From positions 1-55,320 of the forward strand of contig DULG01000069.1 in assembly GCA_012840485.1 (NCBI GenBank): 55,320 nucleotides of DNA. The letters are read 5' to 3'. The translations under genes were made by a program, and so were the position numbers. The DNA comes from Clostridia bacterium (GTDB lineage Bacteria; Bacillota; Thermoanaerobacteria; Thermoanaerobacterales; Thermoanaerobacteraceae). Below are positions 1 to 55,320 of the stretch, piece by piece (the stretch's first letter is position 1; each line of letters starts with the position of its first letter). Under the pieces are notes generated by a model. That model made no database searches. It was not told the DNA's origin and saw nothing but the letters and a program-made list of their open reading frames with translations.

Positions 1-158
<158 letters not shown>

Positions 159-185
159 ATTAGTTTAATATTGGAGGTGGGTTAA

Positions 186-767
186 TTGACAACAATTTAT
201 TTTATTCGTCATGCAGAATCAGACTATACAGAGCACAATGATGAGTTAAGACCTCTTACAGATAAAGGCTTAATCGATAGACAACTTGTCACAGCTTATT
301 TGATGGATAAAGATATTAAAATTATTTTATCAAGTCCATATAAACGAGCAGTTGATACTTTAGTAGACTTTGCCAATAAAGTTAAACTACCAGTAATTAC
401 TGTTCCGGATTTTAGAGAACGCAAGGTTGATAGTGAATGGATTGATGATTTTGATTCTTTTGCGAGACAGCAATGGCAAGATTTTAATTTTAAATTATCA
501 GATGGAGAAAGTTTATCAGAGGTACAGCAACGAGGCATTGCAGCACTGAAAAAAGTTTTAGAGAATTATAAAAACCAAAATATTGCAATAGGGACTCATG
601 GTACTATATTGAGTACTATTATCAATTTTTATGATAAATCATTTGGATATAATGAATTTAATGAAATCAAACATGTTATGCCGTGGATTGTAAAGTTTAA
701 GTTTGATGGCGACAAATGTATAGAGATCGAAAAAATTAATATTTTTAAGGATTTAAAAGAGAAATAG
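186..767 (+). CDS. Histidine phosphatase family protein (phosphoglycerate-mutase-like fold)
   Basis: This 193-residue protein starts with TTG, 5 bases after a GGAGGTGG ribosome binding site. The N-terminal FIRHAES motif (residues 6-12) carries the phospho-accepting His9 of the histidine phosphatase superfamily, and GTHGTI near residue 136 carries the second catalytic histidine, His138. Arg8 and the acidic residues in DGESLSE complete the usual pocket. There is no signal peptide or membrane segment, so it is a cytoplasmic phosphomonoesterase of unknown substrate; alpha-ribazole phosphatase, phosphoglycerate mutase and small sugar phosphatases share this fold. It stands alone behind the rlmD tail and has no clear pathway partner nearby. 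Confidence 0.85.
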   Translation: MTTIYFIRHAESDYTEHNDELRPLTDKGLIDRQLVTAYLMDKDIKIILSSPYKRAVDTLVDFANKVKLPVITVPDFRERKVDSEWIDDFDSFARQQWQDFNFKLSDGESLSEVQQRGIAALKKVLENYKNQNIAIGTHGTILSTIINFYDKSFGYNEFNEIKHVMPWIVKFKFDGDKCIEIEKINIFKDLKEK

Positions 768-805
768 AAACTTATTTTTAAATATAAAAATATATAAATA
801 GATAA

Positions 806-1081
806 ATACACTATGGTTTACCTCATATATTAGAAATTAATAAAGGAGTTGTTATTTGGCAGGACATACCGATCATGATTTTTACGACAGCACAGTGGAA
901 AGAGCTTGCGGATGGAAAGTTTTTTATTGGGGCTGCGCCCATCGGACCAACAGAACTTGGACACAATGACCGCTATGTATTTGCTTTACCGGCAAGATAT
1001 AATTATGCATATCCTGAAGGATATCAGAAAGTGGAGAAGATTTTAGAAAATCACCCACTTGAAGCTATAGAAGTAAAATAG
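806..1081 (+). pseudogene. Unrecognised gene fragment, probably 5'-truncated
   Basis: The frame is open from 806 to the stop at 1081, but the first ATG is at 875 (68 residues) and has no ribosome binding site in front. An AAAGGAG at 842-848 lies where no good start follows in this frame; the TTG at 856 leads into another frame that ends after 37 codons. The translated part (TELGHNDRYVFALPARYNYA and onward) looks like real protein in composition. I do not recognise the family. It could be the C-terminal end of a larger gene lost by deletion, or a short gene whose start has decayed. Confidence 0.35.
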
Positions 1082-1191
1082 GCATTTTTATATTTATCAC
1101 AAAATCTAAAAAAACGTTTGAAAGGACTGTTTGATAAATTAACTTTTTAAAATATAATATTGGTATAAAAATTTTTTGGAGGTATAATTTC

Positions 1192-1668
1192 ATGATGAAT
1201 AAATTTTTACAGCAATTCATACTTTTGTTTTTGGTAATGTTTATTTTCTGCGGATGTGGCAATATTAGTAGTTATCAGAAAGAAATATACAATGACAATG
1301 CTAAAATAATAAATGAAGGAGATAGTTATACATTTTTAAATAGGGTAGGAAATATAAAAGATAACAACTTAAAAATAGTATACAATGGTTTTTATGGAAT
1401 GGAGACTATTTGGGAAGTAGAATCTGAGGGGAATGGGACAGTAACGATTAAATTTGATTCAAAAGTAGATAAAGGGAAATTCAAATTGGTATTTATTACA
1501 CCTGAAAATAAAGTAATAAATGTTTTTCAACAAAGCGGAAAAGGTGAAAAAACTATACAAACTGAAAAAGGTAAAAGCAGGATAAAAATTGTAGGTAATA
1601 ATGCAAAAGGCCAGATTGGAATAAATATTGAGACTTCCGGGGATGCTGTATTAAAGAAAATAAATTAG
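1192..1668 (+). CDS. Predicted lipoprotein of unknown function
   Basis: This 158-residue protein begins with a charged start, a hydrophobic stretch at residues 6-19 and a cysteine-containing end, FCGCGN (Cys20, Cys22). It looks like a lipoprotein signal peptide, although the lipobox is not canonical. The mature part is mostly beta-strand-like, with alternating charged and hydrophobic residues, and a repeated basic pattern near EKGKSRIKIVGNNAKGQIG that resembles small secreted beta-sandwich proteins. It sits alone; a GGAGG at 1180-1184 lies 7 bases before the ATG. No catalytic motif is visible. It probably acts at the outer face of the membrane. Confidence 0.6.
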   Translation: MMNKFLQQFILLFLVMFIFCGCGNISSYQKEIYNDNAKIINEGDSYTFLNRVGNIKDNNLKIVYNGFYGMETIWEVESEGNGTVTIKFDSKVDKGKFKLVFITPENKVINVFQQSGKGEKTIQTEKGKSRIKIVGNNAKGQIGINIETSGDAVLKKIN

Positions 1669-1711
1669 TAAAATTTTATGCCTATTTTTATTATAAGGTG
1701 AAATTTAGACA

Positions 1712-1748
1712 CGGGACAAGGGAACAAGATTTTTGTTTTCTTGTCCCG
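1712..1748 (+). terminator. Hairpin after the lipoprotein gene (possible terminator or REP-like remnant)
   Basis: CGGGACAAG (1712-1720) pairs perfectly with CTTGTCCCG (1740-1748); the loop contains a second small AACAA/TTGTT pairing. No T-run follows directly, so termination may be weak. The GGGACAAGGGAAC sequence resembles the REP-like repeats common in Clostridia. Confidence 0.45.
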
Positions 1749-1801
1749 CTGATTTATTTAAGAGCATTTTAAATTTTATATAGGTGTATTTATTTTTTAT
1801 A

Positions 1802-1830
1802 TTGACAGAAAAAGAATTATAATATATAAT
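1802..1830 (+). promoter_or_regulatory. Consensus sigma-A promoter of the XRE regulator gene
   Basis: A perfect TTGACA (1802-1807) and a perfect TATAAT (1825-1830) are separated by exactly 17 bp. This is among the strongest-looking promoters in the window and leads directly into the palindrome at 1829-1860. Confidence 0.85.
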
Positions 1831-1860
1831 GAAGTAAACTTCATGTGAAGTTTACTTCAT
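1829..1860. promoter_or_regulatory. Perfect 15+2+15 palindromic operator over the transcription start
   Basis: ATGAAGTAAACTTCA (1829-1843) and its exact reverse complement (1846-1860) flank a TG centre. The site begins inside the -10 box and covers the expected start point, the classic place for repression. The adjacent helix-turn-helix protein is the obvious candidate to bind it and regulate itself. A related palindrome in the same promoter position occurs at 31733-31762. Confidence 0.8.
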
Positions 1861-1878
1861 ATTAATGGAGGTGTGCAT

Positions 1879-2112
1879 TTGAAGAATAAAGTGCGAGAAT
1901 ATAGACTAAAAAAGGGCATGACTCAACAGCAATTGGCTGATGCTGTACATGTTTCAACAAGAACTATTATTTCATTAGAGCAAGGAAAATATAATCCCTC
2001 AATTATGTTAGCATACCGTTTGGCTGTGGAATTTGGGACAACAATTGAAGATTTGTATTGTTTGGAAGAAAATAAAAAAGAGGAGGATAAGAGGTATGAA
2101 AACAAAAAATAA
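1879..2112 (+). CDS. XRE-family helix-turn-helix transcriptional regulator
   Basis: This is a 77-residue regulator of the small Cro/CI-like type (MKNKVREYRLKKGMTQQQLA...). The helix-turn-helix spans about residues 13-45, with TQQQLADAV and STRTIISLEQGKYNPS as its core, and the tail EDLYCLEENK is typical of this subfamily. TTG at 1879 is chosen over the GTG at 1873 because the GGAGGTG at 1868-1874 overlaps that GTG. Its 3' end overlaps the next gene by 17 bp, so the two are translationally coupled. Such XRE/membrane-protein pairs are common in Firmicutes. It very likely represses its own strong promoter through the palindrome just upstream. Confidence 0.9.
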   Translation: MKNKVREYRLKKGMTQQQLADAVHVSTRTIISLEQGKYNPSIMLAYRLAVEFGTTIEDLYCLEENKKEEDKRYENKK

Positions 2113-2512
2113 AAGAAATTTGATAAATATAATTTTAAGTATTATTTTATTAATTGCAAGTTCTTATGTTTATATAGCAAAAGGATATGAAATAAAATAT
2201 TTAATTTCTATTATACTTGCTTTTGGGCTTGTGGCAATAAATATATTTTTAGCTACAAAAAATGTGGGTTTTAAAAATATTTCATTTGAAAATGCAGATG
2301 AGCGTGATTTATATATTGCTATGAAAAGTGCTCAGAGTACTTTAAAGTTTATAAATGATATTTGTTTAGTTTTTGTATTTTCCTTTTTGATATTGTATGG
2401 TGTTACAAACAATTTTATTTTTATGGTTATGGGATTAACGCTATTTGCGTTAATAGTGATTATGTTTATAACATTATTAATTACACAAAGTTATTATGAG
2501 AAAAATTACTAA
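2096..2512 (+). CDS. Small multi-spanning membrane protein paired with XRE regulator (DUF2178-like)
   Basis: This 138-residue protein has four likely membrane segments (about residues 8-25, 34-52, 81-100 and 106-128). Between the second and third lies a charged segment, FENADERDLYIAMKSAQS, that resembles the DERD...K signature of DUF2178-type proteins. The ATG at 2096 follows an AGGAGG at 2081-2086 and lies within the end of the regulator gene. The partner relationship suggests the regulator controls or senses this protein, but no function is known for the family. An earlier in-frame start at 2033 lies deep inside the regulator and is unlikely. Confidence 0.7.
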   Translation: MKTKNKRNLINIILSIILLIASSYVYIAKGYEIKYLISIILAFGLVAINIFLATKNVGFKNISFENADERDLYIAMKSAQSTLKFINDICLVFVFSFLILYGVTNNFIFMVMGLTLFALIVIMFITLLITQSYYEKNY

Positions 2513-2615
2513 AATTATTAAATTAAATTATTTTATACAATATTTTGTAGACAATATTATTATTTTACTGATAAACTATGGTTTAAGACGTTAAAAGATT
2601 TAGGAGAGGATATTA

Positions 2616-3497
2616 TTGAAAAAATTTTCTAAGCCCCAAAGGATATTTGTGTTTATTATACTAATGTTTATTATTGTTATTATTTCAGAGATAATAATAA
2701 GTAATACAATTGTAGGTGTTACAGAATATAAAATTGAGGATTTAAAAGTACCTTCTTCTTTTAATAATTTTAGAATAGTTCAAATTTCTGATTTGCATAG
2801 TAAAGAATTTGGAACAAGAAATAAAATCTTAATACATAAAATTAAGAAATTGTCTCCAGATATAATAGTTTTAACTGGGGATATGGTTAATGCCAAAGAT
2901 AAGGATTTTAACATATTTTATAATTTTATTAATCAATTAGTCGATATTGCTCCTATATATTTTGTAGTTGGTAATCATGAACAAAATTTGGATGAGGCAA
3001 AATTAAAAGAAATTATAGATTATTTGCATTCAAAAGGTGTAATTGTTTTAGATAATCAAAAAGAAAAAATAAATAGAAATGGTGAGTTTATTAATATTTA
3101 TGGGCTTTGGTATAGTTTAAGATATTATAGAGATTTAAAAAATGAGTATTCAAAAGATATTTATTTTGGGATAGATAAAATTGAAAAAATATTAGGAAAA
3201 GCGGATAAAGGTCAGTTTAATTTGCTTTTAACTCATAATCCTGTTTATTTTGAAACTTATGCTTCTTGGGGAGCTGACCTTACCCTTTGTGGTCATTTAC
3301 ATGGAGGAATGATAAGAATACCTTTTTATGGTGGACTTTTTTCGCCAGAAAAGGTGTTTTTCCCAAAATATGATGCAGGACTTTTTAAAATTGACAACCA
3401 TTATATGATTGTAAATAGAGGATTGGGCAGCGGAGACCTTGGTTTTAGGTTTTTAAACAATCCAGAAATTGGATTAATTATTTTGAAGAATAAATAA
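2616..3497 (+). CDS. Membrane-anchored metallophosphoesterase (YkuE/YaeI type)
   Basis: This is a 293-residue protein with an N-terminal membrane anchor (residues 10-31) followed by a calcineurin-like phosphoesterase domain. All metal-binding blocks are present in order: ISDLHS, LTGDMV, VGNHEQ, THNP and CGHLHGG. The order and the anchor match the YkuE/YaeI group, which acts at the outer membrane face on lipid or cell-wall phosphate esters (UDP-diacylglucosamine hydrolase-like activity is described for some). The start is TTG at 2616 after AGGAGAGGA. It appears to be a single-gene unit facing away from the next gene. Confidence 0.88.
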   Translation: MKKFSKPQRIFVFIILMFIIVIISEIIISNTIVGVTEYKIEDLKVPSSFNNFRIVQISDLHSKEFGTRNKILIHKIKKLSPDIIVLTGDMVNAKDKDFNIFYNFINQLVDIAPIYFVVGNHEQNLDEAKLKEIIDYLHSKGVIVLDNQKEKINRNGEFINIYGLWYSLRYYRDLKNEYSKDIYFGIDKIEKILGKADKGQFNLLLTHNPVYFETYASWGADLTLCGHLHGGMIRIPFYGGLFSPEKVFFPKYDAGLFKIDNHYMIVNRGLGSGDLGFRFLNNPEIGLIILKNK

Positions 3498-3505
3498 TAA
3501 TTTTT

Positions 3506-3703
3506 TTATTTATCCTTCTTTGCTGTATTAATTCCAAAGATTGTGTATAAAGGGCAGAAACCTATAGCTGCAGTTATTATAGGAACTAATCCAAGAAGTC
3601 CCCAGTACTTTGCATTACCGCTTACAAAAAGCAGCATACTTAGTAGGATTATTCCGATTATGTATCTTATTATTTTGTCAGTGTAGCCAATATTTGTTTT
3701 CAC
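3506..3703 (-). CDS. DUF2892 (YgaP-like membrane domain) protein
   Basis: This 65-residue protein has two membrane helices (about residues 12-27 and 33-53). It starts MKTNIGYTDKIIRYIIGI and ends with GFCPLYTIFGINT; the N-terminal NxGxxDRxxR-like start and the G-x-CPLY-x-x-x-G-x-x-T end are the hallmarks of DUF2892. These domains are often found fused to, or next to, rhodanese or redox proteins; here it stands alone. It converges on the phosphoesterase gene with an 8-bp gap. The role is unknown. Confidence 0.85.
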   Translation of the reverse strand: MKTNIGYTDKIIRYIIGIILLSMLLFVSGNAKYWGLLGLVPIITAAIGFCPLYTIFGINTAKKDK

Positions 3704-3835
3704 ATTAATAACCCCTTTCTCAATTTATCTTATATATATTGTATACCAAAAGTTAGAAAAATGCAAAACATTTTCTAAAATGCAAATTAGGATTTAACAA
3801 AATATCATGCTAAAATAATGTAGAGGTGAATAATA

Positions 3836-4753
3836 TTGAACCAATTGATCATTGAAGAAAAGATTTTATTAAATATTGAAATTATTCTGTTGGGATTTTT
3901 ATTCAAAAGGTTAAAAATGATAGCAGTTAGTGCGGGAGATGTATTAAGTAAAATAGTTTTATATATTACTTTGCCAGCTACGGTATTAACTGTTTTTTCT
4001 GAACACACTATAAATTTACATTTATTCATTTTACCTATTGCAAGTATTGCTTTAAGTTTGATTACTTTTGCATTAGGTTATTTTATTGTGAAAAAAATTA
4101 AATTGGATGATAAAGATAAATGGACTTTATTAGTTTCTATATGTGGATATAATATTGGTTTATTCGCTTTGCCTTTTATACAGCAGGTGTATGGAAGTAA
4201 AGGAGTAATGACTATTTCAATGTTTGATATAGGCAATTCTTTTATTGTTTTTGGACTTGCTTATGCTGTAGCATTTTTAGGCTCTGGTAAGGAGAATTTT
4301 AATTTAAAAGAAGTAATAAGGAAAATAATTTTTTTCTTTCCACTTGATATATATTTATTGTCTCTCTTGATGAATTTTTTAAATATAAAGTTAGGAGGAA
4401 TTATTAAGGATTTTATTTATCAGCTTTCCATACCTAACAGTTTTCTTGCTTTATTTACAATAGGTTATTTCTTAGATTTTAATCTTAATAAAAATGAGTT
4501 AAAAGCTTTGGGCATAGGTATGTTTGTAAAATTTTTGCCTGGTATCATTCTATTTTTATTATTGGCATTTTTATTTGATACAAGCCAATTGATTGTAAAA
4601 ATTATTGCAATTGGTTCTATACTCCCAACTCCAATGGTGGCTGTAGTATATTCTAATGAAAGAAGACTTAATCCCAAACTGGCTTCTGTTTTTATAACGA
4701 TGTCAATAATTATTGGAGTTGTTTTAATGAGTATTGTTATGCTAAAATGGTAA
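3836..4753 (+). CDS. AEC family transporter (auxin efflux carrier/malate permease type)
   Basis: This 305-residue membrane protein has about ten hydrophobic segments in the two halves typical of AEC carriers. The N-terminal half has the AGDVLSKIVLYITLPATVL crossover helix with its conserved proline, and GYNIGLFALPF follows in the middle. TTG at 3836 is preceded by AGAGGTG at 3822-3828. The family exports or imports organic acids, malate being the best-supported substrate in bacteria; no neighbour reveals the substrate here. It converges with the MATE gene with only 2 bp between the stop codons. Confidence 0.85.
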   Translation: MNQLIIEEKILLNIEIILLGFLFKRLKMIAVSAGDVLSKIVLYITLPATVLTVFSEHTINLHLFILPIASIALSLITFALGYFIVKKIKLDDKDKWTLLVSICGYNIGLFALPFIQQVYGSKGVMTISMFDIGNSFIVFGLAYAVAFLGSGKENFNLKEVIRKIIFFFPLDIYLLSLLMNFLNIKLGGIIKDFIYQLSIPNSFLALFTIGYFLDFNLNKNELKALGIGMFVKFLPGIILFLLLAFLFDTSQLIVKIIAIGSILPTPMVAVVYSNERRLNPKLASVFITMSIIIGVVLMSIVMLKW

Positions 4754-4755
4754 AA

Positions 4756-6114
4756 TTAAATACCATTAATTTCTTTTCTCTTTTTGAGTTTATTTATTTC
4801 TTTTCTAAAATAGATGTACATAGTAATGCCTTCAAATGACCATTGTATAGCTGTTACAAACCATACAGCTACAACACCTAATTTTAATATATATATGACA
4901 ATGTACATTAAAGGCAGTCTTATAAACCAGCTGGATATTGTAGAAATTATAAAAGGCGTTTTTGTATTTCCACTTCCTTTAAGCCCTCCTCCATATACCA
5001 TTCCAATTGCCATAAAAGGCTGTTCAATTGAAGCCACCATAAGACACAGAATTCCTTCTGCAATTACTTCACTGTCATTTATAAAAGCCCTTATAAAAAG
5101 GTGAGGTATTGTCAAGAATAATATTGACATTGCAGACATAATTCCAACAGCAAATAGGGCAGAAATTCTTGTATATCTTTTTGCACTGTCATAGTTTTTG
5201 GCGCCTACCATTTGACCTGCCATTGTGGTTGCAGCGATTGCAAAGCCCCATCCAGGCATAAAAGATATAGATTCAATTGTTGTTGTTATTTGATTTGCTG
5301 CAAAGGCAACTGTTCCTAGATGCATTATCATAAAAATAGATACAAGCCTGCTTATATCGAAAGCAGCTTCTTGGAGTGATGCAGGGAAGGAGAGTTTTAA
5401 TATTTCTATAATTTTTTGTTTATTTACTTTGAAAAGAACATTAAATTTGAGTGAAAGTACCATATACCTTTTGTAATATAAAATAATAAAAATAAATCCT
5501 ATTATTTGAGCTGTCATTGTGGCTATTGCTGAACCTTTTGCGCCTAAAGCAGGGAGTCCAAATCTACCAAATATCAAAATCCAATCAAGTACGATGTTAA
5601 TAAATATAACAATACTTGCAGCTATCATAGGAGTTTTAGTATTTCCTTGGGCTCTTAATATAGCATTTAAAACATTCATAACCATACTAAACAAAATGCC
5701 TATTGATGCTATTTTTATAAATATTTTTCCTAATATAAGTACATTACCATAAGCACCGGCTATTTTTAATAAATTTTCTGCAAAAATAAAAAGGAATATG
5801 GAAATTGAAGTAGCAACTATAATTCCTAAAAAAATTCCATGGGATGCGTATTCTTTAGCAGATTTAAAATCTTTTGCTCCAATACTTCTAGCAACATAAG
5901 AAGTTACACCTATAGAAATTCCCATTGCAATAAAAATATTAGAGAAAGTGTATATAATTTCCGAGGCAAGACCTACAGCGCTGACACTGTCTTTACCACC
6001 AAACTGCCCTACCATCATTGTATCTATTACCCATACTATCATATATAGGAGCATTTCGCCTACAGCGGGAAGTGCCAAGTTTAGTATTTCTTTTATTTCA
6101 TTTTTAATTGTCAT
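4756..6114 (-). CDS. MATE family multidrug/Na+ efflux transporter
   Basis: This 452-residue protein has the twelve-helix pattern of the MATE family in two repeats; LPAVGEMLLYMIVWVIDTMM begins the first and LSFPASLQEAAFDIS the second. MVGQFGGKDSVSAVGLA and AFAANQITTTIESISFMPG are typical loop motifs. It probably exports cationic compounds in exchange for Na+ or H+. The start has a good AGGAGGTAAT site before the ATG. It is transcribed alone toward the AEC gene. The ABC transporter operon that follows is divergent, across a 260-bp gap. Confidence 0.9.
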   Translation of the reverse strand: MTIKNEIKEILNLALPAVGEMLLYMIVWVIDTMMVGQFGGKDSVSAVGLASEIIYTFSNIFIAMGISIGVTSYVARSIGAKDFKSAKEYASHGIFLGIIVATSISIFLFIFAENLLKIAGAYGNVLILGKIFIKIASIGILFSMVMNVLNAILRAQGNTKTPMIAASIVIFINIVLDWILIFGRFGLPALGAKGSAIATMTAQIIGFIFIILYYKRYMVLSLKFNVLFKVNKQKIIEILKLSFPASLQEAAFDISRLVSIFMIMHLGTVAFAANQITTTIESISFMPGWGFAIAATTMAGQMVGAKNYDSAKRYTRISALFAVGIMSAMSILFLTIPHLFIRAFINDSEVIAEGILCLMVASIEQPFMAIGMVYGGGLKGSGNTKTPFIISTISSWFIRLPLMYIVIYILKLGVVAVWFVTAIQWSFEGITMYIYFRKEINKLKKRKEINGI

Positions 6115-6295
6115 AGATTACCTCCTAAATTGAAGTTAGTTTTCAATATTGTAGTACAAAGAGAGTTATTTTGTATTCATTGAGTTTTGATTGTTAATAC
6201 TCATGGATTATATAAAATTTTGTCTTTTGTAGCTACTAAAGGTATTATAGCATAAAAGGGATAAATTATTGTAATAGAGTTGTACTGACAAAAAC

Positions 6296-6353
6296 GTTAT
6301 TTACTTTATAAATTCTTTATAATTACATGCTAAATTATCAAATGGTAAATAAC
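6296..6353. promoter_or_regulatory. Inverted and direct repeats upstream of the LanFEG-type operon
   Basis: GTTATTTAC (6296-6304) is repeated in inverted orientation as GTAAATAAC (6345-6353). Between them CTTTATA occurs twice (6304-6310 and 6315-6321), spaced 11 bp, one helical turn, as expected for OmpR-family response regulators; a TATAAT follows at 6318-6323. This is a candidate operator for the regulator encoded downstream. The rest of 6115-6374 shows nothing else clear. Confidence 0.4.
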
Positions 6354-6374
6354 AATTAACGAAAGGGTGGTAAA

Positions 6375-7073
6375 ATGATCGAGTATATACTTGAGACTAA
6401 AAATCTAAAAAAATATTACGGGAAGCAGCTTGCAGTAAATGATGTTTCACTCAAAATCCCAAAAGGCTCAATATATGGATTACTTGGACCGAATGGTGCA
6501 GGAAAATCCACGACATTGAAGATGCTTACAGGACTTTTGCATCCATCGAGTGGTGAAATTGTTGTTTTTGGTGAGCCATGGCAGAGAAAGCACCTTGAGC
6601 GAATTGGGGCATTAATTGAATCGCCAGCACTATATGGTAACCTGACAGCAGTTGAAAATCTTCTTGTTCACACAAATTTGATGGGACTTCCAAAAGAAAG
6701 GATTTACGAAGTTCTTGAAATAGTAGATTTGAAAGATACAGGTAAAAAATTGACATCACAGTTTTCCACGGGTATGAAGCAGAGGCTTGGCATTGCAATT
6801 GCACTTCTTGGACGTCCTGAATTATTGATACTTGATGAACCTACAAACGGGCTTGATCCTATAGGTATTCAAGAATTGAGAGAACTAATTCGTTCATTTC
6901 CAAAAAGAGGAATTACAGTAATACTATCTAGTCATATATTAACTGAGGTTTCACAGCTTGTTGACAATATTGGAATTATAAGTGATGGCGAGCTTAAATA
7001 TCAAGGGAAAATGAGTCATGATGAAGACCTTGAATCATTATTTATGCAAGTTGTAAAGGGGGATAAACAATGA
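6375..7073 (+). CDS. Lantibiotic/bacitracin-type immunity ABC transporter ATP-binding subunit (LanF-like)
   Basis: This 232-residue ATPase has Walker A GPNGAGKST (near residues 38-46), the signature STGMKQRLGIA and Walker B LLILDEPTNGLD, followed by the H-loop SSHIL. It is close to the BcrA/SpaF/MutF group, which powers export of membrane-active peptides from the cell surface. It overlaps the next gene by 4 bp (ATGA). Two permeases and a two-component system follow, an arrangement typical of LanFEG self-protection or of sensor-coupled resistance in non-producers. Confidence 0.9.
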   Translation: MIEYILETKNLKKYYGKQLAVNDVSLKIPKGSIYGLLGPNGAGKSTTLKMLTGLLHPSSGEIVVFGEPWQRKHLERIGALIESPALYGNLTAVENLLVHTNLMGLPKERIYEVLEIVDLKDTGKKLTSQFSTGMKQRLGIAIALLGRPELLILDEPTNGLDPIGIQELRELIRSFPKRGITVILSSHILTEVSQLVDNIGIISDGELKYQGKMSHDEDLESLFMQVVKGDKQ

Positions 7074-7828
7074 TTAATATAATAAAGTCAGAGAGTATTA
7101 AATATAAAAGGACATTTACAAAACGTTTAATACTACTTGCACCGCTGTTTTTTGTAATAATTGCATTGCCACAAAGATTTTTTATACCTGAAAATTATTT
7201 ACGTCCGTGGCAGCTTCTTATTGACCAGGTGTACAATTGGTGGCCAGTTATATTTATACCACTTGGTACAGCTTTGTTTGCTACATTGGTAGATTTACAG
7301 GAAAAAAAAGCAGGAAATTACCGCAATTTGAGAGTTCGCAATGTTTCACCATCAGGTATCTGGATAGGCAAAATAGTATTAATGGCATATCATACTCTGC
7401 TTGCAACGCTGGTTCTTTTTGTTTCCGTAATAATATCAGGGTTTATCACAGCAGGTGGAGCTATTCCATGGATAGAAATTTTTACAGGGGGTTTTATTTT
7501 GTGGTTTACATCTCTCCCATTAATACCGCTGCAATTATGGGCATCAACATGGAAAGGAACATTCTTTAGCATGGCTATTGGATTTATCGGACTTATTGGG
7601 GGTGTTATAGCAGCACCTAAATCATACTGGATATATGTACCATGGAGTTGGCCTACACGACTTATGTGTCCAATAATAGGAGTACACCCCAATGGAGTGC
7701 CATTAGAACTGTCAGACCCACTTAGAAATCCTTCTGTGATACCTATGGGAGTAATAATGGCAATTGCTGCTTTAATAATCTTTACAATGATTACATCAAT
7801 ATGGTTTAATAGAAGAGAGGTAAGATAA
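7070..7828 (+). CDS. Lantibiotic immunity ABC transporter permease (MutE/EpiE-like)
   Basis: This 252-residue protein has six hydrophobic segments and begins MINIIKSESIKYKRTF, the usual short cytoplasmic lead of the LanE permeases. A tryptophan-rich segment (YNWWPVIFIPLGTALFATLV) and the SPSGIWIGKIV loop are typical. It pairs with the second permease 7828-8613, which it overlaps by one base, and with the ATPase upstream. The complex sits in the cytoplasmic membrane and expels cationic peptides such as lantibiotics. Confidence 0.85.
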   Translation: MINIIKSESIKYKRTFTKRLILLAPLFFVIIALPQRFFIPENYLRPWQLLIDQVYNWWPVIFIPLGTALFATLVDLQEKKAGNYRNLRVRNVSPSGIWIGKIVLMAYHTLLATLVLFVSVIISGFITAGGAIPWIEIFTGGFILWFTSLPLIPLQLWASTWKGTFFSMAIGFIGLIGGVIAAPKSYWIYVPWSWPTRLMCPIIGVHPNGVPLELSDPLRNPSVIPMGVIMAIAALIIFTMITSIWFNRREVR

Positions 7829-8613
7829 TGAGTATATTAGCATCAGAATGGATCAAGACAAAACGAACACCTATACGTTGGCTTACATTTCTAGCACCTA
7901 TGATTTTTTCAGGGCTTATCATTTGGTATTTTTCACTAAGGCCAATAAAAATAGATACTCAGATTTCAATATTTCAGGCTTTTTTTGAAGTATGGACAGC
8001 ATTTGTTATTCCATTGGGTGCGGGCTTAATATCTGGAATTATGATACATCAAGAGGAACTTGCTGGAAATTTCAATGGTCTTCTCCTAAACAAATTACCC
8101 CGTCAGAAATTATACCTTGGGAAACTTGCAACAGCTATTTTGCTGGCATCGATAAGTACATTAATTGCTACATTAGTATTGTTAGTTGGAGTAGGTTTTG
8201 TATTAAAGATACCCATATCTTGGTTAATTTTTATTATAGCAGCGCTAATGGCTATAATAGGTTCTATCCCACTGTTGGCATTCCATTTATGGATAAGCTT
8301 CGCATGGGGAATAGGTGCATCAATTGGCATTGGTGGTGGTGGTGTCCTTATAGCCGCTTTGATGGGCACAAGTCTGGGTGATAGAATCTGGCAATTTGTG
8401 CCTTGGGCATGGCCAGTGAGACTTTCAATGATTCCGGGAGCCTATTTACTGTATAAATCAGGTATGAATTTTCTACCTGAGACTATTTCAATTGGTGTGG
8501 CCATAAAACAGATTATATATAGCGTTATTCCAGCTATTATATTTTTTGTAATTATGTTAATTGGCGGTATAATGTGGTTTAATAAATGGGAAGGCAGGAA
8601 AATATATGAGTAA
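7828..8613 (+). CDS. Lantibiotic immunity ABC transporter permease (MutG/EpiG-like)
   Basis: This 261-residue, six-segment permease begins MSILASEWIKTKRTPIRWLT, closely parallel to the previous gene; both resemble one another in the lead, the first long loop and the pattern of helices, as LanE and LanG do. The central block LAGNFNGLLLNKLPRQKLY corresponds to the KKAGNYRNLRVRNVSPSGIW loop of its partner. It completes the LanFEG transporter. The response regulator gene follows after 23 bases, so all five genes are likely one transcript. Confidence 0.85.
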   Translation: MSILASEWIKTKRTPIRWLTFLAPMIFSGLIIWYFSLRPIKIDTQISIFQAFFEVWTAFVIPLGAGLISGIMIHQEELAGNFNGLLLNKLPRQKLYLGKLATAILLASISTLIATLVLLVGVGFVLKIPISWLIFIIAALMAIIGSIPLLAFHLWISFAWGIGASIGIGGGGVLIAALMGTSLGDRIWQFVPWAWPVRLSMIPGAYLLYKSGMNFLPETISIGVAIKQIIYSVIPAIIFFVIMLIGGIMWFNKWEGRKIYE

Positions 8614-8636
8614 ATGTGGAGGGAATATATTATATT

Positions 8637-9332
8637 ATGAGTAGAATTTTAATAATCGACGACGAAAAAGATTTAGTTGCTCTTTTAAAAGATTCCCTTG
8701 AAAATAAAGGTCACATTGTATCTGTTGCGTATAATGGTGAAAGCGGTGTTAAAAAAGCCTATGAGCATCCTGACCTTATTATTCTTGATATAATGATGCC
8801 TGAAATTGATGGATATGAAGTATGTAAAAAAATAAGAGATGTAGTTTTTTGTCCTATAATTTTTTTAAGTGCGAAACAATCAGAAGCTGATAGAATAAAG
8901 GGGCTTGCTTTAGGTGGTGATGATTATATAATAAAACCATTTAGTTTAAAAGAGCTACTTGCAAGAATTGATGCTCATCTGAGGCGTGAAAGAAGAGCTA
9001 TTTATCTTAATGAAAAAGAGAAAAGAACTTTATTAACTTTTAAACATCTATCTATTGATTTAAAAGCGAGGCAAGTATATATAAATGGTAAACTTGTTAG
9101 CTTTACGAAAAGAGAATTTGATATAATTGAATTATTATCTTTGCATCCTGGGCAAGTTTTCTCAAAAGAACAGATATATGAAAAAGTATGGGGTTATGAT
9201 GCAGAGGGAGATTCTTCTACGGTTACAGAACATATAAAAAATATCAGAGCAAAGTTAGCAGTGGTGGATCCAAATGTCGAGTATATATCAACAGTATGGG
9301 GAATCGGCTATCGCTGGGAAAAGTTTGTGTAA
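8637..9332 (+). CDS. OmpR-family response regulator of the immunity transporter
   Basis: This 231-residue regulator has a receiver domain (residues 1-115) with acidic Asp8/Asp9, phosphoacceptor Asp51 in LIILDIMMPEIDG, Ser78 and the KPFS lysine, followed by a winged-helix DNA-binding domain (about 130-228; FTKREFDIIELLSLHPGQVF, VTEHIKNIRAKL, WGIGYRWE). ATG at 8637 begins the family's usual N-terminus; the upstream GTG at 8616 would add seven residues and overlaps the GGAGGGA site. It is encoded between transporter and sensor, so it probably induces the operon when a peptide is sensed. Confidence 0.92.
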   Translation: MSRILIIDDEKDLVALLKDSLENKGHIVSVAYNGESGVKKAYEHPDLIILDIMMPEIDGYEVCKKIRDVVFCPIIFLSAKQSEADRIKGLALGGDDYIIKPFSLKELLARIDAHLRRERRAIYLNEKEKRTLLTFKHLSIDLKARQVYINGKLVSFTKREFDIIELLSLHPGQVFSKEQIYEKVWGYDAEGDSSTVTEHIKNIRAKLAVVDPNVEYISTVWGIGYRWEKFV

Positions 9333-9371
9333 GGCAAATATAACAAAAGTTAGTTTGGTGGAGGAATTAAT

Positions 9372-10805
9372 GTGCTTAATCGAAAGTCAATAAAGACCCA
9401 ATTTATTGTAATTTTTACTGCAATAATTCTAACGAGTATAATAGCAACAATTGTCACATACTTTGTTGGTTTTATAATTTTTACAAGTATTGAGTACAAA
9501 AAAATATACCCTGCAAACTATTATGAAAAGAAAATCCCTAATATAGAAAATTATATAAGGAGGAAGGGAGAAAGTCTTTTAAATATTAAAGAAAAATCTA
9601 ACATAGAAAAAATAATTCCTTCTCAGGGTATTACATATCAAATAATAGACCAGGATGGAGATATTTTATATGGAACAGAGTTTCAAAAGTTTATAAATAA
9701 TAAAGAGGATTTATACAAAAAAATAAATACAAACCAAGGATTGAATGGTAGATATGTCCACATAGTACCTATAATTGATAAACACGGGAAAATAGCTGGA
9801 GCGGTTTTACTTTATTACAAGTTGGTTCCTTATTACCAAAGTACAACTATAAAATTGATATTTACGGTGATATTGCTGTCTCCTTTTCTCTATATAATAT
9901 TTTTCACAATTCTTTTTTCAAAAAAGTTCGTTCGTGATATTAAAAAACCAATAGACATGTTAATAGAAGCTTCAGAAAAAATAAAACAAAAAAACCTTGA
10001 TTTTAATATAGATTATAAGGCAAAAAATGAATTCGGCAGTCTGTGTGAAGCTTTTGATGATATGAAAAACGAGCTTAAAAGGTCTTTGATTTCACAGTGG
10101 AAATTGGAGCAGCAAAGGCATGATATGGTAGAAGCACTTGCACATGACCTCAAGACTCCTCTTTCTATAATACAAGGATATACTGAATCTTTATTAGAAA
10201 GTAATTTAAATGACAAAGAAAAGTTAGAAAGGTATTTAAATGTAATAAAAAACAGTACCTTTAGAGCTTTGCAGATGATAAAAGAGATGTTATACACAGC
10301 TGAAATTGAAAGTTATAATTTGAGTTTAGAAGTAGTACCTATAGATATAAATTCTTTTATTCAACAAAAAGTAGAAAGTTATAAAATTATTTCAAAAAGT
10401 AAAAATATAGATTTCAAAGTAAAAATTTTTGATGTAATGCCTGACAAAAAAACTTGCTATTGCGATAAAAATAAGCTTGAAAGAATACTGGATAATATTG
10501 TACTAAATAGCATACGATATACACCTTATAAAGGTGTCATTAACATTAATATAGACATAAGAGAAGAAAAAATTAATTTTACGATTTGTGATACTGGGAA
10601 GGGATTTAGCAATAAAGATTTAGCAAATCTCTTTAACAAATTTTACAAAGGAGATGAAGCACGTTCTACAAAAGAAGGGCATATAGGATTGGGACTTTAT
10701 ACTGCTAAAAAATTAGTAGAACTTCATGGTGGAACAATAAAAGCCTATAATTTTGAAAAAGGTGGAGCATGTATAAGTTTTAATATTAGAAATTATTTTA
10801 AATAA
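9372..10805 (+). CDS. Membrane sensor histidine kinase of the immunity system
   Basis: This 477-residue kinase has two membrane segments (about 13-36 and 160-182) framing an extracellular loop of about 120 residues. It is followed by a HAMP-like linker (residues 185-237), an H-box ALAHDLKTPLSIIQGY near residue 258, an N-box (NIVLNSIRYTP), G1 DTGKGF and G2 GHIGLGLYTAKKLVE. GTG at 9372 follows GGAGGAA by five bases. The size of the external loop suits direct sensing of a ligand rather than intramembrane sensing (BceS type has almost no loop). It is the partner of the regulator 8637-9332. Confidence 0.92.
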   Translation: MLNRKSIKTQFIVIFTAIILTSIIATIVTYFVGFIIFTSIEYKKIYPANYYEKKIPNIENYIRRKGESLLNIKEKSNIEKIIPSQGITYQIIDQDGDILYGTEFQKFINNKEDLYKKINTNQGLNGRYVHIVPIIDKHGKIAGAVLLYYKLVPYYQSTTIKLIFTVILLSPFLYIIFFTILFSKKFVRDIKKPIDMLIEASEKIKQKNLDFNIDYKAKNEFGSLCEAFDDMKNELKRSLISQWKLEQQRHDMVEALAHDLKTPLSIIQGYTESLLESNLNDKEKLERYLNVIKNSTFRALQMIKEMLYTAEIESYNLSLEVVPIDINSFIQQKVESYKIISKSKNIDFKVKIFDVMPDKKTCYCDKNKLERILDNIVLNSIRYTPYKGVININIDIREEKINFTICDTGKGFSNKDLANLFNKFYKGDEARSTKEGHIGLGLYTAKKLVELHGGTIKAYNFEKGGACISFNIRNYFK

Positions 10806-10884
10806 TAATCTTGCCTCTTCACTTTATCAGTTCAATTTGATAAAATATGTACTATACATAAAAAAGCTATAAGGGGGATGCATT

Positions 10885-12447
10885 GTGAAGAGTATACGGA
10901 TATACGACACAACATTAAGAGATGGAGTTCAGGGACAAGGTATATCTTTTACTGTGGAAGATAAATTAAAGATAGTTAAGGTTCTTGATGAGTTTGGTGT
11001 AACCTATATTGAGGCAGGTAATCCTGGGTCTAATCCTAAAGATATTGAATTTTTTGAAAGAGTTAAAAATATTAAGTTAAAAAATGCTAAATTAATCGCT
11101 TTTGGCAGCACAAGAAGAGCGAATACAACTACCGAAGAGGATGCTAATGTGATTTCCCTTTTAAATGCTGACACAGAGGTAGTAACTATTTTTGGCAAGT
11201 CGTGGGATTTTCAAGTTACAGAAATTTTGAAAACTGCTTTAGAAGAAAACTTAAAAATGATTTATGATACAGTAAAGTTTTTTAAAGACAAAGGTAAGTC
11301 AGTTATATTTGATGCAGAGCATTTTTTTGATGGCTACAAACAAAGTCCAGAGTATGCTTTAAAGACATTAGAAGTAGCATTAGAAGCGGGTGCAGACAGT
11401 GTATGCTTGTGTGATACAAAAGGCGGAGCTTTTCCTATGGAGGTTTATGAAATAACAAAAACTGTTGTGGATAAATTTAATACAGAAGTAGGAATACACT
11501 GTCATAATGATAACGGAATGGCTGTCGCAGATTCTATAATGGCAGTACAAGCAGGGGCAATACAGGTACAAGGTACAATAAACGGTTATGGTGAAAGATG
11601 TGGCAATGCGAATTTATGTACCTTGATACCGAATTTGCAATTACTTATGGGATATAAATGTGTGCCTGATGAAAATCTGAAACAATTGACTCATTTAGCC
11701 AGATTTGTAAGTGAAATTGCAAATGTCACTTACGATGAAAGGGCGCCTTATGTTGGGAAAAATGCTTTTTCCCACAAAGCGGGGATGCATGCTGATGCTG
11801 TAAATAAAAATACTTATTCTTATGAACTGATTGACCCTTCTTTAGTGGGAAATAGCAGAACCTTTTTGATTTCTGAAGTTGCCGGAAGAGGAACAGTGCT
11901 AAATGCCATAAATGAAATAGATCCAACTATTACAAAGGATTCTCCTGAAACAAAGTTAATTTTAGATAAATTAAAAGAAATGGAGTATTTAGGGTATCAA
12001 TATGAAAATGCAGGAGGTTCTTTAGAACTTTTGATAAGAAAGGTTCTTGGAAAATATAAACCAGCATTTAATTTAAAAGAGTTTAAAGTTATTGTAAATG
12101 AGCCTTCTGTAAATAGTGTTAATTCTTCAGCACTTATAAAAGTGGAAGTCGATAGTATAGAGGAGATAGCTGCAGCTGAGGGAGATGGGCCAGTACATGC
12201 TCTTGATAATGCTGTAAGAAGAGTACTGGAGAGATTTTACCCACAGATAAAAGAAATGAGGTTGACGGATTATAAAGTGAGGGTTTTGGATTCTAATTCT
12301 GCAACTGCTGCTAAAGTTAGAGTTATAATAGAGTCGACAGACGGAAAAGATTCATGGAGCACAATTGGGGTTTCTACAGATATTATTGAGGCCAGTTGGA
12401 GAGCCCTTGTTGATTCAATAGAGTACAAACTTAACAAAGAAAGTTAA
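10885..12447 (+). CDS. cimA: (R)-citramalate synthase
   Basis: This 520-residue enzyme of the isopropylmalate synthase superfamily condenses pyruvate with acetyl-CoA to give citramalate, the first step of threonine-independent isoleucine synthesis. The catalytic barrel opens with IRIYDTTLRDGVQGQGISFT, carries the metal-binding GIHCHNDNGMAVAD and GTINGYGERCGNA blocks, and continues into a C-terminal LeuA-type regulatory domain (from about residue 395). The TTLRDG block with GQGISFT rather than the leucine-type sequence, and the length, fit the CimA group rather than LeuA or homocitrate synthase. GTG at 10885 has a GGGGG site. It is monocistronic, with a terminator behind. Confidence 0.9.
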   Translation: MKSIRIYDTTLRDGVQGQGISFTVEDKLKIVKVLDEFGVTYIEAGNPGSNPKDIEFFERVKNIKLKNAKLIAFGSTRRANTTTEEDANVISLLNADTEVVTIFGKSWDFQVTEILKTALEENLKMIYDTVKFFKDKGKSVIFDAEHFFDGYKQSPEYALKTLEVALEAGADSVCLCDTKGGAFPMEVYEITKTVVDKFNTEVGIHCHNDNGMAVADSIMAVQAGAIQVQGTINGYGERCGNANLCTLIPNLQLLMGYKCVPDENLKQLTHLARFVSEIANVTYDERAPYVGKNAFSHKAGMHADAVNKNTYSYELIDPSLVGNSRTFLISEVAGRGTVLNAINEIDPTITKDSPETKLILDKLKEMEYLGYQYENAGGSLELLIRKVLGKYKPAFNLKEFKVIVNEPSVNSVNSSALIKVEVDSIEEIAAAEGDGPVHALDNAVRRVLERFYPQIKEMRLTDYKVRVLDSNSATAAKVRVIIESTDGKDSWSTIGVSTDIIEASWRALVDSIEYKLNKES

Positions 12448-12457
12448 TTCAAAAGCG

Positions 12458-12522
12458 GAGAAATTGACATGAATTGTCATTGATGTTAAAGTAAAAATGA
12501 ACATGTCAATTTCTCTTTTTTT
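12458..12522 (+). terminator. Terminator after cimA
   Basis: A 14-bp perfect stem (12458-12471 with 12502-12515) with a 30-base loop is followed by seven T. It lies just before the ribosome binding site of the next gene, which must therefore have its own promoter or read-through. Confidence 0.85.
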
Positions 12523-12538
12523 GAAAGGAGAAATTTGA

Positions 12539-13474
12539 ATGATAATAAGTGCAAGCAGGAGAACGGATATTCCGGCTTTTTACAGCGATTGGTTTTTTAA
12601 AAGAATTGAGGAAGGCTATGTTTTGGTGAGGAATCCTTTTAATTTTCATCAAGTCAGTAAAGTTTCTTTAAAGAAAGATGCAGTAGATGGCATTGTGTTT
12701 TGGACAAAAAATCCAGAAAAAATGATACCGAAATTGCATTTGATAGAGGACTATGCTTATTATTTTTTATTTACTTTAAATCCCTATGATAAAAGAATAG
12801 AGAGGAATGTGCCAGAAAAATCACATATAATTGAAGTTTTTAAAAAGCTGTCCTCTAAAATTGGGAAGGATAGGATAATTTGGCGTTATGACCCTATTAT
12901 TTTGACTCCTGAGTTTGATATAGCGTATCATGTAAAAAGCTTTAGAGATATAGCGGCTAAACTTGATGGTTATACTTCAAAGTGTATTATAAGTTTTATA
13001 ACATTATATCCCAAAGTTTATAAAACTTTGAAAAAAATAGGTGCCTATGAGATAGAAAAACGACAAAAGATAGAAATAGTCTCAAAATTTTATGAAATAG
13101 CAAGAAAGTATTCAATTAAACTTGAGGTTTGTGCTGAACAAATAGATTTATCAGGTTATGGAGTAATGCCTGCTAGGTGTGTAGATAAAAGTTTGATAGA
13201 AAAGCTTTTAGGAAAAAAGCTCAATATAGGAAAGGATAAAAATCAGAGGAAGTTTTGTGGATGCGATGAAAGTGTAGATATTGGAGCTTATGATACATGT
13301 CTACATGGTTGTATCTATTGTTATGCAAATAGCAATATAAGCTCTATAAAAAGAAATGTAAGTCAGTATGATGTAAATTCTCATTTGTTGTGCAGTAACT
13401 TGGTAGAAGAAGATGTAGTAAAGGAAAGAGAAGTCAAATCCTCTGTTGGACAAATTTCAATTTTTGATAGGTAG
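12539..13474 (+). CDS. DUF1848 family protein with cysteine-rich C-terminal segment
   Basis: This 311-residue protein begins MIISASRRTDIPAFYSDWF and contains DGIVFWTKNPEKMIP, both typical of DUF1848. Near residues 240-265 lies CGCDESVDIGAYDTCLHGC followed by IYCYAN, giving a C-x-C ... C-x3-C-x2-C pattern that could bind an iron-sulfur cluster, as in radical SAM and photolyase-like (SplB) proteins. The TIM-barrel-like N-terminal part (RRTDIP, WRYDPIILTP) supports an SplB-like relationship. The reaction is unknown. AAAGGAG precedes the ATG. Confidence 0.8.
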   Translation: MIISASRRTDIPAFYSDWFFKRIEEGYVLVRNPFNFHQVSKVSLKKDAVDGIVFWTKNPEKMIPKLHLIEDYAYYFLFTLNPYDKRIERNVPEKSHIIEVFKKLSSKIGKDRIIWRYDPIILTPEFDIAYHVKSFRDIAAKLDGYTSKCIISFITLYPKVYKTLKKIGAYEIEKRQKIEIVSKFYEIARKYSIKLEVCAEQIDLSGYGVMPARCVDKSLIEKLLGKKLNIGKDKNQRKFCGCDESVDIGAYDTCLHGCIYCYANSNISSIKRNVSQYDVNSHLLCSNLVEEDVVKEREVKSSVGQISIFDR

Positions 13475-13560
13475 GATTTGACTATATGGAAAAGTTTTCT
13501 TTAGAGTGATATAATTAAGTTGTACAATTGACAAACATATCATGGGAAGGAGTAGATTAT

Positions 13561-14898
13561 ATGTTTAAATTTCCAGAAAATCTTTATTCGGATGTGCGAA
13601 TAGAAGACGTTTACGAAACAAAAATTGTGTATAAATTAGGGGAAGTTGAAGAAGCAAGGACAAGAAAATATAAAGGAGCTTTTATTAGAGTGTTCGATGG
13701 GCAAAGATGGTATTACAGTTCAACATCAAACATCGCTAACATTCAAAATGAATTAGAGACTTTAGCTTCTTATGCTACTCTTGATGAAAAGATAATGGAA
13801 AATCCTATTGTAAAAAAATTTCAAGTTCACAAAGAAAAACTAATTAAATTTGAAAAAGACAGTGTAGAAAAAATTGAAGAAGATGAAAAACATGAGTTAT
13901 TAAAAAATTTTTTTCCTATTTTAAAAGAGAGCAAATTTATGACGAATTGGACAGCTACATATGTAGATAGAAAAGTTGTAAAAAGTTTCTATTCTAGTAA
14001 GGGTTCTGAAATTGTTTTTGACACGCAAACAGCCGGTTTTTCTATTTACCTATATTTTTCTCATGGTGAAAAGAAGTTTAGTGAAGGTTTTCAAAAAGCC
14101 TACAACAGTTTTTATAAATTACATGGGAAAGAAGAAGAATTAAAATCTTTTATCAAAAAGTGTGAAGAATTTCTTTTAAATTCTAAACCTATAGAAGCAG
14201 GGCAATACACAGTTATACTGTCTCCTTTGGCGGCAGGGATATTTGCTCATGAAAGCTTTGGACATAAAAGTGAATCTGATTTTATGTTAGGCAATGAAGC
14301 CATGAAAAAGGAGTGGACTGTTGGGAAAAAAGTAGGGTCTGACATACTTTCCATAGTGGATGACGGAAATATAGAAGGGACAGGATACACTCCTTTTGAC
14401 GATGAAGGGACAAAAGCTGAAAAGACTTATCTCATCAAGAAGGGGATATTAAGTGGAAGGCTTCATAATGCTACGACAGCTTATCATTTAAATGAAGATT
14501 TGACTGGTAATGCAAGGGCAGTAAATTTTGAGTTTGAACCAATAGTGAGAATGACTACTACTTTTATAGAAGCAGGAAGTAAGACAAAAGAAGAGCTATT
14601 TTCAGAAGTGGAAGATGGTGTATATATAGAAGGAGTCAAACATGGTTCAGGAATGTCTACTTTTACAATTGCCCCTTCGGTTGCTTACAGAATCCGAGAT
14701 GGCAAAATAGCAGAACCAGTTAACATATCAGTGGTGACAGGAAATGTAATGGAGACTCTAAAGGAAATTGATGGGCTATCTAATGAAGTGGAATTGCTTT
14801 CTTCTGTCTTAGGAGGATGCGGCAAAATGGAACAATGGCCTCTTCCTGTAGGTTTCGGTGGCCCTTATGTCAGGGTAAAAAAACTCAATGTTTATTAG
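13561..14898 (+). CDS. tldD: TldD-like metalloprotease subunit
   Basis: This 445-residue protein of the TldD/PmbA family has the zinc-site motif HESFGH (His230, Glu231, His235), the HEXXXH form characteristic of TldD rather than TldE, plus the glycine-rich end PLPVGFGGPYVRVKKL. The partner subunit follows after 13 bp. TldD/TldE heterodimers degrade unfolded or leader peptides and mature ribosomally made peptides such as microcins. ATG at 13561 is chosen because GGGAAGGAG lies nine bases upstream; the TTG at 13528 has no such site. An operon with the next gene is certain from the spacing. Confidence 0.88.
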   Translation: MFKFPENLYSDVRIEDVYETKIVYKLGEVEEARTRKYKGAFIRVFDGQRWYYSSTSNIANIQNELETLASYATLDEKIMENPIVKKFQVHKEKLIKFEKDSVEKIEEDEKHELLKNFFPILKESKFMTNWTATYVDRKVVKSFYSSKGSEIVFDTQTAGFSIYLYFSHGEKKFSEGFQKAYNSFYKLHGKEEELKSFIKKCEEFLLNSKPIEAGQYTVILSPLAAGIFAHESFGHKSESDFMLGNEAMKKEWTVGKKVGSDILSIVDDGNIEGTGYTPFDDEGTKAEKTYLIKKGILSGRLHNATTAYHLNEDLTGNARAVNFEFEPIVRMTTTFIEAGSKTKEELFSEVEDGVYIEGVKHGSGMSTFTIAPSVAYRIRDGKIAEPVNISVVTGNVMETLKEIDGLSNEVELLSSVLGGCGKMEQWPLPVGFGGPYVRVKKLNVY

Positions 14899-14911
14899 AG
14901 GAGGATAGAAA

Positions 14912-16144
14912 ATGGTGAAGGAAAAATACATAAACAAAGTTCGAGAAATATCAATTAATGTTGTTAAGACGCAAGTTGAGTCTATAAGGCGTAAAGATAT
15001 TGAAAAAACAGGATTAAGAATATATAAGGACGGATACATAGGTTGTAGTGGTGCTATAGGAAAATACGATGAAGCAGAGTTAGAGAAAAAAGCAATGGGA
15101 AGTTTAAAGAATAAAATATCTTATGCCTATGAGCCAGAGGGCAATCTTACGATAAAAGAAGATTTTTCACAGAAGATAATTAAAGAGGAAGAATTGTTAA
15201 ATGAATTTGAAGAGTTGTTAAGTATTTTGAGAAAAGAGCAACCTAACTTCGATTTTTACAACAAACTAAACCTTTTAGAGCAAGAGGCTAGGCTTTTTAA
15301 TAATAAAGGGCTGGATTTATATTACAAGGACAAGTACATAAGCTTAGAACTTATATTCAAAGAAAAAAGCTCAATTCACATTATGGACGGTCTTGTTGGA
15401 TTTATGGGGAGAAAATATGATAAAGACTTGGTGTTGAGAGATATTAACAGGGTATGCAATGCCTTTTTAAATAAAGTAGAACTTCCAAACAAGAAAAGAA
15501 TGCCTGTAGTTTTTGATTCCTATGAAAGACTGCCTTTTATGAAGCTCCTTCAAGAGTTGAATGGGAATAATTTTGGTAGCAATAGTTCTTTGTTAAGTGA
15601 TAAAATGGGCAAAAAAGTCTTTAATGATAACTTTACTCTTTATCAAACCAATAATCCAGAATATTGGCCCTTGCCCTTTTTTGATGCAGAAGGGGTTGTA
15701 AATAAAAATTACAGGTATGACCTTATTGAAAAAGGAATAATTGTGTCTCCATATACAGATAAGAGAACGGCTCATAAATATAATCTTCCTCTAACTGGAA
15801 GTGCTAAAGCCGAATATGATGGTGTTCCAACTCTAGGAGAACCAATGTTACAAATTGAGGAATCTAAAAAGACTGCTAAAGAACTATTAGGGGGCGAAAT
15901 GGGGATTTATGTAGCAATAGCTTTTGGAGGTGATTTTACACCAGAAGGGAAATTTAGTACTCCTGTCCAGTTGGCTTTCTTGTTTGATGGAGAAAATTTT
16001 ATAGGTAAATTGCCAGAGCTTAATATATCTTCAAATTTGTTTGATATGTTTGGAAATTCTTTTATAGGTGTAAGTAAGGATTTTGTTAGTCCGCTTTCTA
16101 AAAGCAGATATTTAATAATAGAAATGGAAGTTTCCAAACTATGA
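14912..16144 (+). CDS. TldE/PmbA-like metalloprotease partner subunit
   Basis: This 410-residue protein follows the tldD-like gene and has no HEXXXH motif, as expected for the non-catalytic PmbA/TldE partner. The middle region LPFFDAEGVVNKNYRYDLIE and the C-terminal GDFTPEGKFSTPVQLAFLFD align with the family pattern, in which a glycine-rich segment closes the barrel. The start is ATG at 14912 after GAGGAGG. It is shorter than enterobacterial PmbA (about 450) at the N-terminus. The pair probably forms one cytoplasmic protease. Confidence 0.85.
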   Translation: MVKEKYINKVREISINVVKTQVESIRRKDIEKTGLRIYKDGYIGCSGAIGKYDEAELEKKAMGSLKNKISYAYEPEGNLTIKEDFSQKIIKEEELLNEFEELLSILRKEQPNFDFYNKLNLLEQEARLFNNKGLDLYYKDKYISLELIFKEKSSIHIMDGLVGFMGRKYDKDLVLRDINRVCNAFLNKVELPNKKRMPVVFDSYERLPFMKLLQELNGNNFGSNSSLLSDKMGKKVFNDNFTLYQTNNPEYWPLPFFDAEGVVNKNYRYDLIEKGIIVSPYTDKRTAHKYNLPLTGSAKAEYDGVPTLGEPMLQIEESKKTAKELLGGEMGIYVAIAFGGDFTPEGKFSTPVQLAFLFDGENFIGKLPELNISSNLFDMFGNSFIGVSKDFVSPLSKSRYLIIEMEVSKL

Positions 16145-16200
16145 GAAAAATCTTCTCAGTGGCAGTATAATTAAACCATGAAATATTTGGAGGTGTTATT

Positions 16201-16980
16201 ATGCAAAAGGCTGTTGAAATTACATATAACGGCAAAACTTTAAGAGGAATGATGCATTTGCCTGATGATGTTAATGGAAAAGTTCCAATGGTTGTAATGT
16301 TTCACGGTTTTACAGGCAATAAAGTAGAGTCTCACTTTATTTTTGTGAAGATGTCAAAAGCTTTAGAAAAAGTAGGTATTGGGAGTGCAAGGTTTGACTT
16401 TTATGGTTCTGGAGAAAGTGATGGGGACTTTAGTGAAATGACATTTAGCAGTGAATTGGAAGATGCAAGACAAATTTTAAAGTTTGTGAAAGAGCAACCT
16501 ACGACTGACCCTGAGAGAATAGGACTACTTGGCTTGAGTATGGGAGGAGCTATTGCAGGGATTGTAGCAAAAGAATATAAAGATGAAATAAAGGCGTTGG
16601 TGCTATGGGCTCCAGCTTTTAATATGCCTGAGCTTATAATGAACGAAAGTGTAAAGCAATACGGAGTTATTATGGAACAATTGGGCTTTGTAGACATAGG
16701 AGGACATAAACTGAGTAAAGATTTTGTTGAGGATATTTCAAAATTAAATATATTTGAGCTGTCAAAAGGATACGATAAAAAAGTGCTTATAGTTCATGGG
16801 ACAAATGATGAAGCGGTTGAATATAAAGTTTCTGATAGAATCTTAAAAGAGGTTTATGGGGATAACGCTACAAGAGTGACAATCGAAAATGCAGACCATA
16901 CTTTTAAGAGTTTAGAATGGGAGAAAAAGGCGATTGAGGAGTCAGTAGAGTTTTTCAAAAAGGAATTGTTAAAGGGATAG
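16201..16980 (+). CDS. Alpha/beta hydrolase, cinnamoyl/feruloyl esterase-like
   Basis: This 259-residue serine hydrolase has the nucleophile elbow GLSMGG (Ser113), Asp203 in HGTNDEAV and His233 in NADHTF forming the triad. The MVVMFHGFTGNK oxyanion segment at about residues 30-41 and the absence of a signal peptide match the intracellular feruloyl/cinnamoyl esterase group. Related enzymes release hydroxycinnamates from plant-wall fragments, although the group also contains general carboxylesterases and acyl-peptide hydrolases. GGAGG precedes ATG 16201. A terminator hairpin overlaps its stop codon. Confidence 0.85.
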   Translation: MQKAVEITYNGKTLRGMMHLPDDVNGKVPMVVMFHGFTGNKVESHFIFVKMSKALEKVGIGSARFDFYGSGESDGDFSEMTFSSELEDARQILKFVKEQPTTDPERIGLLGLSMGGAIAGIVAKEYKDEIKALVLWAPAFNMPELIMNESVKQYGVIMEQLGFVDIGGHKLSKDFVEDISKLNIFELSKGYDKKVLIVHGTNDEAVEYKVSDRILKEVYGDNATRVTIENADHTFKSLEWEKKAIEESVEFFKKELLKG

Positions 16981-17003
16981 CTCCATCGCTATCCCTTATT
17001 TTT
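16972..17003. terminator. Bidirectional terminator between esterase gene and pepT
   Basis: AAGGGATAGC (16972-16981) pairs perfectly with GCTATCCCTT (16988-16997); ATTTTTC follows. It contains the stop codon of the esterase gene and overlaps the end of pepT, so it can serve both converging genes. Confidence 0.8.
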
Positions 17004-18222
17004 CTGCGTAAAGCTCAATTATTTTTATTATAACTTTGACTGCTTTTTCCATTGCATATGTCGGTATAAATTCATATTTACCGTGAAAATTATGCCCTCC
17101 TGTGAATAAATTAGGTGTTGGAAGCCCCATATAGCTTAATCTTGCTCCATCAGTGCCTCCTCTTATAGGCACTATTTTAGGTTCCACTCCTACTAATTTC
17201 ATTGCTTCTAATGCTGTATCGACTATGTGCATATGCTTTTCAATTATTTCTCTCATATTGTAATACTGGTCTTTAAGTTCAAGCTCTAGTGTGCCTTCAC
17301 CATATTTTTTATTTAATGTTTCTACAATGCTTTTTAGGTATTCTTTTTTATCTAAAAAAGTTTGTTTATTAAAATCTCTGATAATATAATACATTTTAGT
17401 TTGTTCTACATTGCCTTCAAAATTGTTCAAATGATAAAAACCTTCATATCCTTCAGTATGGGCAGGAGTTTCATGTTCAGGTAACATATTTTGGAGTTCT
17501 ATTCCAATCAAAATGGAGTTTTTCATCTTGCCTTTTGCTGTTCCAGGATGCACATTTCTGCCATTAATTTTGATTTTAGCACTGGCAGCATTGAAATTTT
17601 CGTATTCTATTTCTCCAATTCCACCGCCATCTACAGTATAAGCAAAATCACAATTAAATTTTTTTACATCAAATTTGTCTACACCCCTACCAATTTCTTC
17701 ATCAGGTGTGAAGGCTACTTTTATATTGCCATGCTTTATTTCAGGATGATTTATTAAATATTCCATAGCTGTTATTATTTCTGCAATTCCTGCTTTATCA
17801 TCAGCTCCCAAAAGAGTTGTTCCGTCTGTGGTGATTAAAGTTTTTCCTATGTAATTTTTAAGCTCTGGAAATTCATTAGGAGATAATACTATGTTTTTTT
17901 CTTTGTTTAAGATTATATCTTTGCCATCATAATTTTCTATTATCTGAGGCTTTACGTCTTTGCCGCACATGTCAGGACTTGTGTCCATATGAGCTATAAA
18001 TCCTATTGTAGGGAGTTTTTTGTCAGTATTTGAAGGAAGTAAAGCCGTAACATAACCGTTTTCATCTACATTTACCTCTTTAAGGCCTATTTCTTCAAGC
18101 TCATTTGCTAATTCTTTTGCAAATATTACTTGTCCCTCAGTGCTGGGATAAGTTGTTGAGTTTTCATCCGATGTTGTATGATATTTTACATATTTTAAAA
18201 ATCTCTCCACTACTTTTGACAT
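16996..18222 (-). CDS. pepT: Tripeptide aminopeptidase (peptidase T)
   Basis: This 408-residue M20-family zinc peptidase releases N-terminal residues from tripeptides. The metal ligands are visible: [27 protein letters not shown] and the C-terminal [11 protein letters not shown]. The start at 18222 is preferred because an AGAGGG lies seven bases before it; an ATG at 18240 is upstream of that site. It follows the nitroreductase gene by 18 bp and is probably co-transcribed with it. It is cytoplasmic, with no signal peptide. Confidence 0.93.
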
Positions 18223-18240
18223 ATTATAACCCTCTTTCAT

Positions 18241-18738
18241 TTAAAATTTTTCCCAATGTAAAACTTCAGATAAAGCTTTTTTATATTTTGGTTGTGGCTC
18301 TTCTGCGGGATATCCTAATGATATAATAGAAATCATTCTTAAGTTGTCAGGAATGTTGAGGTATTCGTTTATTTCTTTTTCATAGGTTCTGTTATACCCA
18401 GCTACCCAACAGGAACCTATGCCGTAGGCAGTAGCTGCGAGTAATATATTTTCTGTTGCTGCTGAACCATCTTCTAAGTGATGTCTGTTATTTTTATCGC
18501 AGTAGACGATGACACAACCTCCTGCATCTTTAATAAATTTCCCATATGTAGCTTTTTCTGCTATGAATTTAAGTCTTTCTTTGTCTGTTATAACGACGAA
18601 ATGCCAAGGCTGTGCGTTATTTCCACTGGGAGCAAGCCTTGCGCAGTTTATTATGTCTTCTAATATTTCTTTTGGAATAGGTTTATCTATGTATTTCCTT
18701 ATACTTCTTCTCTTTTTTAAAGCCTCTAATGCCTCCAT
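18241..18738 (-). CDS. Nitroreductase family flavoprotein
   Basis: This 165-residue FMN-dependent NAD(P)H oxidoreductase has the N-terminal KKRRSIRKYIDKPI and ARLAPSGNNAQPWHF blocks that bind FMN phosphate and ring, and AYGIGSCWVAGY near residue 115 from the C-terminal half. It is shorter than the classic 200-residue NfsB group and fits the compact clostridial subfamily that reduces nitro compounds or quinones. The ATG has an AGAGGAGGTG site. It heads a two-gene unit with pepT, divergent from the repeat protein. Confidence 0.9.
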   Translation of the reverse strand: MEALEALKKRRSIRKYIDKPIPKEILEDIINCARLAPSGNNAQPWHFVVITDKERLKFIAEKATYGKFIKDAGGCVIVYCDKNNRHHLEDGSAATENILLAATAYGIGSCWVAGYNRTYEKEINEYLNIPDNLRMISIISLGYPAEEPQPKYKKALSEVLHWEKF

Positions 18739-18849
18739 AACTTTTGCACCTCCTCTTTATATTATATCCCATAAAGTAAAAATTCCAAAAAGATTGACAA
18801 AAATTTATGGGTATGTAAAAATAAAGCTGAATAAAAGGAGGGTAAAAGT

Positions 18850-19353
18850 ATGGGCAAGGTTGAAGGAAGAATTGGAGGCTTTATATCCGGTTATGATGTT
18901 CATGCTAGTATAGATAATGGGAGAATAGCTGGTCGAATTGGAGGAACACTTTTGGGAGCAGACCTTGATATAAAATATTCTTTTGAGATAGGGACAATTG
19001 AAGGGAGGATAGGGGGTGTTATTATAGGAAGGAGTATTTCTGGGACTATTGGGAAAGACTTTGTATCTGTGAGATTAGGAGGAGCTATTGATGGAAATGA
19101 CCTTAATTTGAGGATAAGTGGCAATGAGATATTGGGAAGATGTGGTGGAGAGATCATAGGTTTTGATGTGAAATTGGTCTTTGACAATGAAAAGATATCG
19201 GGGAGAATGGGAGGAGATGTGATAGGCTTTGATGTAGAAGGAACCTATGTAGATGTTGAGCCTATTATCGCAGGGCTTTTATTTGCTACAGCTTACTACA
19301 TTTATAAGGTAAATCATAGGGGAGGACAAGGTGGATCCGGCAATGGAAATTAA
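18850..19353 (+). CDS. 22-residue R-x-G-G repeat protein with C-terminal membrane segment
   Basis: This 167-residue protein is built almost entirely of six repeats. R-x-G-G recurs at residues 7, 29, 53, 75, 97 and 119, that is, spacings of 22, 24, 22, 22 and 22, each followed by a hydrophobic pair, G and often a D-hydrophobic pattern (GRIGGTLLGADLDI, GRMGGDVIGFDVEG). The regular short period with turns at GG suggests a beta-solenoid. A hydrophobic stretch at 138-153 could anchor it, and a glycine-rich tail (GGQGGSGNGN) ends the protein. There is no signal peptide. I know no named family with this repeat. AAAGGAGGG precedes ATG 18850. TTGACA at 18794 suggests its own promoter. Confidence 0.8.
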   Translation: MGKVEGRIGGFISGYDVHASIDNGRIAGRIGGTLLGADLDIKYSFEIGTIEGRIGGVIIGRSISGTIGKDFVSVRLGGAIDGNDLNLRISGNEILGRCGGEIIGFDVKLVFDNEKISGRMGGDVIGFDVEGTYVDVEPIIAGLLFATAYYIYKVNHRGGQGGSGNGN

Positions 19354-19444
19354 TTAAGTAAACTTATACATACTTTTGAAAAACTTGAACAACATAGATT
19401 TATGGTATAAAATAAGTATGTAAATAAGGAATGGAGGTTTACAT

Positions 19445-20800
19445 ATGAAGAAATTGATAGGTTTTGATTATTCAAAAGCTCTACAATTTGTAAGTCAAAA
19501 AGAAATTGAATATATGGAAAAGCATGCAAAATTATCTCTTGATATGGTGCTTAATAAAAATGCTCAAGGGAATGACTTTTTAGGATGGGTAAGTCTTCCC
19601 AAAGATTATGATAAGGCAGAGTTTGAACGCATTAAAAAAGCAGCAGAGAAGATTCAATCAGATTCTGATGTGCTTGTAGTTATAGGTATAGGTGGGTCTT
19701 ATTTAGGGGCAAGAGCGGCAATTGAAATGCTTTCTCATTCCTTCTATAATTTGTTGCCAAAAGGTAAGAGGAATATGCCGGAGATTTATTTTGCTGGAAA
19801 CAGCATAAGCTCTACATATTTAAGTGATTTATTTGAACTTATAGAGGACAAAGATGTATCAATAAATGTGATTTCTAAATCTGGTACTACTACAGAACCG
19901 GCAATAGCTTTTAGAGTTTTTAGAGATTTTCTTGAGAAAAAATATGGAAAAGAAGGGGCTAAATCGAGAATATATGTGACAACAGATAGAGCGAAAGGAG
20001 CTTTAAAAAAATTAGCTGATGAAGAAGGATATGAAACATTTGTGATTCCTGACAATGTTGGAGGAAGATACTCAGTTTTGACAGCTGTAGGCCTTCTACC
20101 AATAGCAGTAGCAGGCATTAGCATAGACGATATGATGCAGGGTGCTTACGATGCTTCAGTAGTTTATACCAAAAATGACCTCAGTGAAAATATAAGCATG
20201 CAGTATGCAATTTTGAGAAATATTTTGTACAGAAAAGGCAAAGCTATAGAAATACTTGTAAATTATGAGCCAAAGCTTCACTATTTCTCTGAATGGTGGA
20301 AACAGCTTTTTGGAGAAAGTGAAGGTAAAGACAATAAGGGAATTTATCCTGCTTCAGTAGATTTTACGACAGATTTACACTCAATGGGGCAGTTTATACA
20401 AGAGGGAAGCAGAAATATTTTTGAAACAGTTTTAAATGTTGAAAAACCTGTTAAAGATATAGTTATAAATGAAGACAAGGACAATATAGATGGGCTTAAC
20501 TTTTTAGCAGGAAAAACTATAGATTTTGTCAATAAAAAGGCTTTTGAAGGTACATTATTGGCTCATACAGATGGGAATGTTCCTAACCTTGTAGTAAATA
20601 TCCCTGAAATATCAGCTTACTATTTTGGCAATCTGGTCTACTTCTTTGAAATGGCTTGTGCTATAAGCGGATATATAAATGGGGTTAATCCATTTGACCA
20701 ACCAGGAGTAGAGGCTTACAAGAAAAACATGTTTGCACTTTTAGGAAAACCAGGATATGAAAAAGAAAAAGAATTGTTAGAAAAAAGATTGGGAAAATAA
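19445..20800 (+). CDS. pgi: Glucose-6-phosphate isomerase
   Basis: This 451-residue enzyme interconverts glucose-6-phosphate and fructose-6-phosphate. Phosphate-binding [13 protein letters not shown] (near residue 80), [15 protein letters not shown] (near 143), the catalytic Arg/Glu segment [14 protein letters not shown] and the later [10 protein letters not shown] (catalytic Lys) are present. The length matches the shorter bacterial PGI of Firmicutes. ATG at 19445 follows GGAGG. It is a single-gene unit between the repeat protein and a terminator shared with the convergent glgP, which feeds hexose phosphate into the same step. Confidence 0.95.
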
Positions 20801-20803
20801 ATT

Positions 20804-20831
20804 AAAGGCCGGACAATTGCGCGGCCTTTTT
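20804..20831. terminator. Bidirectional terminator between pgi and glgP
   Basis: AAAGGCC (20804-20810) pairs with GGCCTTT (20823-20829); more T follow on the plus strand and A precede for the minus strand. Confidence 0.75.
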
Positions 20832-20845
20832 AAATAGGGGTTGAC

Positions 20846-22471
20846 TTATTTTTTTGTGTACATTAAATCGTAGTATTCTTTTAACATTCTATTAGCTGAG
20901 AAAGCTTCATAAGTCGTCCTTATACTTTCTCTCATCATGTTTTCCCATTTCGCTTTATCATTGTAGTAGGTTGGAACTACTTTATTTAAAAGGACGTCAT
21001 AGAGTGCTTCAAGGTCGTGTTTGTCTAATTCTTCTATATTGTCAGACTCAAAACCATCCCCAAATTGCCAGCCATTTACTCCGTCTATACAAGCTTCTGG
21101 CCACCATCCATCTAAAATACTTAAATTTAACACTCCGTTCATGGCGGCTTTCATGCCGGAGGTACCACTGGCCTCTAATGGTCTTCTTGGATTGTTTAAC
21201 CACACATCAGTGCCTCGAGTAAGCATTTTTCCTATTGTCATGTCGTAATCTTCTAGGAATACTACGCTTTCAGGATATTTCTTTGTCATCTCTATTAATT
21301 TTGCGACAATTTTTTTACCTACGTCATCTAATGGATGACCTTTTCCTGAAAACACCATTTGAATTTTTTTAGACCTTAAATAATCACCTATAACTTCGTC
21401 ATTGGTAAATATAAGATCGCTTCTTTTGTAAGGAGCAGCTCTCCTTGAAAAACCTATCAAAAGTTTATCAGCGTCTAATTTAACTCCTGTCCTTTGATAT
21501 ATAAAATCAATTAATTCTTGTTTTAAAATATTGTGAGTTTGTAGGAGCCCTTCACCTTTGTTGTAGGCTTCTATTATTCTTTTATCTACCCAAGTGTTTC
21601 TATCAATTCCGTTTGTTATTGAAATTATAGGAGCCTTGTTGTCAACATGTTCCCACATTTTGTTTGCAGTTTGACCGTGAAGTTTTGAGACACCGTTTGC
21701 AATGCGAGAAAGTCTCAAACCTGCGACTGTCATATTAAAAGGAACACCACCGATTTGAGCCATTTGCTCAATTGAAAGACCATTGTTTGCACCCATGTAC
21801 ATGAGAAGTTCTAAATCGTGAGATTCGTTTCCTTCTTTAACAGGGGTATGGGTTGTAAATACTACTTCTTCTCTTGTAGCTTTCCACGCCTCTTCAAAAC
21901 TCATATTTTGATTTTCCATTTTCTCTCTTATAAGCTCAATGGCTGCTAATACTGCATGCCCTTCGTTAAAATGATAAACATCTACATCAATTCCCAAAGC
22001 TCTTAAAGCTCTTACTCCGCCAATGCCTAATACTATTTCCTGTGCAACTCTTTCTTCACCAAACCATCCATAAAGTTGACCTGTTATCCATCTGTCCCCA
22101 TTTTCTGGTATATCTGTGTCAAGCAAATACAGAGGAGCATTGTCAAAGTTGTCTACCAACCATACTTTGCAATACACATCTCTATTTCTTATTTTTACTT
22201 TTACCTTTACTCCAGTATCTTTTAAAAAGTCGTACTTACGTGTGTAATTGCGATAGGAATCATAAGGATAACCATCTTCTCCAATATGTTGTTCTGTGTA
22301 GCCTTGTTTCCACAGTATACCTATTCCTACTAAAGGCATACCTAATTCTTTTGCGGCTTTTAGATGGTCTCCTGCTAAAATGCCAAGACCACCTGCGTAT
22401 AGTTTGAAATCTGACTGTAAGCCGTATTCCATGCAGAAATAGGCTACTCTTGGCAATTTTTCATTACTCAT
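20846..22471 (-). CDS. glgP: Alpha-glucan (glycogen/maltodextrin) phosphorylase, short form
   Basis: This 541-residue GT35-type phosphorylase releases glucose-1-phosphate from glycogen or maltodextrin. The N-terminal block VAYFCMEYGLQSDFKLYAGG, the IANGVSKLHG segment, AAPYKRSDLIF, and the pyridoxal-phosphate lysine region EASGTSGMKAAMNGVLNLS are all visible. At about 540 residues it belongs to the short clostridial/thermophile branch rather than the 800-residue type. ATG at 22471 is preferred because GAGGAGG lies six bases upstream; an ATG at 22486 is itself part of that site. It converges with pgi, the next step after phosphoglucomutase. Confidence 0.9.
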   Translation of the reverse strand: MSNEKLPRVAYFCMEYGLQSDFKLYAGGLGILAGDHLKAAKELGMPLVGIGILWKQGYTEQHIGEDGYPYDSYRNYTRKYDFLKDTGVKVKVKIRNRDVYCKVWLVDNFDNAPLYLLDTDIPENGDRWITGQLYGWFGEERVAQEIVLGIGGVRALRALGIDVDVYHFNEGHAVLAAIELIREKMENQNMSFEEAWKATREEVVFTTHTPVKEGNESHDLELLMYMGANNGLSIEQMAQIGGVPFNMTVAGLRLSRIANGVSKLHGQTANKMWEHVDNKAPIISITNGIDRNTWVDKRIIEAYNKGEGLLQTHNILKQELIDFIYQRTGVKLDADKLLIGFSRRAAPYKRSDLIFTNDEVIGDYLRSKKIQMVFSGKGHPLDDVGKKIVAKLIEMTKKYPESVVFLEDYDMTIGKMLTRGTDVWLNNPRRPLEASGTSGMKAAMNGVLNLSILDGWWPEACIDGVNGWQFGDGFESDNIEELDKHDLEALYDVLLNKVVPTYYNDKAKWENMMRESIRTTYEAFSANRMLKEYYDLMYTKK

Positions 22472-22653
22472 GATGAACCTCCTCATTTTCCAAGTGTTAA
22501 GTATATTATAATATTAAAAAAATCATTATGCAAGTGCTTGCACAAAAACAAAAAAGAAACTAATGAAAAAATCATTTTACACAATCCTTTCAAAATAAAA
22601 TTTCTATAATTATAGTGTACCAAATTAGGTAAGACAGTTGTTAAAAATTTTTC

Positions 22654-22682
22654 TTGACAGAGAAACAAAAACATAGTATCAT
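22654..22682 (+). promoter_or_regulatory. Sigma-A promoter of the SAM-riboswitch operon
   Basis: TTGACA (22654-22659) and TATCAT (22677-22682) are 17 bp apart, placing the start of transcription some 30 bases before the riboswitch. Confidence 0.75.
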
Positions 22683-22719
22683 AAAGCTTAAATAATTTAA
22701 CAATTTAATACTTTAAAAT

Positions 22720-22862
22720 CTCTTATCGAGAGTGGTGGAGGGACTGGCCCGATGAAACCCGGCAACCGGCATTTTATATGCGTCTTGGTGCCAATTCCAG
22801 CAGCGTTTCGCTGAAAGATGAGAGAGTTTTGGTGTCTCTTCTTTTGGCGAAGAGACTTTTTT
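22720..22862 (+). ncRNA. SAM-I (S-box) riboswitch with expression-platform terminator
   Basis: The S-box consensus is clear: closing stem CTCTTATC (22720-22727) with GATGAGAG (22817-22824), then GTGGTGGAGGGACTGGCCC, GATGAAACCCGGCAACC, a variable hairpin and CAATTCCAGCAG. Behind it GTCTCTT (22834-22840) and AAGAGAC (22850-22856) form a terminator hairpin with a T-run. SAM binding should stop transcription and so repress the methionine-synthesis genes metF and metH that follow directly. Confidence 0.96.
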
Positions 22863-22887
22863 ATTTTTAAAAATGGAGGCGATGTAG

Positions 22888-23799
22888 ATGTTGAAAAATG
22901 AAAATTTGTGTACTAAACTTAAGAAAAGGAAGTTTGTTGTGACAGCAGAAATTTCTACGCCAAAAGGGGTAGATATAACGAAAACTATTGAAGAAGCGAG
23001 AAAATTAAAAGGCATTGTAGATGCCTTAAATATAACGGACTGTCCTATGGCGAATATGCGGATGAGTCCCATAGCAGTAGCTCACCTCTTGCAGGATCAT
23101 TTAAACATTGAAGCTATTTTTCATTTGACCTGTAGAGACAGAAATCTGATAGGCCTTCAGTCAGAGCTCTTAGGAGCTTATGCGTTAGGTGTGAGAAACA
23201 TACTAGCCTTGAGAGGAGATGACCCTTCCCGTGGAGATACTCCTCAGGCTAAAGGGGTATATGATGTAGATTCTGTTGGGCTTTTAAAGATTATCAGTGC
23301 TTTTAATAGAGGTTATGATTACAATGGAAATAAATTAGATTCCCCAACAGAATTTTGCGCCGGTACGACTGCAAATCCAAATGATTTAAGGGATGAAGCA
23401 CTAGAGAAGCTTAAAGTTAAGATAGAGGCAGGGGCAGAATTTATTCAAACACAACCGGTTTATGATGAGGAAATTTTATTTAAGTTTATTGAAAAGATTA
23501 AAAATTTCAATGTACCACTTTTGATAGGCATATTACCTCTTAAAAGCTATAAAATGGCAGTCAATTTAAATGAAAAAGTGCCAGGTATAGATATTCCAGA
23601 AAAAGTTTTAGAAAGGCTAAAGGATGGAGGAAGAGAAGAGGGAATAAACATAGCTGTAGAGTTTATAAAGCGGATACGCAGTGAAGTTGCAGGAATTCAC
23701 ATTATGCCTTTAGGGAGTACAAATGTTGTGTTAGAAATAATTTCAAGAGTCGATGATTTAGTCTGTGATTTTGCAGAAAATAACGTACAGATGAATTAA
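22888..23799 (+). CDS. metF: Methylenetetrahydrofolate reductase
   Basis: This 303-residue flavoprotein reduces 5,10-methylene-H4folate to 5-methyl-H4folate, the methyl donor for methionine synthase encoded next. The FAD/folate barrel motifs TAEISTPKG, NITDCPMAN, FHLTCRDRN, ALRGDDPS and EFIQTQPVYD are visible. ATG 22888 lies a short distance after GGAGG. It is the first gene behind the SAM riboswitch, and metH follows after 13 bp, so both are off when SAM is high. In acetogenic relatives the same reaction also supplies the Wood-Ljungdahl pathway, but no other genes of it are here. Confidence 0.95.
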   Translation: MLKNENLCTKLKKRKFVVTAEISTPKGVDITKTIEEARKLKGIVDALNITDCPMANMRMSPIAVAHLLQDHLNIEAIFHLTCRDRNLIGLQSELLGAYALGVRNILALRGDDPSRGDTPQAKGVYDVDSVGLLKIISAFNRGYDYNGNKLDSPTEFCAGTTANPNDLRDEALEKLKVKIEAGAEFIQTQPVYDEEILFKFIEKIKNFNVPLLIGILPLKSYKMAVNLNEKVPGIDIPEKVLERLKDGGREEGINIAVEFIKRIRSEVAGIHIMPLGSTNVVLEIISRVDDLVCDFAENNVQMN

Positions 23800-23812
23800 A
23801 TGGAGGTTAAAA

Positions 23813-26236
23813 ATGTTAGACATTTTTAAAGAACTTTCAAATAGAGTGATTGTTTTTGATGGAGCAATGGGGACACAACTTCAAGAGAGGGGTTTAAAAA
23901 CTGGAGAGTGTCCCGAATATATGAATATAACCCATCCAGAAGTAGTATTTGATATCCACAGGTCCTATATAGAAGCAGGAGCGGATGTGATTGAGACAAA
24001 TACCTTTGGCGCTAACAGGATAAAATTAGCAAAATATGGACTGGAAAATGAGGTTTTCAATATTGTCACTCAGGCTGTCAAAATTGCCAAAGAAGCTTCC
24101 AAAGATAAACCTGTGGCACTTTCTATAGGACCTATTGGAGAACTTTTGACCCCTTATGGAGACATGACTTTTGACGAAGCTTATGATGTTTTTAAAGAAG
24201 TAGTTATAGCTGCAGAAAGAGCGGGAGCAGATATTGTTTTAATTGAAACAATGTCAGATATGCTGGAGGCAAAAGCTGCCATTCTTGCTGCTAAAGAGAA
24301 TTCAAACATGAAAGTTATATGTACAATGACTTTTCAAGAAGATGGAAGGACTCTCATGGGGTCAGACCCTATAACTGTAGTAGTTAGTTTACAAGGGTTA
24401 GGATTGGATGCCATTGGCGTTAACTGCTCGACAGGCCCCGATAAAATGGTAAGTGTAGTGGAAAAAATGTCTCAAGTTTCTCGCATACCTATTATTGCAC
24501 AACCTAATGCAGGTATGCCTGTGATTAGAGACGGCAAAACAGTTTATGACTTAAAACCAGAAGAATTTGCTAGTTTCTTTCCTTCTCTTGTTGAAAAAGG
24601 TGCCTCTATAGTTGGGGGTTGCTGCGGTACTACTCCACAATATATAAAACTTGTTAAAGAGGCTGTAAAAGATTTAAAGCCAAAAGTCAAAGTAACCAAA
24701 TTTACAGCTGTAGCTTCTAATACAAAAACAGTTTTCATAGGTGACGATTATCCTTTAAGGGTTATAGGGGAGCGTATTAATCCAACTGGGAAGAAGAAGT
24801 TGAGTGAAGCTTTTTTGGCTGGGGATGTAAGTTTAGCAGTAGAGGAAGCTATAAAACAGCAAAAATGTGGGGCTGAAATATTAGATGTAAATGTGGGGGT
24901 ACCAGGAATAGATGAGGAGCAATTACTTCCCAAGGTAGTTTCTGAAATACAAAATGTAGTAAACCTTCCTCTTCAAATAGATAGCACTAATATTAAAGCT
25001 GTAGAAAAAGCTATAAGAATTTTAAGAGGTAGACCCATAATCAACTCTGTAAGTGCAAAAGAGGAAATTTTAAAAGAAGTGCTTCCTATTGTTAAAAAAT
25101 ACGGAGCTTGTGTTGTAGGACTTACTGTAGGAGATAAAGGGCTTCCCAAAGATAGGCATGAAAGAATTGAAAATGCGAAAAAAATTATAAAAAAAGCGGA
25201 AGAGTATGGCATACCCAAAGAGGACATATTGATAGATTGTATTGTACTGACGGTTTCTTCTGAGCAGGAGGCTGCAATTGAGACTTTAGAAGCGATAAAA
25301 CTGGCTAAAGAAGAGTTAGGAGTAAATACTGTTGTGGGACTTAGCAATGTTTCCTTTGGGTTACCTGAAAGAAGGTTGATAAACTCTACTTTTTTGGCAA
25401 TGGCAGCGTCTTATGGGCTTACTACTGCTATTATAAATCCCTGCGATGAAGCCATGATGGACACTTTGAGGGCTTCAATGGTTTTACTAAATAAAGATAA
25501 AGGCAGTGTGAATTATCTGAATATATATGGGAAAAAGCAAAAAGAGGAGGTCAAAGAAAAAGAACAGCCAAAAATTCAGGAAGAAGATTTAAAGACAAAG
25601 TTCTATATACAAATTTTAGAAGGTAAAAAATCAGGAGTAGAAGATATAGTAAAAAACATTTTAGAGGAAGAAGTTCAACCTCTTTCTATAGTTGATAACA
25701 TAATAATTCCTGCCTTAAAAGAAGTGGGAGATAGATATGAAAAAGGCATATATTTTTTGCCACAACTTTTAAGCTCTGCAGAAGTGGTGCAAAATGCTTT
25801 TAGGATAATAAAGGAAAAACTTCCAAAGGGTTCGGTATCTAAAGGCAAAATAATACTTGCAACTGTTGAAGGTGATGTTCACGACATAGGAAAAAATATA
25901 GTAAAAGTTCTTTTGGAAAATTACGGATATGACGTGATTGACTTAGGAAAGGATGTAAAAGGAGAAGTAATATTAGAGGAAATAAAGCGGAGTGGAGCGC
26001 CATTAGTAGGTTTAAGTGCTTTAATGACAACAACTTTATTTAACATGGAAAAAATTATCAAACTGCTTAAAGCAAATACTGATGTGAAAATAATGGTGGG
26101 TGGTGCTGTTTTGACTGAGGAATATGCCTATAAGATTGGCGCAGATTATTACGGGAAAACAGCTCAGGATGCAGTTAAAATTGCTGATAAGTTTTTCTTA
26201 AAAAATGCTCTTCTATGTAAATCTTGTGGTATTTAA
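23813..26236 (+). CDS. metH: Cobalamin-dependent methionine synthase lacking the reactivation domain
   Basis: This 807-residue enzyme moves the methyl group of methyl-H4folate through cobalamin to homocysteine. Order: homocysteine-binding barrel (1 to about 290; FDGAMGTQLQERG, zinc cysteines in GVNCSTGP and GGCCGTTP), pterin barrel (about 315-560; IGERINPTGKKK, LQIDSTN), helical cap (about 595-665) and cobalamin domain (about 680-800) with DVHDIGKN containing cobalt-ligand His690. The C-terminal AdoMet-binding reactivation domain of the E. coli enzyme (1227 residues) is absent, as in many anaerobes, so repair of oxidised cobalamin must be done by another protein, not seen nearby. Confidence 0.95.
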   Translation: MLDIFKELSNRVIVFDGAMGTQLQERGLKTGECPEYMNITHPEVVFDIHRSYIEAGADVIETNTFGANRIKLAKYGLENEVFNIVTQAVKIAKEASKDKPVALSIGPIGELLTPYGDMTFDEAYDVFKEVVIAAERAGADIVLIETMSDMLEAKAAILAAKENSNMKVICTMTFQEDGRTLMGSDPITVVVSLQGLGLDAIGVNCSTGPDKMVSVVEKMSQVSRIPIIAQPNAGMPVIRDGKTVYDLKPEEFASFFPSLVEKGASIVGGCCGTTPQYIKLVKEAVKDLKPKVKVTKFTAVASNTKTVFIGDDYPLRVIGERINPTGKKKLSEAFLAGDVSLAVEEAIKQQKCGAEILDVNVGVPGIDEEQLLPKVVSEIQNVVNLPLQIDSTNIKAVEKAIRILRGRPIINSVSAKEEILKEVLPIVKKYGACVVGLTVGDKGLPKDRHERIENAKKIIKKAEEYGIPKEDILIDCIVLTVSSEQEAAIETLEAIKLAKEELGVNTVVGLSNVSFGLPERRLINSTFLAMAASYGLTTAIINPCDEAMMDTLRASMVLLNKDKGSVNYLNIYGKKQKEEVKEKEQPKIQEEDLKTKFYIQILEGKKSGVEDIVKNILEEEVQPLSIVDNIIIPALKEVGDRYEKGIYFLPQLLSSAEVVQNAFRIIKEKLPKGSVSKGKIILATVEGDVHDIGKNIVKVLLENYGYDVIDLGKDVKGEVILEEIKRSGAPLVGLSALMTTTLFNMEKIIKLLKANTDVKIMVGGAVLTEEYAYKIGADYYGKTAQDAVKIADKFFLKNALLCKSCGI

Positions 26237-26249
26237 AGGTGGTGTAGAG

Positions 26250-26705
26250 GTGTCAGTAGAAGCGGTGAAAGAGTTTTTTAAAGAGAAGGGATATGATATT
26301 AAAATAAAAATTTTTGAAGATACAAGCACTGTGGAAAAAGCAGCACAGTCTCTCGGTGTAACTCCTGGGGAAATAGCAAAGTCTATGCTATTTAGATTAA
26401 AAGATAAATATATTATGGTTATAACAGCAGGAGATAAAAAAATAGACAATAGAAAATTTAAAGAGACTTTTAAGACAAAAGCAAAAATGGCATCCCCAGA
26501 AGAAGTGTTAGAAGTTACAGGGCATCCTGTTGGTGGCGTTTGTCCTTATGGGCTGAAAAATCTGGTTGAAGTATATTATGATGTGTCTTTAAAAAATTAC
26601 GAGGTGGTATATCCTGCAGCTGGAGACGTAAACGCTGCTGTTACCATAAAAGTTAAGGACCTTGATAAAATAGTAGAAGGGAAATGGGTAGATGTATGCC
26701 AATAG
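26250..26705 (+). CDS. YbaK/EbsC-type aminoacyl-tRNA deacylase
   Basis: This 151-residue protein of the YbaK/ProX editing family hydrolyses mischarged tRNAs (Cys-tRNA-Pro or Ala-tRNA-Pro type). Typical elements are LGVTPGEIAKSMLFRL, the catalytic-lysine region DKKIDNRKFK, and GHPVGGVCPYGL. GTG 26250 is selected: AAAGGTGG lies seven bases upstream, and the longer reading from 26205 would overlap metH by 32 bases without a site. It is close behind metH and may be read from the same transcript. A terminator overlaps its stop codon. Confidence 0.85.
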   Translation: MSVEAVKEFFKEKGYDIKIKIFEDTSTVEKAAQSLGVTPGEIAKSMLFRLKDKYIMVITAGDKKIDNRKFKETFKTKAKMASPEEVLEVTGHPVGGVCPYGLKNLVEVYYDVSLKNYEVVYPAAGDVNAAVTIKVKDLDKIVEGKWVDVCQ

Positions 26706-26723
26706 ACATACATCTACTTTTTT
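26688..26723. terminator. Bidirectional terminator overlapping the deacylase stop codon
   Basis: GTAGATGTATG (26688-26698) pairs perfectly with CATACATCTAC (26707-26717), followed by six T. It serves the metF-metH transcript and, on the other strand, the end of the cotJ operon. Confidence 0.85.
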
Positions 26724-27294
26724 AAAAGAATTTTTTACTTTCCATATATTCTCTTACTTGTACTAAAGTTTCTCCGAATCTTTGGAAGTGTACAATCTCT
26801 CTTTCTCTCAAAAACCTGAGAGTATCTTTTACACAAGGGTCATCTGTGAGATTTATTAAATGTTCATAAGTTGCTCTTGCTTTTTCTTCGGCTGCCATAT
26901 CTTCGTGTAAATCAGCGATTGCATCTCCTTTTGCCTGGATATAGGCGGCGGTCCAAAGCATTCCAGTTGTATCTGCGTAGAACAAGCCTCTGTCGTGCTC
27001 CGTGTAATATTCTCCCAATCCTTCTCTCTTTAATATTTCTACTGGTACTCCTTTTAAAAGTTTGAAAACAAGAGTTGCTATTATTTCAAGGTGTGCTAAT
27101 TCTTCTGTAGCAATGTCTGTCAAAACTGCTTTTGCTTTTCCTGTAGGCATGACGAATCGCTGGGTTTGATATCTTAAGGCGGCTGCCAATTCTCCATCAG
27201 GGCCTCCATATTGGGCAATGAGGTATTTTGCCATTTTTACATCTGGTTTGCAGACTTTAGCAGGATATTGTAGTTTCTTTTCATAAACCCACAT
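26722..27294 (-). CDS. cotJC: Spore coat protein CotJC (manganese-catalase-like)
   Basis: This 190-residue di-iron/di-manganese ferritin-like protein starts MWVYEKKLQYPAKV and has the helical ligand motif ATEELAHLEIIATLV and a second E...H set in RATYEHLINL and EIVHFQRFGE. It matches the CotJC group of manganese catalases deposited on spores. It is the last gene of a cotJA-cotJB-cotJC operon (13-bp gap to cotJB), with GAGGAGGA before the ATG. It shows that the organism forms endospores; in Bacillus the operon is expressed in the mother cell under sigma-E. Confidence 0.93.
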   Translation of the reverse strand: MWVYEKKLQYPAKVCKPDVKMAKYLIAQYGGPDGELAAALRYQTQRFVMPTGKAKAVLTDIATEELAHLEIIATLVFKLLKGVPVEILKREGLGEYYTEHDRGLFYADTTGMLWTAAYIQAKGDAIADLHEDMAAEEKARATYEHLINLTDDPCVKDTLRFLREREIVHFQRFGETLVQVREYMESKKFF

Positions 27295-27307
27295 ATCAAA
27301 GTCCTCC

Positions 27308-27565
27308 TCAATATTCTATTTCCCAAGGCCAAGGGTCGTCTACCCATTTCCAAGGATATTGACTTTGTGAATGACCAAAAACCATCAAAGGTCCGTAAAA
27401 TTGTTCATATTGCTGTTTTAGCATAGACAATTGATTAGAATAATAGTTGTAGTCTTGAAGAGCTTTTTGGTCCTCGGGATGAGTGTCTAAATATAGATTC
27501 AAATCTATGCAGGTAAACTCTATTTCCATGATTTTCTTAAGCATAGATATTTGATTGCCATCCAT
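27308..27565 (-). CDS. cotJB: Spore coat protein CotJB
   Basis: This 85-residue protein is rich in Tyr, Gln and Trp. It has the CotJB pattern: an N-terminal helix LKKIMEIEFTCIDLNLYLDTHP and a C-terminal FGPL-like/YPW segment (YGPLMVFGHS, YPWKWVDDPWPWE). It sits between cotJA (4 bp after that stop) and cotJC, with GAGGTG overlapping the end of cotJA as its ribosome site. Confidence 0.93.
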   Translation of the reverse strand: MDGNQISMLKKIMEIEFTCIDLNLYLDTHPEDQKALQDYNYYSNQLSMLKQQYEQFYGPLMVFGHSQSQYPWKWVDDPWPWEIEY

Positions 27566-27569
27566 TTTA

Positions 27570-27743
27570 TCACCTCATTTTTTCGCCTACATAAGGCATA
27601 TCAAGTTCAGGAAAGACAGTGCCTTTTTTAATGGCTTCTTCCGGAGGATAAAGAGATACATATTTCTGTAAAGGTACATAAGCCTGTGCAAGCTTGAGAG
27701 AAGGAAAAGCATAATCTTGTACATAAGGATTATAGTCGTACAT
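27570..27743 (-). CDS. cotJA: Spore coat protein CotJA
   Basis: This short gene of 57 codons begins MYDYNPYVQDYAFPSLKLAQ and contains AYVPLQKYVSLYPPEEAIKK followed by GTVFPELDMPY. This YVP-x-Q-x-Y ... YPPEEALxxGT-x-FPEL sequence is the CotJA signature. ATG at 27743 has GGAGG close upstream (27749-27753 on the minus strand). It is first in the cotJABC operon. The promoter region 27744-27810 is AT-rich and contains no convincing sigma-A promoter, as expected for a sporulation-specific operon. Confidence 0.92.
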   Translation of the reverse strand: MYDYNPYVQDYAFPSLKLAQAYVPLQKYVSLYPPEEAIKKGTVFPELDMPYVGEKMR

Positions 27744-27810
27744 TTTTTAAACCTCCAAATCTATAGTTTTACTAATATAATATTCTTGTATATATGTTTG
27801 TGATACAGTA

Positions 27811-27836
27811 AAAAAACAGCCATTTTGGCTGTTTTA
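27811..27836 (-). terminator. Terminator of the hutP-oadB cassette
   Basis: On the minus strand AAAACAGCC pairs with GGCTGTTTT (27827-27835 with 27813-27821), followed by further T. It overlaps the stop codon of the oadB-like gene and isolates it from the cotJ operon. Confidence 0.8.
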
Positions 27837-28970
27837 ATGAACTCCTAATAGTACAAGCATTATTCCACCTGCTATTGCCGTTCCAAAAACTCCGGCAAGG
27901 TTTGGCCCCATGGCGTGCATTATTAAAAAGTTGTAAGGATTTTCTTTTATGGCTACAGAGTGGGACACTCTCGCAGCTATTGGAACAGAAGCTATACCTG
28001 CAGAGCCAACAAGAGGATTTATTTTTCCACCAGAAAGTTTATTTAAAAATTTTGCTCCCAGTACACCTCCAGCTGTTCCTGTCATAAAAGCGATAAGCCC
28101 TAAGGTGACTATCTCTAATGTCTTAATGGTCAAAAAAGTATCTGCTTTCATGGTGGAGCCTATGGAGACTCCTAATAATATCGTAATTACATTCATAAAT
28201 TCTCCACTGGCTGTTTTTGCAAGCCTATCTACAACTCCCGATTCTTTTAGAAGATTTCCTAACATTAACATTGTTATAAGAGGAGCAATTGGAGGAAGTA
28301 GTAAATCTATTAAAATAGTTATGACAATAGGAAAAGCGATTTTTTCTGTTTTTGAAACGGGTCTCATCTGTTTCATCATTATTTGCCTTTCCTGTTTTGT
28401 AGTAAGTAATCTCATGATAGGAGGTTGTATTAAAGGCATTAACGCCATATAAGAATACGCAGCGACAGAAATTTGAGCCATAAGGTGGGGAGCTAATTTT
28501 TGAGTTACGTAAATTGCCATTGGACCATCTGCACCGCCAATTATTCCTATAGCCCCCGCTTCAAATATACTAAAACCTAAAAGTTTCGCGCCTATTAATG
28601 CTATAAATATTCCTATATGGGCAAAAGCACCTAAAATCATTAAACTAGGATTTGCAATCATAGGCCCAAAGTCCGTCATGGCACCTACGCCGAGGAAGAT
28701 AAGGGGAGGATAGATAACCTTTTCAACCCCTAAGTAAAAAAAGTGTATGAGTCCCCCAGGTTCCAATAAATCAGTAGCTGGTATGTTTGCTACAATACTG
28801 CCAAAACCTATTGGAAGGAGTAAAAATGGCTCATATTTTTTTACAATAGCTAAGTATATGAGGAATATACCTACCAATATTAAAAACACATTACCCCAAG
28901 TTAAATGAACAAGACCGGTAGTTTGTATCATATCATTAAATAGTTTTAACAGAAGCTCCATTTGTGTCAC
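27834..28970 (-). CDS. Na+-translocating decarboxylase beta subunit (OadB/GcdB/MmdB family)
   Basis: This 378-residue polytopic membrane protein of the biotin-dependent sodium pumps carries carboxybiotin decarboxylation and Na+ export. The hallmark blocks are [35 protein letters not shown], and the C-terminal GSAGIASVPIAARVS and LIMHAMGPNLAGVFGTAIAGG, which include the Asp and Asn/Ser residues used for Na+ binding. It lies 3 bp behind a 48-codon membrane gene and downstream of hutP. No alpha (carboxyltransferase) or biotin-carrier gene is adjacent, so those must be elsewhere. Oxaloacetate, glutaconyl-CoA and methylmalonyl-CoA are all possible substrates. A paralogue lies at 44229-45422. Confidence 0.92.
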   Translation of the reverse strand: MTQMELLLKLFNDMIQTTGLVHLTWGNVFLILVGIFLIYLAIVKKYEPFLLLPIGFGSIVANIPATDLLEPGGLIHFFYLGVEKVIYPPLIFLGVGAMTDFGPMIANPSLMILGAFAHIGIFIALIGAKLLGFSIFEAGAIGIIGGADGPMAIYVTQKLAPHLMAQISVAAYSYMALMPLIQPPIMRLLTTKQERQIMMKQMRPVSKTEKIAFPIVITILIDLLLPPIAPLITMLMLGNLLKESGVVDRLAKTASGEFMNVITILLGVSIGSTMKADTFLTIKTLEIVTLGLIAFMTGTAGGVLGAKFLNKLSGGKINPLVGSAGIASVPIAARVSHSVAIKENPYNFLIMHAMGPNLAGVFGTAIAGGIMLVLLGVH

Positions 28971-28973
28971 TCC

Positions 28974-29120
28974 TTATTTTTTGTTAATAAATTTTTCGAT
29001 TTTACTAAATAACGGAAATATCTTTGATAATATAGCACCAATTACTAACAGAAGCATTGACAACAAAACCATGTCTATGATTGACAAATAAATAGCTCCT
29101 AAAACTGTATCTGGTACCAT
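28974..29120 (-). CDS. 48-residue membrane protein of the sodium-pump cassette (OadG/GcdD-like small subunit)
   Basis: The frame reads MVPDTVLGAIYLSIIDMVLL and continues through one membrane helix (residues 8-32) to a basic tail KIEKFINKK. CAGGAGGTG precedes ATG 29120 and the stop is 3 bp before the start of the oadB-like gene, so co-translation is near certain. A single helix with a charged tail just upstream of a beta subunit matches the small gamma/delta subunits (OadG, GcdD, MmdE) that stabilise the pump, although the sequence is too short to assign firmly and lacks the usual proline-rich part. Confidence 0.75.
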   Translation of the reverse strand: MVPDTVLGAIYLSIIDMVLLSMLLLVIGAILSKIFPLFSKIEKFINKK

Positions 29121-29132
29121 TATTTCACCTCC

Positions 29133-29167
29133 TGAAAAAATAAAAGAGCCATAGTATTATGACTCTT
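29133..29167 (-). terminator. Intercistronic terminator between hutP and the sodium-pump genes
   Basis: On the minus strand AAAGAGTCATA and TATGGCTCTTTT form a hairpin (one G-T pair) followed by ATTTTTT. It lies between hutP and the two pump genes, exactly where HutP-type antitermination acts in Bacillus. Several NAG triplets (AAG, GAG, CAG, GAG, AAG) precede it in the RNA. Confidence 0.7.
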
Positions 29168-29191
29168 TCCCTCTGTCTCCCCTTATGTACT

Positions 29192-29608
29192 TTATAAGTG
29201 CATTATTCCAAAACCCAACCTTTCATGATTTGTGAGAGGATGTAAAGCTGATTTTCCAAACATTGAAACTGCAATCCAAGTATTATCTGCTACAACTGCA
29301 ATTTTCATCATAAGGCTTACGTCTAAGGGCAAAGTCAAGGATAAGGATTTTACAGCTTCAATTGTAGCATGTAAGAGGGCGTGCATAGAAGTTGGATTTT
29401 TTTCAATTACATTATTGTTTAAAGCTGCTCCTACCACTGCAGAGACTATTTTTTCATTGAATTCGCTACTTTTACCTCCCAGCTCTGTTACAGCGCATTT
29501 GTAACCTTTTTCTAAGAGAAGTTTTTTGATTTCTTCTTCTTCCTCTCTATTTGAGGAAAGAGACAATACTATGGCTCCTTTTGCAACTGTTAGGTTGTTT
29601 ATAAACAC
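29192..29608 (-). CDS. hutP: HutP-family RNA-binding antiterminator
   Basis: This 138-residue protein has the HutP pattern throughout: GYKCAVTELGGKS, SAVVGAALNNNVIE, MHALLHATIEAV and the C-terminal HERLGFGIMHL. His76, His80 and His137 correspond to the three histidines that bind Mg2+ and L-histidine in Bacillus HutP (73, 77, 138). In Bacillus the hexamer binds NAG-rich mRNA in the presence of histidine and stops termination before the hut genes. Here the gene is first, followed by a terminator and a sodium-pump subunit pair instead of hut genes. The start is GTG at 29608; AAAGG upstream is rather far (13 bases). Confidence 0.9.
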   Translation of the reverse strand: MFINNLTVAKGAIVLSLSSNREEEEEIKKLLLEKGYKCAVTELGGKSSEFNEKIVSAVVGAALNNNVIEKNPTSMHALLHATIEAVKSLSLTLPLDVSLMMKIAVVADNTWIAVSMFGKSALHPLTNHERLGFGIMHL

Positions 29609-29779
29609 TTTAATTCTTCATCCTTTCTCACCCTTTCACTCTCTCACCCAGTATTAGTATACAACGTTATTAAAATTATGTAAAGGTTATTTTATTTTTT
29701 GATGAAAACATTTTAATAAGTAATATTAGAATTATTGAGCAAAATAAGGTATAATCTAGATAGCAAAGGAGGAATGACA

Positions 29780-31150
29780 GTGAGAAAAAACGATGTTATC
29801 ACAGTTGACGTAAAAGAGATGGAATTTGGTGGATTTGGGATAGGCTATTTTGAGGGGAAAAAAGTAAAAATAAAAGGAGCACTTTTGGGGCAAAAAATAA
29901 AGGCAAAAGTTAAAAAAGTAAAAAAGGATATGGTAGAAGGCGAAATAGTAGAAGTAATAGAGAATTCTACTTTGGAGAAGCAAAGCCTTTGCCCTCACTT
30001 TGGAGATTGTGGCGGCTGTACTTATCAAAATGTTAGCTATCAAGATCAACTTAAGATAAAAGAAGATATTTTGAAAAAGCTTTTTGAAAAAGAAGGAATA
30101 ACAGAGTACGAATTTTTAGGTATTGTAAAAAGTCCTAAAGAGCATGGTTATAGGAATAAAATGGAATACACTTTTGGAAAAGATAAAGAAGGCAATGGGG
30201 TGTTAGGACTTCATAGAAAAGGTCGATTTTATGAGGTAATCATGACAGATAAATGTAATATTGTTGAAGATGATTTTCTCAAAGCTTTAAATCTTACTTT
30301 TGATTATGCAATAAAAAAAGGACTTCCTTTTTATGACAAAAAGACTCATAAGGGTTTTTTGAGACATTTGGTTGTGAGAAAGGCATCAAAATCAGGAGAG
30401 ATTTTGTTAAACATTGTGACAACAACACAGTTGCAACATGACTTTACAGAGCTTATCGAGATATATAAAAATGCGAATTTTGAAAGTCGTCTTGTAGGTG
30501 TACTACATACTCAAAACGATTCCTGGTCAGATGCTGTAGTATGCGAAAGATTGGAAGTGTTATATGGAAGAGATTATCTCATAGAAGAGATTTTGGATTT
30601 AAAATTTAAAATAAGTGCATTTTCTTTTTTTCAGACCAATTCATACGGGGCAGAAAAACTTTATGAGACGGTGAGGGAATTTGCAGGAGATGTATCTGAC
30701 AAAATAGTTTTTGATTTGTACTCTGGTACAGGCACCATAGGTATAATTATGGCTCCAATGGCTAAAAGGGTAATTGGGATAGAACTTGTGGAAGAAGCAG
30801 TTATATCAGCAAGAGAGAATGCTGAGCTAAATGGCTTTGAAAATTGCATTTTTATTGCCGGCGATGTATCTCAAAAGTTAAAGGAGATAAAAGAAAAACC
30901 TGATGTGGTGATTGTGGACCCTCCAAGGTCTGGAATTAATCCAAAAGCTCTTGAAGATATTATAAAATTCAACCCTCAAAAAGTAGTTTATGTTTCTTGT
31001 AATCCTGAATCTCTTACAAGAGATTTAAAAATTTTTAGTGAAAAAGGATATGAGATAAAAAAAGTCAAATGTGTTGACATGTTTCCATATACACATCATA
31101 TCGAAACGGTAGTGTTATTGGAGGAAGAATTGCCTAATAAAAAGATTTAA
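29780..31150 (+). CDS. rlmD: 23S rRNA (uracil-C5)-methyltransferase, RlmD/RumA family
   Basis: This 456-residue protein has an N-terminal TRAM RNA-binding domain (1-60), an iron-sulfur site CPHFGDCGGC (Cys71, Cys77, Cys80, with Cys159), the SAM-binding FDLYSGTGTIGI, VIVDPPRSGI and catalytic Cys407 in YVSCNPES. It methylates uridine in 23S rRNA. GTG 29780 is chosen: the AGGAGG at 29767-29772 is seven bases upstream but only one base from the ATG at 29774. This is the intact relative of the 3' fragment found at 4-158. Confidence 0.9.
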   Translation: MRKNDVITVDVKEMEFGGFGIGYFEGKKVKIKGALLGQKIKAKVKKVKKDMVEGEIVEVIENSTLEKQSLCPHFGDCGGCTYQNVSYQDQLKIKEDILKKLFEKEGITEYEFLGIVKSPKEHGYRNKMEYTFGKDKEGNGVLGLHRKGRFYEVIMTDKCNIVEDDFLKALNLTFDYAIKKGLPFYDKKTHKGFLRHLVVRKASKSGEILLNIVTTTQLQHDFTELIEIYKNANFESRLVGVLHTQNDSWSDAVVCERLEVLYGRDYLIEEILDLKFKISAFSFFQTNSYGAEKLYETVREFAGDVSDKIVFDLYSGTGTIGIIMAPMAKRVIGIELVEEAVISARENAELNGFENCIFIAGDVSQKLKEIKEKPDVVIVDPPRSGINPKALEDIIKFNPQKVVYVSCNPESLTRDLKIFSEKGYEIKKVKCVDMFPYTHHIETVVLLEEELPNKKI

Positions 31151-31241
31151 GTTGATATAATGATATGACTTGCAAAAGTTTAGTAGAAAATAAAGAAAAT
31201 AAATATAAGGATAAAAGAGGTATGGGGTACAAGTCTTTTCT

Positions 31242-31639
31242 CTATACTTTTTTCAGTATATTATAAATATTTATTAAATTTTCTTTAAGGGCAGCATTTT
31301 TATCAGTGTTTGAAATAAAGTGAACTTTATCGTCTTTATACCTAGGTATTATATGGAAATGGAGATGGTCAATATCCTGATCAGACAATTCGCCGTTTGA
31401 TTGTACAATTGAATAATTTTGTACATATTCCTGAGTTAACTAGCATTTTTGAGACATATTAAAGCTTCCATGAGAGCATTAGATATATAAGTATCAGTAA
31501 TTTCATCTAATTTTTTTATGTGTTTGTTTGGACAAACCAAAGTGTGACCTTTTGTAACAGGATTAATATCAAGAAATGCAGTTACAAGTTCATTTTGATA
31601 GATAATGTAAGCAGGTTGACTATTTGACAAAAAATACAT
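31242..31639 (-). pseudogene. HIT family hydrolase, frameshifted
   Basis: The upstream part (31639 to 31436, minus) gives 67 codons of a HIT domain (YIIYQNELVTAFLDINPVTK, GHTLVCPNKHIKKLDEI) and then stops. In another frame the remaining half follows directly: EYVQNYSIVQSNGELSDQDI with DHLHFHIIPRYKDD, that is, the HxHxH catalytic motif of nucleotide-binding HIT hydrolases, ending at 31242. The break lies near 31430-31442 and also seems to have lost several residues. As written it cannot make an intact enzyme. A sequencing error alone would not explain the missing residues. Confidence 0.8.
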
Positions 31640-31703
31640 TTATCCATGACCTAATTGTACCACCTTTCAAATATATGTTCATACGTTTATAGCATTTCTG
31701 GTA

Positions 31704-31762
31704 TTGACAAAATAAAACATATTTTACATAATGTAGTTAACTTCATGTGAAAAGTTAACTAC
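31704..31762. promoter_or_regulatory. Promoter with palindromic operator resembling that at 1802-1860
   Basis: TTGACA (31704-31709), 17 bp, CATAAT (31727-31732), then an 11-bp inverted repeat GTAGTTAACTT/AAGTTAACTAC (31733-31743 and 31752-31762). The left half and centre match the operator at 1831-1846 in 14 of 16 bases and share AACTTCATGTGA. No intact regulator follows; instead there is a truncated gene. Confidence 0.65.
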
Positions 31763-32363
31763 TCCTTTTATTGATTTTGCTTTTGCAAACAATAAATATA
31801 AACTGCTGTCTGAAAAAGAAAAGAAAAAGATGGTGTATAAGGCAAACAGGTATTGTCATGAAAATGGTTATGAGCGTACTTCTGTTTGGACTTTTGCAAA
31901 GAAAAATACGGGGAAATATTCTTCTATTACAAGAGACAATTTTCTGGGATTTGGCGTATCTGCAACAACCTTACTAAAAGATCAATTTAAAATTAATACT
32001 TTCTCTATTAACGAATATACAAAAAGAGTGGAAGAAGAGAAGTTGCCGACAGCCTTAACGTTAAAGTTTTCCTTGCGCCAGCGAATGGTCTATTATTTGT
32101 TTTGGAATGTTTATTCTTTAAAAATAGATCCTCAAAAATTCAAAAAATTTTTTGGTGTTTCTCTTAATAAAGTGTTTGGATTAGAGCTTTTATTTTGCAG
32201 AATATTGGGTTTTATTAGAGTAAAAGATAATGTATATTATGTTACAGAGCGTGGTGCTTATTATTATCACTACATTGAACAAGTCTACACAACAGCATAC
32301 ATTGATAAGATGTGGAATGTTTTAAGAATGACGCTTTTTCCAACTGAAATTGTATTAAAATAA
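31737..32363 (+). pseudogene. 5'-deleted HemN/HemZ-like radical SAM gene (C-terminal part only)
   Basis: The frame is open from 31737, inside the palindrome, to 32363. It contains GYERTSVWTFAK, YSSITRDNFLGFGVSATTLL, INTFSINEYTKRVEEEKLPT and a C-terminal wing-like region (YYVTERGAYYYHYIEQV). This matches the C-terminal half of coproporphyrinogen-III-oxidase-like radical SAM proteins; the N-terminal part with the CxxxCxxC cluster motif is missing. The first ATG is at 31830 with no good ribosome site. A deletion has fused the promoter/operator at 31704-31762 to the remainder of this gene. Confidence 0.75.
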
Positions 32364-32506
32364 TTTCTAAAAGTATTAAATAAAAAAGTGTAAGCGACGG
32401 TTTTTTTAGAAAGATTGGTATTTTATAAAGTGAATATTATTTATAACAAAGCTGTAACTAAGGTTATTTTGAAAATTTGGTATGTATAGAGGAGGTATTT
32501 ATTATT

Positions 32507-33492
32507 ATGTATAAAGGAATAAAAGAAATAAAATTTAATGAAATTGAAGGAATTAAAGTTGGCATGCGCAGGATTTTAATGCTGCAACAGGCTGCACAGT
32601 AGTTATATGTGAAGAAGGTGCAACACCGGGTGTTGATGTAAGAGGTGGTTCACCTGGAACAAGAGAGACTGATTTGATAAATCCCCAAAATTTTGTTGAT
32701 AAAATACATGCAGTAGTATTATCAGGAGGTTCTGCATTTGGATTGGATGCATCTTCTGGTGTAATGAAGTATCTTGAGGAGAGAAATATTGGATTTGATG
32801 TTCAGGTTACAAAGGTCCCCATAGTGTGCAGTGCTATTTTGTTTGATTTAGGAGTGGGGGATTACAGAATAAGACCAAATTTGAAGATGGGATATGAGGC
32901 ATGTATTAATGCTGAAAAAAATGAATGTAAAGATGGAAGCATTGGAGCAGGAACAGGAGCAACAGTAGGAAAGCTTTTGGGGATGGAAAGGGCTATGAAG
33001 GGTGGATTAGGTTGTTATGCTCTTCAAGTCGGAGAATTGAAAGTAGGTGCTATAGTGGCAGTAAATTGTCTGGGGGATGTTTTAGATCCTGAAACAGGAG
33101 AAATATTAGCGGGTTTATTGGATGAAAGCAAAGAAAGAATTATCGGTACAGAAGATAGTATGATACTTACTTATAGCCAAAAGAAAAATCTTTTTGCAGG
33201 GAATACTACGATAGGGGTTGTTGTAACGAATGGTAAGTTTACAAAAGCTGAAGCTAATAAAGTAGCTACAATGGCTCATGATGGTTATGCAAGAACTATG
33301 CGTCCAGCCCATACTATGTTTGATGGAGATACAATCTTCGCTATGGCAACAGGGAAGGTTGAGGCAGATATAAATGTAGTTGGTTTTTTGGCTGCCAGAG
33401 TTATGGAAAGAGCAATTGTAAAGGCTATAAAATCAGCCGATTCTGCTTATGGAATTAAGTCTTATAAGGAGTTGACAGGGAGATGTGGATAA
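32507..33492 (+). pseudogene. P1 family (DmpA-like) aminopeptidase with N-terminal frameshift
   Basis: From ATG 32507 (GGAGGT at 32491) the protein reads MYKGIKEIKFNEIEGIKVG and then breaks at about 32562. One base further it resumes as HAQDFNAATGCTVVICEEGA and continues without interruption to 33492 as a typical P1 peptidase (GGSPGTRETDLI, VVLSGGSAFGLDASSGV, GAGTGATVGKLLGM with the self-cleavage threonine, and AHDGYARTMRPAHTMFDGDT). A single base is missing after GTTGG. Either the gene is recently inactivated or the base is a sequencing error; everything else is intact. The substrate would be beta-peptides or D-amino-acid-containing peptides. Confidence 0.8.
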
Positions 33493-33523
33493 AGCGAATA
33501 GGGCATTTTGGGAAGTTAAATTA

Positions 33524-33552
33524 AAAAAACCGGACAAAGGAACCGTCCCCTT
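33524..33552. repeat. REP-like remnant
   Basis: ACCGGACAAAGGAACCGTCC followed by CCTTCTCTGG resembles the GGGACAAAGGAACCGTCCCC repeats scattered in clostridial genomes. The pairing is imperfect, so it looks like a decayed copy. Nothing else is seen in 33493-33696 except AT-rich upstream sequence of lemA. Confidence 0.45.
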
Positions 33553-33696
33553 CTCTGGATTAATTTTATTGCTTTTTAGAGAAGTTTATAATAAAATTAA
33601 GGTACAAAGAATAAAACTTATAAAGTAAAGATATTTCAAGACCTATATATTGCTTCAAAAATTTTAAATCACAAATATTTAAGGAGGAAGGATAAA

Positions 33697-34242
33697 ATGG
33701 CATGGATAATTTTAGGTGTTGTTGCAATCATAGTGGTGTGGTTTATTTTAACCTACAATGGATTTATTAATCTGAGAAACAGAGTAGAAAATGCTTGGGC
33801 TCAAATAGATGTCCAGCTAAAAAGAAGATATGACTTAATACCGAACCTTGTAAATACTGTAAAAGGATATGCTGCTCATGAAAAAGAAATTTTTGAAAAA
33901 TTAGGCGAGTTAAGGGCTAAAGCTATGGGGTCTCAATCTGTGAAAGAAGTTGGAGACACAAATAATCAAATTACTCAAGCTCTTAAAACGATTTTTGCAG
34001 TTGCAGAGAATTATCCTGAATTGAAGGCTAATGAAAATTTTTTAAAGCTTCAGGAGGAATTGACTAATACAGAAAATAAAATTGCTTTTGCAAGGCAGTT
34101 TTATAACGATATTGTTATGCAGTATAATGCAGCACAACAAAGAATTCCTGCTTCAATTGTTGCTAATATGATGGGATTGACACCTAAAGAGTATTATCCT
34201 GTTGATGAGGCTGAGAGAGGACCTATAAATGTTCAATTTTAA
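33697..34242 (+). CDS. LemA family membrane protein
   Basis: This 181-residue protein starts with a membrane helix (residues 2-20) with the outside-facing remainder forming a long helical bundle. The conserved block [38 protein letters not shown], and the C-terminal FNDIVMQYN-type segment ([20 protein letters not shown]) are the LemA signature. GGAGG lies before ATG. HtpX follows 20 bp behind, a pair found in many bacteria, so LemA probably works with this membrane protease in membrane-protein quality control; the biochemical role is not known. Confidence 0.92.
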
Positions 34243-34262
34243 TTGTTGGGGATGTGATAGAA

Positions 34263-35159
34263 ATGACTAGAAAGACACTTTATGAATTGCAATCGGAGAA
34301 TGTAAGAAAAACTTATTTGTTTATAATTACCTTTTCTTTAATTCTTTTTGCTGTAGGTTATTTCTTTGTCTGGTATTTTAATTGGGGGATTACAGGAATA
34401 GTTTTTTTAGCAATTTTTATTATACTATATAACTTTATAGCTTATGAGCAATCAGACAAAATAGCTCTTGCTTCTGTTGGTGCTATTCCTGCTGACCCGG
34501 AACAATATTATGTTCTTCATAATATTGTTGAGGAAGTTGCCTTAGCAGCAGGTATACCAAAGCCTAAGGTTTATATAATGAGAGAATCACAACCTAATGC
34601 TTTTGCAACAGGCAAAGATCCTAAGCATGCTTCTGTTTGTGTGACTACAGGCCTTCTTCAAATGATGGATAGAGAAGAATTGCAAGGAGTAATTGCCCAT
34701 GAAATATCTCATATTAGGAATAGAGATATACTTTTGATGACAGTTGTTGCTGTTGTTGCGGGGCTTATAGTTTTATTAAGAGATGTTATGTTAAGGAGTA
34801 TGTTCTGGGGATTAGGTGGAAGAAGAAGAGATAAAAATGACAATGGTGCTATAATTCTTGTAATAATTGGACTTATTCTTTCCATAATAGCTCCTCTTAT
34901 AGTTTTAATGATAAGGTCTGCAATATCAAGGCAGAGAGAATATTTAGCTGATGCGACAGGTGCCTATATTGTTAGAGATCCTTATGGTCTTGCTTCTGCG
35001 CTTGAAAAAATAGGAAATTATACCAAACCCATGAGGGCCGCTTCAGATGCAACAGCTCATCTATTTATATCAAATCCTTTTGGAAATGCTGATAAGTTGT
35101 TTGCGAGTCATCCTCCAATTGAAGAGAGGATTAAGAGGTTAAGAAGTCTCACAATGTGA
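34263..35159 (+). CDS. htpX: HtpX-like membrane zinc metalloprotease
   Basis: This 298-residue M48 protease has two N-terminal membrane helices (about 20-60), zinc motif HEISH (His146, Glu147, His150) in [14 protein letters not shown], two further helices (about 160-180, 195-220) and the third-ligand region [20 protein letters not shown]. It ends [18 protein letters not shown]. It degrades misfolded membrane proteins at the cytoplasmic face. ATG at 34263 is chosen over GTG at 34254, which lies too close to the GGGGA site. It is in an operon with lemA. Confidence 0.92.
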
Positions 35160-35227
35160 ATGATATGGGGAGAGTTTTACATTTCCAAATGATTTTATAA
35201 AAACTTTATTTAGAAAAGATGTGAAAA

Positions 35228-35956
35228 ATGAGAAAAGAGGCAACGTTAGAACAGTGGAAAGAATTGTATGATATAGCTATAAAAATTAAGGAGTTAAAAC
35301 CGTGGGAATATTTTTGGAATGTAGACCTTATAACATTGGTCCTATCAGAAAAGAAACAACCTGTATATTGCAGTATAATGGGTAGAGGTGGAGAATTTTA
35401 CGGTATTGGTTCTTATTTTGGTTTTGATGCTATAAATAATTTTTATAAAATTATAAGTACTACTGATATGCCGCCAGAACAAATGCAACGCTACCAAGAA
35501 GACAATGTGATTGTTTGCTACTTTGGCGATAGAGAAGAATTAATGAAAAAGGAATTGCAGATTGTAAAAGAATTAGGACTAAAGTTTCGCGGCAGGAATA
35601 ACTGGATTTATTTTAGATCTTTTAAAAAGGGATATTCTCCTTATATGCTAGATGAGGAAGAAGTATTAAAAAAAACTGAAGTATTTAAGCATTTATTTAT
35701 GGCTCTTCAAGATTTTATTGAAATGGTAATCAATTATATTTTAAATATAGGAAAGCCCAGAAGGATTTTTGTAAGAGATGAATATTTACTTTATTTATTG
35801 ACGGATTTATGTGAACGTGGAAAAATAGATTTACAGGTTAAGGGAAGGTTAAAAGCTATTGATAGATTTGTAGAAAGCTTTCTGAATTTCAATTTTAATA
35901 AAAAAGCAGATAGTTTTGCGAGAATGAATGGCTATCTGCTTTTATTTATTTTCTAG
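35228..35956 (+). CDS. DUF7309/DUF6930-like protein, possibly shortened at its end
   Basis: This 242-residue protein starts EATLEQWKELYDIAIKIKEL and has KPWEYFWNVDLITLVL, GRGGEFYGIGSYFGFDAINN and ELGLKFRGRNNWIYFRSFKK, a conserved N-terminal domain I associate with the DUF7309 group. The following part, RRIFVRDEYLLYLLTDLCER, begins a DUF6930-like domain that is cut short. The last 18 codons run through a terminator hairpin (35902-35943), suggesting that the original 3' end was lost. There is no catalytic motif known to me. The function is unknown. Confidence 0.65.
   Translation: MRKEATLEQWKELYDIAIKIKELKPWEYFWNVDLITLVLSEKKQPVYCSIMGRGGEFYGIGSYFGFDAINNFYKIISTTDMPPEQMQRYQEDNVIVCYFGDREELMKKELQIVKELGLKFRGRNNWIYFRSFKKGYSPYMLDEEEVLKKTEVFKHLFMALQDFIEMVINYILNIGKPRRIFVRDEYLLYLLTDLCERGKIDLQVKGRLKAIDRFVESFLNFNFNKKADSFARMNGYLLLFIF
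35902..35952 (+). terminator. Terminator inside the 3' end of the preceding gene
   Basis: AAAGCAGATAG (35903-35913) pairs with CTATCTGCTTT (35932-35942); TTATTTATTTTC follows. The stop codon of the preceding frame lies beyond the stem at 35954-35956. Confidence 0.75.
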
Positions 35957-36009
35957 GTAATATATGGTATACTTAATAGTGCAAAGTAGCGAAAAGGCAG
36001 GGATATAAA

Positions 36010-37212
36010 ATGTATGGAGTAGTATTAGAAGGTGGAGGAGCGAGAGGGGCCTATCAAATAGGAGTTTATAAGGCACTGATAGAGGAAGGAATAGAAGTAG
36101 GAGGAATTGCAGGCACTTCTGTAGGCGCTTTAAATGGGGCTGTATTAGTGCAAGGAGATTTTGAAAAGGCTTATGAGCTATGGTATGATATTTCTTATTC
36201 CAAAGTCATAAAGGCTGAGGATGAAGAGATAGAGAAATTGAAAAAGGGTAAGCTGGAAAGAGAAGATATCCTTTTATTAGTTCAAAGATTAAAAGGCATC
36301 ATTGGAGATGGAGGCTTAGATATAACTCCTTTGAGGAATTTATTACAAGAAGTTATAGATGAAGACAAGATAAGAAGGTCAGGGAAGGATTTTGGCATTG
36401 TGACAGTGTCTTTAAGTGATTTAAAGCCGTTGGAATTATACATTGAAGACATTCCTCAAGGGAAATTGGTAGATTATTTGATGGCAAGCGCTTACTTGCC
36501 TGTTTTTAAGAGGGAAAAAATTGATGGGAAAAAGTATATTGACGGAGGGATATACAACAATCTTCCTGCTAATTTGCTAATGGACAAGGGATATAAGGAC
36601 TTGATAGTCATAAGGACAGGAAGCTTTGGAATCGTGAGGAAACTTGATTTTAAAGGCTTAAATGTTTTGGTCATTTCTCCAAAAGAGGATTTAGGAGGGA
36701 TATTAGATTTTGATAAAAATCTTTCCAGGTATAATCTTAAATTAGGGTACTTTGATGGTCTAAAAGCTTTAAAAGGACTAAAAGGATATAAATATTATGT
36801 ACACCCAGAGGAAAAAGAAGAATTTTTTATAAATTATCTTTTAAACTTAGAAGGGGAGAAAATAAAAGATATAAAGGAGATTTTTAGAATCAATCAAGAA
36901 ATACCTGACAAAAGGGCTTTGTTTGAATTTATAATACCAAGACTTTGTGGAATCTTGGACTTAAAAGATATTGCTGATTACGAAGAAATATTTTTAGCAT
37001 TGTTAGAAAATTTAGCAGAAACCTATGATGTAGATAGGTTTAAAGTTTACACCTATGCTGAACTTATAGAAGAAATAAAGAGAAAAGTTAGAATAGAGGA
37101 AGAGGAAGAAGAGGGCAATATAATCGAGAAAATAATTAAAAAAGTGGATGTGCTTTCTTTGTTTACAAAAAGTGAAGTCATAAAAGAATTAGGTAGGATT
37201 ATTTTTAGTTAA
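36010..37212 (+). CDS. Patatin-like phospholipase
   Basis: This 400-residue protein has a patatin domain in the N-terminal half: oxyanion motif EGGGARGAYQIGVYKAL (residues 7-23), nucleophile GTSVG (Ser37) and the catalytic Asp178 in DGGIYNN. The C-terminal 160 residues are charged and helical and not recognised. There is no signal peptide, so it is a cytoplasmic or membrane-associated acyl hydrolase; bacterial members cut phospholipids or lysophospholipids. It stands alone between terminator-containing spacers. Confidence 0.88.
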   Translation: MYGVVLEGGGARGAYQIGVYKALIEEGIEVGGIAGTSVGALNGAVLVQGDFEKAYELWYDISYSKVIKAEDEEIEKLKKGKLEREDILLLVQRLKGIIGDGGLDITPLRNLLQEVIDEDKIRRSGKDFGIVTVSLSDLKPLELYIEDIPQGKLVDYLMASAYLPVFKREKIDGKKYIDGGIYNNLPANLLMDKGYKDLIVIRTGSFGIVRKLDFKGLNVLVISPKEDLGGILDFDKNLSRYNLKLGYFDGLKALKGLKGYKYYVHPEEKEEFFINYLLNLEGEKIKDIKEIFRINQEIPDKRALFEFIIPRLCGILDLKDIADYEEIFLALLENLAETYDVDRFKVYTYAELIEEIKRKVRIEEEEEEGNIIEKIIKKVDVLSLFTKSEVIKELGRIIFS

Positions 37213-37292
37213 AATTATGACAAGTTTTTTTTATTCCAATAATAGAGTATAATTAGTGTGAATACTAAAATATAAAACTGGAGGTAGTAAAA

Positions 37293-37862
37293 GTGTCAGA
37301 AGAAAAGGCAAATAGAATATACGATGTAAAAACATTTTATAAGTTTGTAGAAGATTTATTGACCCATGGAGGGCAGCCTAAACCTTCTAAAAAAGTGAAG
37401 TTAAGCAAAGATTTTATGGAAAGGATTATGCTGGCGGTAACACAAGTGAATGGTTGCCCCTATTGCAGTTATTTTCACGCCAAAGAGGCTTTGAAGTCAG
37501 GCATGTCAAAGGAAGAGATAAAAAATTTGTTAAATGGAGAATTTGGAGATGTTCCGGAAGACCAAGTGGTAGCTTTAATGTTTGCTGAGCATTATGCTGA
37601 GACTGCAGGACATCCTGATCCAGATGCCTATAAAAGACTTTTGGAGACTTATGGAGAGGACTATACTTATAGCATTATGAACGCTATAAGAGCTATTATG
37701 GTAGGTAATACTCATGGCAATGCTTTTCATGCTTTAAGAAGAAGATTAGGAGGTAAACCTCTTCCTAACAGCACATTGGGAAATGAATTAGGAGTAGTGT
37801 TTGGCATATTTGTATTTGTACCGGTCATACTAATTAAACAGCTTTTTAGAAGAAAGAATTAG
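37293..37862 (+). CDS. AhpD-like carboxymuconolactone decarboxylase family protein
   Basis: This 189-residue protein has the redox motif CPYCSYFHAKEALKSGMSKE, an AhpD-type C-x-x-C followed by a conserved histidine, in an all-helical fold. A hydrophobic C-terminal segment (about 163-182, LGVVFGIFVFVPVILIKQLF) could fix it to the membrane. GTG at 37293 has GGAGG upstream. AhpD-like proteins use the cysteine pair for peroxide reduction or disulfide transfer. The partner reductase is not nearby. Confidence 0.8.
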   Translation: MSEEKANRIYDVKTFYKFVEDLLTHGGQPKPSKKVKLSKDFMERIMLAVTQVNGCPYCSYFHAKEALKSGMSKEEIKNLLNGEFGDVPEDQVVALMFAEHYAETAGHPDPDAYKRLLETYGEDYTYSIMNAIRAIMVGNTHGNAFHALRRRLGGKPLPNSTLGNELGVVFGIFVFVPVILIKQLFRRKN

Positions 37863-38036
37863 CTTCTTATTTTCCTTTTATATGGCACGGTTTTTATAGC
37901 CTAGTGTCAATCATTATGTATTTTGCTTTCTTCCTTACAAAGGCTGATGGTATCCTGCAAGAGTAATGGAACTATGTTGATAATGAGTTTTTGGTGTGAT
38001 ATTGCGAGAATAAAGGAAAGGGGGATTTAATTTTAT

Positions 38037-38135
38037 TTATTTTAAACTTATTCCAATGTAAATCAGTAAAGGTATAGCTATTATATGGATAAGAAGCCAC
38101 CAACCCCAACCTATAGAAGGAGTCCATTTTGTCAT
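38037..38135 (-). CDS. 32-residue membrane peptide
   Basis: The frame reads MTKWTPSIGWGWWLLIHIIA followed by a hydrophobic tail ending GISLK. A clear GGAGGTGATAAC site precedes ATG 38135, which is why I believe it. One membrane helix (about 10-30) with several tryptophans at the start. No family recognised. It is the only coding candidate in 37863-38291. Confidence 0.55.
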   Translation of the reverse strand: MTKWTPSIGWGWWLLIHIIAIPLLIYIGISLK

Positions 38136-38202
38136 GTTATCACCTCCTCTTCCTATACAAACCTTATTGTGTTCAGTATAAGAAGTATTTATTCATTTAT
38201 TA

Positions 38203-38237
38203 GAAGGAGATGAAAAGTATTGGAAGGAGATGAAAAG
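38203..38237 (+). repeat. Tandem direct repeat containing ribosome binding sites
   Basis: GAAGGAGATGAAAAG occurs at 38203-38217 and 38223-38237, a period of 20 bp, upstream of the glycosyltransferase gene. Each copy contains an AAGGAG followed closely by ATG, opening only 7- to 8-codon frames. Confidence 0.6.
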
Positions 38238-38291
38238 ACTAAAAAAGTGTTTTTAAAAAATTCCTAAAATTAAAATAAAAGAGGGTCTTGT

Positions 38292-39392
38292 ATGACTGTT
38301 TTGATTTTATCAATTATAGGAGTTATTAGTGGTTTTATATTATTTTCACGAGTTATTATTAAAAATGGTGTTCAACATTATACTGGTAATGTAAGGGTTT
38401 CTGTAATTATTCCTGCTAGAAATGAAGAAAAAAATTTACCATATCTTCTCGATAGTCTACAAAAACAAACTTATAAGCCTTATGAAATAATTGTAGTTGA
38501 TGATTTTTCTGAGGATTCCACAAGCGAAATAGCTAAAACTTTTGGAGCTAAAGTGATAAAAAATAGGGAATTACCCAAAGGATGGACAGGGAAAAATTGG
38601 GCTTTGTGGAATGGCTTTTTGGAGTCTAGTGGAGATGTACTTATTTTCCTTGATGCAGATGTGAGACTATCTCCTTTTGCAATAGAGTCTCTTCTTAAGG
38701 AACAGGCAAAGGTTGGGGGAGCAATATCTGTAATTCCTTATCATTACACAGAAAAATTTTATGAAAGACTTGCTCTTATAACTAATATTTTAGGGATATT
38801 TGCTTTTACTTCTCCTTTTGACAGAAAAAGTCCAAAAGGCTTATATGGATCATGTATAGTAGTGGATAGGGAGAATTATGAGAAAGTTAAAGGACACTAC
38901 AGTGTAAAGGGAGAGCTATTAGATGACCTTAATTTAGGTAAAAAGTTCTCAGATGCCAAAATTAACATTAAAAATTTTATTGGATATGACCTTGTCTCTT
39001 TTAGGATGTATCCTTATGGTATTATAAGCGAAATACAGGGATTTAGCAAAGGAGCAATTTTGAGTGCAAATACTTTGAAATTTGAAACTGTTTTTTTAAT
39101 AGTTTTATGGCTTTTAGGACTTGTATTAGTGGGATTTATAACTCCTTTTTTGGTTTTTTCTCATTCGCCTATTGCTATTCTTTACGAAATTGGCTATCTT
39201 TTTTATACTCTGCAAATACTATATTTTACAAAGTATACAGGAAGATTTGGTATATTTATACCTATTTTTCATTTTATTTCGACAGCCTTTTTTATACTAG
39301 TAACTTTACATTCCTTTTATCAGGTGGCATTTAAGAAAAAAGTTTTATGGAAGGGTAGGGAAATAAGTGTAGAAAGAAGGAATAATGTATGA
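38292..39392 (+). CDS. Family 2 glycosyltransferase with C-terminal membrane segments
   Basis: This 366-residue GT-A enzyme has an N-terminal membrane helix (1-18) followed by VSVIIPARNEEKNLPYLLDSL, VVDDFSEDST, the metal-binding FLDADVRL (DxD), and a catalytic-acid region DLNLGKKFSDAKI. Three to four membrane segments follow (about 260-350). The WTGKNWALWNG motif is characteristic of the group that includes the CrtQ-type carotenoid glycosyltransferases. The next gene overlaps it by 4 bp and encodes a PlsY-like acyltransferase, so the pair likely makes an acylated glycolipid or terpenoid. Confidence 0.85.
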   Translation: MTVLILSIIGVISGFILFSRVIIKNGVQHYTGNVRVSVIIPARNEEKNLPYLLDSLQKQTYKPYEIIVVDDFSEDSTSEIAKTFGAKVIKNRELPKGWTGKNWALWNGFLESSGDVLIFLDADVRLSPFAIESLLKEQAKVGGAISVIPYHYTEKFYERLALITNILGIFAFTSPFDRKSPKGLYGSCIVVDRENYEKVKGHYSVKGELLDDLNLGKKFSDAKINIKNFIGYDLVSFRMYPYGIISEIQGFSKGAILSANTLKFETVFLIVLWLLGLVLVGFITPFLVFSHSPIAILYEIGYLFYTLQILYFTKYTGRFGIFIPIFHFISTAFFILVTLHSFYQVAFKKKVLWKGREISVERRNNV

Positions 39393-39997
39393 TTATTCTG
39401 CTCAGCATATTGGAGTTTGGCTGTGGTTCATTGATGTTTTCATATTGGATGGGGCTTATGCTGGGAAAAAGATTAGAAGAAGTGAGGGATGGAAATCCCG
39501 GAGCTTTCAATTTAGGTCATGCAGCAGGCTTTAAAATGGGAGTCGTTGGCGCTACTTTTGATTTTATGAAGGGCTATTTTCCGCTGGTGTATTTTCTTGA
39601 AAAAGGGTATGTTACAGGAAATGCTATTGCAATTGTGGCAATAGCTCCTATTTTAGGCCACGCTTTTTCACCCTTTTTAAAATTTAAAGGGGGCAAAGCA
39701 TTAGCCACTACTTTTGGAGTGTGGAGTGCCATTACTCGTTTTAAAGCTTCTTTGACCTATGCTGTCATTTTAGGTATTTTAAAATTAGGTGAGAGGCGGT
39801 ATAATAGAGGAAAGCCTTCTATACCTGAAATAGATGCTGTATTAGACCTTGTAGGTTTTGGTATTCTAGGTGGGCTGTTGTTTTTGAGTAGTGTTGAAAG
39901 TTATTTACTTTTACTGTGGATGCTCAACTTTGCTGTGCTTTTATATAAAAGAAAGAATGATATGAATATTGTTTTAAAGGCCAAAATGGTAAAATAA
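39389..39997 (+). CDS. PlsY-like glycerol-3-phosphate acyltransferase family membrane protein
   Basis: This 202-residue integral membrane protein has the PlsY motifs 1 and 2 in altered form: RDGNPGAFNLGHAAGFKMG (normally GSGNPGATN) and GHAFSPFLKFKGGKALATTF. About five membrane segments. PlsY uses acyl-phosphate to acylate glycerol-3-phosphate at the inner face of the membrane. The overlap with the glycosyltransferase suggests a specialised acyltransferase rather than the housekeeping PlsY. Confidence 0.75.
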   Translation: MIILLSILEFGCGSLMFSYWMGLMLGKRLEEVRDGNPGAFNLGHAAGFKMGVVGATFDFMKGYFPLVYFLEKGYVTGNAIAIVAIAPILGHAFSPFLKFKGGKALATTFGVWSAITRFKASLTYAVILGILKLGERRYNRGKPSIPEIDAVLDLVGFGILGGLLFLSSVESYLLLLWMLNFAVLLYKRKNDMNIVLKAKMVK

Positions 39998-40036
39998 AAT
40001 ATAATTTTAATTAAAATCAAGTTGGGAGTGTATGAG

Positions 40037-40402
40037 GTGGAATCTATTTATATTGCAATAACTGGATGTCAATATTATTACGGCACAAAAGTTTTGAAAC
40101 CAGGCACGATTGTAAGATTAGAAAAGGATTTGTACAATGACTATGATGATGAAGCAATATCTGTTACCCTTGCCCCATTAGGACAAGTAGGATATGTAGC
40201 TAATAGTGTTGGAACTGTTCCAAGAGGTTGTTATAGTGCAGGGCGAATTTACGATAGATTTGGGAGTCATGCCTTTGCTGTGGTAAAATTTGTGACAAAG
40301 GACCTTGCTATTGCAGAATTTTTAGAAGAGGACTTTGTAAAAGTTACTATAAAGTTTCGACTAAAAGAAAAAAGAAAGAAAAAGTACAAAAATAAAACTT
40401 AG
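40037..40402 (+). CDS. HIRAN domain protein
   Basis: This protein of about 121 residues is mostly one HIRAN domain: IYIAITGCQYYYGTKVLKPG, VRLEKDLYNDYDDEAISV, GQVGYVANSV and RIYDRF. Domain members bind DNA or nucleic-acid ends and are often linked to replication-fork enzymes. The tail is strongly basic (KEKRKKKYKNK). GTG at 40037 is the best start because TTGGGAG is eight bases upstream; TTG 40022 would be inside that site. It lies 13 bp before rarA, which supports a role at stalled forks. Confidence 0.75.
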   Translation: MESIYIAITGCQYYYGTKVLKPGTIVRLEKDLYNDYDDEAISVTLAPLGQVGYVANSVGTVPRGCYSAGRIYDRFGSHAFAVVKFVTKDLAIAEFLEEDFVKVTIKFRLKEKRKKKYKNKT

Positions 40403-40415
40403 ATGGTGAGAAAAT

Positions 40416-41747
40416 ATGGAATACAAACAAGCATCTATATTTGATAATGAAGTGAAAAAAAATAAACCTTTGGCCGACAGGATGAGACCCAAAACTTTAG
40501 ATGAGTTTGTAGGTCAAGAACATCTTTTAGGTAAAGGGAAATTACTTAGGGAATTGATTGAAAAGGACAATATTACTTCAATGATTTTGTGGGGGCCGCC
40601 AGGGGTAGGTAAAACTACCCTTGCTATGATTATAGCCAATATGACAAATTCTAAATTTGTCACCTTTAGTGCTGTTTTATCAGGAATCAAAGAGATAAAG
40701 GAGATAATGGCAAAAGCTGAATTGGATGCTATGTATGGAACTAGAACTGTTGTATTTATTGATGAAATTCATCGTTTTAATAAAGCTCAGCAGGATGCTT
40801 TTTTGCCTCATGTGGAAAAGGGGAATATAATATTAATTGGTGCAACTACAGAAAATCCCTCTTTTGAGGTGAACTCAGCTCTTTTGTCTCGTTCTAAAGT
40901 TTTTGTTATGAAACCTCTTACAGAAGAAGATTTACTTATACTGCTTAAAAGAGCGTTAAAAGATGAACAAAATGGATTGGGTATGTACAAAATTGGTATA
41001 ACAGAAGAACAGCTCAAAAAAATTGCACTTTTTGCAAATGGAGATGCGAGAGTTGCTTTAAATACATTGGAGATTGCAGTCATGGCAGCAGAGGTAATTG
41101 AAGGGAAAAGAATTGTTACAGATGATATATTAGCAGATGCAATGCAAAAAAAGACTTTGCTGTATGATAAACAGGGAGAGGAGCACTATAATTTAATATC
41201 CGCTTTTCACAAATCTTTAAGAAATAGCGATTGGGATGCGGCGGTGTATTGGCTTGCAAGGATGTTAGAAGCGGGAGAAGACCCTCTCTATGTCGCAAGA
41301 AGGATGATACGCTTTGCTTCAGAAGATGTGGGCTTAGCAGATCCTCAAGCTCTTGAAATGGCTGTTGCAGCCTATAATGCCTGCCATTATATTGGAATGC
41401 CTGAATGTAGTGTGAATCTCGCACAGGTGGCAATATATTTAGCGTTAGCTCCTAAATCTAATGCGGTATACATGGCATATAATAAAGCTAAAAAAGATGC
41501 AGAAGAGACAATTGCTGAAAGTGTGCCTATGCATTTAAGAAATGCTCCTACAAAGCTTATGAAAGAATTAGGATATGGCAAAGGGTATAAGTATGCACAC
41601 AACTTTGAAGAGAAAGTAACTGATATGCAATGTCTACCGGATAATCTTAAAGACAGGAAATACTATGAACCGACGGATTCTGGTTTTGAGAAGGACATGC
41701 AAAGGAGATTAGAGCAAATTAGCAACTTAAAAAATAAAGGAAAATAA
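40416..41747 (+). CDS. rarA: Replication-associated recombination protein A (AAA+ ATPase)
   Basis: This 443-residue AAA+ clamp-loader-like protein has the RarA start [19 protein letters not shown], Walker [12 protein letters not shown] (near residue 60), Walker [20 protein letters not shown], sensor 1 [18 protein letters not shown] and the C-terminal helical tetramerisation domain. It acts at stalled replication forks. The upstream HIRAN gene is 13 bp away, suggesting coupled expression. A strong terminator follows. Confidence 0.94.
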
Positions 41748-41763
41748 TTTTGAGTTGTTTAAT

Positions 41764-41787
41764 AAAAAGGGGCAACTGCCCCTTTTT
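41764..41787. terminator. Terminator after rarA
   Basis: AAAAAGGGGC (41764-41773) pairs with GCCCCTTTTT (41778-41787). The hairpin with A- and T-runs on either side works in both directions, also serving the small gene on the minus strand. Confidence 0.85.
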
Positions 41788-41788
41788 G

Positions 41789-41908
41789 TTAAACAGCGTT
41801 TTTAGGTTCTTCACATATGATGATGCCAGGTACAAATAACAAAATTATCAAAATGATGATTATAATCCAAATCCATTGGTTTTCATGGTGTTTGTGTTTG
41901 TCAGACAT
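41789..41908 (-). CDS. 39-residue membrane peptide with histidine-rich start
   Basis: The frame reads MSDKHKHHENQWIWIIIIIL followed by a hydrophobic run to about residue 31 and the tail CEEPKNAV. AGGAGGTAAG lies before ATG 41908. One membrane helix with a histidine-rich cytoplasmic start, seen in various tiny clostridial membrane proteins. No family is assigned. Confidence 0.6.
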   Translation of the reverse strand: MSDKHKHHENQWIWIIIIILIILLFVPGIIICEEPKNAV

Positions 41909-41981
41909 AAACTTACCTCCTTTTTTAGGTTGACTTCTACTTTATAATATGAAAGATATAGTATAATGGCTACAAATTATA

Positions 41982-42017
41982 AAAGTCTCCTAGCAGTACG
42001 CACTGCAAGGAGACTTT
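41982..42017 (-). terminator. Terminator of pckA
   Basis: On the minus strand AAAGTCTCCT and AGGAGACTTT pair with an inner GCAGT/ACTGC stem, followed by TATAATTTG. It lies 7 bp after the pckA stop codon. Confidence 0.8.
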
Positions 42018-42023
42018 ATGCTT

Positions 42024-43589
42024 TTAAACATTTGGGCCTGATTTTTTAATTTCTTCAGTTACATCTTTGTATTTTTTAAAGTTTTCTGCAAATCTAGTTG
42101 CTAAATTTTTTGCTGCTTTTTCATATGCTTCTTTATCGGTCCATGTATTTTTGGGATTTAAAATTTCAGAAGGTACCCCTGGACAAGAGGTAGGTATGTT
42201 TAAATTGAAGATAGGATCTTTTACAAATTCTACGCTGTCCAATGAGCCATTTAATGCAGCTGTCACCATTGCTCTTGTGTAGGTTAAATTAATGCGGCTT
42301 CCAATCCCATAAGGTCCACCAGACCATCCAGTATTTACTAAATAAACTTTTGTATTGTGTTTTTCTATTTTTTGTCCTAACATTTTTGCATAAACCATTG
42401 GTTTTAAAGGTAAAAATGGTGCTCCAAAACAAGTAGAAAAAGTAGCTTGCGGCTCTGTGATACCTCTCTCTGTGCCTGCTAATTTGCTAGTGTAACCGGA
42501 TAAAAAGTAATACATAGCTTGTTCTTTTGTAAGTTTAGCAATCGGTGGCAAAACCCCAAAAGCGTCTGCTGTTAAAAATATAATTACTTTTGGATGCCCA
42601 CCCATTCCACTTGGGATGGCACCAGGTATAAAGTCAATAGGATAGGCTGCCCTTGTGTTTTCTGTAATTTTATCACTGCTATAGTCGAGTTCTCTTGTAT
42701 TTTCATCATATACAACGTTTTCAAGTACAGTGCCAAACTTTATAGAATTCCAAATTTGAGGTTCTTTTTCTTTTGAAAGATTTATGCACTTAGCATAACA
42801 TCCTCCTTCAAAGTTGAAAATGCCTTTGTCTGACCATCCGTGTTCATCGTCTCCAATTAAAAACCTCTGAGGGTCTGCAGAGAGGGTAGTTTTTCCCGTC
42901 CCTGACAAGCCGAAAAAGAGGGCGGTATCTCCATCTTTGCCCATATTGGCAGAGCAATGCATTGATAACACGCCTCGTTTTGGCATTAGATAGTTCAGGA
43001 GGGTAAAGATTGACTTTTTGATTTCCCCTCCATACTGAGAGCCACCGATTATAATTAGTTTTTTAGTGAAACTTAATATAATAAAAGCTTCAGAATTTAC
43101 ACCGTCTAATTCAGGTATAGAGTTGAACTTGGGTGCAGCAATTAGCGTGTATTCGGGGATGTGATTTCTAAGTTCTTCTTCATTAGGGCGAATGAACAAT
43201 TGGCGTGCCAGTAAACTCTGGTATGCATATTCTGTTATAACTCTTATAGGAATTCTATATTGAAGGTCAGCACCTACAAAACCGTCAAATATAAAAATGT
43301 CTCGATTTTGTAAATAAGCAGTTAAACGGTTGTACAACCTTTCAAATTTATCTATAGAAATAGCTTTATTATTTTCCCACCATATATCTTCATGAACTTC
43401 TAGTTCATCCACAATAAATTTATCATTTGGAGAACGACCTGTGTATTTACCGGTATAAACATTAAAAGCACCATTATTTGCAAGTACTCCTTCTCCTCTT
43501 TTTATAGCTTCTTCAACTAATTTAGAGACGGGAAGATTACGGTAAACGTTTTTAACATTGATTATATTTAATTTTTCAAGACCGTACAT
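42024..43589 (-). CDS. pckA: Phosphoenolpyruvate carboxykinase (ATP)
   Basis: This 521-residue enzyme interconverts oxaloacetate plus ATP and phosphoenolpyruvate plus CO2 plus ADP. Markers: [10 protein letters not shown], the phosphate-binding P-loop [37 protein letters not shown], and [17 protein letters not shown]. It is a single-gene unit with its own promoter, a leader with an inverted repeat, AAGGAGG before ATG 43589 and a terminator. Physically near the sodium-pumping decarboxylase genes, it could supply oxaloacetate or run gluconeogenesis. Confidence 0.96.
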
Positions 43590-43623
43590 TTAATATGCCT
43601 CCTTTTGATTTTATAGAAGCTAA

Positions 43624-43653
43624 TTTGCAATTTAATATGTTTAAAATTGCAAA
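43624..43653. promoter_or_regulatory. Inverted repeat in the pckA leader
   Basis: TTTGCAATTTAA (43624-43635) is repeated inverted as TTAAAATTGCAAA (43641-43653, one extra A) between promoter and ribosome binding site. It could be an operator or an RNA hairpin. Confidence 0.55.
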
Positions 43654-43690
43654 ATATCTTATAAAGTTTAAAATTAACATTTACAATAAA

Positions 43691-43719
43691 ATTCTAACAT
43701 TATTCAAATATTTTTTCAA
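43691..43719 (-). promoter_or_regulatory. pckA promoter
   Basis: On the minus strand TTGAAA (43714-43719) and TAGAAT (43691-43696) are 17 bp apart, about 100 bases before the start codon. Confidence 0.75.
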
Positions 43720-43752
43720 GGGGTACGAAATTTTTGGCTAACTTAGAGTAAA

Positions 43753-43997
43753 ATTATTGTTGGCAAAATAAATTCTGAAAATATTATAGACTTCAAGAAC
43801 TTGGAACAGGAAATTTATCATGCTGCTTTGGAACTGGGACGGTCCATAATGAAAGCTATACTTGAGGGTATTGACAAAGAGTTAATGAAATTCTAAAATA
43901 TAGAACACAGAAGAATACTTTTGAAATCAATAAATGTAAAATTACGGAAATCACTTCTCCTATAGGGGAAGTGATATATACAGTATCCAATTATTAA
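43753..43997 (+). pseudogene. Remnant of an ISLre2-family transposase N-terminal region
   Basis: Frame one reads NIIDFKNLEQEIYHAALELG and ILEGIDKELMKF then stops at 43896; frame two continues KYRTQKNTFEINKCKITEIT followed by SPIGEVIYT and stops at 43997. The pattern, D-x-x-L-x-E-x-I-Y-x-x-A-x-x-L-G-R, D-x-E-L-M, Y-R and GEV-x-Y, is that of the N-terminus of ISLre2-type transposases. It is a decayed fragment with no visible ends. The rest of 43998-44148 shows nothing. Confidence 0.6.
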
Positions 43998-44148
43998 TAT
44001 CATACATAGTTAGTAAATTATGGTATTATCTAATTACAATTTTTTTTCTTTGAGTGTTGCATTTAATATGGTAATTTACGATTTGCTTTTTTTCTCGAAT
44101 ATCTCTCTCGTTTTCTTTATTTCTCTTCATTTTTCTCTAAATCATAAA

Positions 44149-44189
44149 GCTCCAAAGGCCTGATCTGTAAAGAACGAGGCATTTGGAGC
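44149..44189 (-). terminator. Terminator behind the second oadB-like gene
   Basis: GCTCCAAAGGCC (44149-44160) and GGCATTTGGAGC (44178-44189) pair in 11 of 12 positions; on the minus strand TTTATGATTT follows. It is 40 bp after the stop codon. Confidence 0.65.
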
Positions 44190-44228
44190 CATTTCATGAC
44201 TATACTAGTAGACCATAACTTTATGGCA

Positions 44229-45422
44229 TTAATGTCCAAATATCGACAAAAACACACCTGCTGCTACGGCTGTGCCTATTACGCCTGCAACATTTGGACC
44301 CATAGCGTGCATTAGCACAAAATTGCCGGGTCTGGCTTTTTGAGCTTCAACCTGAGATACCCTTGCTGCCATAGGAACAGCTGAGACACCGGCAGAGCCT
44401 ATAAGCGGATTGATTTTGCCTCCTGATATCCAGTTCATTATCTTGGCTATTATAATGCCACCTGCGGTGGATACCGCAAAAGCCACAAGACCAAGGGCTA
44501 TAATACCTAGTGTCTTTGGATTTAAGAAGTTTTCAGCGCTAGCCGTAGCTCCTACTGATGTACCTAAAAATATGACGATTATATTGTTGAGCTCATTTTG
44601 AGCGGTTTTTGATAGTCTCTCTACAACACCCGACTCTCTAAATAGATTGCCCATCATAAGCATGCCTATAAGGGGCGCTGCCGGAGGCAATATCAAAGAT
44701 ACCAGTATGGTCACGACAATGGGAAATATAATCTTTTCTGTCTTGGATACAGGCCTTAACTGTTCCATTACGATTTCCCGTTCTTCCTTAGTGGTCATAA
44801 GCCTCATAATGGGCGGCTGTATAATGGGTACCAAGGCCATATAGGAATAAGCAGCAACGGCTATAGGCCCCAGCAAATGGGGTGCTAGCTTTGTTGCTAA
44901 GTAAATAGCTGTAGGACCATCGGCTCCACCTATAATCCCTATGGCTGCTGCCTCTTTCATGGTGTAGCCAAGAAATAAAGATGCCACGTTAAATGTTATG
45001 AATACACCTAGCTGGGCTGCTGCACCTATGAATATACTTAACGGATTGGCTATAAGGGGGCCGAAATCCGTCATAGCACCAACGCCGAGAAATATGAGCG
45101 GTGGGAATATACCTAAAAAGTCACCTTGATAAAGGTAATAGAGTAGCCCACCTATGTTCTTAAGTACAGGAAGCCCATCTTTACCTATCTCATATGTAGG
45201 AGGCTGCATCAACCCGGTCAGGGGCAGGTTAGCTAATAACATGCCAAATGATATAGGCAAGAGCAAAAGTGGCTCATATTTTTTTGCTACAGCAAGGTAA
45301 ATAAGTATTAACGAAACTAAGATCATTACTATATGTTTCCATGAAATCGCAGCGAAACCGCTCTGGTTCCAGAGGTCGATAAGCACTTGTAACATAGAAC
45401 TATTCACCTCTCCTATCTCCAT
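44229..45422 (-). CDS. Na+-translocating decarboxylase beta subunit, second copy (OadB/MmdB family)
   Basis: This 397-residue membrane protein is a paralogue of 27834-28970, with the same blocks ([73 protein letters not shown]) and an extra loop near residues 75-95 ([18 protein letters not shown]). Codons use noticeably more G and C than the neighbours, hinting at transfer. It overlaps the gamma-type gene by 10 bp. The alpha-subunit gene upstream is destroyed, so by itself this pair cannot pump unless another alpha subunit is supplied in trans. Confidence 0.9.
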
Positions 45423-45796
45423 ATTCTTGAATTTATAATATCATTTCTACCGGCCATAGCCCACATTGACCTAACCTGTCCCACTTTTTTTATGGATCTT
45501 ATCCTTAAGTTGAAGTCCTCGGCACCATATGCAACTATAGCAGCTGATATCACTGCGATAAGCTCTTCGCCTTTTTCAACGTTTGTATCTTCTACCAGAA
45601 TATTTTCATCAGCAAAATATTGGCCTTCTTTGTTACCTTGGCCCATCTCCTTTGACGGCTTATTGGGCTGACTACCCCATTTTATGTATTTAAACAATAG
45701 TATTACAATGCTTAATACTGCCAATACAGCAAATACGACGCCCATACCGAGGACCGTTACCATTATATTTTCTTCCAGAGATTGAATAAAACTCAT
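45413..45796 (-). CDS. OadG/MmdD-like gamma subunit of the sodium pump
   Basis: This 127-residue protein has one N-terminal membrane helix (about 12-37, [20 protein letters not shown]) followed by a linker and a conserved cytoplasmic tail ([15 protein letters not shown]...IRSIKKV...MWAMAGR), typical of OAD gamma family proteins of methylmalonyl-CoA or oxaloacetate decarboxylase. The end SRIWR overlaps the start of the oadB-like gene. It is preceded by the relic of the alpha subunit gene. Confidence 0.85.
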
Positions 45797-45802
45797 AAAA
45801 TA

Positions 45803-46122
45803 TCACCTCTCTAAAGGTATATTGCCGTGATTTTTAAGCGGCCTGCTTTCCCTCTTGCCCGTTAACATCTCAAAAGCGACCATCACCTGGGCCTGGACTT
45901 TGCCGAGACTATGACGCCATCTACATATCCTCTAGCAGTTGCCCTGTAGGGGTTAGCAAATTTGGATCTGTACTCAAAATACCTTGAGCTAATTAGCAAC
46001 AATGCCTACTGTCTTGCTATTTAACCGACTAAATCTCCCTATGATATTCTGTACAAAGAAAAGCTGATTTCAATGGTCTCTCTTCTGGTCCGTAGCTTTT
46101 CTATCTTGTGCTCGATACTCGT
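45803..46122 (-). pseudogene. Eroded carboxyltransferase alpha subunit gene (mmdA/pccB type)
   Basis: Three pieces of one gene remain in order on the minus strand. The start reads (T)SIEHKIEKLRTRRETIE, with ACG at the initiator position 46122 behind GTGGAG. The middle reads RLNSKTVGIVAN. The end reads EYRSKFANPYRATARGYVDG in one frame, then VQAQVMVAFEMLTGKRESRP and LKNHGNIPLER in another, with the stop at 45803. These match the N-terminus, centre and C-terminus of methylmalonyl-CoA decarboxylase alpha (about 515 residues). About 80% is deleted. It stands where the alpha gene would stand in an mmdA-oadG-oadB operon. Confidence 0.85.
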
Positions 46123-46204
46123 GATTTATATCTCCACTTATATAATCTTATTATTGTAATACCTCCCTTCTACCAAAACTTTTAGCCAAATATTTACCCC
46201 TTGT

Positions 46205-46234
46205 ATTATACCCCTATACCTACAATGATGGCAA
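46205..46234 (-). promoter_or_regulatory. Promoter of the decayed mmdA-oadG-oadB operon
   Basis: On the minus strand TTGCCA (46229-46234) and TATAAT (46205-46210) are 18 bp apart, about 80 bp before the mmdA relic. It may still drive oadG and oadB. The plus strand of 46235-46388 contains a TATAAT (46330-46335) for the next gene. Confidence 0.55.
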
Positions 46235-46388
46235 GTTTTCAAGCTTTTTGGATAATGTCAACATACTGTAGGATAATTTTTAGCATGTTTTTGAGTTAAA
46301 ATTTTAGAGAGTTATGTCGAAAATTATGATATAATAATAACAACTGCACCTTACTAACTTATAATCGATAAAACGAGGAGTGAAATTA

Positions 46389-46592
46389 ATGGAGAAATGC
46401 TTTTGTGGTGGCAAGATAGAGGTACAAAAGGTGGAGTACAAGTCGGTAAGGGGGAAAAGGACTTTAATAATTAAAGATGTTCCAGCATATGTATGCCAAA
46501 AATGTGGGGCAGTGTATTATGATACGGAAGTGCTGGATGAGGTTTTTAAGAATATGGACAATTATGAGTATGAGTATATATCAACAAAATAA
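46389..46592 (+). CDS. YgiT/MqsA-type zinc-finger protein
   Basis: This 67-residue protein has CFCGGKIE at the N-terminus and VCQKCGAVYYDTEVLDEV in the middle, two cysteine pairs making a zinc knuckle, as in the YgiT-type domain. These domains are N-terminal halves of MqsA-like antitoxins or stand alone next to DUF4258 toxins; neither a DNA-binding domain nor a toxin gene is visible here. ATG at 46389 is favoured by GAGGAG eight bases upstream over GTG 46380. Its 3' end overlaps the convergent Nudix gene by 12 bp. Confidence 0.75.
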   Translation: MEKCFCGGKIEVQKVEYKSVRGKRTLIIKDVPAYVCQKCGAVYYDTEVLDEVFKNMDNYEYEYISTK

Positions 46593-47045
46593 TTTGTATT
46601 TAAAATTATTAAAAGGATAAAAGGGGTCAAAAACTAATTTATTATAATTATCTGTCCACACTTTTTCTATTAAATAGCGAGAAAGATAAACTACATTTTC
46701 ATCCTTTATAATTTTATCTATGTCAAAAAAATCTGCAGCGTCATTTTCTATTTTGTCAGGGAGGGGAGTGCCGGATATATAGTCTAAAAGAAAAACTATG
46801 TATATTTCTGTATTACCATCGGGAAGTATCATGCTTCTTATAGAGGCAATATTTTTTATGCGGGCTTCTATGGAAGTCTCTTCTTTTATTTCTCTCAAAA
46901 CTGCATCATCTATATTTTCACCGGCTTCCACATGACCGCCCGGTATTATCCATTTACCTTTAAATTGGCCGTATGTATGTCTTACTAATAAAACTTGGTT
47001 ATTTTTTATAACAATGCCACCTACTCCTACAATTATTTGCTTCAT
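46581..47045 (-). CDS. Nudix hydrolase
   Basis: This 154-residue protein has a complete Nudix box, GHVEAGENIDDAVLREIKEE followed by T (residues 37-57), preceded by GKWIIPGG. Substrates cannot be read from sequence; the MutT-like length and lack of extra domains fit a house-cleaning nucleoside-diphosphate-X hydrolase. It is transcribed alone and overlaps the zinc-finger gene tail to tail. Confidence 0.9.
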   Translation of the reverse strand: MKQIIVGVGGIVIKNNQVLLVRHTYGQFKGKWIIPGGHVEAGENIDDAVLREIKEETSIEARIKNIASIRSMILPDGNTEIYIVFLLDYISGTPLPDKIENDAADFFDIDKIIKDENVVYLSRYLIEKVWTDNYNKLVFDPFYPFNNFKYKLFC

Positions 47046-47111
47046 AAAATCACCAACCGTTTGTTTTATTTAAATTATATCATAAAATAAATTTTAGGAA
47101 ATGATGTTAAG

Positions 47112-47969
47112 ATGAGATTGATTGTCAGAGAGAATGAAAAAGGATTTACTTTAGAAAATTTTTTAAGAGAAAAGGCCTTTTCTAAAAGATTGATTAGGAT
47201 TTACAAATGGCAAGGGGAAATATTAGTAAATGGCATAAAAGAAAATGTGAAAAGGATATTACAACCTGGAGATGCAATTGACTTAATTCTTTTTGAGACA
47301 AATTTTGATGTTGTCCCTGAAGAAATGAATTTAGATGTATGTTATGAAGATGAAGAACTTTTAATAGTCAATAAACCTCCAGGCTTAGTAGTTCATCCTA
47401 CCAAAAGGTATCAAAGTAGTACTCTTGCAAATGGAATAGCAGCATACTTTGAAAAGAAAGGATTAAAATCGTTAATAAGGCCTATAAATCGGTTAGACAA
47501 AGGTACTTCAGGTCTTGTTCTATTTGCAAAAGAGCCTTTTATGCAGTATTATCTTCAAATTGTAAAACCCATGAGCAAGTTTTATTTTGCAATAGTAGAA
47601 GGAAAAATGGAAGGGGAAGGGCGAATTGACCTTTCAATAGCCAGAAAACCGCAAAGTGGTATTGAGAGAATGGTTTCAAAGGAAGGAGATAGGGCTATTA
47701 CCGATTATAAAGTGGTAAAAAATAGTGAAAAGTTTTCTTTTTTAAAAGTAAAGATTGAAACAGGAAGAACTCATCAAATAAGAGTACATCTAAGCTATAT
47801 TGGACATCCTATCGTAGGAGATACACTCTATGGTTCTTCTGATGGTTATATTAAAAGGCATGCACTTCATGCCTATAGAGTCACTTTTGTACATCCTCTA
47901 AAAGAAAAAAGTATTTCTATCTATTCGCCATTGCCAGAGGACATAAAAAATTTGTTAAAATTATTCTAA
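47112..47969 (+). CDS. RluA-family pseudouridine synthase
   Basis: This 285-residue protein has an S4-like N-terminal part (15-60), the catalytic RPINRLDKGTSGLVLFAK with its aspartate in RLD, and ETGRTHQIRVHLSYIGHPIV. It makes pseudouridine in rRNA or tRNA. ATG 47112 has a weak upstream site (AGGAAATGATGTTAAG). Its 3' end overlaps the convergent radical SAM gene by 9 bp. Confidence 0.9.
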   Translation: MRLIVRENEKGFTLENFLREKAFSKRLIRIYKWQGEILVNGIKENVKRILQPGDAIDLILFETNFDVVPEEMNLDVCYEDEELLIVNKPPGLVVHPTKRYQSSTLANGIAAYFEKKGLKSLIRPINRLDKGTSGLVLFAKEPFMQYYLQIVKPMSKFYFAIVEGKMEGEGRIDLSIARKPQSGIERMVSKEGDRAITDYKVVKNSEKFSFLKVKIETGRTHQIRVHLSYIGHPIVGDTLYGSSDGYIKRHALHAYRVTFVHPLKEKSISIYSPLPEDIKNLLKLF

Positions 47970-48857
47970 CCCTTCCAAGTCAAAATCGGGTATATAATCT
48001 TCACTGGCACTTTCTAATTCTTGAATCAATCCATTTTCAAGCCCTATATCAAAGAAGAAATTTATCACCTCTTCATATTCTTGAGGGGTGATTTTTCTGT
48101 TTATTTCTGGATATTTTTTAGCTTGATAATAAGGTGTATACTGGCTCATCAGACTTACATATACTTCTTTTGGCAGGTTTTCTTTAATCCATAAAAGAAT
48201 TTTTTTAGTATCCTCTATACATCCCGGCAGTATTAAATGCCTTATCACTAAGCCTTTTTTTAATATTCCTTCCCCATCAAATTGAGGGGTTCCAACCTGC
48301 CTGTACATTTCAAGTATTGCCTTTGTTGCATATTCAAAATATCTAGGGGCTTTTGAATATTTTTTTGCAAGAGTGTCGTCGTGATATTTGAGGTCAGGGA
48401 GGTATATGTCAATCAGCCCTTCTAACATTTTTAAAGTTTCTATATTTTCATAGGCGTTTGTATTGTATACTATGGGTATTTTAAGCCTTTTTTCTTTTGC
48501 CATTAGGAGTGCTTCTTTTATTGAATAGGCGTGAATTGTTGGGGTAACAAGGTTTATATTGTGGGCTCCCTGCTTTTGCAGGTTTAAAAATACCTGTGCC
48601 AGTTCCTCCCTTGTTATAAATTTGCCAAATTGATATTGGCTTATTTCGTAATTTTGACAAAAGACGCACTTTAGGTTACAACCGCTGAAAAAAACTGTTC
48701 CAGAACCTCTCGTCCCACTTATAAAAGGTTCTTCCCAATGGTGTAAGAAAGCCTTTGACACTTTTACCTGCCAAGGCATATTGCAAACTCCTCTTGACTT
48801 TGACCTGTCTACATTACAGTTTCTTGGGCATATATTGCATTTTATTGTTAACTCCAT
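47961..48857 (-). CDS. Radical SAM protein, pyruvate-formate-lyase-activating-enzyme-like (PflX group)
   Basis: This 298-residue enzyme has the cluster motif CNLKCVFC (Cys60, Cys64, Cys67) inside GTVFFSGCNLKCVFCQNYEI, and a leading four-cysteine segment CNICPRNC...GVCN (Cys7, Cys10, Cys14, Cys25) that may bind an additional cluster or zinc. This is the organisation of the COG1313 (PflX-like) group, whose target is unknown. GGAGG lies before ATG 48857. It is divergent from the small-RNA gene. Confidence 0.88.
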   Translation of the reverse strand: MELTIKCNICPRNCNVDRSKSRGVCNMPWQVKVSKAFLHHWEEPFISGTRGSGTVFFSGCNLKCVFCQNYEISQYQFGKFITREELAQVFLNLQKQGAHNINLVTPTIHAYSIKEALLMAKEKRLKIPIVYNTNAYENIETLKMLEGLIDIYLPDLKYHDDTLAKKYSKAPRYFEYATKAILEMYRQVGTPQFDGEGILKKGLVIRHLILPGCIEDTKKILLWIKENLPKEVYVSLMSQYTPYYQAKKYPEINRKITPQEYEEVINFFFDIGLENGLIQELESASEDYIPDFDLEGLE

Positions 48858-48965
48858 CTTTATTCCCTCCAGATAATATTATACCACTTTTGCTTTAAGG
48901 GGCTTTTATTTTCTATAATTTACTCTTGCATTTTTATAAAGAGTGGTGTAAACTATAATTGAAAA

Positions 48966-49146
48966 CGAAAAACAAAAGCTCCTGTGAAGTTTGTACTAGG
49001 CTAATTTGTTTTCAACCAACGCAACTTATACGGGAATCCGGGTTCATCAGTGGAAGAAATGCCTGCGAGACAGGACTTCAGAAGCTGGTGACAGGGTACC
49101 CACCTGCGAGAGCGGGGATGAAAACATAGCCTTACGGCTTCTTGGG
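48966..49146 (+). ncRNA. ssrS: Probable 6S RNA (SsrS)
   Basis: Between two genes lies a G+C-richer stretch of about 180 bases that ends in a strong terminator. Its ends pair over a long distance: AGGCTA near 48998 with TAGCCT near 49129, TTGTTTTCA with TGAAAACA, and GAAG with CTTC further out. A second, inner arm pairs CCTG...CAGG. A long rod with an unpaired centre, the size, and segments such as GGGTACCCACCTGCGAGAG are what I know from Firmicute 6S RNAs, which bind sigma-A RNA polymerase. TATAAT at 48954-48959 places the start at about 48966. The family match is from memory. Confidence 0.65.
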
Positions 49147-49188
49147 TAAAAATTAAAAGCCCTTCTGTTGAAGGGCTTTTAATTTTTA
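49147..49188 (+). terminator. Strong terminator after the small RNA
   Basis: A 19-bp perfect stem (49147-49165 with 49170-49188) around a TGTT loop, ending in an A/T-rich foot with T-run on both strands. Confidence 0.92.
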
Positions 49189-49225
49189 CTTAAAATGGTG
49201 TATAATCATGTTGAGGTGATTTTGC

Positions 49226-50869
49226 ATGAAAATTACTATTGCAGGTAATGTTTATGAATATCCTGAAGGGACAAAATTAGAAAAAATTGCTAGAGACTTT
49301 GAGCATTTTTACAATGGGATAATAGTAGCTGCAAAAGTGAACAATGAGCTTATGGATTTACACTGTACTGTTTCAAAAGACAGCACAGTAGAGTTTGTTG
49401 ACACCGCAATTGAAGAAGGTACGAGAATATACAGAAGGAGTTTGACTTTTGTTTTTATTAAAGCTGTAAAAGAGCTATTACCTGGTGCCATAGTTACTAT
49501 TGAACATTCTTTAGGAAAAGGTTTGTACTGCGAAGTACACGGTTATTCTCTCAACAATAGGATTGTTTCTATGATTAAAAATAAAATGAAGGAAATAATA
49601 GACAAGGATTTAGAAATAGAAAGAAAAATGTTGCCTAAGGAAGAGGCTATAAAGCTGTTTGAAAAAGAAGGGTTGACTGAAAAAGTAAGGCTTTTTAAGG
49701 ATGCTGAAAAAGAACAGGTTCCTGTTTATTACTGTGATGGAACTGTTGACTTTTTCTACAGTCCTTGTGTACCTTCTACAGGATATTTGAAGGTTTTTGA
49801 TATTAGATTTTATTTCCCGGGTGTTATTTTAATTGTCCCTGACATATACAATCCCCGTTCACTTCCTGTATTTATAGACGTTCCAAAACTTGCTTCAATT
49901 TTTAAAGAGGCAGAAGATTGGGCAGGTATTTTAAATATAAGTTATGTTTCTTCTCTAAATGACATTATAAAGAGGGGAGAGGCAAGAGATTTAATATTGG
50001 TTTCTGAAGCTTTTCACGAAAAGAAAATATCTAAAATTGCTGATTATATAGCTTCGAATAAAATGATAAAAGTAGTTTTGATTGCAGGGCCTTCTTCATC
50101 AGGCAAAACCTCTTTTATTCATAGGCTCAGTGTGCAATTGAGAGTAAATGGATTAAGACCATTTCCTATTTCTTTAGACAATTATTTTGTACCTAGAGAG
50201 CTTACACCTAAAGACGAATTTGGAAATTATGATTTTGAATCAATTGATGCTTTAGACTTACCACTTTTCAACGAGCACTTAATAAAGCTAATACAAGGAG
50301 AGGAAGTAGAAATTCCTATTTTTAACTTTAAAACAGGGGAAAGGGAGCCTGTGGGGAGGAAAGTAAAGCTTGATAAAAACCAAATTATTTTGCTGGAAGG
50401 AATCCACGGGTTAAATGAAAAATTGACAATGCAAATACCTAAGGATAATAAATATAAAATATATGTCAGTGCTATTACACAGCTAAATCTTGATGAACAT
50501 AATAGAATATCTACAACTCAGACAAGATTAATAAGGCGGATGGTAAGAGACAGCCAATTTCGTTCCAATGATGCGGCAGAGACCATAAACATGTGGCCAA
50601 TGGTCAGAAGAGGAGAAGAAAAGTGGATTTTTCCACATCAAGAACAAGCGGATGTTATGTTTAATTCTTTTTTGCCTTATGAGTTACCTGTACTAAAAAA
50701 ATATGCAGAGCCTTTACTTAAAAAAGTTCCGCGTGACAATCCTGCATATTCCATAGCAAAAGAGATGCTTGAATTTTTAAGCTATTTTTTACCTTTAGAA
50801 GATGAAATTTCCATACCTCCAAATTCTATTATAAGGGAATTTATAGGTGGCAGTTGTCTAGATGTGTGA
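49226..50869 (+). CDS. Uridine-kinase-like P-loop protein with N-terminal TGS domain
   Basis: This 547-residue protein has an N-terminal TGS/threonyl-tRNA-synthetase-like part (1-190: TIAGNVYEYPEGTKLEKIA, then a catalytic-editing-like helical part) and a C-terminal uridine/cytidine kinase-like domain (about 280-547) with Walker A LIAGPSSSGKTSF, DNYFVPRELTP and the nucleoside-binding IPIFNFKTGER. It is a fusion known in Clostridia and Thermotogae as a nucleoside kinase; the true substrate is uncertain. ATG 49226 has GAGGTG upstream. It follows the probable 6S RNA. Confidence 0.88.
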   Translation: MKITIAGNVYEYPEGTKLEKIARDFEHFYNGIIVAAKVNNELMDLHCTVSKDSTVEFVDTAIEEGTRIYRRSLTFVFIKAVKELLPGAIVTIEHSLGKGLYCEVHGYSLNNRIVSMIKNKMKEIIDKDLEIERKMLPKEEAIKLFEKEGLTEKVRLFKDAEKEQVPVYYCDGTVDFFYSPCVPSTGYLKVFDIRFYFPGVILIVPDIYNPRSLPVFIDVPKLASIFKEAEDWAGILNISYVSSLNDIIKRGEARDLILVSEAFHEKKISKIADYIASNKMIKVVLIAGPSSSGKTSFIHRLSVQLRVNGLRPFPISLDNYFVPRELTPKDEFGNYDFESIDALDLPLFNEHLIKLIQGEEVEIPIFNFKTGEREPVGRKVKLDKNQIILLEGIHGLNEKLTMQIPKDNKYKIYVSAITQLNLDEHNRISTTQTRLIRRMVRDSQFRSNDAAETINMWPMVRRGEEKWIFPHQEQADVMFNSFLPYELPVLKKYAEPLLKKVPRDNPAYSIAKEMLEFLSYFLPLEDEISIPPNSIIREFIGGSCLDV

Positions 50870-50874
50870 GCTTT

Positions 50875-50905
50875 AGGAATCCTCAATGGATTCCTGCTTT
50901 ATTTT
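50875..50905 (+). terminator. Terminator after the kinase-like gene
   Basis: AGGAATCC (50875-50882) pairs with GGATTCCT (50888-50895), followed by GCTTTATTTTG. Confidence 0.8.
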
Positions 50906-51029
50906 GTAGAATTTTTGTAAAAAAAGAAGGAATATTTAACGTTTTGTAGAAATAATTAAGAAAAGGTTTTATATTTTTTACCAACGTAATAGCAAGATAT
51001 GTGAGGTATTGAAATAGGAGGGAATTTAT

Positions 51030-52670
51030 ATGTCTAAAAGCATAAAGCTTAGGCTTTTGATGTACGGAATTATTTTAGCTGGTGTAAATAGCCTTTTTGT
51101 TGCTTTTTTTACGACCTATTTCGCAACTAGAAATACAGTTATCCCTTATGTAGGAGCTTTTATTGTAACAGTTGTTATAGCTGTTTTGCTTTATTGGATA
51201 ATGTTGAAAAAAAGTGTAATTTCAGCACTTGAAAAAATGAAGGAAGCCATTGAGGGAATAGCAAAAGGGGATTTGACGAAAAAAATTGACATAAGAGGTG
51301 ATGACGAATTTGGAACGTTAGCTAGATCTCTAAATAGCTTTTTGGATAACTTTAAAAGATTAGTTACAGAATCTCAACAAACTGCGGAACAAACAGTTGT
51401 TGGGTCAAAGAAATTAACACATGAGATTGATAACGTTACCAATACTGCAAAAGAGATTGCTGCTGCTTTAGAAGAAATTGCAAAGGGAGCAGAAGAGCAA
51501 GCAGAAGCTGCTCAGCAAACTGCCAAGAATGCTAATCAAGCTTTTGAATTTAATAAAGAGATTAAAAGTAAATTTAATGAAACTAAAGATTTAAGCTTTG
51601 AGATGGGAAAAGTAATAAAAGAAAATGAAGCGATTATGACTGAGTTGATGAAAAGGATAGAAGAAAGTGCTAACAAGAATAAGGAATTGATTAAAGAAGT
51701 ATTGGATTTAAGAGAAAGAGCAAATAAGATAACAGATATAATTGGAATGGTGAATAAAATTGCAGATCAAACAAACTTATTAGCTTTAAATGCTGCAATA
51801 GAGGCAGCAAGAGCAGGAGAACAAGGTAAAGGCTTTGCTGTGGTAGCACAGGAAGTGAGAAATCTTGCAGAGCAGTCTGCTTCTGCTGCGGGAGAAATAG
51901 TTTTACTGACTAAAAACATTCAAGAAAAAATTAAAGAAGTTTCAGGGAAATTGGAACAAGAAATTCAAAACGCGTTAGAAAATTTGTCTTATACAAATAC
52001 TGCAAAAGAAAAGATGGAAAATGTAGTAAAATCTAGTAGCAGAGTTATAGAGGCGATTATGTCTGTAGACAACTTAGTAAACTCTCAATACGATAAAATT
52101 AAAGAAATTAAAGAACTCAATCACAAGATTGCAGCGGTTACACAACAAACTGCAGCAAATACCCAGGAAACATTAGCTTCTACTCAAGAACAAGTTTCTT
52201 CAATGGAAGAATTAAAAGAAATGATGGGAAAATTAAATAACTTTGCAGAAAAATTGCAGATATTGGTCAAAAAATTTTCCAGCACAGTAAAACTTACACA
52301 AGAGCAAAAAAGAAAAATTGAAGAGGCAAAAAAGACACTTCAGAGAATAATAGAAGAAAACAAGGAACAGCTATTTGGGAATAGAGCAAAAGAGATAGTC
52401 ATGGAAATAATAAAGAAATATCCAAATTTTGAGTTAGCATTTTCTATTCTAACTAATGGAGATATAAAGGCTATTTCAATGGACGTAGAAATTTCTAATG
52501 TATATCATAGGTCATGGTTTCAACGGGCTATTGAAGGGAAAATAACAGTGACAGAGCCTTACGTTTCTTTAGCGACAAACGAAATTTGCGTCACAATTGC
52601 AATTCCTGTTTACAATTCAGAGAAGAAAATAATAGGAGTTTTTGGAGGGGATGTACAATTAGGTAAATAA
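51030..52670 (+). CDS. Methyl-accepting chemotaxis protein with C-terminal Cache/PDC-like domain
   Basis: This 546-residue protein has two membrane helices close to the start (about 9-31 and 39-60) with almost no external loop, a HAMP domain (61-113; [19 protein letters not shown]), and a full signalling coiled coil whose tip [20 protein letters not shown] lies at about 258. After the second methylation helix the chain goes on for about 100 residues that look like a PDC/Cache sensor: [33 protein letters not shown] and [10 protein letters not shown]. This domain is normally extracellular and N-terminal; here it must be cytoplasmic. It stands alone, with no chemotaxis genes nearby. Confidence 0.88.
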
Positions 52671-52813
52671 AATAGTACTTGTAAGCATAAAATATAATAA
52701 ATATTACTTGAAATGTTATTTTTAAAGTGGTATAATGTTCTTGAAATGGAATTTTGGTTTTTTGGGTCAGTTTGATATTTTGGGATAAAAAATAAAGTAG
52801 AGGAGGAGTTATG

Positions 52814-54154
52814 ATGAATGTGATTGACCCGCTTGTCGGTGCTGTTATTAACTATGTAGAAAAAGACCCAGAAAAAAATTTAGACAAAATAGCTAATCTT
52901 TTGTCAAAAATTGCAATAATGCCCAATCATAAACAGCAAATAGAAAGTGTGAAGAGATTTTTAGATGACAAAGACAGCAATTGGTACAGATTTGCAATGA
53001 AACTTCTTAAAAATATTGACAAAAACATTATAAAAACTTTAGGTGTTAATTTCTTTATAAATGCTAGCTTGAAAGGAATTCCAAAACAAAAAGAATTAGA
53101 AAACAAATTAGATATTAACATTCCGTGGGCAATTTTAATGGATCCAACTGAGGCTTGCAATTTAAGATGTGTAGGATGTTGGGCAGGTCAGTACAAACCT
53201 CACAATCTTTCTTTTGAAGTGATGGATAGAGTATGTACAGAAGCAGAAGAACTGGGCATATATTTTATAGTTTTGTCTGGTGGAGAGCCTACTGTTAGGA
53301 TGAAAGACATTATAAAGCTTGCTGAAAGACATAAAAACCAAGTATTCCACTTGTTTACCAATGGTACTTTAATTGACGAAGATATGATAAAGGAAGTTAA
53401 AAGAGTAGGTAATATTACTTTTGCAGTAAGTATTAATGGTTTTAAAGAAAGTAACGATGCAATACGTGGAGAAGGTACTTTTGATAAGATTATGAGAGCA
53501 ATGGATTTGATGAGAGAAAATGGAGTGCTGTTTGGATATTCAGCTACATATACAAGAACAAATGTAGAGGAAATTTCAAGTGATGAATTTGTAGACATGA
53601 TGATAGACAAAGGAGCGGCTTTTGCATGGTATTTTACTTATATTCCTATAGGCAGAGACCCTGATATAAGTTTCATGGTGACACCTGAGCAAAGAAAACA
53701 CATGTACGAAAGGATAAATTATATAAGGGCTACAAAGGAACTTTTTGCAATTGATTTCTGGAATGATGGCGAATACAGTGGAGGTTGTATTGCTGGAGGA
53801 AGAAGATATTTACACATAAATGCAGCAGGAGAAGTTGAGCCTTGTGCTTTTATCCATTATTCTAATGTAAATATAAATGAAGTAAGTTTATTAGAAGCAT
53901 TACAGTCACCTATTATGAAAAGCTATAGAAAAAGGCAGCCATTTAATCTAAATCATCTAAGACCGTGTCCTCTTATTGACAATCCAGAAAAACTTTTAGA
54001 AATAGTTAGAGAATCAAAAGCAAAACACACAGAAGCAAGTCCAGCTGCTCATATAGAGAACCTCTACGATGATTTAACAGTGGTTGCTGATAATTGGGGT
54101 AAAGTAGCCGACGAAATTTGGGAGAAAAAAATGGAAATAAAAAAAGAGGCTTGA
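52814..54154 (+). CDS. Radical SAM/SPASM-like protein of unknown target
   Basis: This 446-residue protein has an N-terminal helical region of about 100 residues, then the cluster motif CNLRCVGC (Cys115, Cys119, Cys122), SGGEPTVRMKDI, and a C-terminal part with CIAGGRRYLHINAAGEVEPC and a later cysteine in RPCPLIDNP, resembling a SPASM/Twitch auxiliary-cluster site. SPASM proteins often modify peptides or heme-like substrates; no peptide substrate gene is visible. AGGAGG lies seven bases before ATG 52814; ATG 52811 is possible too. A winged-helix membrane protein gene follows 56 bp downstream. Confidence 0.85.
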   Translation: MNVIDPLVGAVINYVEKDPEKNLDKIANLLSKIAIMPNHKQQIESVKRFLDDKDSNWYRFAMKLLKNIDKNIIKTLGVNFFINASLKGIPKQKELENKLDINIPWAILMDPTEACNLRCVGCWAGQYKPHNLSFEVMDRVCTEAEELGIYFIVLSGGEPTVRMKDIIKLAERHKNQVFHLFTNGTLIDEDMIKEVKRVGNITFAVSINGFKESNDAIRGEGTFDKIMRAMDLMRENGVLFGYSATYTRTNVEEISSDEFVDMMIDKGAAFAWYFTYIPIGRDPDISFMVTPEQRKHMYERINYIRATKELFAIDFWNDGEYSGGCIAGGRRYLHINAAGEVEPCAFIHYSNVNINEVSLLEALQSPIMKSYRKRQPFNLNHLRPCPLIDNPEKLLEIVRESKAKHTEASPAAHIENLYDDLTVVADNWGKVADEIWEKKMEIKKEA

Positions 54155-54210
54155 CATAAATATTAAAATCCCCTATAAATTTAGATAGTATTACTTAATG
54201 GGGTGTTGAG

Positions 54211-54867
54211 ATGCTGACAAATAGGAGGGTGGAATTTTTAAAAACACTAACTGAACTTTATGATTCAAAAGGTGAGCCCGTTCACTATACAGATGTGGCG
54301 CAGGCAATGAAAATTAGCAAATGGACAGCTTATGATATTTTAAAGGAATTAGAGAAAGGTGATTTTGTTAAGACCGAGTATTACCTTGGGGAGGAAAAAA
54401 GCCAAGGAAGATCTACTTTAAGATTTCTACCAACAGAAAAAGCTTATGAAATATTTAAAAAAGCGAATAAAGATGAATGGAATTCCCTAAGAGATACTTT
54501 GATTAAAAAAGTAAAAAATAGTAAGCCTAATTCTCTTGAGGAAATATTAAATGAGATGTTTCAGGCTACTAAGCCTATAGAATTTTGTGCATATGCTATT
54601 ACTGCATTTTTACTAAAACTTAGGATGGCGGGAGGCCTTTCCATGGAGAGTATAGAAAATTTACTGGCCTCTGTTAATCCTACTTCTTCTTTAGTTTTAT
54701 TTGTAGGAGCAGTATTAGGTGTTTTGTTGTACACTAAAATAAAGAGCGATATAGACAAAAAATTGGCTGAAAACATTCAAAAATTTTATATCAATTTAAA
54801 TAAACTGAATTCGCAAGATGTCAATTTACTTAATAACTTTTTGAGAGAACTCCTTGCAATTGTATAA
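54211..54867 (+). CDS. Membrane-anchored winged-helix protein
   Basis: This 218-residue protein has an N-terminal winged-helix region (1-75: NRRVEFLKTLTELY, VHYTDVAQAMKISKWTAYDI, LKELEKGDFVKTEYYLG) typical of transcription factors, a helical middle, and a hydrophobic segment at about 159-175 (SLVLFVGAVLGVLLYTKI) followed by a charged tail. DNA binding and membrane attachment in one chain is uncommon. It probably shares a transcript with the radical SAM gene upstream and may control it. A terminator overlaps its stop codon. No known family fits with confidence. Confidence 0.65.
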   Translation: MLTNRRVEFLKTLTELYDSKGEPVHYTDVAQAMKISKWTAYDILKELEKGDFVKTEYYLGEEKSQGRSTLRFLPTEKAYEIFKKANKDEWNSLRDTLIKKVKNSKPNSLEEILNEMFQATKPIEFCAYAITAFLLKLRMAGGLSMESIENLLASVNPTSSLVLFVGAVLGVLLYTKIKSDIDKKLAENIQKFYINLNKLNSQDVNLLNNFLRELLAIV

Positions 54868-54889
54868 GGCTATATGCCTTATTTTTTTG
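54864..54889 (+). terminator. Terminator after the winged-helix gene
   Basis: ATAAGGC (54864-54870) pairs with GCCTTAT (54876-54882), followed by TTTTTTG. Confidence 0.85.
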
Positions 54890-54918
54890 CATATTTTCAA
54901 AGAGAAAGTTAAAAACTA

Positions 54919-54947
54919 TTGAAGCAAGGGGAGGTTAATGATATAAT
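54919..54947 (+). promoter_or_regulatory. Ferredoxin promoter
   Basis: TTGAAG (54919-54924) and a perfect TATAAT (54942-54947) are 17 bp apart, about 40 bp before the ferredoxin start codon. Confidence 0.8.
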
Positions 54948-54988
54948 GTATGTGTAAAATTTTACATAAAAAATTAGGAGGTAATCTT

Positions 54989-55177
54989 ATGAGAGTATAT
55001 GTTGACCAAGACGAATGCATAGCTTGTGGGGTTTGCATAGACATGTGTCCAGATGTTTTTGACTGGAATGATGAAGGAAAGTCCCATGTAATCGTAGATG
55101 AAGTTCCAGCAGATTTAGAAGATTGTGTGCAAGATGCTATGAGTTCTTGCCCAACAGAGGCAATAAAAGAAGAATAA
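54989..55177 (+). CDS. [4Fe-4S] ferredoxin
   Basis: This 62-residue ferredoxin has CIACGVCIDMCPD (Cys10, Cys13, Cys16, Cys20) and CPTEAI near the end (cluster Cys at about residue 56), so it binds a single [4Fe-4S] cluster; Cys20 and the cysteine in DLEDCVQDAM could form the disulfide typical of thermophilic single-cluster ferredoxins. It carries low-potential electrons for pyruvate oxidation, hydrogenases and radical SAM enzymes. ATG 54989 follows AGGAGG by seven bases; the upstream start at 54950 is the wrong one. It is monocistronic. Confidence 0.95.
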   Translation: MRVYVDQDECIACGVCIDMCPDVFDWNDEGKSHVIVDEVPADLEDCVQDAMSSCPTEAIKEE

Positions 55178-55198
55178 CCCGGATTTTTCCGGGTTTCA
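55176..55198 (+). terminator. Terminator after the ferredoxin gene
   Basis: AACCCGGA (55176-55183) pairs with TCCGGGTT (55188-55195), directly at the stop codon, followed by TCAGTTT. Confidence 0.85.
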
Positions 55199-55235
55199 GT
55201 TTGTTGACAAAATTAAAAAATATTCAAAGGAGATA

Positions 55236-55320
55236 TTTTGCATCGTCGCTCCGATGTTCCAAAGCGACAAAACTAAAGCTCGACCTTCAGGTTCCGGCAG
55301 GGTACCGGGCACAATCGGCA
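55236..55320 (+). other. G+C-rich stretch at the window edge, possible structured RNA start
   Basis: After an AT-rich spacer with TTGACA (55204-55209) and AAAGGAG (55226-55232) the base composition jumps to over 50% G+C. Two exclusive hairpins are possible at its start: CATCG/CGATG (55241-55245 with 55252-55256) or GTCGCT/AGCGAC (55245-55250 with 55263-55268). A TTG at 55238 would open only 12 codons, while another frame stays open to the edge. The window ends here, so nothing firmer can be said. Confidence 0.35.

Follow-up and report, generated by a model that had tools for sequence, protein, structure and literature searches.

Organisation of the hutP_B locus

The stretch of DNA analysed here (55,320 nt, termed the window) comes from a heat-loving bacterium. 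Its minus strand carries, all in one direction, a hutP-family gene (hutP_B), an intrinsic terminator, a 48-codon gene and a gene for the beta subunit of a Na+ pump (oadB_B). The features are listed below.

29656..29684, minus strand: putative promoter of the unit, TTTACA-17-TATACT, 10 of 12 consensus positions matched; best promoter-like site on this strand, 5' of hutP_B
29192..29608, minus strand: hutP_B, predicted RNA-binding protein of the HutP family (Pfam PF09021), 138 aa, with H76, H80 and H128
29163..29174, minus strand: leader motif AGAGGGAAAGAG (AGNG-N4-AGNG), proposed contact of HutP_B; the second AGNG lies within the 5' arm of the terminator
29142..29169, minus strand: intrinsic terminator hairpin, 12 pairs, loop of 4, -12.6 kcal/mol; tail ATTTTTTCAG, with ATTTTTT reaching to 29135
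29128..29133, minus strand: Shine-Dalgarno AGGAGG of the 48-codon gene, assigned from the sequence, 1 nt past the T-run
28974..29120, minus strand: 48-codon gene with one hydrophobic segment (by eye), probable small pump subunit, conserved in sequence and position in two genera
27834..28961, minus strand: oadB_B, oadB-type beta subunit of a Na+-pump decarboxylase (OAD_beta and TIGR01109), probable mmdB, 375 aa

The hutP_B product matches the Pfam HutP model over its full length (131.4 bits, cut-off 25), and that of oadB_B scores 502.8 bits on OAD_beta (cut-off 31.6) and 467 bits on TIGR01109 (cut-off 190.6). The 12-pair hairpin is the sole terminator-like site between 28900 and 29800, a region in which shuffled sequences give 0.5 (sd 0.8). 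These results bear out the original prediction, which described an intact HutP homologue followed by a clear terminator hairpin, a small membrane protein and an oadB-like gene. The 48-codon ORF has no family match in Pfam or NCBIfam; its product is 98–100% identical across five other loci of the genus and 49–52% identical in five genomes of another genus, where it lies directly 5' of the same oadB, and by this conservation it is judged to be a real gene. For oadB_B, the sequence makes the ATG at 28961 the likelier start, the ORF being open from a GTG at 28970. The promoter assignment is weak because four promoter-like sites occur in the region against 3.4 expected from shuffles. Since the T-run ends 1 nt 5' of the Shine-Dalgarno sequence, there is no space for a promoter belonging to the 48-codon gene itself, and read-through of the terminator is the obvious route of expression for the pump genes. 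Rfam, at gathering thresholds, found no known RNA family in the window leader or at nine hutP_B loci, the only matches being a SAM riboswitch and 6S RNA elsewhere in the window and tRNAs in one hutP_B locus.

Of 24 genomes searched in the order, seven carry an intact hutP_B, six among the ten of the window's genus and one (G023) in another family. The order hutP_B, terminator, 48-codon gene, oadB_B is kept in six of the ten genus genomes, so that the linkage proposed for checking is indeed conserved. In G005, the 48-codon gene and oadB_B are separated by an insertion of roughly 1.7 kb that carries an opposite-strand ORF of 444 aa. A broken hutP_B lies directly beside a broken oadB_B in G014 and G020, both from another genus. 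The genus leaders are near-identical in five genomes and the hairpin is identical in five of six loci; in the sixth leader, that of G008, changes affect the loop and the 17 nt that follow the stop codon, but not AGAGGGAAAGAG, the stem or the T-run.

The HutP_B subfamily and its genomic neighbourhoods

A structure model of HutP_B (modest, pLDDT 68.6) was used in a Foldseek search, and the best seven matches were all HutP. On the NCBIfam model for the hut operon antiterminator HutP (NF002838), the protein reaches 46.4 bits, below the cut-off of 155, and four other HutP_B proteins reach 24–42 bits. No hut genes adjoin hutP_B among the scanned neighbours in the window. Alignment to Bacillus subtilis HutP places H73, H77 and H138, which we take to be its metal ligands, opposite H76, H80 and H128 of the window protein. 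Two of the three metal- or histidine-binding residues named in the original prediction (H76 and H80) are thus upheld; the third, H137, aligns with H147 and is replaced by H128.

A second HutP of the same genome (HutP_A) is encoded on contig C16. It is present in 23 of the 24 order genomes, and the tree splits HutP_A from HutP_B with full support (100/100). In seven aligned HutP_A rows, the metal-site positions are occupied by G, G and E, the third depending on the placement of a gap. At the 22 of the 23 HutP_A loci used as a control (L019, with no complete ORF, was left out), there is no obvious target in cis, as a same-strand gene follows within 750 nt in only four and the leader motif occurs within 400 nt in none. 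In a sample of the phylum, some HutP was found in 251 of 398 genomes and HutP_B (at least 132 bits, profile A1) in 23; the next scores on this profile were 92 bits, for a third copy in G050, and 64 bits or less. Further class searches returned HutP_B in 2 of 59, 41 of 82 and 2 of 22 genomes. hutP_B is a member of a distinct HutP subfamily, separate from the near-universal HutP_A.

The survey of this subfamily comprised 69 HutP_B loci in 34 clusters at 80% protein identity. One class search gave 47 matches, of which six were already in the set and 39 of the other 41 were added (G474:C5 and G522:C148 were left out); L150–L152 (58–65 bits) were also left out, and L149 (92 bits on the first profile) was retained. 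Equivalents of H76, H80 and H128 are kept in 65 of the 69 proteins. Four have lost one or more of them (L149, L206, L216 and L217), and at these loci the leader, too, is missing, doubtful or motif-free.

Target labels were assigned by reading the neighbouring genes and were checked in part with Pfam and NCBIfam. HutP_B lies beside genes for Na+-pump-type decarboxylases in five of the 34 clusters, namely the window and the following.

G170: hutP-mmdA-mmdD-mmdC-oadB
G279: hutP-mmdA-mmdD-mmdC-CoA-transferase-oadB
G420: hutP-oadB
G365: oadB-hutP-malonate decarboxylase genes

Nif or anf operons follow HutP_B in 12 clusters, CoA-transferase genes in six (some with the malonate transporter genes madL and madM) and ammonium or glutamine transport genes in three; five clusters have another or no evident target, and three lie at contig ends. 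L130 and L206 carry a hutP_B with no evident target. In the tree, nitrogenase-linked HutP_B proteins form one side of a branch that separates them from the other labelled groups (100/98). The pump-linked proteins need two changes on the best tree, of which the strongly supported branches force only one, and the association with pumps may therefore have arisen more than once.

Leader repeats and terminators

Leaders were scanned from hutP_B to the next gene, or over 600 nt if none was near, with a terminator cut-off of -12 kcal/mol. Terminators were found at 63 of the 69 loci, or 29 of the 34 clusters. Among the remaining clusters, L131 ends at a contig end; L135 has none in the scanned leader, the motif and a terminator coming after a second gene, 5' of a CoA-transferase gene; in L143 the terminator was cut off by the choice of start codon and was found in a wider scan; L144 has only a weak hairpin; and in L217 only about 80 nt were scanned, the next ORF having been called from too early a start. 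The counted terminators of L206 and L216 look doubtful by eye.

For gaps of 100–750 nt, a terminator is present in 21 of 22 clusters, compared with 44 of 109 control gene pairs from the same loci (Fisher p 8e-7). The control figure shows that terminators commonly follow genes, and the hairpin in the window could be the plain end of hutP, with the pump genes silent or transcribed from a promoter inside hutP, where a weak promoter-like site does occur (29375–29347), and with an accidental neighbourhood. This explanation is very unlikely given the conserved gene order in the genus, the single nucleotide between T-run and Shine-Dalgarno sequence, the presence of hutP_B beside Na+-pump-type genes in the other families represented by G170, G420, G279 and G365, and a repeat that ordinary terminators do not share. 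The repeat was examined in 63-nt slices ending 12 nt 5' of the hairpin apex, taken from 30 cluster leaders and compared with dinucleotide shuffles. AG pairs 8 nt apart number 45, the shuffles giving 16.6 (sd 3.4). At 2 and 18 nt the counts are mildly raised, and all remaining distances between 3 and 17 nt lie within two sd. At 80 control terminators, there is no excess of AG at 8 nt (20 vs 20.8).

The motif AGNGN4AGNG occurs in 18 of the 30 slices (shuffles: mean 1.2, maximum 5 in 200) and is missing from 12, and three AG in an 8-nt register occur in 13 of 30, compared with 1.6 in shuffles. The window is not among the 18 because its second AGNG copy falls just outside the slice. In its leader, AGNG is clear twice rather than three times, and AG nowhere recurs three times in succession at 8-nt intervals. 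Both strands of the window together hold 14 AGNGN4AGNG sites, of which the site at 29174 alone overlaps a terminator. A NAG-type leader is present, as AGAGGGAAAGAG in the window and as an 8-nt AG period in the leaders of the subfamily. The 69 loci together hold 100 motif-plus-terminator sites (at -10 kcal/mol, counting overlapping hits singly), and 77 of these lie within 760 nt past a hutP_B stop codon, a zone that makes up about 3% of the 1.69 Mb searched (many of the loci being related). The G170 leader has two repeat clusters and that of G420 two less regular ones.

In nif/anf leaders, three AGNG copies are spaced exactly 8 nt apart in 31 of 36, the last copy beginning the 5' arm of the hairpin; as these 36 were chosen with the AG-repeat pattern, the figure describes a regularity and not an enrichment. 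The covariation set was 20 of the 36 (three of the five irregularly spaced leaders lie outside it). Its stem has 98.6% paired cells and 17 double-sided changes, compared with 6.0 in shuffles (0 of 500 as high), and the AG columns are invariant.

The last AG copy often lies within the 5' arm of the terminator, as in the window and the nif/anf leaders, so that binding of HutP_B should open the hairpin. Action in the opposite sense, or at another level, was also considered: HutP_B might stabilise termination or block the adjacent ribosome-binding site. The purine-rich leader and the closeness of the Shine-Dalgarno sequence would suit such a role, and TRAP is a precedent for an RNA-binding protein with NAG sites that causes termination. 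The spacing between terminator and next gene differs greatly from locus to locus, which, together with the position of the last AG copy, makes this distinctly improbable, and opening of the hairpin is the preferred reading.

Identity of the pump, the ligand and the proposed mechanism

The nearest relatives of oadB_B outside the genus (84–88% identity) belong to another genus, where the same 48-codon gene precedes them. In G013, G016, G017 and G021, the relative follows epimerase-like and MeaB-like genes (a mutase was read in G013 only, where the relative also lies 5' of a 2-oxoacid oxidoreductase). At L093, the 48-codon gene and the oadB_B relative come after mcm-meaB-mce, and at G019/L095 they lie directly 5' of mmdA and a biotin carrier gene. 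In the window's own genome, mcm, meaB, an epimerase-like ORF, mmdA, and mmdD-like and mmdC-like genes are found on contigs C74 and C81, the ends of which overlap by 127 nt, and this mmd cluster contains no beta gene. Its mcm and meaB were identified by NCBIfam, and the epimerase-like and mmdD-like ORFs were assigned by similarity only; the mmdA piece scores 637.9 bits on TIGR01117 (cut-off 998.8, which full-length relatives also fail to reach) and the mmdC-like gene 105 bits on NF047903 (cut-off 200). In this genome, a single Carboxyl_trans gene was found, and it belongs to the mcm cluster.

As its relatives adjoin mcm or mmdA genes and the genome's own mmd cluster is without a beta gene, oadB_B is probably the mmdB of a methylmalonyl-CoA decarboxylase, now located behind hutP_B. 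Two other oadB genes are present in the genome, one at 44229–45422 of the window with its own oadG-like gene and one on C85, so the pairing of oadB_B with the mmd genes is one that we infer, and mmdB could be one of those two. A glutaconyl-CoA decarboxylase, the pump suggested in the original prediction, is not favoured, since close relatives in another genus sit among mcm, meaB, mce or mmdA and the synteny points to methylmalonyl-CoA decarboxylase. Glutamate can still feed the pump by way of 2-oxoglutarate and succinyl-CoA; judged from the gene clusters and general knowledge, the likely pathway runs from glutamate through 2-oxoglutarate, succinyl-CoA and methylmalonyl-CoA to propionyl-CoA.

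A switch that responds to histidine and controls a pump of the glutaconyl-CoA (or oxaloacetate) decarboxylase type would follow the example of B. subtilis HutP, which a review describes as activated by L-histidine and Mg2+. The metal-site histidines are kept in HutP_B; urocanase is found in all seven order genomes with an intact hutP_B and in four of the 17 others; hutH (contig C3) and hutU (C87) are present in the window's genome; and G014 and G020, in which hutP_B is broken, are without urocanase. Within the genus, the co-occurrence is weak (six of six genomes with hutP_B, two of four without it). The low score on the hut-specific model, the synteny with methylmalonyl-CoA genes and the nif, amtB, malonate and CoA-transferase genes that other members of the subfamily precede also speak against such a switch, as does the lack of AGNGN4AGNG upstream of hutU (141 nt) and hutH (415 nt). 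Altogether it appears unlikely. Nor did this motif turn up in the stretches tested upstream of gdh (two copies), kor and the remaining oadB genes of the genome. The hutH stretch does contain a terminator, with a single run of three AG at 8-nt spacing about 200 nt upstream of it; runs of this kind occur in the hutH and oadB-pckA stretches, away from their terminators. Histidine as the ligand of the window HutP_B, taken alone, is doubtful. As the ligand of the whole subfamily it is unlikely, and less probable than for the window, since a histidine signal makes little sense ahead of nitrogenase and ammonium-transport genes.

The reading preferred here is that HutP_B probably acts in cis as the antiterminator of a single attenuated unit that includes the 48-codon gene and oadB_B. 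RNA polymerase would start 5' of hutP_B and by default stop at the hairpin (29169–29142), so that only HutP_B is made. Active HutP_B, carrying a metal and a small ligand as in B. subtilis, would bind the NAG triplets that recur at regular intervals upstream of the 5' arm and within it, and would hold that arm single-stranded, and polymerase would then run on into the 48-codon gene and oadB_B. These two genes would supply the membrane part of a Na+-pumping decarboxylase whose mmdA, mmdD and mmdC subunits are encoded elsewhere, and the pump would be made when glutamate-type substrates, perhaps including histidine, are fermented through succinyl-CoA to propionyl-CoA. The HutP-gated sodium-pump cassette originally envisaged is thus retained in its linkage, its attenuator anatomy and its NAG-type leader, and is altered as regards glutaconyl-CoA. 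An AGNGN4AGNG motif overlapping a terminator also occurs just 5' of mcm in L090 (3665 onward); it is taken as a chance occurrence because a promoter-like TTGTTA-17-TATAAT (by eye) comes after it, but it could be a target in trans.

With hutP_B, terminator and shared repeat recurring ahead of pumps, nitrogenase and transport genes, the arrangement resembles a gene switch of general use. On balance, we lean towards HutP_B being a self-contained, modular system of Clostridia-like bacteria in which a metabolite gates attenuation, with an 8-nt NAG leader and terminator placed ahead of operons unrelated to one another (decarboxylases of the Na+-pump and malonate types, CoA-transferases, nitrogenases of the Mo and Fe-only types, transport of ammonium and glutamine) and with mostly non-histidine ligands. 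It is a concrete candidate for control of nif and anf operons at the RNA level, and raises the sharp question of which signal each HutP_B senses.

Comparison with known systems

In the open-access literature that was covered, no report was found of HutP outside hut operons. The HutP passages located (PMC7430163, PMC12456014, PMC8934654, PMC7236355, PMC9971707, PMC4448311 and PMC7732839) all concern Bacillus, and no mention of HutP was found in PMC4347634. Recent heliobacterial genome papers, in the portions available, name the nifI1 cluster and do not contain the word hut.

Among pump genes, oadB_B resembles known MmdB genes in belonging to the OAD_beta/TIGR01109 family, and differs in lying apart from mmdA-mmdD-mmdC and being paired with hutP_B and the 48-codon gene. 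TRAP, like HutP, is an amino-acid-activated ring protein that reads spaced NAG triplets in a leader; its fold is unrelated to that of HutP, and it causes termination whereas HutP prevents it. The sites of B. subtilis HutP are 7 nt apart, while the HutP_B leaders have AG repeats 8 nt apart, and the window HutP_B adjoins a Na+-pump gene and not hut. The proposed mechanism is HutP-like, and it is the subfamily, the leader spacing and the operons controlled that differ. HutP is familiar as a switch dedicated to a single histidine operon; with a separate subfamily that has its own leader code ahead of pumps and nitrogenase, this one-operon antiterminator would become a reusable control module.

Nitrogenase leaders associated with hutP_B

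Five nitrogenase loci (L207, L208, L209, L210 and L214, labelled anf) carry, in the stretch separating hutP_B from the nitrogenase genes, a tandem pair of HutP_B-type terminators in which each terminator has its own AG repeats (AG dinucleotides recurring every 8 nt). In L207, the tandem arrangement was called from pattern matches. The leader slices of several nif loci (e.g., L191, L199 and L212) display an extra hairpin of the CCAAATC...GATTTGG type, located directly 5' of the first AG repeat.

HutP proteins lacking metal-site histidines

At least one of the three metal-site histidines (H76, H80 and H128 in the HutP_B of the window) is missing from the HutP_B proteins of L149, L206, L216 and L217, and a clear leader is absent at these loci. 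The loss of histidines is possibly a sign of decay or of altered function. The genome of the window (G000) also encodes a second paralogue, which is near-universal in the order:

G000 contig C16, L003 8275–8694: HutP_A

Alignment showed that the metal-site histidines are absent from HutP_A, and a search for a cis target of this protein found none evident.

Other features of the window and its genome

In the hut cluster of G000, the imidazolonepropionase-like gene is read in two overlapping frames and may, on this reading, contain a frameshift or a sequencing error:

G000 contig C87, L092 12078–13324: imidazolonepropionase-like gene (65 + 350 aa)

Further features lie within the window:

44229–45796 (−): second oadB with an oadG-like gene, adjoining a phosphoenolpyruvate carboxykinase-like gene
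31242–31639 (−): HIT-like protein (by eye), apparently broken into two ORFs (48 + 67 aa)
31830–32363 (+): 177-aa ORF whose match to coproporphyrinogen III oxidase-like proteins is confined to their C-terminal region
48976–49152 (+): 6S RNA gene (86.9 bits)
22720–22824 (+): SAM riboswitch (93.6 bits)

Upstream of the second oadB there is neither a HutP gene nor the leader motif AGNGN4AGNG. The split HIT-like gene is perhaps a pseudogene, and the 177-aa ORF is a possible gene remnant. The SAM riboswitch lies 5' of methylenetetrahydrofolate reductase-like and methionine synthase-like genes.
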